NCBI GenBank assembly: GCA_902780865.1
Contig: CACZHC010000033.1
Span: 1 to 47,036, forward strand
Direction: 5' to 3'
DNA from: an uncultured bacterium
Lineage (GTDB): Bacteria > Verrucomicrobiota > Kiritimatiellia > RFP12 > UBA1067
DNA length: 47,036 nt
In this document: positions 1 to 47,036 of the stretch, in pieces
Layout of the letters: the number at the start of each line of letters is the position of its first letter
How positions within the stretch are numbered: the first letter of the stretch is position 1
Notes under the pieces: model-generated
What the model was told of the DNA's origin: nothing
The model's input: the letters and a program-made list of their open reading frames with translations, nothing else
The model's database searches: none
Made by a program: the position numbers and the translations under genes

Positions 1-501
1 CATCTCGTCGATCAGCTTCTCGAAGTACTTCTTGCCGACCTCCATGACGACGTCGGAGAACATCTGGATGAAGCGGCGGTAGCAGTCCCAGGCCCAGCGA
101 GGGTTCTTCGTCTGCTTGGCGAGGGTCTCGACGACCTTCTCGTTGAGGCCGAGGTTCAAAATCGTGTCCATCATGCCGGGCATCGACGCGCGCGCGCCGG
201 AGCGGACGGAGACGAGCAGCGGGTTCTTGAGGTCACCGAACTTCTTGCCGGCCGACTTCTCGAGCTTGTCGATGTACTCCATCACCTGCTTCTGGATGTC
301 GGCGCCGATCTTCTTGCCGTCGTCGTAGTAGCGCGTGCACGCCTCGGTCGTGATCGTGAAGCCCTGGGGAACGGGGAGTCCGAGTCCCGCCATCTCGGCG
401 AGGTTCGCGCCCTTGCCGCCGAGCAGCTCGCGCATGTTTGCATTGCCTTCGGTCTGGCCCGCACCGAAGAAATATACGTACTTCTTGTCTTGCTTTTTCA
501 T
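1..501 (-). CDS. ppdK: Pyruvate phosphate dikinase, N-terminal part (cut by window edge)
   Basis: Interconverts pyruvate, ATP and Pi with PEP, AMP and PPi in the cytoplasm. Only the first 167 codons are inside the window; the gene runs off the left edge. The visible part is the start of the nucleotide-binding domain: a [10 protein letters not shown] motif near residues 28-37, followed by VPQGFTIT, and the family block [16 protein letters not shown] near residues 99-114. The ATG at 501 has a modest AAGGGA about 10 nt upstream. It starts 52 nt after the end of the oxidoreductase gamma gene on the same strand, so it is probably the last gene of that operon. That would place pyruvate/PEP interconversion next to a ferredoxin-linked 2-oxoacid step. 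The family call is secure; completeness cannot be judged. Confidence 0.95.
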
Positions 502-553
502 GGGTCTTGTTTCCCTTGTTTTGTTTTACTCTTTTTTGTTTGTGTCTTGGATG

Positions 554-1102
554 TTAAGCCTTCTGTCCGCGGATGAACTCGCGGCCCGCCTCGACTGCCT
601 TGAGGTTGAGGTCGAGGAGCGCGGCCTTGCGCGCGGAAATCGTCTCCTTGAGCGCGGTCGCGATCATGTCTGGGTTGACGCAGCGGAGCTTCTCGACGAT
701 CGCGCCGAGTATGATCATGTTCGCGAGGCTCTTCGCCTCCATGTCGGTCGCCATCTTGGTGGCGGGGATGTAGACGACTTCGACGTCGGTGCGGCGCACC
801 TTGCGCGCGATGAGCGACGAGTCGACGAAAATCGTGCCGCCGGCGGCGACGGTGTCCTCGAACTTGTCGAGAGACGGCTCGTTCATCACCATCAGCACGT
901 TCGGGTGCGCGATGATCGGGGAGCCGACAGGATCGTCGGAGACTATCACCGAGCAGTTGCACGTTCCGCCGCGCATCTCGGGCCCGTAAGAGGGAAGCCA
1001 CGAAAGTTCCTTGTTCTCGATTAGCGCGGCATGGGCGAGAACCTTGCCGGAGAACAGGAGCCCCTGTCCGCCGAATCCCGCCATTATAGTTTCGTACGTC
1101 AT
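554..1102 (-). CDS. vorC: 2-oxoacid:ferredoxin oxidoreductase, gamma subunit
   Basis: Gamma subunit of a four-subunit, thiamine-diphosphate-dependent 2-oxoacid:ferredoxin oxidoreductase, which oxidatively decarboxylates a 2-oxoacid to an acyl-CoA and reduces ferredoxin. The 182-residue protein opens with the family signature GFGGQGLLFSGKVLA (residues 9-23), followed by SYGPEMRGGTCNCSV. Length is normal. It is the distal oxidoreductase gene (D, A, B, C order), separated from the beta gene by about 100 nt filled with short repeats. The substrate (branched-chain 2-oxoacid or 2-oxoglutarate) cannot be fixed from this subunit; the vor symbol follows the alpha subunit's resemblance to VorB. The ribosome-binding site is weak. 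Confidence 0.9.
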   Translation of the reverse strand: MTYETIMAGFGGQGLLFSGKVLAHAALIENKELSWLPSYGPEMRGGTCNCSVIVSDDPVGSPIIAHPNVLMVMNEPSLDKFEDTVAAGGTIFVDSSLIARKVRRTDVEVVYIPATKMATDMEAKSLANMIILGAIVEKLRCVNPDMIATALKETISARKAALLDLNLKAVEAGREFIRGQKA

Positions 1103-1126
1103 TTCAAACTCTCTTCTTTCCTTATT

Positions 1127-1201
1127 CCTGACTACTGACTACTGACCCCTGACTACTGACTACTGACTCCTATCTCCAACTCCAACTCTGAACTCCAACT
1201 C

Positions 1202-1210
<9 letters not shown>
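1127..1210. repeat. Word-like dispersed repeat inside the oxidoreductase operon
   Basis: Tandem ACTGACTACTGAC words are followed by CTCCAACTCCAACTC words. They fill the gap between the beta and gamma subunit genes and touch the beta stop codon. The same words, on the opposite strand, occur at 3488-3665 and 8011-8217 and inside three protein genes. The repeat splits an otherwise tight operon. Confidence 0.85.
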
Positions 1211-1939
<729 letters not shown>

Positions 1940-1940
1940 T

Positions 1941-3005
1941 TTACTTCGCCTCCTTCCTGATCGCGGCGAGAACTTCGTCGGCGCTTGGGATCATGCCGCC
2001 GACGCGGTTGCACATGGCGACCGGCTTGGAGCATCCGATTGCGAGCTTCACGTCTTCGTTCATCTGGCCCATGTTAAGCTCGACCGTGAGGAAGCTCTTT
2101 ACTTTCGCGGCGGCCTTGGCGATCGGTTCCTTCGGGAACGGATAGAGGGTGATCGGGCGGATCATGCCGACCTTGATGCCCTCCTTGCGGGCGGCGGCGA
2201 TCGCGTTCTTCGCGACGCGCGCGGTGATGCCGACCGAGATGACGCACACTTCGGCGTCGTCCATGAGGTATTCCTCCCAGCGGCACTCGTCCTTCTCGAG
2301 CTTCGCGTAGCGCTCGAAGCGCTCGAAGTTCGTCTTCTCGAGTTCGTCGGGCTTGAGGTAGAGGGAGTTCACGATGTTGTGAGCGCGCTTCATCTGCGTG
2401 CCAGTCGTCGCCCACGGCTTTGTCGCGGGGATCGTCTCGGGATCGACCGTGTCTTCGGGAAGAACGACCGGCTCCATCATCTGGCCCATCGTGCCGTCAG
2501 CGAGCAGCATCGCGGGCATGCGGTACTTCTCGCCGAGCTCGAACGCGAGACGCGTCATGTCGGCCATCTCCTGCACCGTGGCGGGCGCGAGGACGATGAT
2601 GTGGAAATCGCCGTGGCCGGGGCCGCGCGTCATGAAGAAGTAGTCGGACTGCGACGGCTGAATGCCGCCGAGGCCAGGACCGCCGCGCTGGACGTTGACG
2701 ATAAGCGCGGGAAGATCGGCACCCGCGAGGTACGACATACCCTCGGCCTTGAGCGAGATGCCCGGGCTCGAGCTCGAAGTCATCGCGCGGCGACCAGTCG
2801 AGGCGCAGCCATAGACCATGTTGATCGCGGCGATTTCGCTTTCCGCCTGGAGGAACGTGCCGCCGATCTTCGGCATGCGCTTTGCCATGTACGCCGCGAT
2901 TTCGGTCTGCGGCGTGATCGGATAACCAAAATAGTGCCGGCAACCGCAGCGTATCGCCGCTTCGGCGATCGCCTCGTTGCCCTTCATCAGTACCTTTTCG
3001 CCCAT
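1941..3005 (-). CDS. vorB: 2-oxoacid:ferredoxin oxidoreductase, alpha subunit (VorB-like)
   Basis: Alpha subunit, binding the pyrimidine side of TPP and the 2-oxoacid. I use the ATG at 3005, preceded by AAGGGA at good spacing; an upstream in-frame ATG at 3023 would overlap the ferredoxin gene. From this start the protein has 354 residues. It opens with GEKVLMKGNEAIAEAAI, then FGYPITPQTEI, TSSSSPGISL, RGGPGLGGIQPSQSDYF and a C-terminal domain with RPITLYPFP. This resembles proteins usually annotated as 3-methyl-2-oxobutanoate dehydrogenase subunit VorB more than pyruvate-type enzymes, but 2-oxoglutarate as substrate cannot be excluded. It lies between the ferredoxin and beta genes, consistent with a cotranscribed complex. 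Confidence 0.92.
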   Translation of the reverse strand: MGEKVLMKGNEAIAEAAIRCGCRHYFGYPITPQTEIAAYMAKRMPKIGGTFLQAESEIAAINMVYGCASTGRRAMTSSSSPGISLKAEGMSYLAGADLPALIVNVQRGGPGLGGIQPSQSDYFFMTRGPGHGDFHIIVLAPATVQEMADMTRLAFELGEKYRMPAMLLADGTMGQMMEPVVLPEDTVDPETIPATKPWATTGTQMKRAHNIVNSLYLKPDELEKTNFERFERYAKLEKDECRWEEYLMDDAEVCVISVGITARVAKNAIAAARKEGIKVGMIRPITLYPFPKEPIAKAAAKVKSFLTVELNMGQMNEDVKLAIGCSKPVAMCNRVGGMIPSADEVLAAIRKEAK

Positions 3006-3012
3006 TTTTCCC

Positions 3013-3219
3013 TTACCTCTCAACCGTAATTACGCAATCTGGACACATCATCGCGCAGCTCGCGCAGCCGACGCACTCTTCGGGTTTCGTCAACTCTACA
3101 GGCGCGTGACCCTTATGGTTCAGCTTCGTCTTTGAAATTGCAAGAATTTTCTTGGGGCATGCGGTCACGCAAAGCCCGCATCCCTTGCACAGCTCCTCTT
3201 TGAATGTCAGTTTAGCCAT
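3013..3219 (-). CDS. vorD: 2x[4Fe-4S] ferredoxin, delta subunit of the oxidoreductase
   Basis: A 68-residue two-cluster ferredoxin that passes electrons from the TPP/FeS core to a soluble ferredoxin. Two CxxCxxCxxxCP motifs are visible: CKGCGLCVTACP near residues 11-22 and CVGCASCAMMCP near 49-60. The ATG at 3219 is preceded by AGGAGTCAAAAGG, a strong ribosome-binding site. It is the first gene of the operon, and a TATAAT box lies 25 nt upstream. The order ferredoxin, alpha, beta, gamma is common for this enzyme class in anaerobes. Confidence 0.93.
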   Translation of the reverse strand: MAKLTFKEELCKGCGLCVTACPKKILAISKTKLNHKGHAPVELTKPEECVGCASCAMMCPDCVITVER

Positions 3220-3244
3220 CCTTTTGACTCCTTGAAATCTGGAT

Positions 3245-3252
3245 ATTATATC
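3245..3252 (-). promoter_or_regulatory. Extended -10 element of the oxidoreductase operon
   Basis: Reads GATATAAT on the minus strand, 25 nt before the ferredoxin ATG. No convincing -35 lies 17 nt upstream. It matches the recurrent G(G/A)TATAAT pattern seen before at least eight other genes in this window. Confidence 0.6.
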
Positions 3253-3487
3253 ATAATTTCAGCACGAAGTGTGATAGTACGGTAGGGGTAGTCCGACTTG
3301 CGCTGGCGCGCGACCACGAAAACCCTCCATGTCGGCAATCGCGTTCCGCGATTCGTCCACGTCGAGGCGCCGCCTAGGCTAGAGGCATACGCCTCTGCCA
3401 GCGGCACCTCTCCGCATCCGGCCTTTCGGCTTGCCGCCATGTCGGGACACGAAAAGTCGCCTTCGCGACACACTAAAGGACACGAAA
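3253..3487. other. Intergenic stretch with no recognised gene
   Basis: I see no supportable gene. A minus-strand open frame reaches from 3473 to 3246, but its composition (Cys-, Arg- and Ala-rich), lack of a ribosome-binding site and overlap with the operon promoter argue against it. The right end contains ACACGAAA-type words and leads directly into the repeat block. Confidence 0.4.
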
Positions 3488-3665
3488 GTTAGAGGCTAGG
3501 GGTCAAGGGTTAGGGGTCAGGGGTTAGGGGTCAGGAGTCAGTACGCAGGAGTCGGGAGTTGGAGTTCAGAGTTGGAGTTGGAGAGTGGTGGGTAGATTTT
3601 TAACGCAGAGACGCTAAGGCGCAGAGTACGCAGAGAGGTTTTGGGAAGTTGGAGTTGGAGAGTGG
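3488..3665. repeat. Composite word-like repeat block, copy 1
   Basis: In order: tandem GGGGTCAGGGGTTA words, TTGGAGTTCAGAGTTGGAG words, then GTGGTGGGTAGATTT, an ACGCAGAGACGC...GCAGAGTACGCAGAG segment, TTTTGGGAAG and a second TTGGAGTTGGAGAGTGG. The same words occur in the same order at 8011-8217, so this is a composite unit, not chance low complexity. No gene is seen in it. Confidence 0.9.
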
Positions 3666-3680
3666 GGGGGCGAAGGCGAG

Positions 3681-3759
3681 GCGGTGGAGCGAAGGTCCGA
3701 GCGAGGGGATTCGGCGTATTCGCCGAGGGCTCCCCGAGGAGGAGCCTTCGGCCACCGCC
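3681..3759. repeat. Palindromic REP-like unit, copy 1
   Basis: A 79-bp unit whose ends are complementary (GCGGTGG-AGCGAAGG against CCTTCGGCCACCGCC), with an inner palindrome CGGCGTATTCGCCG. A near-identical copy follows 19 bp later. It lies downstream of the phosphofructokinase gene and could form a large hairpin in its transcript. Confidence 0.8.
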
Positions 3760-3778
3760 AAATTCAACTGCTTGTTCG

Positions 3779-3857
3779 GCGGTGGAGCGAAGGTCCGAGC
3801 GAGTGGATACGGCGTATTCGCCGAGGGTCCACGAGGAGGAGCCTTCGGCCGCCGCCG
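3779..3857. repeat. Palindromic REP-like unit, copy 2
   Basis: Second copy of the 79-bp palindromic unit, same orientation, differing at scattered positions and again holding the CGGCGTATTCGCCG centre. It ends 5 bp before the phosphofructokinase stop codon. Paired units of this kind resemble BIME-type elements; I see no transposase nearby. Confidence 0.8.
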
Positions 3858-3862
3858 AACCT

Positions 3863-5080
3863 TTAGAATATCTCGCAAGGCGGAAGGTCGCCGACGATCG
3901 GGCGAGCGTACGCGAGGAACGCCTCGGTCACGTCGTGGCCGTTCTTCGCTATGTACTCCTTCGGCACCGACCTCGTGTACTTCGCCGCGTTCTGAATCGG
4001 CACCGGAGCAAACGCCACACGGTACTTCTTCGACACCTCGCGGACGATAGCAATCGTGCCCTTGGAAAGCTCGCCCTTCAGCGCCGCCTTTACCGCCGCC
4101 GCGCCTGCCGCGCGGCCCTCGGCCTGGTCGACCTTCGAGGCGATGCCAGGGAAGGAGCGCTGGAGATAGCCAAATGTGTCGGCGCGGACGCGCTTCACCT
4201 TCGCTTTCTCCTTGAGGATGCGGGCAAGCGCATCGCCAAGCGCGCCCGTTCCAGACATCTGCACATTTCCGTGGCTGTCCTTCTCGCCGGAGCCGAGCTT
4301 CGCGCCAATCGCGATGCCGTCCTTGCCGCGAATTCCCTCGGAGACAGCGCAGACGCAGCGACCAAACTTCTTGAGCGCCGCCTTGACATCCTTTATGAAC
4401 TTCGCCTCGCTAAACGGGACTTCGGGAAGATAGATGAGGTGCGGGCCATCGTCGGGACGGATGCGGGCAAGCGCGGACGCCGCGGTGAGGAAGCCGGCGT
4501 CGCGGCCCATGATGACGTCGATCTTGACGCCGCCAAGCGCGCGGTTGTCGAGGTCGTCGCCGCGAATTGCGCTCGCGACGAAGCGAGCCGCAGAGCCAAA
4601 GCCGGGCGTGTGGTCGCACGAACGAAGGTCGTTGTCGATCGTCTTCGGGATGTGGTAAACGACGAGCGGATAGCCCTCCTTCTCGGCCTCCTCAGCGACG
4701 ATGCGCGCGGCGTCTGCGGAATCGTTGCCACCGATGTAGAAGAAGTAGCCGACATTCAGCTTCCTGAACGCCTCGAAAATCGCGCGGCAGTCAGCGGCGT
4801 CAGGCTTCTTGCGGCAGCTGCCGAGCGCCGACGAGGGAGTCTCGGCAATCGCCTCAAGCTTCTTCGCAGAAGGTTTCCTGAGGTCTATGTAGTCGTTTCC
4901 AAGGATGCCAAGGATGCCGTGCCGTGCACCGAGGATCTTGCCTATTTTCGCCGATTTGCGGGCTTCAAGCACCGCGCCTACGAGCGACTGGTTGATTACC
5001 ATCGAGGGGCCGCCCGACTGGGCGATTACCATATTCATCTTTTTTTTCATAGCGTAGAAATAATTAGAGGTAGAAATCAT
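3863..5080 (-). CDS. pfp: PPi-dependent 6-phosphofructokinase
   Basis: Phosphorylates fructose 6-phosphate reversibly with pyrophosphate in the cytoplasm. In the 405-residue frame, QSGGPSMVINQSL (about 21-33) is the N-terminal phosphate-binding block. YIGGNDSADAA (about 115-125) carries the GGND sequence, and IPKTIDND (144-151) has the Lys that marks PPi-type enzymes; ATP-type enzymes usually have GGDG and PGTIDND. MGRDAGF follows. Length fits the roughly 410-residue PPi clade. The ATG at 5080 overlaps the GH88 stop (TAATG); internal ATGs at 5050 and 5038 are equally possible because none has a clear ribosome-binding site. Two palindromic repeats lie just downstream. PPi specificity is inferred from motifs. 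Confidence 0.9.
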   Translation of the reverse strand: MISTSNYFYAMKKKMNMVIAQSGGPSMVINQSLVGAVLEARKSAKIGKILGARHGILGILGNDYIDLRKPSAKKLEAIAETPSSALGSCRKKPDAADCRAIFEAFRKLNVGYFFYIGGNDSADAARIVAEEAEKEGYPLVVYHIPKTIDNDLRSCDHTPGFGSAARFVASAIRGDDLDNRALGGVKIDVIMGRDAGFLTAASALARIRPDDGPHLIYLPEVPFSEAKFIKDVKAALKKFGRCVCAVSEGIRGKDGIAIGAKLGSGEKDSHGNVQMSGTGALGDALARILKEKAKVKRVRADTFGYLQRSFPGIASKVDQAEGRAAGAAAVKAALKGELSKGTIAIVREVSKKYRVAFAPVPIQNAAKYTRSVPKEYIAKNGHDVTEAFLAYARPIVGDLPPCEIF

Positions 5081-6321
5081 TAGGGGGCGAAGCCGGCAGC
5101 GAGGCGACGGAAGCGCAGAAGCGCCTCGAGGAAGTAGTAGTCGCCGTAGTCGAGCGGCGTGTCGATCTCGCCGCCGGCCGGCTTGTGGCCGACGCCGTGC
5201 TTTAGGAGCCAGTCGCCGTTCTCGCCGGGCTTTGCGAAATATGCATCGGAGCAGAGCGAAAGGAGCTGCTTAACCGCGAACGCGCGGTACTTAGCGCCCT
5301 TCTCGCCGCCGACGAAAGTCGAAAGCTCGAGAAGCCCCGACGCCATTACCGACGCGGCGGAGGAGTCGCGCTCCTCGCCGGGCGCGCCGAAATCCCAGTA
5401 GGGAACGCCGTCTTCAGGCATGTTGGGATTGTTGATCGCAAAGTCGGATACCTTCTGGGCAAAGGCGAGGTAGGCGGGATCCTTCGTCTCGCGGTACATC
5501 ATCGTGTAGCCGTAGATTGCCCACGACTGCCCGCGGCTCCACGCCGTCTCGCACGAGAGCCCCTGCCCGCGGCGGATTTCCTGCACCGCGCCATGGAAGC
5601 CAGGACGCTGGTCGTAGTTGAGGACATGGTAGGTGCCGCCGTCCGCGCGGAAATGGTGCGCCATCGTCTTCGTCGCGTGCGAACGCGCGATTCCGTCAAA
5701 CCGCTTGTCGCCGCCGTTTTTCGCCGCCCACTCGAGAAGCTCGAGGTTCATCATGTTGTCGGGGATGACGAGGAAGTCTTTCTTCTCGTCAAGCGGGCCC
5801 CAGCTGCGAATAAGCCCAAGGCGGGGGTTGAAGCGCTTCGAGAGCGACGATGCCGTCTCAAGAAGCAGCGCATCGTACTTGTCAGTCCTGAGAAGACGAC
5901 GGGCGTTGCCGAACGAGCAGTACATGATGAAGCCGACATCGTGGTTGTCGGAGACCTTCGAGTTCGGCGCAATGGACTCGGTCCAGACAATCGCCCGGTC
6001 CTTGAAGAACTTGTCGCCCGTCGCCTCGTAAAGATACCAGAGCGACCCCGGGAAATGGCCGGAGGTCCACCAGTAGATGGAACGCATGTCGGGCTTGCCG
6101 TTCTTCGCGTCCCAACCGTGAGGGACAAGCCGCTCCCCGTGTGGCTTGTCGCCGTGCGGCACGGTCGCCTTCGGATCGCCAGAATTCATCAGCGGCGTCG
6201 CCGCGGCGTCGATAGCGCGGTAGTGCGCGGCGCTTTTTTCGAAGATGGCGGGAAGCTTCTTATCAAGCTCGACCTCTCCAGGCGAGGCGAGAATTGCCGC
6301 GAAGATGAAAGCTGTCAGCAT
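5080..6321 (-). CDS. Secreted glycoside hydrolase family 88 (unsaturated glucuronyl hydrolase-like)
   Basis: GH88 enzymes remove unsaturated uronic acids from the non-reducing end of oligosaccharides left by polysaccharide lyases. The 413-residue protein begins with a short hydrophobic leader (residues 1-12), suggesting export. The alpha/alpha-barrel shows YWWTSGHFPGSLW (83-95), DNHDVGF with Asp128, and IPDNMMNLELL with Asp188, matching the two conserved catalytic-region aspartates of the family. WSRGQSWAIYG lies further on. A GATATAAT element (6358-6365) and GGAAGGA precede the ATG. Its stop overlaps the phosphofructokinase start. Substrate could be pectin-, ulvan- or glycosaminoglycan-derived; the sequence alone does not say. 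Confidence 0.9.
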   Translation of the reverse strand: MLTAFIFAAILASPGEVELDKKLPAIFEKSAAHYRAIDAAATPLMNSGDPKATVPHGDKPHGERLVPHGWDAKNGKPDMRSIYWWTSGHFPGSLWYLYEATGDKFFKDRAIVWTESIAPNSKVSDNHDVGFIMYCSFGNARRLLRTDKYDALLLETASSLSKRFNPRLGLIRSWGPLDEKKDFLVIPDNMMNLELLEWAAKNGGDKRFDGIARSHATKTMAHHFRADGGTYHVLNYDQRPGFHGAVQEIRRGQGLSCETAWSRGQSWAIYGYTMMYRETKDPAYLAFAQKVSDFAINNPNMPEDGVPYWDFGAPGEERDSSAASVMASGLLELSTFVGGEKGAKYRAFAVKQLLSLCSDAYFAKPGENGDWLLKHGVGHKPAGGEIDTPLDYGDYYFLEALLRFRRLAAGFAP

Positions 6322-6357
6322 AGGTGGTCCTTCCGATGTAGATTGAATGCAGTGGGC

Positions 6358-6365
6358 ATTATATC
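6358..6365 (-). promoter_or_regulatory. Extended -10 element before the GH88 gene
   Basis: GATATAAT on the minus strand, 36 nt before the GH88 ATG; a GGAAGGA ribosome-binding site lies between. No good -35 is visible. Confidence 0.55.
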
Positions 6366-6383
6366 AAAAACGCGGCAATCGCG

Positions 6384-7565
6384 TCACGCGGGGTTTCGTT
6401 TGAGACGCGCGGCAAACGCGCCGTCGGTCCCACTATCGAAAGGAATCGACTCGCGCGACTCCTCAAGCGAGAAATCGGGATGCCGCGCGAGAAATGCGGT
6501 GACCTGCGCTTCGTTTTCCTCGGGCTCGTTCGAGCACGTGGAATAGACGAGCAAACCACCGGGGGCGACGCGCGATGCACAGGCGTCGAGGATCTCGGAC
6601 TGGAGCTTCACAAGGGCGGCAAGCTTTTCCTCGTTCCAGTTCCACCGCGCGTCGGGACGGCGGCGCAGGACGCCAGTGTTCGAGCAAGGCGCGTCGACAA
6701 GCACCTTATGAAAGAGTTTAAAGTTTGAAGTTGAAAGTTGAAAGTTTTCAGGAAGAGACGGGAGTTCCGGAATGACTTCGACGTCAAGCTTTAGCCGCGC
6801 AAGGTTCTCCTCGAGACGGCGGCGGCGCTTCGGGTTCACTTCGCAGGCGACGACGGAAGCTCCACGCCACGCGATCTGGACTGTCTTTCCGCCAGGTGCC
6901 GCGCACGCGTCGAGAATTCGTTCGTCGGGCTTAGGGTCAAGCAGTTCAATCGCAAGGCGAGTGCCGGGATCCTGCACAATGAAGTCGCCCTCGGCGTAGC
7001 CAGGGATGTCCTCGACGCGCTGTCCGCGCTCGAGCTTGACGAAACTGCCGTCGCGTCTCGCGATAAAAGTCTCGGCGGGCGTATTGTGCCAAGCGCATAG
7101 CCGCGCGGCGTTCTCGGCGCCGAAGCGGCGTTCCCAGCGCCTGACGAGCGCAGTCGGGAAGCTCTCTCGCTCTTCGAGCGGAGCTTCCGCAACCATCTTC
7201 TCAAATTCCTCGCGGCGGCGGATGACGTTTCTAAGAACGCCGTTCACGACCTTCGCAATCGACGGGTTCTCGCACGCCTTCGCCGCCTCTACCGTCTCGC
7301 TCACCGCGGCAAAATCGGGAACGTCAGGCATGTAGAGTATCTGCGCGGCGCCAACGTAGAGAAGCGCCTCAAGCTCGCCCTTCGGCCACTGCTTCATCAG
7401 CGCGCCGAGGATCTTCCTCAAGGGGCGGATGCGGCGTATCGTCGTGTAGACGATGTCCTGGACAAACGCGCGGTCTGCGCCAGTCGGCAGCATCGACGAG
7501 GGAAAGTCCTTCGTGGCGATCCACCGCGCGACGATAAACGCCGCCGATCTGCGGGAATTTCCCAT
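6384..7565 (-). CDS. rsmB: 16S rRNA m5C967 methyltransferase RsmB
   Basis: Methylates C967 of 16S rRNA using SAM. The 393-residue protein has an N-terminal NusB-like RNA-binding domain (about 1-140) and a Rossmann methyltransferase domain with CAAPGGKT, the DAPCSNTGVLRRRPDARW block, and STCSNEPEENE with the expected catalytic Cys344. Between the strands near residues 272-284 the chain reads NFQLSTSNFKLF, encoded by tandem AAGTTGAAAGTT-type words that look like an in-frame repeat insertion. The gene overlaps the HIT gene by 1 nt, so coupling is likely. Length is slightly short for the family. The function call is secure. Confidence 0.93.
   Translation of the reverse strand: MGNSRRSAAFIVARWIATKDFPSSMLPTGADRAFVQDIVYTTIRRIRPLRKILGALMKQWPKGELEALLYVGAAQILYMPDVPDFAAVSETVEAAKACENPSIAKVVNGVLRNVIRRREEFEKMVAEAPLEERESFPTALVRRWERRFGAENAARLCAWHNTPAETFIARRDGSFVKLERGQRVEDIPGYAEGDFIVQDPGTRLAIELLDPKPDERILDACAAPGGKTVQIAWRGASVVACEVNPKRRRRLEENLARLKLDVEVIPELPSLPENFQLSTSNFKLFHKVLVDAPCSNTGVLRRRPDARWNWNEEKLAALVKLQSEILDACASRVAPGGLLVYSTCSNEPEENEAQVTAFLARHPDFSLEESRESIPFDSGTDGAFAARLKRNPA
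6715..6750. repeat. Word-like repeat inside rsmB
   Basis: TTTGAAGTTGAAAGTTGAAAGTT words (given here only in part) lie in frame in the methyltransferase gene and add roughly a dozen residues just ahead of the DAPCSN motif. The composition contrasts with the GC-rich flanks. Confidence 0.7.
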
Positions 7566-7966
7566 TAGAGGCGAATCCGCTCCGCAAGCGCCTTAAGGGC
7601 ATCCATGTCGCCCTTGTGGTTCTCGAACGAGATGGGCTCCATGCCGTAACGCGGGACGATGTGGAAGTGGACGTGCTTCACGGTCTGCCCTGCGGCCTCG
7701 CCGTTGTTCTGGAGGATGTTGAAGCCGTCGCAGGGAAGCGCTTCCTTGACGTGCGCCGCGACTTTCTTGACTCGCGCGATGACGGCGGCGAGCGTCGCGT
7801 CGGGCGTGTCGAGAAGCCCTTCCGTATGTTCCTTCGGGATCACGAGGACATGGCCCTTCGAGAACGGATTGATGTCGAGGTAGGCGAGAACGACGTCGTC
7901 CTCGTAGACCTTGAAGCTCGGAATCTCGCCAGAGGCGATCGCGCAGAAAATGCAATTGTTCTTCAT
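7565..7966 (-). CDS. HIT family nucleotide hydrolase/transferase
   Basis: Histidine-triad protein of 133 residues, probably acting on purine nucleoside phosphoramidates or dinucleotides in the cytoplasm. It shows the N-terminal CIFCAIASGEIPS block (5-17), GHVLVIPKEH (38-47) and the triad HVHFHIVP (98-105) with His98, His100 and His102. Length is normal. The stop overlaps the rsmB start by 1 nt. A GGTATAAT element ends 6 nt before the ATG, so the transcript should be nearly leaderless. Physiological substrate is not predictable. Confidence 0.93.
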   Translation of the reverse strand: MKNNCIFCAIASGEIPSFKVYEDDVVLAYLDINPFSKGHVLVIPKEHTEGLLDTPDATLAAVIARVKKVAAHVKEALPCDGFNILQNNGEAAGQTVKHVHFHIVPRYGMEPISFENHKGDMDALKALAERIRL

Positions 7967-7972
7967 GCGTCA

Positions 7973-7980
7973 ATTATACC
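7973..7980 (-). promoter_or_regulatory. Extended -10 element, leaderless HIT-rsmB promoter
   Basis: GGTATAAT on the minus strand with only 6 nt between the box and the ATG. A start site 6-7 nt downstream of the box would coincide with the start codon. Confidence 0.6.
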
Positions 7981-8010
7981 ATATCGACGCAGTCGTTGTC
8001 TCATCGAACG

Positions 8011-8217
8011 ATTAGGGGTCAGGGGTCAGGAGTTAGGGGTCAGGGGGCAGAGAGTTGGAGTTCAGAGTTGGAGTTGGAGAATGGTGGGTAGATTTCTTAT
8101 AAAGGTTTTTTTAACGCAGAGGCGCAGAGACGCAGAGTACGCAGAGAGATTTTGGGAAGTTGGAGTTGGAGAGTGGTGGGTCAGGGGTTAGTGACTAGTG
8201 ACTAGTGGTTAGTGGAT
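8011..8217. repeat. Composite word-like repeat block, copy 2
   Basis: Same word order as at 3488-3665: GGGGTCAGGGGTCAGGAGTTA, TTGGAGTTCAGAG, GAATGGTGGGTAGATTT, a T-rich spacer, the ACGCAGAGGCGCAGAGACGCAGAG segment, TTTTGGGAAG, TTGGAGTTGGAG, then TAGTGACTAGTGACTAGTGG. It occupies most of the roughly 300-bp gap between the HIT gene and the ABC permease. No gene is seen here. Confidence 0.9.
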
Positions 8218-8283
8218 TTTCGTGGTCGCGCGTAGCGCCAAACACCTCTGCATAAATCTCGTTGCACCCGCCACCAATCGCCG

Positions 8284-10449
8284 TTAGCGGTGGATGGAGC
8301 GGCGGACGATGGCGAGGGCGGCGGGAATGGCGACCGCAAGGGCGAAGACAATCGAGAAGAACGCGCCCTTGGCGATGATCGGCATCGGCACGACGAAAGT
8401 CGCGGGAAGCCCCCAGTTCGCCATTGCCGCGCGCGTACCCGTCGTGCAGAGCCAGCCAAGCGGCGCGCCAAGCAAGAGCCCGAGCGCGACACCGACAACC
8501 GCAACTCCAAGCGCCTCGCCAACAAGAACCTTAGCAAGCTGGAACCGCGTCGCGCCGACTGCGCGAAGAACGGCGAACTCGCGGCGGCGCGACTCGAACG
8601 ACGCGACGAGCATCGCGACGAAGCCAAGAGAGATGACGGCGACGAAGATGAACGGCACGCGTGCCATCGCGCCCACGAGGTCGCTTCCGTGCGCGAGCGT
8701 TCCGTCGGCAATCTCGTCGCGCGAATGGAGACGCACGGTGTTGCCGCGAATCTCGCCTTCGGAATCCTCGCTCCACGCGCCGCCAAGCGCCTCGACAATT
8801 TCGCGCTCCACAATGCGCCCCGCAGGGAACACGCCGTTCGCGGCGAGAAATTCCGGCTCGTAGTCGAGCCACACATGCGTCATCTTCACGAATTCCTGCG
8901 GCCTTGCGTCGCAGGCGGCAAGCGTGTCGAAGGAGACGAAGACGGGACCATCGGTGTTGACCGGCATCCTGTTCATTCCACGCACGAGGGCGCGACTCGT
9001 CACCATGTGCCAGTTGAGATCGACTACGCCGACGACCTTGAGCGGAATAATTAGCCCGCGCCCGGCGTCAAGCACGAGTTCGTCGCCGACATTTAGCTTG
9101 CGGGCGCGCGCCATCATCTCGGTTATGACGCAGTTGTCGCCTTCCGCGAGCGCCTTCTCCGCAGACTCGCGGTCGCCCTGCGAAAACTTGAAGTCAGGGA
9201 GCCACGCGCTTGCGAGGAGAAGCGCGTTTCTGTACTGCTTCATTGGAGCGCGTCCGCCGCGGCCGCCACCGCCACCGCCGAAGCCCTTTAGTTCCTCAAG
9301 CGGCGAGATGTTGACCTGAAGCGGCTGAAGCTCGCCTATGCGCTTCACGCCCTTCAAGTTGCGCAGATGCTCTATGTCGAAGCTCGAAACGCCGCCAGGG
9401 AGTATGGAGACTATAGCGTCTGGCCACTCGGGCGAAGGTATAAACGGCTTTGTAAGCGACGTGCCCCATGTCTCGACGGCGACAAACGCGCCGAAGCCGC
9501 ACGCGAACGCGATAATCATTCCGAGCCGTCTCTTGCGCGGCGCGCGGCCTGACGCGGCCTCGAGCGGCCGAACGGCGAACGCCGGCTTCAAGGCAAGGAG
9601 AGCGCCAAACACTGCTACGACAGGGGCAACAGCGACAACGGCTATTACGCCCTTCATGCCGATTGCCGTACCTGCGGGGAAAGTCTCGGCGTCGCACGCG
9701 ACGTATGCGAAGAGCGCGGCAATTGCGCCGCTGATACCAAGTGCAAGCCCGGCAGCGACAAGCGCGAGTGCTTCACGGACGACCATCTTGGCGACACCGC
9801 CGCGCGTCATGCCGAGAATCCGCAGCGTCGCGATTTCCATGCGGCGGGATTCGATTGTAAGGAAGAGAGTGTTCACGAGCAGGCAAAGCGCCGTAAGCGC
9901 GGCGGCCCAGAGGAGAAGCGGCTTTGCGCGGTCCATATTGCGCCCTGCGTCGGAACGGAACATCGGGGACAATTCCTCGGCCGAGACCGGCTTGAAGTCC
10001 TGCCATTCCTCGTCTATCTCGGCAACGGCAGAGGGAGGAAGGAACATGTTGGGATAGCCGCGTGCAGGACGCTCCCAGTCGAGGTAGCCGGCGAGCTTCA
10101 CGCGATACGCGCCCTTCCTGCCGACGAGGGTCAGCTCGTCGCCGACTGCGGGGAGGTTCTTGACGCGGCGCTGGGCGAAGAGCGCCTTGGTGACGAGCGC
10201 GCCGTCGAGCCCTGGGCGCGTCGCCACATACGCCATCATCGGCGGGCCCTGCAAAACGCGGCCATCGGGACGGAAGTCGAGCTGGAGCTGCACCGTGCGG
10301 GCATCGGCGTCGACAGGAACGGCCTTGATAAGCCGCTCGGCAATTGCAACCGCCTGGGCGTCGTTAGTCGCTACAAGCGACTGCGTGAACACGACTGCGC
10401 CAACAGCGGCGGCTATTCCGAGAACTGCACAAATATGTCTTGCTTTCAT
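8284..10449 (-). CDS. ABC transporter permease, double FtsX-domain (MacB/LolC-like)
   Basis: Permease of 721 residues from the ATG at 10449, which is preceded by GGTGGAG at good spacing; the upstream part of the open frame is Ser/Thr/Arg-rich and not protein-like. An N-terminal membrane anchor (about 5-30) is followed by an extracytoplasmic segment. A first FtsX-type three-helix unit contains ESRRMEIATLRILGMTRGG. There is a second large extracytoplasmic domain with a glycine-rich loop (GGGGGGRGGR), then a second FtsX unit with ESRRREFAVLRAVGATRFQ near the C terminus. Such duplicated permeases work as mechanotransmission exporters or lipoprotein extractors. It starts 40 nt after the ATPase gene and clearly pairs with it. 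Cargo unknown. Confidence 0.88.
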   Translation of the reverse strand: MKARHICAVLGIAAAVGAVVFTQSLVATNDAQAVAIAERLIKAVPVDADARTVQLQLDFRPDGRVLQGPPMMAYVATRPGLDGALVTKALFAQRRVKNLPAVGDELTLVGRKGAYRVKLAGYLDWERPARGYPNMFLPPSAVAEIDEEWQDFKPVSAEELSPMFRSDAGRNMDRAKPLLLWAAALTALCLLVNTLFLTIESRRMEIATLRILGMTRGGVAKMVVREALALVAAGLALGISGAIAALFAYVACDAETFPAGTAIGMKGVIAVVAVAPVVAVFGALLALKPAFAVRPLEAASGRAPRKRRLGMIIAFACGFGAFVAVETWGTSLTKPFIPSPEWPDAIVSILPGGVSSFDIEHLRNLKGVKRIGELQPLQVNISPLEELKGFGGGGGGRGGRAPMKQYRNALLLASAWLPDFKFSQGDRESAEKALAEGDNCVITEMMARARKLNVGDELVLDAGRGLIIPLKVVGVVDLNWHMVTSRALVRGMNRMPVNTDGPVFVSFDTLAACDARPQEFVKMTHVWLDYEPEFLAANGVFPAGRIVEREIVEALGGAWSEDSEGEIRGNTVRLHSRDEIADGTLAHGSDLVGAMARVPFIFVAVISLGFVAMLVASFESRRREFAVLRAVGATRFQLAKVLVGEALGVAVVGVALGLLLGAPLGWLCTTGTRAAMANWGLPATFVVPMPIIAKGAFFSIVFALAVAIPAALAIVRRSIHR

Positions 10450-10489
10450 ATTCTCCACCACAACAGGACAAACGACAGAAGACTGACGA

Positions 10490-11206
10490 CTAAGCGCGGT
10501 AGGTCTCGAGGTAAAGCTTTGAGATGAGCTCGGGGTCGCCGTGCGTGTCGTGCGAGGCGACGATGCGGCCATCCTTCAGGAAATGGACTTTGCTCGCCGT
10601 CGCGGCCACCTGCGGGTCGTGCGTGACGACGAGGATCGCGCTCTTTTCCTTGCCGTTGAGATCGCGGAGGAGCGAGCATATCGCCTTCGACGCCTTCGCG
10701 TCGAGGTTGCCCGTCGGCTCGTCCGCGAGAACGATGTCGGGCGACGCGATGAGCGCGCGGGCGATTGCGACGCGCTGGCGCTCGCCGCCAGAAAGTTCCT
10801 CGGGCTTCTTCGAAAGGATGTCAGCGATGCCAAGCGACGAGACGAGCGACGCAAGCCGCCCTTCGTCGACCTTCGCCCCGTCGAGGCGAAGCGGAAGGAC
10901 GATATTCTCTCGCACCGTCTTCTCGTTAAGGAGGTTGAACGCCTGGAAGACGACTCCGATGTGGCGGCGGCGGAACTTCGTCGCGGCCGCGTCACCCATC
11001 TTCACGATGTCGCTTCCACCGACGAGAATCTCGCCCGCATCGGCGGAAAGAAGCCCCGCCGCAAGATGCAGGAACGTGGACTTGCCGCTGCCGCTCGGGC
11101 CCATTAGGGCTTCGAAGCTGCCAGATTCCATCTTCAGCGAAAAGTCCTTGAGGACTTCCTGCTTGCCGTACTTGCGGCACACGCCGCTTGCGTTAAGGGC
11201 TTCCAT
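10490..11206 (-). CDS. ABC transporter ATP-binding protein (MacB/LolD type)
   Basis: ATPase subunit for the adjacent permease. About 238 residues, with Walker A GPSGSGKST, Q-loop VVFQAFNLL, signature LSGGERQR, Walker B VLADEPTGNLD and switch His in VTHD. The TGNLD after Walker B is typical of the LolD/MacB/FtsE group. The start may be the ATG at 11206 or the GTG at 11209; a GGAGGAG sits immediately before both. A GGTATAAC element at 11275-11282 could drive the pair. Together with the permease this is a complete exporter of unknown substrate. Confidence 0.92.
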   Translation of the reverse strand: MEALNASGVCRKYGKQEVLKDFSLKMESGSFEALMGPSGSGKSTFLHLAAGLLSADAGEILVGGSDIVKMGDAAATKFRRRHIGVVFQAFNLLNEKTVRENIVLPLRLDGAKVDEGRLASLVSSLGIADILSKKPEELSGGERQRVAIARALIASPDIVLADEPTGNLDAKASKAICSLLRDLNGKEKSAILVVTHDPQVAATASKVHFLKDGRIVASHDTHGDPELISKLYLETYRA

Positions 11207-11274
11207 CACTCCTCCATAGAGCCAATTTTGAGTTTAGCTGTGTAGAACGTGTAGATCGAGTAGAATTTCTGCAT

Positions 11275-11282
11275 GTTATACC
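11275..11282 (-). promoter_or_regulatory. Extended -10 element of the ABC operon
   Basis: GGTATAAC on the minus strand, 68 nt before the ATPase start. The intervening leader contains GTGTAGAACGTGTAGATCGAGTAG-like words, reminiscent of the dispersed repeats. Confidence 0.45.
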
Positions 11283-11397
11283 TTGGCTTATCCTTTTGAC
11301 ATATTAAACGCCCCTATTCACAAAACGGTTCATACGCGATATAAGTAGCTTTTCATCGCTTTTTCCTTTCTAAATCGTTTCATGCCGTCTCCTTGGC

Positions 11398-11432
11398 TTT
11401 GAGCTTTCGTGCATTCGCACAGAAGTTCAAAG
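11398..11432. repeat. 35-bp hairpin repeat upstream of the AAA ATPase gene, copy 1
   Basis: Imperfect palindrome with TTTGA...TTCAAA ends and a GTGC-ATTC-GCAC core. It matches a second copy at 11476-11510 at 31 of 35 positions. The two copies bracket the promoter of the downstream gene. Confidence 0.75.
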
Positions 11433-11438
11433 TCTCAC

Positions 11439-11467
11439 TTGACCTAAAACCAGCAAATTGATATACT
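11439..11467 (+). promoter_or_regulatory. Sigma70-type promoter of the AAA ATPase gene
   Basis: TTGACC, a 17-nt spacer and TATACT, the best canonical promoter in the window. The predicted start site falls at about 11474, immediately before the second hairpin copy, so the transcript would begin with that hairpin. Confidence 0.75.
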
Positions 11468-11475
11468 ACTTCCGT

Positions 11476-11510
11476 TTTGAACTTCCGTGCATTCGCACAC
11501 AACTTCAAAG
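11476..11510. repeat. 35-bp hairpin repeat upstream of the AAA ATPase gene, copy 2
   Basis: TTTGAACTTCCGTGC-ATTC-GCACACAACTTCAAAG type palindrome, second copy, lying in the predicted 5' untranslated region just before the ribosome-binding site. It could hold the leader in a folded state or mark an element boundary. Confidence 0.75.
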
Positions 11511-11523
11511 CGGAGACTGTTTT

Positions 11524-12855
11524 ATGATTATCAAAAGAGACATCCTTCTGAACAAGCTTATCAAAGCCAAGAACCACCATCTCATTAAGATTCTGGTGGG
11601 TATGCGACGTTGCGGCAAGAGTTTTCTTCTCTTCAATCTCTTCAAGCAACATCTGCTTGACAGTGGCACCCCACTAGACCATATCGTGGAGATCGACCTT
11701 GAATCCGATGACCTTCTTTTCTGCCGCGATGCAATTACCCTCGGCAAGGAGATTCGCGCTCGACTTCCTACTGACGACGCCCCTTGTTTCGTGCTTATCG
11801 ATGAAATCCAGCATGCGGAGCCAATACTGCCCGAAGGCACGGATCTCTCGCGCCTGCGTCCAGAAGACCGCGAAAAAGCCTACATCACCTTCTACCATGT
11901 CCTCAACGGACTTCTCAAGCGAAAGAACGTCTCCACTTATGTCACCGGGTCCAACGCCGACCTTCTCTCGAAGGATGTAGCCACCGAGTTCCGTGGACGC
12001 GGCGAAACAATTACGGTATCCCCGCTTTCGCTCGCAGAGTTCGCCGAAACGATGCCCAACGCTCGGGATTTCTTCCAGATCCGCGACGCCTACCTCGCTT
12101 TCGGCGGGCTCCCCGAATGTGCCCTCCTTGAGACCGAATCCGAGAAGCGGCGCTATCTTGACAACCTCAACGCTACCATCTACCTGCGCGACATCGTCCA
12201 GCGATACGACCTCAAGAACGACGCCCTTCTTGAAATCGTAGCCGACACGGCCATGAGCAACATCGGTAGCCTTTCCAATCCCACGAGACTCAGCAATGCG
12301 ATAAACTCCACAGGCAAGATTGCCTGCAACGAAACGACCGTTCGCAAATACCTCGGTTATCTTGAATCTGCCTTCCTCATCCAGAATGCACGGCTCTTTG
12401 ACCTGCGCGGAAACCGCTACCTCGACTACCCTTCCAAATACTATGCCGTCGATACCGGCATCCGCAATTCCCGGCTCAACTTCCGGCAGGACGAAAACAC
12501 GCACCTCATGGAGAATGCCATATACAACGAACTCATTCGACGCGACTACGCGGTTGATGTCGGTGTCGTGGAGATGTTCGCGACCGTCGACGGCAAGCGC
12601 AGCCGCAGGCGCTACGAAGTGGATTTCGTCGTCAACAAAGGCGACATGCGCTTTTACATCCAGTCCGCATGGAACATCCCCGACAACGAAAAGCGCGAAC
12701 AGGAGACCTTCTCTCTCCGCCACATCGGCGACAACTTCAGGAAGGTCGTTGTGACCGGCGATCCATACGAAAAGCCCTGGACAGACCGCAACGGCGTCAC
12801 CTTCATCGGCATCATGCCCTTTCTCCTCGACCCCCGATCGCTGGAAACGCTGTAG
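11524..12855 (+). CDS. AAA ATPase with DUF4143 C-terminal domain
   Basis: Protein of 443 residues from the ATG at 11524, with GGAG about 8 nt upstream. Walker A is GMRRCGKS (26-33), Walker B FVLIDEIQH near 84-92; further AAA-type motifs include TGSNADLLS. The C-terminal DUF4143 half includes YLDYPSKYYAVDTGIRN and a nuclease-like block RRYEVDFVVNKGDMRFYIQSAW. Members of this family are highly multiplied in gut anaerobes and have no settled function. It is the only plus-strand gene in the first 21 kb, has its own strong promoter, hairpin repeats in front and two hairpins behind, and a lower GC content at its borders, suggesting a transferred cassette. The function is not known. Confidence 0.9.
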   Translation: MIIKRDILLNKLIKAKNHHLIKILVGMRRCGKSFLLFNLFKQHLLDSGTPLDHIVEIDLESDDLLFCRDAITLGKEIRARLPTDDAPCFVLIDEIQHAEPILPEGTDLSRLRPEDREKAYITFYHVLNGLLKRKNVSTYVTGSNADLLSKDVATEFRGRGETITVSPLSLAEFAETMPNARDFFQIRDAYLAFGGLPECALLETESEKRRYLDNLNATIYLRDIVQRYDLKNDALLEIVADTAMSNIGSLSNPTRLSNAINSTGKIACNETTVRKYLGYLESAFLIQNARLFDLRGNRYLDYPSKYYAVDTGIRNSRLNFRQDENTHLMENAIYNELIRRDYAVDVGVVEMFATVDGKRSRRRYEVDFVVNKGDMRFYIQSAWNIPDNEKREQETFSLRHIGDNFRKVVVTGDPYEKPWTDRNGVTFIGIMPFLLDPRSLETL

Positions 12856-12964
12856 CAAACCACAGACCAGCACCCGCCGTCTTCACCTTCCGCGCATTTT
12901 CAATCCGGTCCCCGTACTCCTTCTTGAACTCGCGCACAAACCGCCCGGCATCAACCGCCCGCAT
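12812..12964 (-). CDS. Possible 50-residue ORF or gene remnant
   Basis: A minus-strand frame starts with ATG at 12964 behind GAAGGTGAAAA and encodes a Lys/Arg-rich peptide (MRAVDAGRFVREFKKEYGDR at the N terminus). It overlaps the 3' end of the ATPase gene by 44 bp. The first 35 residues look protein-like, the tail does not. It may be a remnant of a larger gene or a chance frame. I do not recognise it. Confidence 0.2.
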   Translation of the reverse strand: MRAVDAGRFVREFKKEYGDRIENARKVKTAGAGLWFATAFPAIGGRGERA

Positions 12965-12988
12965 TTTTCACCTTCACATAAACAAGGA

Positions 12989-13009
12989 GACGCAGCGTCC
13001 CGCTGCGTC
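12989..13009 (+). terminator. Hairpin downstream of the AAA ATPase gene
   Basis: GACGCAGCG-TCC-CGCTGCGTC, a perfect 9-bp stem with a 3-nt loop, not followed by a T-run. It could end or protect the ATPase transcript. Confidence 0.45.
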
Positions 13010-13024
13010 AAAGGGTAGCACCAA

Positions 13025-13057
13025 CTCGCCTAATCTGCATTTGTCAGATTAGGCGAG
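13025..13057. terminator. Bidirectional hairpin between convergent genes
   Basis: CTCGCCTAATCTG / CAGATTAGGCGAG, a perfect 13-bp stem with a 7-nt loop, between the plus-strand ATPase and the minus-strand MurC-like gene. No clear T-run follows on either side. The position suits transcript termination in both directions. Confidence 0.5.
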
Positions 13058-13139
13058 CCTGACAGCTTAACAAACACCTCTACTTCTCGTGCCTACCGGT
13101 CGGGCTTAAGGGGCAGGCGGGGCCAGGGATTTTGAACAC

Positions 13140-14312
13140 CTACAAACTTGCAATGCGCTTAGCAAGAAGCGGGAGGCCGGGGTCGCGCGCGCCTGCCGTC
13201 GCGAACGCGGCGTATTTGCCGCGGTTAGCCGCAATCCAGTCGAACGCCGCATCGAGATCACCGACAAGTTCGACGCGCGAAGGATCGAGCTTCGCCGCAA
13301 GCGCATCGGAGTTTATCGAGCGGTCGGTCGTGCCGCCAGCATCGTAGACCGGAAGCAAAAGCAGCTTGTCCTGCGGACGGATCACCTCGGCAAACATCTC
13401 GGCGAGCGCGTCCATCATCTTCCTGAGCGGCGCGTAGCCGTGGGGACGCCATACGACGCAAAGCCCGCCAGAGTAGCGCTCGGCGAGCGTCAGCCACATC
13501 GCGCGCAGCTTCTCCGGATTGTGCGCGTAGTCGTCGTAGACTCGTTCGCCGTATTTCTGCAGCCGCCGCTCGACGCCGCCGAAACTCTCCATCGCCTTCT
13601 CCGCCTCGGCGCGGCCGCAGCCAAGTGCGACTGCCATGCGGACGGCGAGCGAGGCGTTCTGGCGGTTGAAGTCCTGCGGGCGGTATGTCTCGCCGCGAGC
13701 GTCGACGACGGGGCCAGGGCAGTCCTTCACAAACGCATCGAAGACCTCGTCCATCTCCTCTTTCGAATAGTGGTCGGCGGAGGCGTTCGTCACGATTGCC
13801 GCGTAGGGGCTGAACGCGACGAGGGACTTGTCGCTTTCATCTACCTCTGCAACGGCATATTCGCCCTTCCCGAACCTGACAGCCCCCTGCCAGCCGGGGA
13901 CGTTCGCGCCGTTGACGCACATCGGGTCGAGCCCGCATGTCGAGAGAACGTGGCCGAGCATCGCGGTGACGGTCGACTTGCCGCAAGTGCCTACGACGGC
14001 GACAAGCTTGTAGCCGGAGAGCGCGCGGGCGAGGGCTTTCGCGCGGTGGGTCACGGGGATTCCAAATTCCTTGGCACGCGCAAGCCCGGGATTCGTGTCC
14101 TCAATCGCAGTCGACACGATCACCTCGCCAGTGGACGCGTCGATTCCGCTGCCGTCGTCAGGGAAGCAGCGAATTCCGAGAGACTCGAGAAATCCTATGT
14201 TCGGAGTGTCGAGATTGCGATCGGCGCCGGTCACTTCGTCGCCGAGACGGACAAGCGCCGTCGCGAGGGCGCTCATGCCGACGCCGCCGATGCCGATGAG
14301 ATGACGCTTCAC
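13140..14312 (-). CDS. MurC-like Mur ligase (UDP-N-acetylmuramate--L-alanine ligase family)
   Basis: Mur-ligase fold, 390 residues. An N-terminal IGIGGVGMSALA nucleotide-sensing motif (6-17) is typical of MurC/Mpl. The ATP loop reads GTCGKST (108-114) instead of the usual GTHGKTT. The central domain has AEVDESDKSL and VTNASADHYS, and the C-terminal domain has YDDYAHNPEKLRAM, the counterpart of MurC DDYGHHP, then VWRPHGY and LPVYDAGG. It is shorter than MurC (usually 450-490). It probably attaches an amino acid or peptide to a UDP-sugar in the cytoplasm, but the altered ATP loop and isolated position outside a dcw cluster make a specialised role possible. Confidence 0.8.
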   Translation of the reverse strand: MKRHLIGIGGVGMSALATALVRLGDEVTGADRNLDTPNIGFLESLGIRCFPDDGSGIDASTGEVIVSTAIEDTNPGLARAKEFGIPVTHRAKALARALSGYKLVAVVGTCGKSTVTAMLGHVLSTCGLDPMCVNGANVPGWQGAVRFGKGEYAVAEVDESDKSLVAFSPYAAIVTNASADHYSKEEMDEVFDAFVKDCPGPVVDARGETYRPQDFNRQNASLAVRMAVALGCGRAEAEKAMESFGGVERRLQKYGERVYDDYAHNPEKLRAMWLTLAERYSGGLCVVWRPHGYAPLRKMMDALAEMFAEVIRPQDKLLLLPVYDAGGTTDRSINSDALAAKLDPSRVELVGDLDAAFDWIAANRGKYAAFATAGARDPGLPLLAKRIASL

Positions 14313-14734
14313 TGGATCTGTATCGTGCGCTGCTCGTAGTGGCCGGGCTGCCAGGTACGAAGAACGGTGCCGTTCGGCTGGACCGTGTCGACGTAGCGGC
14401 CCTCGACCCAGACGTTCTGGGTCTGGTAGACGGGCTGGGCGACGACGACGGGCTGCGACACCACTACGGGCTGCTGCACGACGACAGGCGCTGGAGCCAC
14501 GACAGTAGGAGCCGGCGTCACGACCACTGGCGCGGGAGTCGACACAGCGCTTGCGACAAGACCGCCGAGGAGCGCGCCGCCAACGATGCCCGCGGCAATT
14601 GCGCCGCCGCTGCCGTGGTGGTGATGGTGGCTCGTGTGAACCGAGACGTGCGGCGGCCTATATGGGGCGTGTCCCCTGGCCAAAAGCGTAGAAGCGGCAA
14701 CAAGCGCTATCGCGAAAACAATGACTTTCTTCAT
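14309..14734 (-). CDS. Small secreted Gly/Val/Pro-rich protein with YXWGXW-like motifs
   Basis: A 141-residue exported protein. A clear Sec signal peptide (about 1-19) is followed by SHHHHHGSGG, a glycine-zipper-like hydrophobic stretch (GAIAAGIVGGALLGGLVASAV), a low-complexity VVV/PAP/QQP region and a C terminus with VWVEGRYVDT...WQPGHYEQR, similar to the aromatic repeats of YXWGXW proteins. Its 3' end overlaps the start of the MurC-like gene by 4 nt. The ATG has AGGAGG about 8 nt upstream, and GGTATAAT lies at 14771-14778. It probably sits in the envelope; the His cluster could bind metal. Function unknown. Confidence 0.8.
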   Translation of the reverse strand: MKKVIVFAIALVAASTLLARGHAPYRPPHVSVHTSHHHHHGSGGAIAAGIVGGALLGGLVASAVSTPAPVVVTPAPTVVAPAPVVVQQPVVVSQPVVVAQPVYQTQNVWVEGRYVDTVQPNGTVLRTWQPGHYEQRTIQIQ

Positions 14735-14770
14735 GACTTGCTCCTCCTTTGGGGATTCGTAGGCAAGTAG

Positions 14771-14778
14771 ATTATACC
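14771..14778 (-). promoter_or_regulatory. Extended -10 element of the small secreted protein gene
   Basis: GGTATAAT on the minus strand, 36 nt before the ATG; AGGAGG lies between. No good -35 is visible. Confidence 0.6.
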
Positions 14779-14806
14779 AAAAAGAAACGGACAGCGGCTG
14801 GACAAA

Positions 14807-16487
14807 TCAGCGCTTGCCGCCTGCGAGGGTCTCGGCGCAGTTGAGGTAGTAGGCGCGGATGCGCTCGTAGGCGTTGATGATGTCGAGCTCTCCGAGAACG
14901 CGCACGGACGAACCGGGATCCTCGGGCCCGACGCGGCCGAGCTGGATGCGGCGGCACTCGCGGATGAAGGCGTGGAGCTCGGACGAGCGCTTCTGCAGGG
15001 ATTCGAGGTCGAAGGCGATGCGCGGCGAGCGGATGAGCGGCGTCACGTCCGCCGCGAACGACGCCACCTTGTCGTGGACGTCGAGAAGAAGCGCGACGGA
15101 CTGCTCGGACATCTTCTGGCCCTGCTTCCTGAGGCGTTTCACGACCTTGAGAACCGTCGCGCACTCGTCGGAGACCGACTCGAGCTCGTCCGTGAGCCTA
15201 AGGAGCCGCTGCGCCCTCTCCGCGACGTCGCGCGCGAGGCGCTTCGACATGATGCTCCCGAGGAACTCGGTGACCTCCTTCTGGACGTTGTCGAGAATGT
15301 CCTCGCGGTGGACGATGTGCTTCTCCGGGCCGTCGTCGTCCTCCGTCGCGCCGGAGATGACCTTGCGCGAACAGTCGAGGAGCTCGAGGTTCGAGCGCTT
15401 CATGAAATCCACCTCGAGAAGCGCCTGGTCGCACGCGATGACGGGCGAGAGCCGCGCGCCGAAGTGAAGCGCCGAGAGGTGGGGCTTCTCGTCCGCAGGC
15501 TGCGGCACGATGCGCTCGACGAGACGGCAGAACGGCTTCACGAACGGGAAGAAGATTATTCCGCGGCAGATGGCGAAGATCGTGTCCGTCACGGCGATCG
15601 GCGCCATCATGTGGGTGAACGCCTTCACCTCGTGGCCCGACACGATGACCGTCTCAGCGACGCCCCATTTCGGGAACAGGGCCTGGCCGAGCTTCACGAA
15701 GAGCGGGAAGAACCAGATAAGCGCGATGGAGCCGAGCAGGTTAGAGAGAGTATGCGAAAGCGCGGTGCGCTTCGCGTCGGCCGTGCCGCCGATCGCGGCG
15801 ATCCAGCCGGTCGCCGTCGTGCCGACGTTCGCGCCGAAGAGGACGGCTATCGCGACTTCGTAGGAGATGAGGCCCTGCGTCGCCAACGCCATCGCGATCG
15901 CGATCGTCGGCAGTGAGGAGCATCGCGCAGAGGGCGATGAGGAAGACGCCCGACATGTGCTCGGCGCTCATGCGCGTGAAGATCGCGGACACCTCGGGGT
16001 TCTCGCGGATCGGCGAGACGCCCTTCGACATTATGTAGAGCCCGAGGAAGACGAGCCCGAGACCGATCACCGTGAGCCCCAGGTTGTGGACGCGCTCGCC
16101 GCGCAGGAAGAAGTACAGGACTCCGCCCAAGGCGAGACCGATAAAGCCGAGAAGCTGAGGGTCGGGCGCGTAGGCGATGATCCACACCGTCGCCGTCGTG
16201 CCGATGTTGGCGCCGATGAGAACCGCGAACGCCTGCGGGAGAGTCATGAGGGCGGTCGACACGAAGCCGACGAGCATCACGGTGATTATCGACGACGACT
16301 GGACGATCATCGTGGAGATGATGCCCGAGCCCACGCCGACGATGCGGTGGCTCGTCGCCTTTGCCATGAATCTGCGCAATCCCCCGCCGGCCGTCGCCTG
16401 AAGGCCCTCGGACAGGTGCTTCATCCCGAGCAGGAAAAGCCCGAGACCGCCGAGGAGTGGTGGGAGGATTGTCCAGAGCAGGCTCAA
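14807..16487 (-). pseudogene. Na/Pi cotransporter with PhoU-like domain, frame broken by a deletion
   Basis: Family of NptA/PhoU-type sodium-phosphate symporters. The 5' part starts at a TTG (16487) that overlaps the upstream stop as TTGA, behind GAGGGGGG. It carries the first half of the membrane domain, including TMIVQSSSIITVMLVG. Near 15905-15911 the frame shifts: the first frame reads LIALCAMLLTA, and the sequence continues as TIAIAMALATQGLISYEVAIAVLFGANVG in another frame. The second QSSS motif expected exactly there is missing. Restoring 20 nt (seven codons with one retained base) would rejoin the frames into a protein of about 566 residues. The 3' part encodes the rest of the transporter and a PhoU-like helical domain (from about 15480 down). 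Either a true pseudogene or a sequence collapse. Confidence 0.85.
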
Positions 16488-16921
16488 GTACCCCCCTCGT
16501 CCTCCCTGCCCGGCTTATGCTCTTTTCCGTCGCCGATGCCGAAGACCTTCTCGATCTTCCACGGATAGAACATCCCGTACATTCCAATCACGGCGATAAC
16601 GTACATCAAAACGACGAGCAGATGGACCGGCGCAAAACCGCTCTCGGGCACCATAAGCCGCGTGAAGCGGAACACCGTCGCGGGCAGAAGCATGAAGATG
16701 CCCATTATGGCGCGCGTTATGAGGTGGGGGCGCATCCAGAGGAAAGTGAGGACGGTCAGCACCGCCGCGAGGATCCAGACGAAGAGACCGCCCGTCCGCT
16801 CCTTCAGGAGAATCATGTCGAAGACGTCGATTCCGATCGTGCTGCATTCAAACGCCGTCCAAAACCAGGCGACGGCGGTCAAAACCGCCGCCAATACATC
16901 TGCGCTTTTCTTGTTCATCAT
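16484..16921 (-). CDS. Membrane protein of unknown function, four predicted helices
   Basis: 145 residues (or 144 from the second ATG). Four hydrophobic segments can be seen, near residues 9-27, 45-63, 68-86 and 100-118, then a charged C-terminal tail (GKEHKPGREDEGG). The stop overlaps the TTG start of the phosphate-transporter gene, so the two are coupled; a link to phosphate or sodium handling is a guess from position only. It starts 10 nt after the encoded CCA end of tRNA-Cys. I do not recognise a family. Confidence 0.7.
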   Translation of the reverse strand: MMNKKSADVLAAVLTAVAWFWTAFECSTIGIDVFDMILLKERTGGLFVWILAAVLTVLTFLWMRPHLITRAIMGIFMLLPATVFRFTRLMVPESGFAPVHLLVVLMYVIAVIGMYGMFYPWKIEKVFGIGDGKEHKPGREDEGGT

Positions 16922-16930
16922 CAGAAAAGT

Positions 16931-17004
16931 TGGAGGTGGGTAGCGGAGTCGAACCGCTGTAGGCGGATTTGCAGTCCGCTACCTAACCGCTCGGCCAACC
17001 CACC
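16931..17004 (-). tRNA. tRNA-Cys (anticodon GCA), CCA encoded
   Basis: Cloverleaf with a 7-bp acceptor stem (GGTGGGT/ACCCACC), anticodon stem GCGGA/TCCGC around loop CTGCAAA, T-arm AGCGG-TTCGACT-CCGCT, discriminator U and an encoded CCA. The GCA anticodon and U73 both fit cysteine. It lies between the YhcH-family gene and the membrane protein gene, on the same strand. Confidence 0.96.
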
Positions 17005-17015
17005 TATGGTTTGAA

Positions 17016-17045
17016 CCAAACTGAGATATAGTATATCAGTTTTGG
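17016..17045 (-). promoter_or_regulatory. Palindrome spanning the tRNA-Cys promoter
   Basis: CCAAACTGA and TCAGTTTTGG arms (one-base bulge) enclose GATATACT (17030-17037 on the minus strand), an extended -10 box 25 nt before the tRNA. It could be an operator over the promoter, or a terminator for the YhcH-family gene whose stop is 11 bp away. Confidence 0.5.
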
Positions 17046-17055
17046 CCCGCGACTG

Positions 17056-17517
17056 TCAATAGAGCACCTTGACGATTGCCTTGCGGACGCGGGTGCCGGG
17101 GACATCGGTATGGCACGGGGCATGGGCGACGAACGGCTCGAAGATGATGCACTCGCCGGGCTTTACTGGCTGCATCGGGCATTTGGCGTCGAAAAGCGCG
17201 CCATCGCCCTTCTCGTCGAAGGGGCCGTTTGCGACTTCCTCGGGGAGATCGGGGACGCCAAAGAGCTCAGTGCCAGTGATCGGCGCCTGGACGTCGACGT
17301 AGCGCTTGTGGAACTCGGGACGCTGAACTTCGCCGATGGGCTTCAAGTCGTTCTCGCAGATTATCGCGTAGCAGCGGTCGCCGTCGATCTCCTGCCTGCC
17401 GAGCGGCAGGTCCTTGAGATCGGGCCTACGCAAAAACTCGAACGCCTTTGCGTACTTCTCCCCGAGCGCCGCTACCGCGGCATCGTCGTCTATCCTGATG
17501 AGCTTGGCGTTGTTCAT
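17056..17517 (-). CDS. YhcH/YjgK/YiaL family cupin
   Basis: 153-residue member of the YhcH/YjgK/YiaL (DUF386) family, a cupin-like fold often encoded with sialic acid, gulonate or other sugar catabolism genes and thought to act as a sugar anomerase or isomerase. Seen: LPLGRQEIDGDRCYAI, FHKRYVDVQAPITG with the His of the metal site, and KPGECIIFEPFVAHAP with a second conserved His. Length matches the family. An AGGAGGACAAGAC precedes the ATG at 17517. It follows the NYN-nuclease gene on the same strand. The exact sugar is not predictable. Confidence 0.9.
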   Translation of the reverse strand: MNNAKLIRIDDDAAVAALGEKYAKAFEFLRRPDLKDLPLGRQEIDGDRCYAIICENDLKPIGEVQRPEFHKRYVDVQAPITGTELFGVPDLPEEVANGPFDEKGDGALFDAKCPMQPVKPGECIIFEPFVAHAPCHTDVPGTRVRKAIVKVLY

Positions 17518-17536
17518 GTCTTGTCCTCCTTTTTTG

Positions 17537-18046
17537 TCACGAAGCGAAAATGCGCTTCACTTCCTTTTTGAAGTCCTTGTCGTCCGTGCGCACTTCGATA
17601 CGCCGAATATCGCCGCGGAAGCGCGCCATCTTGAGAAAGTCGCAGATGAACTTGTCGGCGCGATGCGCGCCTACGCCGCCGGTGTAGGATACACGCACCC
17701 TTCCGTCGACGGACGACGACGCGCGCGGCCCGTCGAGGACGATCCACACGAAATCAGACGGATGCTCCGCGACATGCGCCTTCGCCTGCGCAACAAGCTC
17801 GGCACGGTCCTTCGCGACTTTGTTCGCGCCAAGGATCATGTTCCAGCCGTCGACGATGACGAGCCGTCCGTCAGGCGGGAGCGCCGCGAGGTCGTTCGCA
17901 GCGAGGACGGCGAGGTCGAAGTGCGCGAAGAGCATTTCGTTCTCGGTCTTGAGCCGAAGGTTTTCGGCGGCAGCCTTCGTGAGCGCCGTCTGGAGCTCTC
18001 TGACGCGCACGAGCCGCGCCGCCTCGATCATGTCCTGTGCATTCAA
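17537..18046 (-). CDS. NYN/YacP-like PIN-fold ribonuclease
   Basis: 169 residues. The C-terminal two-thirds form a NYN domain: VIVDGWNMI (near 83-91) with the first acidic residue, WIVLDGPRA, YTGGVGAHRADKFICDF with the central Asp, and VRTDDKDFKKEV. These are the acidic positions of YacP-type nucleases that act on rRNA or mRNA. The first 65 residues are a predicted helical, coiled-coil-like segment (RVRELQTALTKAAAENLRLKTE), an extra part compared with minimal YacP. It overlaps the prmC end by 4 nt, so it belongs to a translation-related operon. Confidence 0.82.
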   Translation of the reverse strand: MNAQDMIEAARLVRVRELQTALTKAAAENLRLKTENEMLFAHFDLAVLAANDLAALPPDGRLVIVDGWNMILGANKVAKDRAELVAQAKAHVAEHPSDFVWIVLDGPRASSSVDGRVRVSYTGGVGAHRADKFICDFLKMARFRGDIRRIEVRTDDKDFKKEVKRIFAS

Positions 18047-18903
18047 GAGATCACCCCCGATGCATAGCGGTCGTGGCCGGCAAAGTCCTTTTCTATCTTC
18101 ACTTCGCCAAAGCCGTAGTCGGCCATGAGCTTCGCAAGCGCCGCGCCCTGGCCCTCGCCTATCTCGAAGAACACCGCCCCGCCCGGCTTCAGTATGTTGA
18201 GGGCGTCGCCGAGATAGCGGTCGTAGAAGTCGAGCCCCGAAACGCCGCCATCGAGCGCGAGTCGCGGCTCGTAGTCGCGGACGCGCGGATCAAGCGTGTC
18301 GCAGACGGCGCTTTCGATATACGGCGGGTTGGAAACTATCACGTCGACGCACTCCGGTTCGTCGAAGTCGTCAAGCCCGTCGGCGACGGCGAACTTCACC
18401 CTGTCCGCAAGTCCGCACTTCGCGGCGTTCTCCTGCGCGAGAGCGATTGCGTCCTCCGAGACGTCCGTCCCGAGAAACGCCGCGTCGCCCTTGAACTCCT
18501 GCGCGAGCGAAAGGACTATCGCGCCAGTGCCTGTGCCGACATCGACGACCACTGGCACACCGCCGTTCGTTCGGCTCTCAAGATACTTCAAGACGCGAGT
18601 GACAAGCTCCTCCGTCTCGGGGCGGGGAATGAGCGCGCGACGGTCGCACTTGAGCGTGAGGTGGCGGAAATCCCACTCGCCTATGACGTACTGGACCGGT
18701 TCGCCGTTAGCAAGGCGCGCCATTCCGCGCCGCATCGCCTCGAGCCATTTCTCGGGAACCTCCTTCTCGAGATGCGCGGCAAGTGTGCCGCGCCCCGTCT
18801 TGAGGAGCCGTGCGGCGAGAAGCTCGGCCGCCACCTGCGGGTCAGGGACGGCCTTCGCCTGAAGATAGGCGCCCGCCTTGGCAATCGTCTCACGCCAAGT
18901 CAT
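18043..18903 (-). CDS. prmC: Release factor glutamine N5-methyltransferase PrmC
   Basis: SAM-dependent methylation of the GGQ glutamine of RF1/RF2. The 286-residue protein has the helical N-terminal domain, YVIGEWDFRHL, LIPRPETEELV, the SAM loop VDVGTGTGAIVLSLA (near 120-134) and the signature SNPPYIES (near 189-196). Length is normal. It lies 12 nt after the esterase gene and overlaps the NYN gene. The prfA gene, often next to prmC, is not in the window. Confidence 0.94.
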   Translation of the reverse strand: MTWRETIAKAGAYLQAKAVPDPQVAAELLAARLLKTGRGTLAAHLEKEVPEKWLEAMRRGMARLANGEPVQYVIGEWDFRHLTLKCDRRALIPRPETEELVTRVLKYLESRTNGGVPVVVDVGTGTGAIVLSLAQEFKGDAAFLGTDVSEDAIALAQENAAKCGLADRVKFAVADGLDDFDEPECVDVIVSNPPYIESAVCDTLDPRVRDYEPRLALDGGVSGLDFYDRYLGDALNILKPGGAVFFEIGEGQGAALAKLMADYGFGEVKIEKDFAGHDRYASGVIS

Positions 18904-18915
18904 AAAGTTCCCACA

Positions 18916-19713
18916 TCAAAGACTACTTGCCTTTTTCTGCTTGAAAAACCAATTGAGCACTTCCGCGTCGCCATAGGTCCTGCCCCAGACATTGTGCCCC
19001 GCATCGGGATATTCGCGGTAGTGTGCATTCGAACCGGCAGCCCAGAGCGCGGCCGCCATGTTGCGCGAACGGCACACAGGGACCGCGCCGTCTGCGCTAC
19101 CGTGGAAAATCCAAATCGGGACTTTCGAAATCTTCTGCGCCTGCGCGACGTCGCCGCCACCGCATATCGGCATCGCGGCGGCGAACACATCGGGTCGACG
19201 GCTCAGAAGATCCCAAGTGCCGTAGCCGCCCATCGAAATCCCGGTGACATAGACGCGGGACGCGTCAATCGCCGGATCGGCAAGCTGCTTGTCGACAAGC
19301 TCCATGAGAAGCGCCATCGTCTCAGACGGCTCCGCCGGCATCGCATGGCCCTTCGCGTTCCAGTCGACCTCGACCCAGCGCTTGCCGTTCGGGACCTGCC
19401 CGGCGACAAGCCGAAAACCCTTCTCGTGCGCGTCCATCCACCGCACTAGCTCGCCGACTCCGTGAACAAGCTGCGCAACGTTGTTGGTACCGCGCTCACC
19501 GGCGCCGTGCAGGAAGAGGACGAGGGGGACGCGACTCCCATCCTCCGGCATCTTCTCGGCCAAGCGGTAGCGGAACACTTTCCCTTCCGCGCCGACGAAC
19601 TCCTTGGCCTGGGTGCGCTCCTTAATGTCGCCCAGGCGGTCGGGTTTCGCTTCCACCGAGAGGGCGCAACATGCAGCCGCTACGGCTGCGACAACGACAA
19701 GCTTCTTGTTCAT
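18916..19713 (-). CDS. Secreted alpha/beta-hydrolase esterase (CE1/PHB-depolymerase-like)
   Basis: 265 residues with a Sec signal peptide (about 1-22, ending VEA). Catalytic features of the feruloyl/acetyl-esterase type: VLFLHGAGERG oxyanion region, nucleophile elbow GISMGGYG with Ser160, an Asp candidate in HGSADGAVPV and a His in AGHNVWG. Likely removes acyl groups from plant polysaccharides in the periplasm or outside, but the acyl group is not determined. AAGGAAACTCGCC precedes the ATG, and a GGTATACT box is at 19766-19773. Confidence 0.85.
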   Translation of the reverse strand: MNKKLVVVAAVAAACCALSVEAKPDRLGDIKERTQAKEFVGAEGKVFRYRLAEKMPEDGSRVPLVLFLHGAGERGTNNVAQLVHGVGELVRWMDAHEKGFRLVAGQVPNGKRWVEVDWNAKGHAMPAEPSETMALLMELVDKQLADPAIDASRVYVTGISMGGYGTWDLLSRRPDVFAAAMPICGGGDVAQAQKISKVPIWIFHGSADGAVPVCRSRNMAAALWAAGSNAHYREYPDAGHNVWGRTYGDAEVLNWFFKQKKASSL

Positions 19714-19765
19714 GGCGAGTTTCCTTGTTATGAGTCGCTATTGCTCTTATGCTTTTGTACTGGAC

Positions 19766-19773
19766 AGTATACC
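19766..19773 (-). promoter_or_regulatory. Extended -10 element of the esterase operon
   Basis: GGTATACT on the minus strand, 52 nt before the esterase ATG. Confidence 0.5.
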
Positions 19774-19820
19774 ATAAAATCGGCAAAAAGAGTCAGGTCA
19801 TTGCTTCTGGCGGGAGTCCT

Positions 19821-20990
19821 TCAGCGGTAGTCCGCCGCGGCAATTGCGCCAGGCCCTTTTGCCGCGCGGCGGAAGGCGCTCATCGACATCGCAAAGCGCT
19901 TCTTGAAGAGGTTCTTGAGGTAGTTGGGGTTGGAGTATCCGCAGGCTGCGGCGATCGAGTCCATCTTCTCGCGCGTTTCCCGGAGGCGCCGCTTCACCTC
20001 GTCGAGACGACGCTCGGTTATCGCCTGCAGGATGCTTCGCTTCTGCAACTCGCGGAACCTGAGGTCGGCGAGACGGCGCGAACACTTGAGGTGCCGCACG
20101 ACGTCTTCGACGCCTATCCCCTCGAGCGCATGGCGGTCGATGTAGACTACCGCCTTCTGGACGAGGCGGCCAGCGCTCGAAAGCTCGCAAGTCGACTCGC
20201 GGCGAACGACTTCCTTTATGTCCGCGAGAAGGACGCAGGAGTCAGGGCCTGCGCCGCGCATCATCGAGTCAAGCGTCTCCGCCGCAAGGTAGCCCTCCCC
20301 CTCGAAGTCAGGCATCACCGACGAAAGCCGAGGGTGCGTGTTTTCGCAGATAAGCGTGTCGTTGTCTACGCCGAGCACGGCGATGTCCTGCGGAACTCTT
20401 ACCCTCTTCGAAGACAGCAGCTTAAGGAGGTCGTTCGCACGGTCGTCGTAGGCCGCAAAGACGGCGGCGGGGCGCTTTAGCTTCAGTGCCTCTGACGGGT
20501 CGAAAAGCTCATCGCACCAGATGCCGTTGTCCTTGAGCGCCTTCCTGTACGCCTTGAATCTCGCAAGGTCCCAGTCAAGCATCCCTTCGGAATGGAGAAA
20601 CGCATACGACCTGGCGACGCCCTGCCCCATGAAATACTGCGCCGCCGCGTAGCCGATCTTCTCGCCGGAGTTGCGTATCGTAACTAAGTTCCTCTCGCGC
20701 CGTTCAAGAGGAGCGGAACGGATGTCCATCACTATCGTGGGCGTAGAGACGTCCGCAAGCGGAACTACCGATTCCTCTGTCTCTGGAATGGAGACTATGA
20801 AACCGTCAGTTCCAACCGATACGGCCTTCTCGACTAACTCGCACGTAAGCTCCGCCCGCGTACGAACAAGCGTGACGTCCCAAGGCGAATCGTCAGGGTA
20901 TCGCTCGCTAAGGTAGCGGAAAATTCCGGCGAGCTTGTTCTGCCCCGCGACGCCGGCCATTTTCAGCGCGATGAACACCTTTTTCTTCAT
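19821..20990 (-). CDS. XylR-type AraC family transcriptional regulator
   Basis: 389 residues from the ATG at 20990 (MKKKVFIALKMAG); the longer upstream frame crosses the shared promoter. N-terminal two-thirds form a LacI/periplasmic-binding-like sugar sensor (VSIPETEESVVP, YFMGQGVARSYAFLHSEG, AVFAAYDDRANDLL, ILGVDND-type motif VLGVDNDTLICENTHPRLSSV). C-terminal AraC helix-turn-helix pair ends with DSIAAACGYSNPNYLKNLFKKRF. This layout is that of XylR, which senses xylose and activates xylan genes. Divergent from the dehydratase-GH10 operon, and direct repeats sit between them, so it is the likely activator. A GGTATGAT box lies at 20998-21005. Ligand inferred from neighbours. Confidence 0.9.
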   Translation of the reverse strand: MKKKVFIALKMAGVAGQNKLAGIFRYLSERYPDDSPWDVTLVRTRAELTCELVEKAVSVGTDGFIVSIPETEESVVPLADVSTPTIVMDIRSAPLERRERNLVTIRNSGEKIGYAAAQYFMGQGVARSYAFLHSEGMLDWDLARFKAYRKALKDNGIWCDELFDPSEALKLKRPAAVFAAYDDRANDLLKLLSSKRVRVPQDIAVLGVDNDTLICENTHPRLSSVMPDFEGEGYLAAETLDSMMRGAGPDSCVLLADIKEVVRRESTCELSSAGRLVQKAVVYIDRHALEGIGVEDVVRHLKCSRRLADLRFRELQKRSILQAITERRLDEVKRRLRETREKMDSIAAACGYSNPNYLKNLFKKRFAMSMSAFRRAAKGPGAIAAADYR

Positions 20991-20997
20991 GGCGAAT

Positions 20998-21005
20998 ATC
21001 ATACC
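20998..21005 (-). promoter_or_regulatory. Extended -10 element of the XylR-type regulator gene
   Basis: GGTATGAT on the minus strand, 7 nt before the ATG; no ribosome-binding site follows, so a leaderless mRNA is likely. Confidence 0.5.
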
Positions 21006-21008
21006 ATA

Positions 21009-21041
21009 TTTTTTGCCGAAAATGTGTGGTTTTTTTGCCGA
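21009..21041 (+). promoter_or_regulatory. Direct-repeat operator between the regulator and the dehydratase operon
   Basis: Two exact TTTTTTGCCGA copies (21009-21019 and 21031-21041) are spaced 22 bp start to start, two helical turns, as expected for an AraC-type dimer. A reversed TTTGCCG lies at 21061-21068. The downstream copy ends about 9 bp before the expected -35 region; the promoter has TACAAT at 21073-21078 but no good -35, which suits activation. Confidence 0.65.
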
Positions 21042-21087
21042 TTTAAGTATAGCGCTGAAAACGGCAAATTGATACAATAGTCGCATC

Positions 21088-22410
21088 ATGAACATCAACA
21101 AGATCAATCCGTCCACTCTCAAGATCACAGACATGCGATTTGCCGACATCGACGGCGCGCCAAAGCGCTGCACGCTGATGAAGCTCTACACGAACCAGGG
21201 GCTTGTCGGCTACGGCGAAGTGCGCGACGCAAGTTCGCGTACGTACGCCGCGATGCTGAAGTCGCGCATCCTTGGCGAGAACCCCTGCAACGTCGAGAAG
21301 ATCTTCCGCCGCATCAAGCAGTTCGGCGGCGACTCGCGTCAGGCGGGCGGCGTCTGCGCGGTGGAGCTTGCGTGCTGGGACCTCTGCGGCAAGGCGTGGG
21401 GTCTCCCCGTGTGGCAGCTCCTCGGCGGCAAGTGGCGCGACGAGATTCGCTGCTATTGCGACACCGACTCGGAGGGCGGAGGGCGCGATATGGGCGCCGC
21501 CTTGAAAGAGCGCATGAAGATGGGCTTCACCTTCCTCAAGATGGATCTCGGCATCGAACTTCTCACGAACGTCAAGAATGCGCTTATCGCGCCGCTCGGC
21601 TATCTCGAGTACATGAGGAAGATGAAGCACGTCGTCCAGACGCCGCATGGTTCGATCGACCCGCGGTCTATGCGCGGCGAGGCGTTCGAGCTTTTCACTA
21701 CGGCGCACGGCCATACGGGAATCCACATCACCGAGACAGGGCTCGACTACCTGGAGAAATATATGGCGGACGTCCGAGAAGTCATCGGCTGGGAAGTGCC
21801 GATTGCGATCGACCACCTCGGGCACATCCCATACGAGGACTGCGTGCAGCTTCTCAGGCGTCTCGAGAAATACCACCTCTCGTGGGCGGAAGACGTTCTT
21901 CCCTGGCGCAACACTGAACAATGGAAACAGCTTCACGCCGCAACGACGACTCCGCTCGGCACAGGCGAAGATATCTACTTGAAGGAGGATTTCAAGCCCC
22001 TTCTCGAGTCGCACGCGCTCGCGGTAGTCCATCCCGATCTCCTCACCTGCGGCGGCATAATGGAGACGAAAAAAGTCGGCGACATGGCCGAGGACTACGG
22101 CGTGCAGATGAACATCCACATGGCCGAATCTCCGATTGCCTGCCTTGCGGCGGTGCACGCCGCGGCCGCGACGCGGAACTTCATGGCGCTTGAACTCCAC
22201 TCGGTCGACGTGCCGTGGTGGGGCGACCTCGTAAAGCCTGCCCTTTCGTACAAGGGCGGATTCATCAAGGTCCCGACGAAACCGGGCCTTGGCATCGACG
22301 AGCTGAACGAAAAGCTTATAAAGAAGCAGGCTTGCAAGGACTTCCCGCCGCCGTGGAATTCCACGAAGGAATGGGACAAGGAATGGTCCAACGACCGCCG
22401 CTGGAGCTGA
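21088..22410 (+). CDS. Enolase-superfamily acid-sugar dehydratase (mandelate racemase/muconate lactonizing type)
   Basis: 440 residues. The capping domain is followed by a TIM barrel with K151 in FLKMD, metal ligands Asp242 (AIDHLG), Glu268 (WAEDV) and Glu294 (GTGEDIY), and a His344 (NIHMAESP)/Asp317 (HPDLLTCGG) dyad. This is the arrangement of mandelate racemase-subgroup dehydratases acting on aldonates or uronate-derived acids. Only 9 nt separate the TACAAT box and the ATG, and no ribosome-binding site is visible. It is first in an operon with GH10 xylanase, SDR, transporter and aldolase, so it likely dehydrates an acid sugar from plant polysaccharide to a 2-keto-3-deoxy acid. Exact substrate unknown. 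Confidence 0.88.
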   Translation: MNINKINPSTLKITDMRFADIDGAPKRCTLMKLYTNQGLVGYGEVRDASSRTYAAMLKSRILGENPCNVEKIFRRIKQFGGDSRQAGGVCAVELACWDLCGKAWGLPVWQLLGGKWRDEIRCYCDTDSEGGGRDMGAALKERMKMGFTFLKMDLGIELLTNVKNALIAPLGYLEYMRKMKHVVQTPHGSIDPRSMRGEAFELFTTAHGHTGIHITETGLDYLEKYMADVREVIGWEVPIAIDHLGHIPYEDCVQLLRRLEKYHLSWAEDVLPWRNTEQWKQLHAATTTPLGTGEDIYLKEDFKPLLESHALAVVHPDLLTCGGIMETKKVGDMAEDYGVQMNIHMAESPIACLAAVHAAAATRNFMALELHSVDVPWWGDLVKPALSYKGGFIKVPTKPGLGIDELNEKLIKKQACKDFPPPWNSTKEWDKEWSNDRRWS

Positions 22411-22442
22411 TCTGCAAACGACAAAACACGAAAGGACACGAA

Positions 22443-23984
22443 ATGAAGATGGCCGCCCAGGCGGAATTCAAGGTCGACCGCGCGGCGATGAGCGAGAAGT
22501 ACTGGAGCATCTGGAACGACGAAGTCCAGGCGAAAATCGACGCCGACATCGAGCGAAACCGCAAGGCGGATGCAACGTTCGAAGTCGCGGCTCCCGACGG
22601 CGCGGAGGTGAAAGTCGAGCAGATCGGCCACGCCTTCCGATTCGGCGCGCACATCTTCAACTACGACCAGCTTGGGCGCGACGAGTGGAACGCCGCCTAC
22701 AAGGCGAGCTACGGCGAGGGCGGGATATTCAACCAGGCGACCGTCGCGTTCTACTGGAATCGGTACGAACCGGTCCCCGGTCGTCTCCGCGCCGGCGGAG
22801 ACTACGAGGACACCGCGCGGTTCTGGAACTCGCTTTCGCGCGAAGAGGCGATGGAACATCCTTTCTGGCGTCGTCCCGCGGCAGGGCCGGTGATCGACTT
22901 CCTCAAGGCTAGCGATGTCGCAATTCATGGCCACATCCTCATCTGGGGCAGCGCGAAACCTGACTGGATCTACGACTGGTACTGCCCCGAGGGCGAAAAG
23001 CGGAAGTTCGACGAGCTCGGGATCCCACGCCATTCGTCGAAAAACGTTCCCGCGACAGGAAACTGGTCCGGCGGATACAACATCTTCTGGCGCAATTGCT
23101 GGAACAAGGCGTACGACCGCGCCAGCGAGCGAGAACTCGCCGAGATGGCCCCGACGTTCACCAAGGAGATGCGCCGTCTTTTCCGCAAGCGCGTCTTTGA
23201 CGTGGCCTCGGCGTTCGGCGACGTCGTCGACAGCTGGGATGTCGTGAACGAATCTTCGAAAGACTGGACGAGGTACCGCAAGTCGCGCACCGAACTCCCC
23301 GTCTGGAAGAGCGTCTACGGCCTGATGCCAGGCGACTATCCGCTCCACGCGCTTCTTGACGCGAAGGAGGCATTCCCCGCCAAGGCCAATCTCGCCATCA
23401 ACGACTACAACATCTGCCCCGACTTCCTCGCGCAAGTGAAAGACCTTGACGACGAAGGCGCGAAGATCGACATCGTCGGCTGCCAGATGCATCTCTTCAA
23501 CACGAACGACTGCATGCGCCTTGCGCTTGGAGAGACCGGCATCAGCTGGATATCGACGCCAGCCGACATCCGTGGCCGCCTCGACATGATGGCGAAGACA
23601 GGCCGTCCGCTGCATGTCTCCGAGGTGACGATCACATCGCCTGGCGCCGACGACCGCAGCCGCATGATACAGGCGGTCCTGACGCGCAACATCTACCGCG
23701 CGTGGTTCTCCCATCCAAAGACAATGGGCATCACCTGGTGGAACACGGTTGACGGCGGCGGCGTCAAGGGCGAGCCGCTTGTCTCCGGGCTTTTCACGAC
23801 CGACTTGAAGCACAAGCCCGCATACGACGCGCTCGACGACCTCATCAACCGCGAGTGGAAGACCAAGACGACCGCGAAGGCGGCCGGCGGCAAAGTCTCG
23901 TTCCGCGGCTTCAAGGGGCGCTACCGCCTTTCGTGGAAGGACACCGAGGGCAAAGATCGCAGCAAGTTCGTCGAGGTCAAGTGA
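22443..23984 (+). CDS. GH10 endo-beta-1,4-xylanase without signal peptide
   Basis: 513 residues from the ATG at 22443, preceded by AAAGGA. GH10 retaining xylanase fold: GHAFRFGAHIF with the substrate-binding region, HGHILIWG (near 159-166), acid/base Glu270 in WDVVNES, INDYNI, and nucleophile candidate Glu394 in HVSEVTI, then GITWWNTVDGGG. An N-terminal 60-residue beta-rich segment (FEVAAPDGAEVKVEQ) precedes the barrel. There is no signal peptide, so the protein is predicted cytoplasmic, acting on imported xylo-oligosaccharides, unlike most xylanases. It sits 32 nt after the dehydratase. The nucleophile strand VSEV departs from the usual TELD, so specificity may be shifted. Confidence 0.9.
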   Translation: MKMAAQAEFKVDRAAMSEKYWSIWNDEVQAKIDADIERNRKADATFEVAAPDGAEVKVEQIGHAFRFGAHIFNYDQLGRDEWNAAYKASYGEGGIFNQATVAFYWNRYEPVPGRLRAGGDYEDTARFWNSLSREEAMEHPFWRRPAAGPVIDFLKASDVAIHGHILIWGSAKPDWIYDWYCPEGEKRKFDELGIPRHSSKNVPATGNWSGGYNIFWRNCWNKAYDRASERELAEMAPTFTKEMRRLFRKRVFDVASAFGDVVDSWDVVNESSKDWTRYRKSRTELPVWKSVYGLMPGDYPLHALLDAKEAFPAKANLAINDYNICPDFLAQVKDLDDEGAKIDIVGCQMHLFNTNDCMRLALGETGISWISTPADIRGRLDMMAKTGRPLHVSEVTITSPGADDRSRMIQAVLTRNIYRAWFSHPKTMGITWWNTVDGGGVKGEPLVSGLFTTDLKHKPAYDALDDLINREWKTKTTAKAAGGKVSFRGFKGRYRLSWKDTEGKDRSKFVEVK

Positions 23985-24015
23985 AGACATTCTGCACACA
24001 CGGAAAGGAAATGAC

Positions 24016-24720
24016 ATGTTAAAGGAAAAGTTTGATCTCACCGGAAAGATCGCCCTCGTCACCGGGTCGACGCGCGGAATCGGCAAGGCGATAGGCGACG
24101 CGCTCGAGGAATACGGCGCAAAGGTAATCCGCCACAACACGAAAGTGTGCGACCTCTCCGACACCGCCGCAATCGAAGCGTTCTTCGCGAAGCTCGAGGC
24201 GGAGGGAACAATGCCCGACATCCTCGTCGCGAACGCATCCGTCCAGGAAAAGATTCCGTGGGCCGAGTTTCCGATGGACGAGGCGCGCAGGGAGGTGCAG
24301 GTGAACTTCCTCGCAACATTGCGGATGTTCCAGCTCTGCCACCCGAAGATGAAGGCACAGAAATGGGGACGCCTTATTGTCGTAGGTTCCGTGAACGAAC
24401 GCCGTCCTCATCCCGACATGTGCGTCTACGCCGCGACGAAGTCGGCACAGGAAAACCTCGTCAGGGGAATCGCGCGGCAGGTCGCGGCCGAGGGAATCAC
24501 AGTAAACAACCTCTGCCCGGGAGTCTTCTACACCGACAGAAACAAGGAATGCCTCGCAGATCCCGTGTACGGCCCGAAGGTGACGGCGGCAATTCCGATG
24601 CACGACTACGCGATGCCCGAGGACGCGGCTGGAACCGCCCTTCTCCTCGCATCCGACGCAGGGCGCTACATCACAGGCGCGACAATCATGATCGACGGCG
24701 GACTCTCAATCCCGGGTTAA
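24016..24720 (+). CDS. Short-chain dehydrogenase/reductase
   Basis: 234-residue classical SDR. Cofactor loop TGSTRGIGKAIG, NAS motif in LVANASVQ, catalytic Ser in VVGSVNERR, and Tyr138/Lys142 in YAATKSAQ. C-terminal segment TGATIMIDGGLS is typical. AAGGAAATGAC precedes the ATG. In this operon it probably oxidises or reduces the keto-deoxy acid or a sugar acid made by the dehydratase. Short loops near the substrate site do not allow a specific assignment. Confidence 0.92.
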   Translation: MLKEKFDLTGKIALVTGSTRGIGKAIGDALEEYGAKVIRHNTKVCDLSDTAAIEAFFAKLEAEGTMPDILVANASVQEKIPWAEFPMDEARREVQVNFLATLRMFQLCHPKMKAQKWGRLIVVGSVNERRPHPDMCVYAATKSAQENLVRGIARQVAAEGITVNNLCPGVFYTDRNKECLADPVYGPKVTAAIPMHDYAMPEDAAGTALLLASDAGRYITGATIMIDGGLSIPG

Positions 24721-24725
24721 CAAAA

Positions 24726-25955
24726 ATGAATTACAAATGGCGAGCACTGGCGCTTCTCTGGGTGGCGTTCTTCCTCCAGCAAGGCACTCGGCAGATCTTC
24801 GGCGCGACGCTTACCTCGATACAGGGGTCGCTCGGGGCGAGCGCCGCGGCAATAGGCGCCGTGGCGACGGTGTTCACGTTCGCCTATGGACTCTCCGTTC
24901 CGTTTGCGGGCGCGGCGGCCGATCTTTTCAACCGCAAGTGGATGGTCGTGTCGGGGGTGTTCGTCTTCTGCCTAGGGATCTTCGCCTCCGGGTTCGTCGC
25001 GTCGCTTGGGCTTATGGTTGTCTCGTACGGGATCCTCAACGGCTTCGGACAGTCGTTCTACTACCCTTCCGCGACGTCAATCATCGGCGAGCTTCACAAG
25101 GAGACTCGCGCAACGGCGCTGTCAATACTGCAGATGGGGCTATATGCCGGCATAATCGGGTGCAGCGCAGCATCCGGGTGGCTTGCAGAGTCGGGCGCTG
25201 AGGGCTGGCGCGTGCCGTTCAAGGTGTTCGGCGGCATCGGCATCCTCTGGGCCGTCGTGATGGCTTTTGGGTTGAGGAATGGGGAACGGAAGTTTAAAGA
25301 ATTCCACTCTCCAACTCAAGACTCCAACTCCAACTCGAAACCTACCCTCAAGGAGGCGTTTAAGGTCTTTGTCGGCAATCCCTCTGCGCTTCTCCTGGCG
25401 GCTGGGCTTGGCATGATGATCTACGTCGACGTCGGCTTCAAGACCTGGATGCCGAGCCACCTCTCCGAGTCGTTCGGAGTCGCCAAGGGCTCAGCCGCGC
25501 TTAACGCCGTCCTCTGGCACTATATCGGCGCGTTTGTCGGCGTGACACTTGGCGGTAGAATTTCCGACAAGCTTGCAAAGACGCGGCCATCGGTGCGGAT
25601 GGAAACGAACATCGCAGGCCTCGCCCTCGCCGTGCCGTTCATCGTCTGGATGGCATACGCACCATCGCTTCTTGCGTGCGGCATCGCGATGGCGCTCTTC
25701 GGAGTGTTCCGCGGCGTCTACGACTCGAACCTCATGGCGTCGCTTTTCGACCTAATACCGCAGCGCTACCACGCCTCGGGCGCGGGCCTGATGCTTTCAT
25801 GCGCGTTTGTCTTCGGCTCGACGTCGCCCGTCGTACTTGGACTCGTGAAGGACGCATTTTCGTCGACTGCCGCCCTCGCCTCGCTCGCGGCGTTCTACAT
25901 CGTTGGAGCAGTCGTAATCGCCATTGCGAGACGGCGACAATATTTTCGTTCATGA
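24726..25955 (+). CDS. MFS transporter, sugar or sugar-acid importer
   Basis: 409 residues with about twelve hydrophobic segments in two six-helix halves, and the A-motif-like region DLFNRKWMVV after helix 2. It starts 5 nt after the SDR stop. The central cytoplasmic loop (about residues 193-204) reads SPTQDSNSNSK and is encoded by CCAACTCCAACTC words identical to the intergenic repeat (25303-25338). It likely imports the acid sugar or oligosaccharide handled by the operon. The family resembles hexuronate/anion symporters, but that is an impression only. Confidence 0.88.
   Translation: MNYKWRALALLWVAFFLQQGTRQIFGATLTSIQGSLGASAAAIGAVATVFTFAYGLSVPFAGAAADLFNRKWMVVSGVFVFCLGIFASGFVASLGLMVVSYGILNGFGQSFYYPSATSIIGELHKETRATALSILQMGLYAGIIGCSAASGWLAESGAEGWRVPFKVFGGIGILWAVVMAFGLRNGERKFKEFHSPTQDSNSNSKPTLKEAFKVFVGNPSALLLAAGLGMMIYVDVGFKTWMPSHLSESFGVAKGSAALNAVLWHYIGAFVGVTLGGRISDKLAKTRPSVRMETNIAGLALAVPFIVWMAYAPSLLACGIAMALFGVFRGVYDSNLMASLFDLIPQRYHASGAGLMLSCAFVFGSTSPVVLGLVKDAFSSTAALASLAAFYIVGAVVIAIARRRQYFRS
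25303..25338. repeat. Word-like repeat inside the MFS gene
   Basis: CACTCTCCAACTC...GACTCCAACTCCAACTC, the complement of the TTGGAGTTGGAGAGTGG words at 3548-3586 and 8055-8080. It lies in frame in the loop between helices 6 and 7. Confidence 0.8.
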
Positions 25956-25959
25956 AAGG

Positions 25960-26069
25960 AACTCCGATGATTGTCAAAAAGCCTACACTACCGTTTCGGC
26001 ACTTTATAGCGTTTCGGCAATCCGCAGGATGGCGAAACGTTAGTGGAGCCTTCGGACACAATCGGAGTT
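25960..26069. mobile_element. 110-bp nested palindrome, MITE-like
   Basis: Near-complementary ends (AACTCCGATGATTGTC at 25960-25975 and GACACAATCGGAGTT at 26055-26069) enclose an inner hairpin CGTTTCGGCA / TGGCGAAACG (26010-26039). It fills the gap between the MFS stop and the aldolase gene and leaves a short 39-codon frame that I regard as incidental. No transposase is seen. Confidence 0.55.
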
Positions 26070-26096
26070 AATCAAAATTAAGAAAGGAATGATAAA

Positions 26097-26806
26097 ATGC
26101 CATCACTAGCAGATATGCGTTCAAACGCCAGACGATTCCGACGAACGACTTCCCGATTCCCGTCAAGGAGCTCTGCGAACGTTTCGAGAAGCTCTACACT
26201 GGCTGCGTCAACGACGTCATGCGCGAGGCATGCCTTCTCGACCAGAACCTGCCGCACGAGATAATGCCGCTTAGAGACGAGATGGTCGTCTGCGGCGAAG
26301 CGTTCACGGTGAAGTCCGCGCCCAACTGCATGATCGAGGGCGAGATGACTTTCCGCGCGCAGATGCTCGACGACTTTAAGCCGAACGGCGTCGTTGTGTG
26401 GGACACGTCTGACGACGTCGAGGCGTCGCTTTGGGGCGGCGTCATGACGGCGACGGCGATGACGAAAGGAATTCGCGGCGCTGTGATCGCCGGAGGAATC
26501 CGCGACACAAAGCAGATTCTCGAGCAGAAGTTCCCGATATTCTACAAGTACCGCGTCTCGAACGGCTCGCTTGGCCGCTGCATGATAACGCACTACCAGG
26601 TGCCTGTCAGGATCGGCAAGGTGACGGTTCGTCCCGGCGACATCATCATGGGCGACATCGACGGCGTAATCTGCATTCCGCGCGAGATCGCCTACGAAGT
26701 CCTGCTCCGCGCAGAGGGCATCGAGCGCAACGAGGTCGACATCTTCTCGTGGGTTCGCCAGGGCGACACCATAAGCGAGATTATAGACAAGGGCGGGTAT
26801 TTCTGA
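26097..26806 (+). pseudogene. RraA-family aldolase, frameshifted near its 5' end
   Basis: RraA/4-hydroxy-4-methyl-2-oxoglutarate aldolase-like fold. The ATG at 26097 has a good AAAGGA and encodes MPSLADMR. From 26120 the protein-like sequence continues in another frame as FKRQTIPTNDFPIPVKEL... through GGIRDTKQILEQKFPIFY, RVRPGD-type VTVRPGDIIMGDIDGVICIP to the stop. The in-frame segment has no start codon before 26219. One missing base at about 26118-26120 rejoins the frames to about 235 residues. It would split a keto-deoxy acid into pyruvate plus aldehyde, the expected last step of the operon. Error or true frameshift cannot be told apart here. Confidence 0.8.
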
Positions 26807-26816
26807 TTACCCGCCC
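26791..26816. terminator. Hairpin at the convergent junction
   Basis: GGGCGGGTA / TACCCGCCC, a perfect 9-bp stem with an 8-nt loop that contains the aldolase stop codon. It separates the convergent aldolase and GH-A genes. A weak T-run (TGTCG) follows. Confidence 0.6.
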
Positions 26817-26840
26817 CTGTCGACACAAGTACAGACTTGA

Positions 26841-29800
26841 TTAGGGGAGCAGCGTCACGATGCCGCAGCCCGAAGCGGTGTCACCGAGATCCGCGCCCCA
26901 GAGCATCTTCCCCTGCCCCGCGCCGCCGTCGGAATCGACGAGCACGAGGTTGCAGCCGAAGCTCGCGCCCTTCGCCGGCGTGAAGCCCGGGATTTCCGAC
27001 CACGGAATCACGACGTCGTAGACCGTCTTGCCGCCCTCGCGGGCGAACGAAACCTGGTAGACGGACGAGTCCTTCGCGAGCTGCCCGGACTTGCCTCCCA
27101 TCGAATACTTCGCGGGACGGAACAGCGTCGTCTTGCCCGAGCCGCCGCCAGGGCTCGCGAGGCTCATGTACCAGCGCATCTGCGCGTCCTCAGGAGTGCC
27201 GTCGGGCCCGATCTTCGGGAAGATCGCGAGCGCAAGGACGTCGCCCTTCAGCGCCTCCTCGCCATTGGCCGAAAGAATCTGTTTCGGCGACGACGCGTCG
27301 TCGACAACTTCGCAGCGCAGATGGAGCGCTGACTCGTCCCACGTGAAGCGCGCGACGCCGGAGAGGTTCGCTATCGACCATTTATAGTCGCCGGAGGCCT
27401 GAATCTGGTTGTCGCAGCAGAGCGGAACCGGCGACGAAGGCGCTTCACCGCCCTTGCGCCCGGCGAAGGCCGCGAAGTCCGTGCCGCGGTCGATCGAGAG
27501 CGAGACGTTGTCGATGTATGTCTTGCCCGTCCCGTCGGCGACGGGCGTAAGCGTCAGCGCCTTGGTATTCGCATGCGAGACGAAGCGCTTGACCATAAGC
27601 CGCCAGCCGTCGCTGCCTTTCGAACCCATCGCGAAGACTTGCGGCATAAAATAGGCCTTGGTCTTGGTGCCGTCCGAGAATCCCTCGTAGATGTTCGAGC
27701 CGCTCCCCTGCCCGAAGCCGCGCATCCAGCAGGTGTAGAGGTAGTTCTGCCCGGGGACGGGGATCTCGATGGTTTGGGTCGCGGTCTTGTATTGCTTGGG
27801 ACCTGAGCCCACGAACAGAAGCGCCTTGCCCGTTCCATCCGGCGCATCGACAATGGCGTTCTTGCCAATGTTCCAAGCATCTCGCCCAGATTCGAAGTCG
27901 CCGTTCTTGACGAGGTTCCCGATGGACGAGAGGTCGATGATGGTGAGGCGGCAGGGCTGGACGACCGACGCGACGCCGTCGGATGCGACGGTGAAGGCGA
28001 TGTCGGCCGAGGCGGGGGTCTTGCCCGTGGGCTGGAGCGAGAACTCCTCCACGCGGCGTTCGCCAGGGCCGAGCGAAATCTTCATCGGCTTGGACGACGC
28101 CCAGTCGAGCGCACCGCACGAGACGGTGAAGGTCCTCTTCGCATGGTAGGGGTTGAAAAGCCGCAGCGGCACTGGAAGCGACTTGTCGCCGGCCATCACG
28201 GCGGAGGACGGAAGCGGAACGGGCACGGCGGAGGCTCCGGGGAGCAGCACCGTGTGCATTGCAAGCGTGGCAAGGTCCGCACCCTCGACGATGACGGGCA
28301 TGTCGCCCACGTAGAACGTGCCGTCGGCCGAGGTCGTGACGTTGCCCTGGAAGTCGGTGACGCTGATCTTCCCCTTCGCGGGGAACTTGACGAGCCGCCC
28401 CCTCTTGGATTGGTCGCGCTTGTAGCCGGTCGCCTTGCCTGACGAGCCGTAGGATATCGAGGCATCTGCTCCAGGCGCTCGCACGACGGCAATCGCCTTG
28501 CCGGCGTCGTCTTCGAAGAGGTGCACGGTCGTGTCGCCGTCGATGTAGAACTTGCCGAGCGGCTTCGCATAGGCGAGCTTGCCCTGGAGGACGGCAAGCG
28601 TAACGGCGACCGGACGCGGCGTATGGCCATCTACGAGATATGTCCAGTTGCCGGTGTGCGCCGGGCTGCCACCGAAATAGGTGATGAACGCGGAACCGGC
28701 GCAGAGCTCGTCGGGCCACCGCGTAAGGACGTGCAGGCACTGGTTGAGACTCCGGTTGATGGCCGTGGGGGCGTCCATGCCCCAGATGGTGAGGCCCGTG
28801 GCGGTCTCGTTGTCCGCCACCTGGACATTCGTGATGTTGCGCTTCGAGAGATCGTCCTTGGCCGTCGTGACGCCCGCGAAGTCGGAATAGTGGACAGGCA
28901 GGAAGTCGATGTACTTGGCGACACCGGAGTTGAGCAGGTCTGCGCGGAAGTTCAGAGGCCAAAGGCCGCCCGCGAGCTGCATCTTGAGGTTCGGGTCGAC
29001 GGCGCGAGCGGCCTCTGTACCGGCCTTGCAGATGCCAAGGTAGGTCGCGACGGGATCTTCGCACTTGTTGCCCGGCACGATTTCGTTGAGCCACTCCCAG
29101 CCCCAGAGCTTGCCCTTGAGGCGCTGCGAGATCTTCGTCACGGCCTTCGCCCATGCGTTCGTGTCAAGCGGCGCCGGCTCGAAGCCAAAGTTGTGCATTC
29201 CCTTAGGCAGAGCCCACGTGGGTGCGCCTTGCAGGCTGATCCACGGTCTGAGACCTGCATCGGTGTTCGCGCGGATCGTGCGGTCGAGGCCGTCGAGGCG
29301 CCAGACATTGGGCAACGGCTGGAGCCCGCGCCATCCGGTGAAGTGGCGGACATAGGAGAAGCCGAGATCTGCCGCGAGGCGCGAGACCTCGGGCGAGGAG
29401 ATGTCCGTCGCGCCGAATGGCGTGGGGACGCCTGGGCGGCGCTTGAACTTTGGATAGGTCGCGAAGGCGCAGGAATCCTCGGGGTTGTCGCCGGCCTTAA
29501 CCGTGACGGCGAACGTGCCGCGCTTGTCGAAGCCGGGGAGATCAAACGAGGTCGTGCCGCGCGCGGCGGGCTTCACGTCGAAAGTCTTCTCGGCGACAAC
29601 ATCGCCGAAAACGTCGCGCACCGTTGCAGTGGCGCTCGTCGTGCCTGCCGCGACATTGTCGCCCCAGTGGATCGTGAACGAAGGCGTCTTGCCGTACTCG
29701 TACATTCCGAACTCGGCATCGGACTCGACGTAGAAATGCTTGCTGTACGGCTTGAAGTGCACCGAGCCGCCGCGCCAGTCCCATGGCCATGGCGTGCCGT

Positions 29801-30581
29801 CCGGCGCGATGAACTTCAGGAGGAAGAAGCAGCTTGAGCGGCGCGAGCCGCCATAGGTCCAGGAGAACTCGACTTCGCCGTCGCCGGGGTCGATCGCCTT
29901 CGTCGTCGGCCCGAGACCAGGAATGTGCATGTGACCCTTCTTCTTGTTCACGACGCCGTCCGGGTTGTCGATCCACGGACCAAGCGGGGTGATGCTGATC
30001 TTCGTCTTCCCCTTCCCCCAGGTCTCGGACGGATCGAGATGGTAGCGCACCTTCACCGTGACAACGTCGCCGGGATACTGCGCGACAGGCGCATCGCCAT
30101 CGATCCAGAGCGAGCTCTTCTTGAACGTGACGCCCTCAGGATAAGAAAGAGCCGGCCGCGCGGCAGGTGCGGCTGCCGCAGAACCGCCATTGCCGTCCGC
30201 CGCAGCGCCCCACGGAATGCCGACGTGGACGTTCTTCACCTGCTGCTTGAAGTCGCCCTTGGGCGCGAGAAACACGACGGCGTCGATCGACGTCATCCCC
30301 GCCTTTGCCTTGAGCTTGAAGTTGAACGTCACGGTCTTGCCGGACTTCGCCGGACGGCTCGGATGCCACGCGAGGAATCCGCCGTATTTTTTCGCATTCA
30401 TGGCATGGAGATTCGCCGAAAGCTCGACGCCTTCGGGAACAGTTCCCTTCAGCGTCACCTTCATTGTGAAAGGACCGCTGACGGACTCGGGGCAGTCAAC
30501 TGTCGCCCAGTCGAATTCGTGCACCTTGCCGAACGCGCAGGCAGAGAGCACTGCAGAAACAATTAGGAGTAGTTTTTTCAT
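26841..30581 (-). CDS. Secreted modular clan GH-A glycoside hydrolase with C-terminal carbohydrate-binding domains
   Basis: 1246 residues from the ATG at 30581, with a Sec signal peptide (1-18). N-terminal beta-rich domains (about 20-380) lead to a TIM barrel (about 390-690): FGATDISSPEVSRLAADLGFSYVR, WISLQGAPTWALP, acid/base Glu500 in WLNEIV and nucleophile candidate Glu592 in ADNETATG. Next is a beta-sandwich, then a CBM4/9-like domain (LVKNGDFESGRDAWNIGKN) and a CBM9-type C-terminal domain. The barrel resembles the GH39/GH5/GH140-like group, but the family is not certain. First gene after the convergent junction, followed by the GH36 gene upstream in the same orientation. It acts extracellularly on an unknown glycan. 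Confidence 0.8.
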   Translation of the reverse strand: MKKLLLIVSAVLSACAFGKVHEFDWATVDCPESVSGPFTMKVTLKGTVPEGVELSANLHAMNAKKYGGFLAWHPSRPAKSGKTVTFNFKLKAKAGMTSIDAVVFLAPKGDFKQQVKNVHVGIPWGAAADGNGGSAAAAPAARPALSYPEGVTFKKSSLWIDGDAPVAQYPGDVVTVKVRYHLDPSETWGKGKTKISITPLGPWIDNPDGVVNKKKGHMHIPGLGPTTKAIDPGDGEVEFSWTYGGSRRSSCFFLLKFIAPDGTPWPWDWRGGSVHFKPYSKHFYVESDAEFGMYEYGKTPSFTIHWGDNVAAGTTSATATVRDVFGDVVAEKTFDVKPAARGTTSFDLPGFDKRGTFAVTVKAGDNPEDSCAFATYPKFKRRPGVPTPFGATDISSPEVSRLAADLGFSYVRHFTGWRGLQPLPNVWRLDGLDRTIRANTDAGLRPWISLQGAPTWALPKGMHNFGFEPAPLDTNAWAKAVTKISQRLKGKLWGWEWLNEIVPGNKCEDPVATYLGICKAGTEAARAVDPNLKMQLAGGLWPLNFRADLLNSGVAKYIDFLPVHYSDFAGVTTAKDDLSKRNITNVQVADNETATGLTIWGMDAPTAINRSLNQCLHVLTRWPDELCAGSAFITYFGGSPAHTGNWTYLVDGHTPRPVAVTLAVLQGKLAYAKPLGKFYIDGDTTVHLFEDDAGKAIAVVRAPGADASISYGSSGKATGYKRDQSKRGRLVKFPAKGKISVTDFQGNVTTSADGTFYVGDMPVIVEGADLATLAMHTVLLPGASAVPVPLPSSAVMAGDKSLPVPLRLFNPYHAKRTFTVSCGALDWASSKPMKISLGPGERRVEEFSLQPTGKTPASADIAFTVASDGVASVVQPCRLTIIDLSSIGNLVKNGDFESGRDAWNIGKNAIVDAPDGTGKALLFVGSGPKQYKTATQTIEIPVPGQNYLYTCWMRGFGQGSGSNIYEGFSDGTKTKAYFMPQVFAMGSKGSDGWRLMVKRFVSHANTKALTLTPVADGTGKTYIDNVSLSIDRGTDFAAFAGRKGGEAPSSPVPLCCDNQIQASGDYKWSIANLSGVARFTWDESALHLRCEVVDDASSPKQILSANGEEALKGDVLALAIFPKIGPDGTPEDAQMRWYMSLASPGGGSGKTTLFRPAKYSMGGKSGQLAKDSSVYQVSFAREGGKTVYDVVIPWSEIPGFTPAKGASFGCNLVLVDSDGGAGQGKMLWGADLGDTASGCGIVTLLP

Positions 30582-30622
30582 GGTATTGTTTGTGTTGTGT
30601 ACTGTATTGAGAAATCGCTTGG

Positions 30623-32710
30623 TCATCGGTTATTGCGAAGACGGCGGTAGAATAGAAGCCTGAAGCTGCGAGGTTCCGGAAGCTCCACGACGAGGCGCTT
30701 CAGCTCCGCGCCGGACATCCTCCGGACGTCTCCGCCGTAAGCCTCGACCTCGTATTCCGCCGACTCGTCTATTCCACCGAGCTCGCACGCGAGGCGGCTC
30801 TCCCGCACGGCGGCGCGGCGGAACGCGAGAACGAAGCCAGTCGCGATGTCGGCGCGGTGCATCTGATATGCACACCAGCGCCGCTCGCCGCCCTTCCCGA
30901 CGACCTCGGTCGAGCCGTCGACGGGCGCGCGCATGTCGGTGAGCGGATAGAAGTCGCCCTCGAAGAACGGGCGCATCTTGTCCGCAACGGCGAACACCTT
31001 CCTGAACCATGCCGCCTGCTCCGGCGTGAAGTCGTTCTTAACGATCCCGCCGTTCCAGTCGCTCGGCGTGAAGACGCTCCCGGCGCAGACGGAGGAAAGG
31101 AAACCGTAGTCGTCGAAGAACGAGGCGGGCGTCGTCTCGGAACCCTGGAACGGCTGGTAGGCGAGCGTGTTGATCGTCACGTTCTGCACGTCGACGACCT
31201 GCGCGGGGCCGCGGTGCCCGATGGCAAAGTCAGTGCGGCAGTAGCTGTGCGAGCGCGAGACCGCCTCGAAATCGAGACGTCGTCCGCCCGAGGCGCAGTT
31301 CTCGATGATGAGATGCGGGAAGCGCGCGCGCAGCGTGTCCCAGAACTCGTAGAGCCCCGCGACGTACTTCGCCTCGGTGACGCCCTGGCGGTCCGGCGCG
31401 TCGTTCTTCTGCCAGATCGGAAGCGTGTTCATGTTGAAGTCCTGGCGGTAGATGTCGAGCTTGTTCTCGCGGATGAGCGACGAAACCGTCTCTATGACCC
31501 ACTCGCGCGCGGCGGGATTCCCGAGGTTGACATTGAGCCGGCGCTTGTCACGTATCTGGTCGTCGCGCGTCGGAAGCAGCCAGTCGCGGTGCTCCTTGAA
31601 GAGTGGCGGCGCAGGATCGCTCACGCAGCGTTCCGGCTCGACCCAGAGCAGCATCCTCATCCCCGCCTCGTGCGCCGCGTCCGCGATCTTCGCGAGGTTC
31701 CCGTCAGGATGCACGGTCGGATTGAAGCGCCAGTCTCCCACGAAGTCCTGCCACCTGTCGCCGCAGTTGGAGAGTAGGTCGGGCAGATGCGCCGGACCGT
31801 TCCAGCCGGCATCCACCCAGAAGCAGTCGAACGGCATCCTGTTCGCGACGGACCAGTCGATGATCTTCCTCATCATCGCAGGAGTCTTGTTCCCGCCTCC
31901 GGCGGTAATCGGGAGAATCGGCTTTATGAGGGCGCCCTTCGCGTCGCGCGGGCATTTCTCGTCGAGCATGAAGCGGTGTATCAGCGTCTGCATCGCGACC
32001 GGCGTCACATCCGCCGCGCGCGTGAACACTATCACGGACGGCTGGCGCAGCGTCTCGCCCGGGAGCAGCCGGAAGTGCGTCTTCACCATTCCGGCGGAAA
32101 GAGAGAAATCCCCTTCCGCGAGCCTGCAGTCCGCCCGCCATGCGCCGCTCCATCCAAGCGCCACCTCAAGTCCCGTCCCGTCCGGGAAGTCGAATCCCAT
32201 CCACGGCATCCACTGCGCGGAGGAACGTCCCTCCCACGCGACGAGCGAGAAGGCGTTCGTTGCGCCCTCGGAAGCGTCGCCGAACTTCACCGTCACCGGC
32301 TCGAAGTCCTTCGCGTTCCCGACGGTTCCGCGCAGGGCCCGCAGAGTCGCGTCGGCGGCGCGGCGCGTGATCCGCACAGACCTGAAGCCGTCCACGATCT
32401 CCGTCGGCTCGCCGCCTGCGCACACGAGCTCGGGCAGGTACTCGCGCGCGGGAAAGCGCTTGTACGCCTTTTCCGTGGAGCGCAGCACGAGCTTTCCGTC
32501 GGGGCTCTTCCACTCGCGCACCGTCTTCGTGAAGCTGTCGTTGTCCTCAAGCGTCCGCGTTGGTGCGTCCGCGTCGAGCCACCCCGCGGCGCTTCCCGCG
32601 TAGTCGAACGCATACGGCACTTCCGCTGCACACGATGCAAGGGCGAGCGAAAAACACACTGCGCCCGCAGCGGCGACACGCCCCACCGGAAGGAGACTCC
32701 TCCTTGTCAT
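30623..32710 (-). CDS. Secreted GH36 alpha-galactosidase-like enzyme
   Basis: 695 residues, signal peptide (about 1-29). N-terminal beta-supersandwich (about 30-270), TIM barrel from about 280: PFDCFWVDAGWNG, GMRMLLWVEPERCV, nucleophile Asp424 in YRQDFNM and acid/base Asp494 in CRTDF after IENCASGGRRLD (455-470). The ENCASGGRRLD motif is typical of GH36/GH27-related clan GH-D enzymes, while YRQDFN replaces the common KWDxN, so activity could be on a galactoside or another alpha-glycoside. It ends 41 nt before the GH-A gene start and follows the surface-protein gene by 55 nt. Envelope or secreted location expected. Confidence 0.88.
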   Translation of the reverse strand: MTRRSLLPVGRVAAAGAVCFSLALASCAAEVPYAFDYAGSAAGWLDADAPTRTLEDNDSFTKTVREWKSPDGKLVLRSTEKAYKRFPAREYLPELVCAGGEPTEIVDGFRSVRITRRAADATLRALRGTVGNAKDFEPVTVKFGDASEGATNAFSLVAWEGRSSAQWMPWMGFDFPDGTGLEVALGWSGAWRADCRLAEGDFSLSAGMVKTHFRLLPGETLRQPSVIVFTRAADVTPVAMQTLIHRFMLDEKCPRDAKGALIKPILPITAGGGNKTPAMMRKIIDWSVANRMPFDCFWVDAGWNGPAHLPDLLSNCGDRWQDFVGDWRFNPTVHPDGNLAKIADAAHEAGMRMLLWVEPERCVSDPAPPLFKEHRDWLLPTRDDQIRDKRRLNVNLGNPAAREWVIETVSSLIRENKLDIYRQDFNMNTLPIWQKNDAPDRQGVTEAKYVAGLYEFWDTLRARFPHLIIENCASGGRRLDFEAVSRSHSYCRTDFAIGHRGPAQVVDVQNVTINTLAYQPFQGSETTPASFFDDYGFLSSVCAGSVFTPSDWNGGIVKNDFTPEQAAWFRKVFAVADKMRPFFEGDFYPLTDMRAPVDGSTEVVGKGGERRWCAYQMHRADIATGFVLAFRRAAVRESRLACELGGIDESAEYEVEAYGGDVRRMSGAELKRLVVELPEPRSFRLLFYRRLRNNR

Positions 32711-32765
32711 TGCGTTACCCGCCTTTCCCCTTGCAATGTATCTGCGCCTCTCTTCGGCGACATCC

Positions 32766-35531
32766 TCAGCGAATGACGACGCTCAACCCGCTCGGCGCGG
32801 ACTCGTAGCATCCGATGTCCGGCGCGCGGCCCTGCACACGCTTTTTGCCGAGAAGGTCGAAGGACGCGATGCCGTCGTAGGCGATGCCCGCGTTGACAAG
32901 CGGAGAATCCAACGCCGGGCGCCAGTCGCCGCCGGAGAAATCGCGGAAGAACTCCGCCGCTGTCCCGGCGATACACTTATCAGTAAGCTCTTCCCCTCCG
33001 TCGCTCGCGCAGTGCGAGGCGTTTGCGAGTGTGCCCTTGAAGCCGATGTCGTTCCACATCGGATTGTTGTCGGCATCTGGATAACGGCAAGTGCATACGC
33101 ATCCAGCCACTACGACATTCGTAGCTACGCCATTTGGATAAAGGTAGATACCGCCAACCCAAGGTGCCTCATTAGTAGCGACGGTGCTATTTAGAATACA
33201 TCCTCCATTCTGGATAGTGACGCCACTGCTCCATGACTGCTTGTCCTGACCACCCATGCCAGCCGTCGACAAATCCCTGTTGTTTGCGATAAGGCAATTG
33301 GCAACCGTTCCTTTCTCGACATGGACGAACATCCCGCCGTAGCCACCATCCGTCGTCTGGTATCCAAAACCGTTGGCGCTATTGTTGGTGATTACGCAAT
33401 GGGTGAGGAGGGCGTTTTTCGAATTGAGCCACGCGCCTGTGCCACGTGCATAGTTTCCAGTTGAAGTTGCGCTTCGAATGATGCAGTTTGACACCGTGCC
33501 CCCTGCGCTGTCAATTGAGACGTTTCCGCCATACGGGGATCCCGGTGCATACCGATGAGCGTTTTCAATAGACAAATTCGCCACCAGCGCCCCGGCATGG
33601 TTCACCATAAGCGCAATCCGATTCTTGCTGTTGTCAATATTGTCCGCATGGATAACGACCTTCTCGGGATCGCCGGCAACACCAAGAACGGCGATGGCAT
33701 TCGAGATGGAGACGGTTCCAGCATACACGTATGTTCCAGGCGCGACATGGACCGTGCCATACCCGGACGAGTTGGCAAGCGTATCAATAGCCGCTTGAAC
33801 TGTGAGCTTGGGTGACGATTCAAAGTATCCGTTGTATTCGTCGTTCCCCATGGTTGAGACATACTGTATTGACGCATCAGCCCCAGGCGGGGTAAACACG
33901 GCCCGAAGGGAGCGTGCCGCGGTTATTGACGGAGAAATACTCATAGCGGAAATGTCAGCAATACCCTCTGTATCGCCCACCCATCCCCAGAAATCACAAC
34001 CAGATTCAGGGGTTGCTGTGATTGTGATGGTTTCTGCGTTCCTCACCCAAGCGTTTCCAACGGAAACCGTCCCGCCGGATGTCGCAGAGACCGCGACAAG
34101 CCATTCGTTTGTGAAATGCCACACGAGTTCATCCCGTTTCACATGCGTATAAGGAAAGGACGATGTACCGCCCTCTTGTCGAACTGCCTTTACACCTGTT
34201 ATTGGGTCTACAATCTCATAGTGCGTATACCCCGTGCAGATCCAGCGTTCAGTTGCCTCCTCGTCATAAACAGGCAAGGCAACAGACGCAGTGAACGAAT
34301 CGCCCGCCGCAATGGCGGTGATCGTACCGTAGGCAGGATCGGAAGTGCCGAGATTCTCGGGATCTCCTGATACGATAAGTGAAGCAGTGTCAGACACAAC
34401 GGTGCCGAAGGAGAGAAATCCGAGGTTGCCAACAGTATCGTAGTCCGCGGCTATCCAGTCCTCCGAGCGAATCGAAGAAGACACCCTCACCTCGTCAAGA
34501 TCGCCAAGCCAACCTCCTGTTCCGTTGGAATTTGCCCCAATGCCAAGCGAAAGTCCCGACTTCGTTGCGCCATTCGCGCCGGAAACGTCAACAGAAAAGG
34601 GAGCTCCATTTGTGTAGACATCACGATAGCTCGCGTAGGAGACATCGACTTTCTGCCAGCCACCGCCACTTTGACTTCCAGGAAACGACGACATCTCTTT
34701 CTTAATATTCGAGCCTCCGTAGACGACAAAACGGGAATAACTAGACGTAAATCCAAATGCCCAACCGGCTACCTTCCCTGTCAAGTCAGACTTTGATCCA
34801 AGAATCGTATCGTAATACATGCTACCGTTATGTCGAACCCAGGCGGAAGCCGTGAAGTTTGCATTCCAATGGGTGTCCATATATTCAATCCAGCCTGGGA
34901 CGCAGACACCAGCCCCGCTTCGGCTGGAAGCCGTTGCTTTGCGCGCACCACCGATGGCGCCATCGGAGATGTGGCTAGACTGCACGTTGTTCGTGCCGTG
35001 GAGGGCATTGGCCGACGAATCACGGGAATAGCCAATAACCCCATCTACCAGCGTTCCGACAGTCCATCCAGCAGGATCTTGCTCCCCGAGGTGCCAAACT
35101 CCGACATATCCAGCATCGACCCACATCTGACCGCTCGTTGTATATGCAGGCGCAGCGGTAATTGAGTCGTCGCCCCAGTTCATGCGAAACGTGGTACTGT
35201 ATTTCATAGACGGGAGAAGGACCCACACGAGCGATTCGCCGTCCGTATCCCAAGTGTCGATTTCGTGCGGGTAGGTTGTCTCGCCGTCGGTCGAGGTAAA
35301 CGCTAAGTCCTTGCCGTCGGACTGAAGCTGCGAATAGGAGAAGCCTGTGATTCTGGTTTTGCTGATCCGCACAAGGACTGGAAAGTTCGCAAGCGTCGCA
35401 CGGTTCGCGTCATAGCCCACGACTGTGAGATCGCAATACGATGAAAAGTCAGCCCATGCGGGCATCGCGGCGAAAAGGACAAGACACGAAGCCCAACATC
35501 CAGCTTTCAGAGTTCTGACGAGATGCGCCAT
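32766..35531 (-). CDS. Large secreted surface protein: DUF2341, LamG-like, InlB-like repeat, parallel beta-helix
   Basis: 921 residues from the ATG at 35531, with AAAGGAGCAGTAAA just upstream. Signal peptide (to about 26). DUF2341 domain (about 30-125), concanavalin/LamG-like domain (about 190-365), a repeat-like section with GGTVSVGNAWVRNAETITITATPESGCDFWGW (InlB B-repeat type; about 500-550), and a right-handed beta-helix (about 560-890) with GNVSIDSAGGTVSNC. It ends in DIGCYESAPSGLSVVIR. It probably binds polysaccharide at the cell surface; no catalytic residues are evident. It follows the GLUG protein by 48 nt on the same strand, so the pair is likely co-expressed. Confidence 0.85.
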   Translation of the reverse strand: MAHLVRTLKAGCWASCLVLFAAMPAWADFSSYCDLTVVGYDANRATLANFPVLVRISKTRITGFSYSQLQSDGKDLAFTSTDGETTYPHEIDTWDTDGESLVWVLLPSMKYSTTFRMNWGDDSITAAPAYTTSGQMWVDAGYVGVWHLGEQDPAGWTVGTLVDGVIGYSRDSSANALHGTNNVQSSHISDGAIGGARKATASSRSGAGVCVPGWIEYMDTHWNANFTASAWVRHNGSMYYDTILGSKSDLTGKVAGWAFGFTSSYSRFVVYGGSNIKKEMSSFPGSQSGGGWQKVDVSYASYRDVYTNGAPFSVDVSGANGATKSGLSLGIGANSNGTGGWLGDLDEVRVSSSIRSEDWIAADYDTVGNLGFLSFGTVVSDTASLIVSGDPENLGTSDPAYGTITAIAAGDSFTASVALPVYDEEATERWICTGYTHYEIVDPITGVKAVRQEGGTSSFPYTHVKRDELVWHFTNEWLVAVSATSGGTVSVGNAWVRNAETITITATPESGCDFWGWVGDTEGIADISAMSISPSITAARSLRAVFTPPGADASIQYVSTMGNDEYNGYFESSPKLTVQAAIDTLANSSGYGTVHVAPGTYVYAGTVSISNAIAVLGVAGDPEKVVIHADNIDNSKNRIALMVNHAGALVANLSIENAHRYAPGSPYGGNVSIDSAGGTVSNCIIRSATSTGNYARGTGAWLNSKNALLTHCVITNNSANGFGYQTTDGGYGGMFVHVEKGTVANCLIANNRDLSTAGMGGQDKQSWSSGVTIQNGGCILNSTVATNEAPWVGGIYLYPNGVATNVVVAGCVCTCRYPDADNNPMWNDIGFKGTLANASHCASDGGEELTDKCIAGTAAEFFRDFSGGDWRPALDSPLVNAGIAYDGIASFDLLGKKRVQGRAPDIGCYESAPSGLSVVIR

Positions 35532-35579
35532 TTTACTGCTCCTTTCCATAGATTGACTTACATAAGGCGACGTGCGACA

Positions 35580-37082
35580 TCACCTAAGAAAGACGCGAAA
35601 ACCTGCAGCCCATGGCTGTGTCACAAAACAGGCAAGTTCTGGCGCGATGAGATCATCGCCGAGGCGCCCCAACATCCACCGCTCGTAACCTTCGGTGGAT
35701 TCAGCGACAGCATCAAGCGCCTTGCATGCTTTAGACTGGTCATACCCTTCGGCATCGGCAGCCTGGACGCTGGTTACGACTGGCTCCTTGGTGGACGACG
35801 TATACAGCCTCGAGGTCGGCACCCAGACATTTGTGAATTCAATAATTACGCCATTACTTGTCCCACTCGAAGCCTTGGCCATGATTTGCCCCGCATTTCC
35901 TTCTTCCCCAGTTGTGATGGAACCATAAGTGGCGCAGTTGCGGACATGGAGCTGCCCGCGATTGTAGCCCGCGTTCCAGCTGACGGTGCCGACCAGTCCG
36001 CCGACGTTGTTTGTGCCCGTAACGTTTCCGTAGTTCGCGGAGTTAAAGAGAATACTTCCGTTCCCGACGCTCTTCCCGTATTCGGAGATTTCGCCGACAA
36101 AACCGCCAGCCGTCGCGGCGCAGAGAATGTTGCCCCGGTTTACACAACCAGAGAACTCGAGGGAGATGGAGCTCGCGTGCGCAACGAAGCCAGCAGCACA
36201 GGAACTTTGCGAATTCGACGCCGTGATGTCCGATTCGTTGGTGCAATCAACGAACCGAATGATGCCGTCCTGTTGCTTTTCTCCGTTTCCGCCAACGGTT
36301 CCGACGAACCCGCCAAGTCGCGATAATTTTGCCGATTGCGACATCGTCCCCGCATTGACACACCGGACGAACGCCACTTCCGGAATCGAAGTCGAGACCA
36401 CGTTATCAATCTTGCCGACAAATCCACCTTTGCCACGCGCGGAATAGTCGCCGGACGTGACGAGGATTGTGGCATTGTTGGTACAATCCGTGAAACCCGC
36501 GATCGTCCCTTCCGCAACATTGCAAGTAATATATCCGACAAAACAGCCGACTGTGGCGTTCGCCGTAGCCGATCTTACCACGCAGCCGACATCAGTCGAG
36601 CAGGAGGAGAAGACGGATCCCTCGTAAGCGATTCCGGCAAAAAGCCCCCCGTACCCCGCAGTGCTGACACGTAATGTATAGCCCGCGACCTTGCAGCCGA
36701 CAAAGTCCCCGCCATCGCAGACAACGCAGAAAATACCGGCCGTGGAATCAGCCTTCCATTCCGTATTTACTCCAGATACAGCGCCGTCTATCGTCAGATT
36801 TGCAACATGCCCGGCGTTTGTCACAAAGAGCGACTGCGCACCAAGTCCGGTGATTGCATGTCCCTGACCGTCGAGAGTTCCTGTAAAATTCGGGACGGTA
36901 GTATAAGCCGAATCCGCGAGGTCGATGTCAGCAGTCAGAGCATGGCTTCCTGCCGAGTCCTGCGACATTGCAGCCACGAAATCGGATGCGGTTGCGATTT
37001 CAGCGCCGCGCACGTTCCATGAGAGGGCAGATATGCACACCGCAACGGCGAATGCAATCGACTTCACAGTACTTTTTTTCAT
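35580..37082 (-). CDS. Secreted GLUG-repeat adhesin-like protein
   Basis: 500 residues with a Sec signal peptide (about 1-27). After GTLDGQGHAITGLG it has at least seven GGFVGxI-type repeats (GGLFAGI, GCFVGYI, GGFVGKI, GGFVGTV, GGFVGEI, GGLVGTV and variants) typical of GLUG motifs in secreted adhesins. The C terminus reads AAGFRVFLR, similar to SGLSVVIR at the end of the neighbouring protein. CGGAGG precedes the ATG, and a TTGTCT-17-TACAAT promoter lies upstream. Probably a surface-displayed beta-rich protein binding plant material. No enzymatic motif seen. Confidence 0.82.
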   Translation of the reverse strand: MKKSTVKSIAFAVAVCISALSWNVRGAEIATASDFVAAMSQDSAGSHALTADIDLADSAYTTVPNFTGTLDGQGHAITGLGAQSLFVTNAGHVANLTIDGAVSGVNTEWKADSTAGIFCVVCDGGDFVGCKVAGYTLRVSTAGYGGLFAGIAYEGSVFSSCSTDVGCVVRSATANATVGCFVGYITCNVAEGTIAGFTDCTNNATILVTSGDYSARGKGGFVGKIDNVVSTSIPEVAFVRCVNAGTMSQSAKLSRLGGFVGTVGGNGEKQQDGIIRFVDCTNESDITASNSQSSCAAGFVAHASSISLEFSGCVNRGNILCAATAGGFVGEISEYGKSVGNGSILFNSANYGNVTGTNNVGGLVGTVSWNAGYNRGQLHVRNCATYGSITTGEEGNAGQIMAKASSGTSNGVIIEFTNVWVPTSRLYTSSTKEPVVTSVQAADAEGYDQSKACKALDAVAESTEGYERWMLGRLGDDLIAPELACFVTQPWAAGFRVFLR

Positions 37083-37127
37083 ACATGCCTCCGTTGAAAT
37101 TATCGCGACCTACCTACGGTCCTTGTG

Positions 37128-37156
37128 ATTGTACAATATCGTGCCGTAAAAGACAA
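37128..37156 (-). promoter_or_regulatory. Promoter of the surface-protein operon
   Basis: TTGTCT (37151-37156), 17-nt spacer, TACAAT (37128-37133) on the minus strand, about 45 nt before the GLUG-protein ATG. Confidence 0.55.
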
Positions 37157-37185
37157 TACACGAAAGTGTAGGGCATTGCACGAAG

Positions 37186-37221
37186 CCGCATGCCGGACGA
37201 GGAACGCCGTCCGGCATGCGG
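37186..37221 (-). terminator. 14-bp perfect hairpin after the Gfo/Idh gene
   Basis: CCGCATGCCGGACG and CGTCCGGCATGCGG flank an 8-nt loop, 11 bp after the oxidoreductase stop. There is no T-run, so a transcript-end or processing hairpin is likely. It insulates the four-gene operon from the surface-protein promoter. Confidence 0.65.
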
Positions 37222-37232
37222 ATTGGCCGAGA

Positions 37233-38654
37233 TCAGAACAGGTTCGAGAACCAGTTCCCGCCGGCAGTCGACTTGTAGCCGACCCACGGCTTGCCGCCCG
37301 CGAGGACCTGGCGGGTCTTCTCGTCGAACGTGGCGCGCATGCCCGTGCGAAGCGCGGCGTTCGACATGATGAGCGCGATGGCGTGGCTGTAGCCGGCCTC
37401 GACGGGCGCGTGCGGATCCTTGCGGGCGCGGACGCACTCCATCCAGTTGCGCATGTGCGCGGATGTGAGCGGATCGCCACCGGTGTTGGCGGAGACGACG
37501 ACCTGCTCCTGCGGCGCGGGCAGGGGCTCGCTCTTCGGCTCGACGCCTTCCACGCCCTCGTTCGTGACGCAGCCCTTGCCGAGATCGATGCAGCCGTTCG
37601 GGCCGAAGTACTTCTCGACCGCGGACTCGCGGTTCGGCATTGAGCCGCCGGCGCAGTTCGTCTGGTGCGACTGGAACATGACCTGGAAGCCCTTCCCCTT
37701 CACGCCAGACTCGCCGTACTCGAGAAGAGTCGTGAACGTGTCGTAGCTCTGGCGCCCGTCGACCCACTGGTAGAGACCGCCCGACGAGACAGCCGTCTTC
37801 GGATACGGCTGCCCGAGGAACCAGGCGACAGTGTCGATCTGGTGGCACATCCACTGACCGGTGACGCCCGACGAGAACGGCCAGAAGAGGCGGAACTCGA
37901 GGTACTTGCGCGGATCGAACGGATACTCCTTCGGGTCGCGGTCGAGGAGCCACATGTTCCAGTCGACGTCCTCCTCCTTGAGCGAGGCGATGAGCTTTTC
38001 GTCACGGCGCCAGCGCTTGGGCTGGTTGACGTTCCACGTGAGGTGCACGTAGCTGATGTCGCCGAACTTGCCGGTATTGATGTAGTCCTTCGCGGCCATG
38101 TACTTCTTGCCAGAGCGGCGCTGCGAGCCGATCTGGAGGATGGCGCCCGGCTTCATAGCGCCGTTCGCGCGCTTGGCGTTGACGGCGTCCAAGAGCATGT
38201 TCGCTGAGTACATGTCCTCGGCGATCGGCTTCTCGCAGTATGCATCGCAGCCCGCCTCGATCGCGTGCACCGCGTGCTGTGCGTGCTGGAAGTCGGCGGT
38301 GGAGATGATGACGGCGTCGAGCCCAAGGCGGTCCTTAGCCTCGTAGAGCGCGATGTCACTTCCGAACGCCTCGACATCGTGGCCAAGCTTCGCCTCCATC
38401 TCGGGTTTCGCGTGCTCGTAGAGGCGCTTCTTCCAGAGGTCCGCGACTGCGACCATCTCGAAGTTAAGCTCCTTGTTGTGGTGCAGGAAGCACGGCAGCA
38501 GCGACCCGCGGAAGCGGTCGGAGTAGCCGACGCACGCGACGCGGATCTTGTTGTTCGCGCCTGCGGCGTAGAGCGAGGGGCCGTACCCGGCGGCGATGAT
38601 GCCGGCGAGGCCAGCGGCTCCCTTGCAGAATTCACGACGATCTATCTTTTCCAT
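37233..38654 (-). CDS. Tat-exported Gfo/Idh/MocA family oxidoreductase
   Basis: 473 residues. A twin-arginine leader (DRREFCKGAAGLAGIIAAG, 5-23) precedes the Rossmann domain with VACVGYSDRFRG (nucleotide binding) and the EKP motif (141-143, in YCEKPIAED). The C-terminal alpha/beta domain shows FRLFWPFSSGVTGQWMCHQID. NAD(P) would be co-exported in a folded protein. The start overlaps the upstream stop as TGATG, and the gene is last in the four-gene operon. Likely oxidises or reduces a sugar released outside the cytoplasm. Substrate unknown; the Tat signal is strongly supported. Confidence 0.9.
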   Translation of the reverse strand: MEKIDRREFCKGAAGLAGIIAAGYGPSLYAAGANNKIRVACVGYSDRFRGSLLPCFLHHNKELNFEMVAVADLWKKRLYEHAKPEMEAKLGHDVEAFGSDIALYEAKDRLGLDAVIISTADFQHAQHAVHAIEAGCDAYCEKPIAEDMYSANMLLDAVNAKRANGAMKPGAILQIGSQRRSGKKYMAAKDYINTGKFGDISYVHLTWNVNQPKRWRRDEKLIASLKEEDVDWNMWLLDRDPKEYPFDPRKYLEFRLFWPFSSGVTGQWMCHQIDTVAWFLGQPYPKTAVSSGGLYQWVDGRQSYDTFTTLLEYGESGVKGKGFQVMFQSHQTNCAGGSMPNRESAVEKYFGPNGCIDLGKGCVTNEGVEGVEPKSEPLPAPQEQVVVSANTGGDPLTSAHMRNWMECVRARKDPHAPVEAGYSHAIALIMSNAALRTGMRATFDEKTRQVLAGGKPWVGYKSTAGGNWFSNLF

Positions 38655-39568
38655 CAGATGAGTCCTTTCATTGTTTCAATTGCGGTTTTTGCGTTCTTTG
38701 CGAAATCCTTTGCGTCGCCCCAGCCGCACTCGCAGCTGATGCCGCCCGAATAGCCGACGCGGCGAAGCGCATCGAAAAACGGCCTCATCCTTTCGACGAG
38801 CGCGGGGTCGTGCCCGGGGAAGAGGCGTGAGCCGTATTCGGCAACGTGTACGTGCTTCAGGAGCGGCCCCGCCTTCACGATCGCCTCCGGGTCGTCGCCG
38901 CCCATCTGCATGTGGAAGATGTCGGCGAGCTGCGCAAGGCGCGGAGAGTTCACCTCGCGGCAGATGGCGAGCCCCTGGAACACATAGTTTATTATGTTTG
39001 ATTCCTTCGGGCGCAGCGGCTCTATCACGAGCTGCGTCGTCTTGAGGTCCTCGACGCGCTTCACGAGCGCGCGGCAGAACTCGGCGTATTGGCGCGCACC
39101 CTCCTCGAGGTCAGGACGATCCTCCGCCTTGGAAGCCGTGAAGTCGCCCGGCACGTTCCTGGCGCCGCCGGAACCGAACACAACCGTCTTCACGCCGACC
39201 TCGTCCGCACGGCGAAGCGCAATCTCGGCGTAGTCGAGGGCGGGTCCGGGATCGGCCTTGGGACCGGTGATGCGGTGGCTCCACTGGAGAAGACCGTTGC
39301 TGCTTCTCAGGGGAAGCGGGCGCTTTGCGATCTCCTCCTTCTGGTTCCGCCACCACGCCTCGTCCTTGTCCGGGCCAAACGCAGGGCCTGCGCCCCACTC
39401 CCAGAAATCATAGCCGAGATCGCGCATGATAGTCACGTCCTCGACGGACGAGCGGCACGCGCCGAAGAGGACGCGCCCCTTCCCGCCCTTGCCGCCAGCA
39501 AGTCCTGTGCAGCCGGCAATCCCGGCCGCCGCAAGCGAGCCGATCAGAAAATCACGTCTACCTGTCAC
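38654..39568 (-). CDS. Tat-lipoprotein sugar isomerase/epimerase (xylose isomerase-like TIM barrel)
   Basis: 304 residues starting at a GTG (39568) behind AAAGGAG; the GTG overlaps the upstream TGA as GTGA. N terminus TGRRDFLIGSLAAAGIAGC (2-20) has a twin arginine and a lipobox with Cys20, so it should be exported folded and lipid-anchored. The AP-endonuclease-2/xylose-isomerase-like barrel has metal-site candidates in VIEPL, IFHMQMGG, HVHVAEYG and SCECGW. Members act as sugar-phosphate or keto-sugar isomerases/epimerases. Adjacent to an exported oxidoreductase and translationally coupled to it. The reaction is not known. Confidence 0.85.
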   Translation of the reverse strand: MTGRRDFLIGSLAAAGIAGCTGLAGGKGGKGRVLFGACRSSVEDVTIMRDLGYDFWEWGAGPAFGPDKDEAWWRNQKEEIAKRPLPLRSSNGLLQWSHRITGPKADPGPALDYAEIALRRADEVGVKTVVFGSGGARNVPGDFTASKAEDRPDLEEGARQYAEFCRALVKRVEDLKTTQLVIEPLRPKESNIINYVFQGLAICREVNSPRLAQLADIFHMQMGGDDPEAIVKAGPLLKHVHVAEYGSRLFPGHDPALVERMRPFFDALRRVGYSGGISCECGWGDAKDFAKNAKTAIETMKGLI

Positions 39569-42500
39569 TTCTTCGCTCCTTTCGTTTTTTGTTTGGAAAA
39601 TGTCCTGTCCGCAAAGTCGAGAGCCCATTTCCAGTCGTAGGGCGAAAGCCCGTGCTCTTCAGTCCGACGCACGTAGCCGAACGGAGGAACCGCCGCAACA
39701 TCGTCATACGGCTCCGGTTGGACGCCGTCAAACGCGACGTCCGCTCCCAGCGCGCGCCACACCGGCGCCGCGGCCTGCGCGGCGAGCCACTCCCCGCGCG
39801 GGTCGAACCACTTCTTGTCGTAGCATTCGAGCAGCAGCGCGCGCGGCGCGACGCACGCGAGCAGCATGTGCTGGTCGAACGGCATCTCGCGCTCGCGCCC
39901 CGCCCACTTCCAGAGCCCCGCGCAATACCACCACGGGAACATGATGCGCTGCGCCGCGATGCACTCGCCGTAGTCGCGCTTCATGAGCTGCACTCCGACG
40001 GCCCCAGTTTGGTTTGCAACGCACCCGGCGAAGCGCTCGTCGAACGCCGCCGCGAGGAGCGCGGCCTTTCCGAGACGCGAAGACCCCACGACGACGCTGC
40101 GCGCCGCGTCGATCTCTTCGACGCCCTCCGCGAGGTCGAGCCCGCGGCAAAGCCCCCACGCCCAGGCCATGATCGCGCCGGTGTTGTCCGTCCGCTTCGG
40201 ATCTCTCGCGCCCCAGAGCGCGAAGAGCCCGTCAAGCGGCTCGCCCGGCCTGCCGGGGCCGTCGGACGACATCTGCTTGTAGTTCGCGGACATGAAGACG
40301 TACCCTCTCGCGGCGAACTCGCCGAGCGGAAGCACGAAGTGGTTCGTGCGGCCGGATGCGACAAGATCGTTGCCCTTGTAGTTGAGATGGAGGATCACGG
40401 GGCACGGCTTCTTCGCGTGGCGCGGGACGAACACGATCCAGTCAACGCACGGCCCAGACTTGTCCGCGCGGAACCACTGGCGGTAGCGCCGTTCCGTCGC
40501 AAAGCGGTCTTCCGTGATCTTCTCCGAGACGAGCTCGAATACCATCGCGTCGGGCTTAGGCGGCATGCGGCCGTACACCTCGCGCTCGAAAACGCCGAGG
40601 ATTTCCTTGCGGCGCTCCGCCCAGTCCGCCGCGCTCGCGACTTTGCGTCCGTCGGAGAAGACGAGCGGGTCGGGAATCTCGTAGTCCTTGCCAAGCACTC
40701 CCGCCTTCGACTCGTCGTAGTTGATTTCGACGAAGCCGGTTTCGTTAGTCCAGAACCGGATGGGATTCTGCTCGACGGGAGTCCGCTCGATTCTCTGTAC
40801 CTTCATCGGCATCACGAGCGCGCGCTCCTCTTCCGTCACCCACGGCGTCGCTGGCGCGGCGCATTTGCCGCGGAACACGAGACTGACGGGGCCGAGAAGT
40901 CCGGACGGCTGGAGCTTGTCGGAAACCGAAGGACCGGAATGGATCGTCGGCAGGAGCGGCCAGCGGCTCTGGTCTTTCGGCTTGCGGCGCGGAACGTTCC
41001 AGTAGTGCACGGTCGAGCGCGTGACCCGATTTTCCGCCGGGAGGAAGCAGTCGCCGACGAGTCGGTTGTACCAGTTGTTCGTGTAGCGAATCTCGATCTC
41101 GTTTTCGCCCTCGCGCAGCGCGGAAGTGACGTCTGCCTCCCACGGCGCACACCACACGACGCCGCAGTCCTTCCCGTTCACGAAGACGTGCGCGAGTCCC
41201 GTAGGAAGTTCGCCGAGGGAAAGGATTGCATTGTTTGATTGCTTGATTGTTTGACTGTCTGATTGACGGACTGACAGGACGGTTCTGTATGTGGCGGCGC
41301 CGGAGAAGTAGCGAAGCTCCGTGCTCGCCGCCTTGCCGTCCTCGCCGAAGCTCGTCCAGTCGCGCAGCGTCTCCATCGTGACAGGCGCCGGCGGCGCGGC
41401 GGATATGCCGCGGTGGTACGCGAACGAAACGTTCCAGGCGTTTGTGACGGGATGCATGGTTATGCAAGTTGGAGTTTTAAGTTGGAGTTGGAGATCGGAA
41501 TGTTCCTTTCTCGAACTCCAACTCTTTTCTCCAACTTCTTTCAATCCTGTCTGAAGATCTCTCGGCGCAAACACGACAAACGCGCTACCGCCGACGGGCA
41601 GGTCGAGTTCTACGCGCGTCTTGCCGCCCTGCAGGGCTTCTGCCGCCGCCACCTTGCGCGTCGTCGTGACAGGATCCCAGATCTCAACTGCGCACCCTTC
41701 GCACGACGCGTTGAGGACGACATCGCCCTTCCCCTCCCCGACGACGAAGAACCAGTCTGCGTCTCCATCGCGGCGGTGGGTCGTAGTGAACTGCGCCTTG
41801 TCGTCCTTGCGGTAACGACCCCACCCGTGGTAGTTGGTCGAGACGTTGACGAATTCTCCATCGTCGACGTATTCGCCGCGCTGCAATAGCGCCTGGCAGC
41901 GCCAGAGGTAGTTGATGAACGCGACGGCGTCATCGTGCCACGTGACGTTGCCGTTGATGTGGGTCCCTGCGAAGTACTCCGCACCAGGAACGCCGAACTT
42001 CTTCGGAGAGCACGAGTACGTGTGCCAGACGAGGCGGTTCGCGCCGTCGACGAACGCAATGTCGGCAAGCGGCTTAAGCGTCGACGGTTCAACGGACCAG
42101 TGGCGGAGCATGTGGGTGAACGCCTCCAGGGAGACGATGCTCCGGCCTTCGCGCCGAGCGGAAAGGACTGCCGCACGCTGGTAGAAGCGGCCGCCCCTGT
42201 TCGCATGCCGCGCGAACGGCCCCTCGAGGCAGTCGTCGAGCACCCAGAATTCGCCTTGCGGGAAATCGTTGTGCGCGAGAAGGTCGAGCTGGTCGCAGTC
42301 GAGCTTCGCCGCCTTCGCGCCGAACGCCCACGGCCCGCCAGATTCGGAAAAGACCTTGAGCCCATGACTGTGGGCCCAGTCCTTCATCGTCGCGTAAAAA
42401 GTGTCCTTGATCGCGCTCCAGCTCCCGCCGGTCTTGACGCTTCCCTCGTAGCTGACGGAGTAGATGTGCGTGAAGGTCGTGCCGACAAGCTCGGGAACGC

Positions 42501-42936
42501 GCTTGAGAAGCGGCCCTACGGCGCGATCGAGGTGCGCGACCACTTCGTCGCGGTTCATGACGTCGGTCTCGTACTCCTTGCCGTCGACGAAGCCGTTGAG
42601 CGTGCCGCCGCTCGCGGAGGCGTTCATCGTGAACTCAAGTCCGAGACGTGCGCACTCGCGGATGGAAAACTCGACAAGATCGTACCACCCTTCGGTGCCC
42701 CAGACAAGCTCGGCCTTGGGATTGACGACATGCTCGTCGTTCTCCCAGTAGCCGCGCGAGTCGATCATGAGGATGCCGCCGAAGCCGAGGCGCTTCATCG
42801 ACTCGAGGTCGGCGGTGATCGTCTCGCGGTCGGCATGCCCGTTGACCCACCACCAGTAGCACCAGGGGCGAGACTCGGCAGGCGGCGTCGCGAACGCCGA
42901 CCAAAGCGACAGGAACGCCGAGGCGAGCAACATCAT
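39565..42936 (-). CDS. GH106 alpha-L-rhamnosidase-like and CE15 glucuronoyl esterase-like fusion
   Basis: 1123 residues with a short Sec leader (1-17). N-terminal two-thirds resemble GH106: RPWCYWWWVNGHADRETITADLESMKRLGFGG (start) and FNASASGGT-type NASASGGTLNG, followed by a jelly-roll sugar-binding part with HVFVNGKDCGVVW and NEIEIRYTNNWYNRL. From about residue 760 the chain is a CE15 esterase: GSSRLGKAA with nucleophile Ser953, NQTGAVG, and PFDQHMLLACVAPRALLLE near the catalytic His region. Two in-frame word repeats (near 41225-41275 and 41462-41550) lie in the linking parts. Together, the domains would cut rhamnose and hydrolyse glucuronoyl esters. Start overlaps the upstream stop as ATGA, with GGAGGG upstream. 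Confidence 0.82.
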   Translation of the reverse strand: MMLLASAFLSLWSAFATPPAESRPWCYWWWVNGHADRETITADLESMKRLGFGGILMIDSRGYWENDEHVVNPKAELVWGTEGWYDLVEFSIRECARLGLEFTMNASASGGTLNGFVDGKEYETDVMNRDEVVAHLDRAVGPLLKRVPELVGTTFTHIYSVSYEGSVKTGGSWSAIKDTFYATMKDWAHSHGLKVFSESGGPWAFGAKAAKLDCDQLDLLAHNDFPQGEFWVLDDCLEGPFARHANRGGRFYQRAAVLSARREGRSIVSLEAFTHMLRHWSVEPSTLKPLADIAFVDGANRLVWHTYSCSPKKFGVPGAEYFAGTHINGNVTWHDDAVAFINYLWRCQALLQRGEYVDDGEFVNVSTNYHGWGRYRKDDKAQFTTTHRRDGDADWFFVVGEGKGDVVLNASCEGCAVEIWDPVTTTRKVAAAEALQGGKTRVELDLPVGGSAFVVFAPRDLQTGLKEVGEKSWSSRKEHSDLQLQLKTPTCITMHPVTNAWNVSFAYHRGISAAPPAPVTMETLRDWTSFGEDGKAASTELRYFSGAATYRTVLSVRQSDSQTIKQSNNAILSLGELPTGLAHVFVNGKDCGVVWCAPWEADVTSALREGENEIEIRYTNNWYNRLVGDCFLPAENRVTRSTVHYWNVPRRKPKDQSRWPLLPTIHSGPSVSDKLQPSGLLGPVSLVFRGKCAAPATPWVTEEERALVMPMKVQRIERTPVEQNPIRFWTNETGFVEINYDESKAGVLGKDYEIPDPLVFSDGRKVASAADWAERRKEILGVFEREVYGRMPPKPDAMVFELVSEKITEDRFATERRYRQWFRADKSGPCVDWIVFVPRHAKKPCPVILHLNYKGNDLVASGRTNHFVLPLGEFAARGYVFMSANYKQMSSDGPGRPGEPLDGLFALWGARDPKRTDNTGAIMAWAWGLCRGLDLAEGVEEIDAARSVVVGSSRLGKAALLAAAFDERFAGCVANQTGAVGVQLMKRDYGECIAAQRIMFPWWYCAGLWKWAGREREMPFDQHMLLACVAPRALLLECYDKKWFDPRGEWLAAQAAAPVWRALGADVAFDGVQPEPYDDVAAVPPFGYVRRTEEHGLSPYDWKWALDFADRTFSKQKTKGAKK
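41225..41275. repeat. Word-like repeat in the GH106-CE15 gene, first
   Basis: ATTGTTTGATTGCTTGATTGTTTGACTG words encode RQSDSQTIKQSNNAI in frame. Low GC contrasts with the flanks. Confidence 0.7.
41462..41550. repeat. Word-like repeat in the GH106-CE15 gene, second
   Basis: AAGTTGGAGTTTTAAGTTGGAGTTGGAG followed by the complement words (CGAACTCCAACTC...CTCCAACTT) makes an inverted pair. It is in frame, encodes KSWSSRKEHSDLQLQLKTPT, and uses the same TTGGAG words as the intergenic blocks. Confidence 0.8.
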
Positions 42937-44453
42937 TTGCCCTCCGTAACCACGACCGTCTCGATGCCAAGGGCGCGGCCGAGCTTCTTCAGTTCAGCCG
43001 CATGGTGGCCGACGCCGAGCGCGAAGTGGTGGGTCGGGCCTTCCATCGACCAGTTCCTGAGGAACGTGCGGACGTCCGGCGGGAACTTGCCGTGGGTGTT
43101 CGTGTTGCCTGTCGGGGGGATGGGGCCTGCGAGCGACTCACCCTCGGCGACGATGAACTTGAACGAGCCGTCCGCCTTGAGCCCGAGGGACATCATGGTG
43201 ATCGGCCCTTCCTTGATGTTGAACTCGACGCCCGCGCCGCTTCCGGGCTTGCCGTGGTACTTCTTGAGCGAGCGGAGGACGGGTTTCTTCGAGGCGATGT
43301 TGAGATGGTGGGGGCCGTCGTGCCCGACGAGCACCGTGTCGCGCTCGAAGTCTATCGGGTGGAACTCCGCGAAGCTGCCGCCGATGTTGAGTCGGTCGAA
43401 GATCATCATCGCGACGCAGTTCTTGAGGTCGAACTCGCCGCACATCGGGAAGCCGGCCGAGGTGAGAAGCGAGTTGCCGACGATGAAGTTGGTGACGAGC
43501 TCGCGCGTCGGGGAGCCTGCCTCGCCCTCGTAGTAGTAGGCAAAGCCGTCGAGGTTGCGCTTCTCGATGAACTTCTCGAGCGCGCAAGCGGCCTTTGCCG
43601 CGACGTCGAGGTCCTTGGCCGTCAGCTTCTCGGTCCAAGGGTCGGAAACGGGATCTGGGGTGTCGAAGAAGTCGAGGATGCGCTTTTTCATCGCCTCGAC
43701 GTCCGCCGCGACTGGCTCGCGGTAGAAAGGCATGATTTCGTCTGGCTCGCACAGGGCGACGTGGCAGCCGAACGTGCGCGAAACGGCAGTCGGGTCGACC
43801 TGCATGTCGTACATCGCCTCGAGAACGTGGCCCATGAGCCCGATGCGCGCGCGCCTGAGGTCGTGCAGCACATGCGCGACGGCGCACCACTGGCGAATCT
43901 CCTCTTCGGCCTTCGCGTCGCCGTCGAGCTTCCCGATGACTACGTCCGCGACCGGACGCTCATAGCGTATGGCGACGCCCGTGAACTCGGGAACGGAGCA
44001 GAGGTCGTCGTTCAGGAGCTGCTTGTAGATTGTGGCGTGCTCGTAGTCGAGGCGCGAGTCGGGCTGGAGAGCGACAAGGACGATCGGGCACTTAAGCTCG
44101 CGCACGAAAGGTGCGAAGGTGGAGCTCGTCGCATAGGTCACCATGTCGACGAAGAGGAGGTCGAGGTCGGCCGACTTCATCGCAGGAATGAGCGACGCGG
44201 CCTTCTCGGGATTGTCGGAAATGCCGAACGAAGTGACGTTGACGTCGTGCGACTCTACGCGCTTCTCGAAAACGTTCGCCTTCTTGAGCATGTCGTCGTA
44301 GAGACCAGGGCACTGCTTCCAGTAGGTGTCGAGACCTACGGACACGACGCCGACGTTTGCGGTAAGCGGCTTTCTCCTCTTTACGCGCGGCGGCTCTGCG
44401 AGCACAACCGCACAGCAAACTGCCAAGACCATCGAAGTTGCTTCCTTGCACAT
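42933..44453 (-). CDS. L-fucose/L-arabinose isomerase-like protein with a signal-peptide-like N terminus
   Basis: 506 residues from the ATG at 44453 (GGAAGGA at about 10 nt). The N terminus MCKEATSMVLAVCCAVVLAEPP looks like a Sec signal; the mature part starts with the isomerase domain TANVGVVSVGLDTYW. L-fucose/arabinose isomerase features: FGISDNPEKA, IVLVALQPDSRLDYEH, IGLMGHVLEAMYDMQVD, GEFDLKNCVAMMIFDRLNIGG (metal-site Glu and Asp region), GHDGPHHLN, and a C-terminal THHFALGVGHHAAELKKL. Isomerases of this type are normally cytoplasmic. First gene of the coupled operon with GH106-CE15; divergent from the AraC regulator. TTGTAC-18-TAAAAT is the predicted promoter. Possible rhamnose or fucose isomerisation outside the cytoplasm is inference. 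Confidence 0.8.
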   Translation of the reverse strand: MCKEATSMVLAVCCAVVLAEPPRVKRRKPLTANVGVVSVGLDTYWKQCPGLYDDMLKKANVFEKRVESHDVNVTSFGISDNPEKAASLIPAMKSADLDLLFVDMVTYATSSTFAPFVRELKCPIVLVALQPDSRLDYEHATIYKQLLNDDLCSVPEFTGVAIRYERPVADVVIGKLDGDAKAEEEIRQWCAVAHVLHDLRRARIGLMGHVLEAMYDMQVDPTAVSRTFGCHVALCEPDEIMPFYREPVAADVEAMKKRILDFFDTPDPVSDPWTEKLTAKDLDVAAKAACALEKFIEKRNLDGFAYYYEGEAGSPTRELVTNFIVGNSLLTSAGFPMCGEFDLKNCVAMMIFDRLNIGGSFAEFHPIDFERDTVLVGHDGPHHLNIASKKPVLRSLKKYHGKPGSGAGVEFNIKEGPITMMSLGLKADGSFKFIVAEGESLAGPIPPTGNTNTHGKFPPDVRTFLRNWSMEGPTHHFALGVGHHAAELKKLGRALGIETVVVTEGK

Positions 44454-44505
44454 AGCTTTACAATCCTTCCGTGTTGTGTTTACTCCTTCGGCTATTGTCG
44501 AGAGC

Positions 44506-44535
44506 ATTTTACCACGAACCCGTCGAAAAGTACAA
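44506..44535 (-). promoter_or_regulatory. Promoter of the isomerase operon
   Basis: TTGTAC (44530-44535), 18-nt spacer, TAAAAT (44506-44511, preceded by GG) on the minus strand, about 50 nt upstream of the isomerase start. Confidence 0.55.
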
Positions 44536-44553
44536 TGCTTATTTTTGACACAC

Positions 44554-44582
44554 TTGCACTTTTTGACAAATATTGGTATCAT
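44554..44582 (+). promoter_or_regulatory. Promoter of the AraC regulator gene
   Basis: TTGCAC (44554-44559), 17-nt spacer, TATCAT (44577-44582, preceded by GG), 6 nt before the ATG at 44589. Two TTTTTGACA copies starting at 44543 and 44561, 18 bp apart, overlap it and may be regulator sites for one or both divergent genes. Confidence 0.5.
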
Positions 44583-44588
44583 TCTCCC

Positions 44589-45464
44589 ATGCAAAGCAGA
44601 TACAAGTATTTCCCGATAAGCGCAGCACAGTCCTCATGGGGACTGTACATAACATGCGCCGGGCACGGCAGATCGGAACCAAACGCCGTGTTCCCCTCGC
44701 ACGCGCATCCCGACCAATACTTCTTCTCGTGGAAAGTCGGGCGCATCCTGCGGGAATGGCAGATCATCCTCATATGCGACGGCGAGGGCACGGTGGAATT
44801 CAAGAGCCGCCGGTCCCGCGTCCGCAAGGGTTCGCTGATCGTGCTGCCGCCTGGATGCTGGCACCGCTACCGCCCGAACCCGAAGACGGGGTGGACGACG
44901 CTGTGGATCGGATTCGGCGGCGAACTCGCCGCGCGGATTCTCGGCGGAGCGGGATTTGGCCCGGACGGCGAAGTGCGCGACATCGAAGAAGCGCGTCGAC
45001 TGCACCAGCTCTTCGCGGGCACAGTGTCGTATATCCTCGACAACGGCCAGACCGCAGTGTTTTCAGCCGCCGCGAGGATCCCGATGCTCGTAGCCGCGAT
45101 AATCGAGGACTGCCCTTCGAACAAGGAGCAGACGGCTAACGCCGACCTCGTTAGACGCGCCCAGACGTTCATCGCCGAAAACTCGGCAGGAATAGTCGAC
45201 TTCGCGTCGCTCGCCGAGTCGCTCGGCATCGACTACCGCTCGTTCAGGTATCTCTTCAAGAAGGAGACTGGCTTCTCCCCTCTCCAGTACCAGCTCGCCG
45301 TACGGCTAACGAGGGCGAAAAACCTGCTTAGGTCGAGCGACATGCCGGTCTCGGAAATCGGCAGTACGCTCGGTTTCAACTCGACATGGTACTTCTCGCG
45401 CTTCTTCAGGCAGCAGACCGGCATGCCGCCGATCACCTACCGGAAGAAGCATACCGGGGAGTAA
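44589..45464 (+). CDS. AraC family regulator with N-terminal cupin
   Basis: 291 residues. The N-terminal sensor is a cupin: HPDQYFFSW, GEGTVEF, GSLIVLPPGCWHRYRP. C-terminal AraC HTH pair: DFASLAESLGIDYRSFRYLFKKETGFSPLQYQ and VSEIGSTLGFNSTWYFSRFFRQQTG. This layout is that of arabinose/rhamnose-type activators. Only about 6 nt follow the -10 box, so it may be leaderless. Divergent from the isomerase operon by 135 bp and convergent with the CE7 gene, so it probably controls the isomerase, GH106-CE15 and exported enzyme genes. Ligand likely a pentose or deoxyhexose, inferred. Confidence 0.92.
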   Translation: MQSRYKYFPISAAQSSWGLYITCAGHGRSEPNAVFPSHAHPDQYFFSWKVGRILREWQIILICDGEGTVEFKSRRSRVRKGSLIVLPPGCWHRYRPNPKTGWTTLWIGFGGELAARILGGAGFGPDGEVRDIEEARRLHQLFAGTVSYILDNGQTAVFSAAARIPMLVAAIIEDCPSNKEQTANADLVRRAQTFIAENSAGIVDFASLAESLGIDYRSFRYLFKKETGFSPLQYQLAVRLTRAKNLLRSSDMPVSEIGSTLGFNSTWYFSRFFRQQTGMPPITYRKKHTGE

Positions 45465-45499
45465 AAGGGAGCAGACAGGGTCGGCGAGTCGTAGGAGGA

Positions 45500-46780
45500 T
45501 CACCGAGGCGAGAAAAGCCAGCGTTCGAAGTCGGTGTCCTTCTGCCAGGTGTGGCCGACTCCAGGAAGGAGCAGGAGCGACTTGTCCTTGGACGCAAGCG
45601 CATTGAACGCGGCGATTCCGCCTTCCGTGTTGCAGTTGTCGTCCGCAAGGCCGTGGATCATGCGGATAGGAGTGCGGATGAGGCGCGCGAAATTGCATGC
45701 GTCGTAGTATGGAGCCGTCTGCTCGGCGGCCGGACGGTGCTCCGGCGTCTGGTCGAGGATGTGCTCGCTACCGGGCACGCGCCCTTCGCGGTATGCCAGC
45801 ATGTCGCACATGTTGGGATAGAAGACGAGCGACTTCGCAAAGCGGCCCCAGAGCGACGTGAGGTAGAGCCCGTAGCCTCCTCCCTGGCTGCCGCCGAGGT
45901 AGACGAAGCGAGCGGCGTCCGCATAGGGTTCCTTCGCCAGCCAGTCGAGAATGCGCGCCATGCCGAGGATTGAGTTGTGGTAGATGGGCTTGTCGCGTCC
46001 GGCGGCGAAGCCGAACCGCTGGTACGTGGCCTCGCCGCTCTCACGCACAAGCGCGTCCCGCCAGGCCTCGAAGCGCTTCTTCTGCTCTTCATTCGTCTTG
46101 CCTGACGGAAAACCGTGGATGTTGATCGTGAGCGATATCCAGCCCTCGCGCCGATGCGACGGCGCAATCAGACCGGCGCCCGCCCCAGGCACAGTCACGC
46201 ACACGGGGAACGGCCCGTCGCCCTTCGGCACGGACATTATTCCATAGACTCGTCCGCCGCCGAACGTTGCGGCGCTCACGCGAAAGGCGACGCGACCGGG
46301 CGTGTCGAGGTCAGGGGCAGGCACCTTCTCAATTGCGGCCGGCACCTCGCTCTCAAGCCTGGCCCGCTCGCCCTGCCAGTACAACTCGAAGTCGTCCGGG
46401 AACGGGGTGAGCGGACGGATTTCGTCAACGCCGAAAACTACACGGTCCAACTTCTCGCGCATGCCCTCCCCGCGCAGGTGGATCCGCAGCGTGCCAGGCG
46501 TCGCGCGCGCAAGCGTAAACTTGAACGACGGTTCACTGGACATGTCGACCGAGCGTCGCCACACGACGTTCGTCCAGCCGTCGTCCACCCAGGCCTCCAC
46601 CGGGCCCTTCGGCTTTCCGCCGACTTCCTTAACAACGACCTCGACCGTAGCCGTGGCGCCGACAGCGTAGCATCCGTTGGCGGAATCCGTCTGGATGCTG
46701 AAATGCGCCGGTGCGGCGCCGCACGCCGCCGAAAGCACTGCGCCCGCTAGCACCGCAGGCAATTTCGCTTTGGCATTCAT
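45500..46780 (-). CDS. CE7 acetyl xylan esterase/cephalosporin-C deacetylase-like lipoprotein
   Basis: 426 residues. Signal with lipobox LAGAVLSAAC (Cys20), so envelope-anchored. An N-terminal beta-sandwich (about 25-125) precedes the CE7 hydrolase: SVPKGDGPFPVCVTVPGAGAG, nucleophile Ser298 in GGSQGGGYG, an Asp candidate in HGLADDNCN and catalytic His in GVGHTW. Removes acetyl groups from xylan or oligosaccharides. AGGAGAGG precedes the ATG. Alone on the minus strand, convergent with the AraC gene and between it and the 5S gene. It fits with GH10, CE15 and GH36 in the same region. Confidence 0.9.
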   Translation of the reverse strand: MNAKAKLPAVLAGAVLSAACGAAPAHFSIQTDSANGCYAVGATATVEVVVKEVGGKPKGPVEAWVDDGWTNVVWRRSVDMSSEPSFKFTLARATPGTLRIHLRGEGMREKLDRVVFGVDEIRPLTPFPDDFELYWQGERARLESEVPAAIEKVPAPDLDTPGRVAFRVSAATFGGGRVYGIMSVPKGDGPFPVCVTVPGAGAGLIAPSHRREGWISLTINIHGFPSGKTNEEQKKRFEAWRDALVRESGEATYQRFGFAAGRDKPIYHNSILGMARILDWLAKEPYADAARFVYLGGSQGGGYGLYLTSLWGRFAKSLVFYPNMCDMLAYREGRVPGSEHILDQTPEHRPAAEQTAPYYDACNFARLIRTPIRMIHGLADDNCNTEGGIAAFNALASKDKSLLLLPGVGHTWQKDTDFERWLFSPR

Positions 46781-46809
46781 TTTCGACCTCTCCTGTTTCG
46801 AAAAAATTT

Positions 46810-46933
46810 AGGGTCAGACCCCTCTGACACAGTGGCAGTGACACAGTAGTCCGTCGCGTCCGCAGGGTCGGACCTTTCCAACCTGGGCGGCAGCTACTGT
46901 GTCACTGCCACTGTGTCAGAGGGGTCTGACCCT
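46810..46933 (-). repeat. 40-bp perfect inverted repeat with 44-bp spacer after the 5S gene
   Basis: Arms at 46810-46849 and 46894-46933 are exact complements, beginning AGGGTCAGACCCCTCTGACA. The spacer is GC-rich. On the minus strand the right arm follows the 5S gene by 13 nt, and the left arm is followed by a TTTTTT run (46801-46806). It could be an unusually long terminator of the rRNA operon or an inserted palindromic element. The GGGTCAGACCC core is itself palindromic. Confidence 0.85.
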
Positions 46934-46946
46934 GAAGACAAAAAAA

Positions 46947-47036
46947 GCTGGCGACGTCCTACTCTCGCACGTCCGGGAGACGCACTACCCTCGGCGATGG
47001 AGCCCTTGACTTCCGTGTTCGGAATGGGAACGGGTA
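46947..47036 (-). rRNA. rrf: 5S rRNA, 3' part (cut by window edge)
   Basis: The minus strand reads CCATTCCGAACACGGAAGTC...GCGAGAGTAGGACGTCGCCAGC, the conserved 5S loop C and helix regions down to the 3' end at about 46947. The 5' part lies beyond the right edge. It implies an rRNA operon just outside the window on the minus strand. Confidence 0.95.

Follow-up and report, generated by a model that had tools for sequence, protein, structure and literature searches.

In textbook accounts, sugar isomerization is a cytoplasmic step that takes place after uptake, and none of the open-access full-text papers searched was found to describe a sugar isomerase that is exported. For the oxidation of sugars there is a precedent in Bacteroides, BT2158, a periplasmic glycoside 3-dehydrogenase and exported member of the Gfo/Idh family (PMC11300592), and an Agrobacterium Mn TIM-barrel protein annotated as a "sugar phosphate isomerase" is a 3-keto-glycoside beta-eliminase with a Gfo partner (PMC10628242). 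Here, we describe four overlapping sugar-enzyme genes, each with its own leader, that are read directly on the - strand at 37233-44453 of the window (the whole 47,036-nucleotide stretch of DNA that was analyzed), which comes from a gut bacterium of the Kiritimatiellota. They encode an isomerase-type protein (ISO), a GH106-CE15 fusion, a TIM-barrel protein (TIM), and a Gfo/Idh/MocA oxidoreductase (Gfo) (Table 1). Our main reading, to which we assign a probability of roughly 0.6, is that the operon encodes an exported enzyme set for rhamnose-/uronate-containing plant oligosaccharides that works in the periplasm or on the surface of the cell.

Table 1. Features of the four-gene operon and its divergent neighbor, in window coordinates
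Feature	Position	Strand	Remarks
AraC-family regulator, divergent from ISO	44610..45464	+	HTH_18 and AraC_binding domains
ISO, 506 aa, L-arabinose/L-fucose isomerase superfamily, Sec-type leader	42933..44453	-	PF11762 and PF02952 above cut-off
ISO Sec-type leader, MCKEATSMVLAVCCAVVLA-EPP	44394..44453	-	About 20 added N-terminal residues
ISO/GH106 overlap, ATGA	42933-42936	-	Read directly; L017 has the same 4-base overlap
Compact GH106 part (approximately residues 1-690), leader MMLLASAFLSLWSAFA	40867..42936	-	PF17132, 151 bits (cut-off 29)
CE15 (glucuronoyl esterase) part, GSSRLG nucleophile motif	39565..40734	-	PF22244, 101.3 bits (cut-off 27)
GH106-CE15/TIM overlap, GTGA	39565-39568	-	AAAGGAG just upstream; same 4-base GH106/TIM overlap in L122
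TIM, isomerase/epimerase-type (AP_endonuc_2), GTG start, lipobox-bearing Tat leader TGRRDFLIGSLAAAGIAGC	38654..39568	-	PF01261, 90.5 bits
TIM/Gfo overlap, TGATG	38652-38656	-	AAAGGA upstream
Gfo/Idh/MocA oxidoreductase, Tat leader DRREFCKGAAGLAGIIAAGYGPSLYA	37233..38654	-	PF01408, PF02894, and PF22725 above cut-off

All three overlaps are present in the sequence, which bears out the translational coupling claimed in an earlier note on this DNA, and a single base is common to the end of TIM and the start of Gfo in at least 10 genomes of the genus. Neighboring genes were called with a codon-usage caller (the DNA is GC-rich). Copies of the AraC regulator, 47-62% identical, adjoin ISO in seven loci (L002, L009, L010, L013, L014, L016, and L017), and this arrangement is kept in leadered and leaderless ISO loci alike.

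The AlphaFold2 model of ISO (pLDDT 91) matches AraA (7cyy_B) with a Z-score of 36.4 and an rmsd of 2.4 over 462 residues, that is, over the whole three-domain AraA/FucI fold, and matches FucI/D-arabinose isomerase with a Z-score of 27. Two Glu and two His of ISO (E340, E363, H378, and H476) align with AraA E306, E333, H350, and H450, which we take to be the AraA metal ligands, and the four positions are kept in 88-89 of 89 homologues. At 52.2 bits, ISO stays well below the cut-off of 622 of the AraA equivalog model in NCBIfam (NF002795). From the modeled fold and the aligned ligands we infer an activity of the metal-dependent aldose-ketose isomerase type. The idea that ISO is a missing L-rhamnose isomerase was rejected: because a canonical RhaA is encoded elsewhere in this genome, ISO is not needed to fill a gap in rhamnose utilization. 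RhaA was found in 102 of the 145 genomes of the order.

What sets ISO apart is its N terminus. Residues 1-18 have no counterpart in AraA and are modeled with pLDDT <50, and the leader exceeds 99.9% of 5313 Met-started internal segments in hydrophobicity; if translation began at the alternative ATG at 44432, the leader would read MVLAVCCAVVLA. A wrongly annotated start can be set aside as the origin of this segment, since no start codon separates the leader from the first beta strand, the next one lies inside that strand, and relatives keep the leader. Most ISO orthologues from the Kiritimatiellae are leadered, with leaders that are of one type and divergent in sequence, which suggests selection on the signal peptide rather than on an exact sequence. 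In other phyla ISO homologues are leaderless, with the exception of one Opitutales record, and when 89 homologues are placed on a tree, leadered proteins are nested among leaderless ones, with 3-4 changes versus about 15 in shuffles. Leaders are also missing from five members of the order near the leadered clade, and none is evident in the ISO of L012/L151 (82% identical). The earlier note had held that leaderless homologues starting further downstream would count against export; such homologues do exist among the distant ones, but the sequences indicate that the cause is the gain of a leader in evolution, within a family that is normally cytoplasmic and leaderless, and not a wrong start.

The company that ISO keeps differs in parallel. 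GH106 adjoins leadered ISO in 6/15 loci and leaderless ISO in 4/62, while an unannotated GH42-like protein adjoins the leaderless form in 23 of 62 loci and the leadered form in none of 15; the association rests on 3-4 independent changes, and a test of leader against neighbor on the tree has three independent pairs, too few to reach significance. These data bear on the possibility that the leader stays on as an uncleaved membrane anchor, or has no function in export, and that ISO works in the cytoplasm like its leaderless distant relatives. The window leader itself lends this some color, having a short h-region and an n-region with one Lys and one Glu, with VLA before EPP; however, the closest orthologues carry textbook leaders of divergent sequence (MKR/MKK, a hydrophobic stretch, and small residues, ADS/ADG), and leadered copies sit beside exported hydrolases, never beside the cytoplasmic GH42-like partner, making a cytoplasmic ISO improbable. 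ISO thus appears to be the unusual member of the operon, suggesting that a step normally carried out inside the cell has been moved outside.

The second gene product begins with a short, uncharged, hydrophobic leader that has no basic residue and lies only ∼13 residues ahead of the conserved N terminus of GH106; its hydrophobicity is matched by 3.5% of internal Met-started segments, making it weaker than the leader of ISO. The GH106 part is compact, ∼660 aa versus ∼1100 in solved GH106 enzymes, and lacks a large inserted stretch: three stretches align with the solved chain, and for ∼315 residues between the first two there is no room here. The CE15 part matches PDB 6gry (E 5.8e-56), with GSSRLG aligned to GHSRLG of 6gry and the His of EEHGLSPYDW also aligned. 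The full fusion is found in no other genome examined, as it would be if it were an artefact of assembly. In two relatives (G128 and G110), however, both ends of CE15 remain in frame behind GH106, as ATPW..E followed by WKWALDFADRTF.K, an internal-deletion scar implying that the fusion was present in their common ancestor; this contradicts the assembly artefact, to which we gave hardly any credence. On this sequence evidence, the CE15 domain became fused to GH106 and was subsequently lost by deletion from these two relatives. A free-standing CE15 homologue, 75-76% identical, is encoded in G110.

TIM and Gfo both carry leaders of the Tat type, for which the described consensus is S/T-R-R-x-F-L-K followed by a hydrophobic stretch (PMC3383694). 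Their motifs are GRRDFLI and DRREFCK, with RR-x-F kept in all orthologues examined, and Tat-like motifs occur in 1.4% of internal Met-started segments. The TIGR01409 model is above cut-off in L137 (TIM) and L139 (Gfo), TatC is encoded in this genome, and the GTG start of TIM is correct, most relatives aligning only from the GTG, without an upstream ATG extension. The earlier note's proposal that all four products are exported is upheld, as the leaders predict export strongly for ISO, TIM, and Gfo and moderately for GH106-CE15; stronger evidence than the chance figures is the conservation of leaders across relatives, with TIM and Gfo of the order keeping Tat leaders and ISO of the Kiritimatiellae mostly keeping Sec leaders. 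The same note had singled out the co-exported NAD-dependent enzyme as the unusual part, and here it has to be corrected: export by Tat is usual for the Gfo/Idh proteins of this genome (Tat leaders are present on about 12 of the 20 that were sampled), and BT2158 is a published precedent (PMC11300592). TIM and Gfo are, judging from their leaders and relatives, ordinary exported enzymes for this group.

The Glu-Asp-His-Glu metal site of TIM (E203, D236, H261, and E300, numbered from the upstream ATG), which is that of the metal-dependent AP_endonuc_2 sugar isomerases/epimerases, and, in Gfo, the EKP lysine K142, H271 of the C-terminal domain, and the GQWMCHQID motif are each invariant in 24/24 sequences. 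K142 and H271, together with the PF01408 Rossmann domain, place Gfo in the Gfo/Idh/MocA superfamily. Since no equivalog cut-off of NCBIfam is reached (TIM has 55.4 bits against a cut-off of 300 for its nearest named family, IolO, NF041099; Gfo has 64.5 against 750 for BT_2158_fam, NF058561), no substrate can be named from family models. One alternative is that TIM and Gfo are an exported inositol-type or sugar-acid epimerization pair, IolG/IolO-like, rather than 3-keto-glycoside enzymes. The nearest matches of TIM are IolO (E 5.6e-15) and TM0416, Gfo matches IolG with an E-value of 1.3e-13, and in G128, G110, and G126 the pair has a gluconate-5-dehydrogenase-like SDR, a galactonate-type MFS, and an RraA-like protein as neighbors. 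Yet the best NCBIfam match of Gfo is the BT_2158_fam glycoside 3-dehydrogenase (E 6.9e-18) and 8tdf/8tdh are among its top PDB matches (3ec7 being slightly better), all below family cut-offs, and we regard the epimerization pair as doubtful.

Across relatives, the operon resolves into parts. TIM and Gfo are adjacent in 37 of the 55 genomes that have both, in either order and usually far from GH106 or ISO; all four genes stand together in this genome only, among those examined. ISO-GH106 occurs without TIM-Gfo in L001, L011, and L017, and GH106-TIM-Gfo occurs without ISO in G128 and G110, so that the operon is, in sequence terms, a composite of an AraC-ISO-GH106 module and a TIM-Gfo module. A rearrangement accident might therefore have placed two unrelated exported modules on one transcript, with ISO-GH106-CE15 serving one glycan and TIM-Gfo a general job (e.g., 3-keto/inositol-type sugar chemistry) for many substrates. 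This would fit the many genomes of the genus in which TIM-Gfo stands alone next to housekeeping-type genes such as hisA and coaD, the neighbors of the pair in G128, G110, and G126, and the ISO-GH106 loci that lack it. On the other hand, the GH106-TIM-Gfo order is kept in G128 and G110, with the 4-base overlap in G110; L005 has ISO, GH106, and then an unrelated but analogous Tat-bearing Gfo and TIM barrel; and the gene overlaps make separate regulation unlikely. We consider the accident rather unlikely. The single pathway of hydrolysis, isomerization, and oxidation put forward in the earlier note is not supported as stated, given that no other genome examined groups all four genes, that TIM-Gfo lies mostly elsewhere, and that RhaA is present.

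In the exported enzyme set that we favor, the CE15 domain would open glucuronate esters, the compact GH106 would free a terminal deoxy-sugar, probably L-rhamnose, and ISO would turn a released aldose into its ketose outside the cytoplasm. Gfo and the TIM lipoprotein would be a separate, widespread exported pair: Gfo, with a nicotinamide that would be taken up and held tightly ahead of export by Tat, may oxidize either a sugar or a glycoside, at C3 if the analogy applies, and TIM may rearrange or cleave the keto product via metal-assisted enolization, the products then being taken up. The localization, the substrates, and the action of both modules on one molecule are what we infer. More tentatively, and at slightly less than even odds, a gut Kiritimatiellota clade has moved aldose-to-ketose isomerization outside the cell: an AraA-fold ISO would have gained a signal peptide and swapped a cytoplasmic glycosidase for an exported rhamnosidase/esterase, with exported Gfo and TIM converting sugars before uptake. 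If so, part of central sugar catabolism is movable to the periplasm, through a small number of events that a tree can locate; pre-uptake conversion could deny sugars to aldose-only neighbors or suit a ketose transporter; and predictions of sugar sharing and transport from rumen and gut genomes would change. For this group, pathway predictions in which every isomerase is intracellular may be wrong.

Compared with known systems, ISO resembles AraA (and FucI) in whole-length fold and four metal ligands and differs in its low identity (17-19%) and additional Sec-type leader. The fusion protein is like GH106 alpha-L-rhamnosidases and CE15 glucuronoyl esterases, exceeding the Pfam cut-offs and keeping the CE15 Ser motif, but its GH106 part falls short of the solved members by several hundred residues and the CE15 fusion is found only here, with a remnant in two relatives. 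Gfo shares its predicted export, the EKP lysine, and the CH motif with BT2158 and its Bacteroides relatives, but has GQWMCHQID where solved 8tdh has GDMACHILH, and its partner is an IolO-like TIM barrel. TIM is like AtOGE/AtHYD, the Mn-dependent 3-keto-glycoside eliminase/hydratase, in annotation type and in sharing an operon with a Gfo (PMC10628242), a likeness of annotation and gene layout, whereas in sequence it is closer to IolO and the D-psicose 3-epimerases, with an E-D-H-E site. IolO (TM0416) and the D-psicose/D-tagatose 3-epimerases are its best sequence matches and have the same four metal ligands; unlike IolO, TIM carries a Tat lipoprotein leader.

The window is a single contig of a draft genome (3.36 Mb, 86% complete) whose close relatives, going by record titles, are Kiritimatiellae from ruminant guts. 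The earlier note had described four coupled genes whose products all look exported and may carry out sugar conversions outside the cytoplasm; the observation itself, an overlapping four-gene operon with leaders (N-terminal segments resembling Sec or Tat export signals), was confirmed, and the overlaps ATGA, GTGA and TGATG are all seen in the sequence. A clear purine-rich ribosome-binding site lies immediately 5' of both the TIM-barrel and the Gfo/Idh start, the former being the GTG at 39568, not an ATG further upstream. The leaders were compared with 5313 internal Met-started segments from called genes: in hydrophobicity that of the isomerase ranks in the top 0.1% and that of GH106 in the top 3.5%. 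A Tat-like motif, present in both the TIM barrel and Gfo, occurs in 1.4% of these segments. Coordinates are collected in the table; the AXE1-like esterase may belong to the same regulon as the operon.

Features of the locus and of related loci (L-numbers, other loci compared)
Feature	Position	Strand	Remarks
Isomerase	42933-44453	-	head to tail with the next three
GH106-CE15	39565-42936	-	
TIM barrel	38654-39568	-	
Gfo/Idh	37233-38654	-	
AraC-type regulator	44610-45464		divergent, upstream of operon
AXE1-like esterase	45500-46780	-	just upstream of AraC regulator; Sec-type N terminus
Two large proteins	32766-37082	-	directly downstream of operon; both N termini leader-like
First large protein	35580-37082	-	no match in Pfam or NCBIfam
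Second large protein	32766-35549	-	
~810-residue family	L068:9487-11961; L022:5620-8049		and relatives (alignment A1)
Analogous four-part layout	L005 (genome G046):7914-14740		
CE15 deletion scar behind GH106	L121:9185-9457; L122:8595-8867		internal, in-frame; two relatives
SDR, galactonate-type MFS transporter, RraA-like aldolase	L121:11814-14632; L122:3294-6196; L134:10657-13483		adjoin TIM-Gfo

A family scan of the isomerase gave only weak matches, to the C-terminal domains of arabinose and fucose isomerase. Because its predicted structure (pLDDT 91) aligns with L-arabinose isomerase at Z 36 (2.4 Å over 462 residues), the modeled fold is that of L-arabinose isomerase, which settles the question of fold; fucose isomerase comes second (Z 27), and 4/4 metal ligands are retained. 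Residues 1-18 are the sole low-confidence segment, and residues 25-28 correspond to AraA residues 1-3. The comparison covered 80 loci taken from public genomes together with 145 genomes of the order. Nearly all Kiritimatiellae orthologues at ≥80% identity start with a classical leader (e.g., MKKLVIAVIASMTAVAVFAESPRVARRKPL). In Lentisphaerota, Bacteroidota, Acidobacteriota, Planctomycetota and Bacillota the homologues begin at the position matching residue 22-24 (MKIERRKPL). Because all deep branches of an 89-protein tree are leaderless and the tree requires four leader changes (three forced by supported branches) versus 15 in shuffles, the leader was most likely gained during evolution; it is absent from a few close relatives. 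Predicted export of the isomerase, which is the new part, is well supported by this comparison with relatives.

Leaderless isomerases adjoin a leaderless ~810-residue protein in 23/62 loci, across several phyla, and leadered copies do so in 0/15. Sequence searches of Pfam, NCBIfam and PDB with this neighbor returned no match, and its model (pLDDT 88) has a fold-level match to GH42 and GH164 glycosidases; it possibly represents an undescribed glycoside hydrolase family. GH106 adjoins the leadered isomerase in 6 of the 15 loci; elsewhere leadered copies adjoin WbsX-esterase or DUF6259 proteins. Our reading, behind which stand few independent events, is that a cytoplasmic glycosidase-isomerase pair may have become an exported hydrolase-isomerase pair.

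GH106 is present in a compact version, several hundred residues shorter than solved members. The CE15 part most resembles CE15 proteins that relatives encode as free-standing. Because two genomes of the order with GH106-TIM-Gfo and no isomerase (G128 and G110) have lost CE15 except for both domain ends, kept in frame, the fusion is, as judged by sequence, real and predates the divergence of these genomes. Isomerase-GH106 occurs without TIM-Gfo at L001, L011 and L017, and among the genomes examined all four stand together only in the window's. At L005, isomerase and GH106 are followed by Gfo and TIM-barrel genes, both with Tat leaders, from subfamilies unrelated to those of the window's pair. 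This layout hints at a functional link; as a single case it could be chance in genomes with ~40 Gfo candidates. A joint pathway of the four enzymes, and the substrates it would act on, we infer.

TIM and Gfo are adjacent on the same strand in 37 of the 55 genomes with both genes (TIM first in 20, Gfo first in 17), and within the genus they lie mostly among housekeeping-type genes or SDR, MFS and RraA-like genes; the latter may form an uptake and breakdown route for the TIM-Gfo product. In every orthologue seen of either protein a hydrophobic stretch follows an RR-x-F motif, and about half of the TIM proteins have a lipobox cysteine in addition. Gfo is highly conserved within the genus (mostly 75-96%), EKP and GQWMCHQID being invariant. 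Predicted export of the pair is well supported and is ordinary, not new: exported Gfo is commonplace here, because ~12 of 20 Gfo/Idh genes sampled from the window's genome bear Tat leaders. The best named relatives of Gfo, BT2158 and inositol dehydrogenase, both lie far under the cut-off; BT2158 has been described as a glycoside 3-dehydrogenase located in the periplasm (PMC11300592). The best named relatives of the TIM barrel are IolO and ketose 3-epimerases, and Gfo-paired TIM-barrel "sugar phosphate isomerases" have been identified as 3-keto-glycoside eliminase and, on preliminary evidence, hydratase (PMC10628242).
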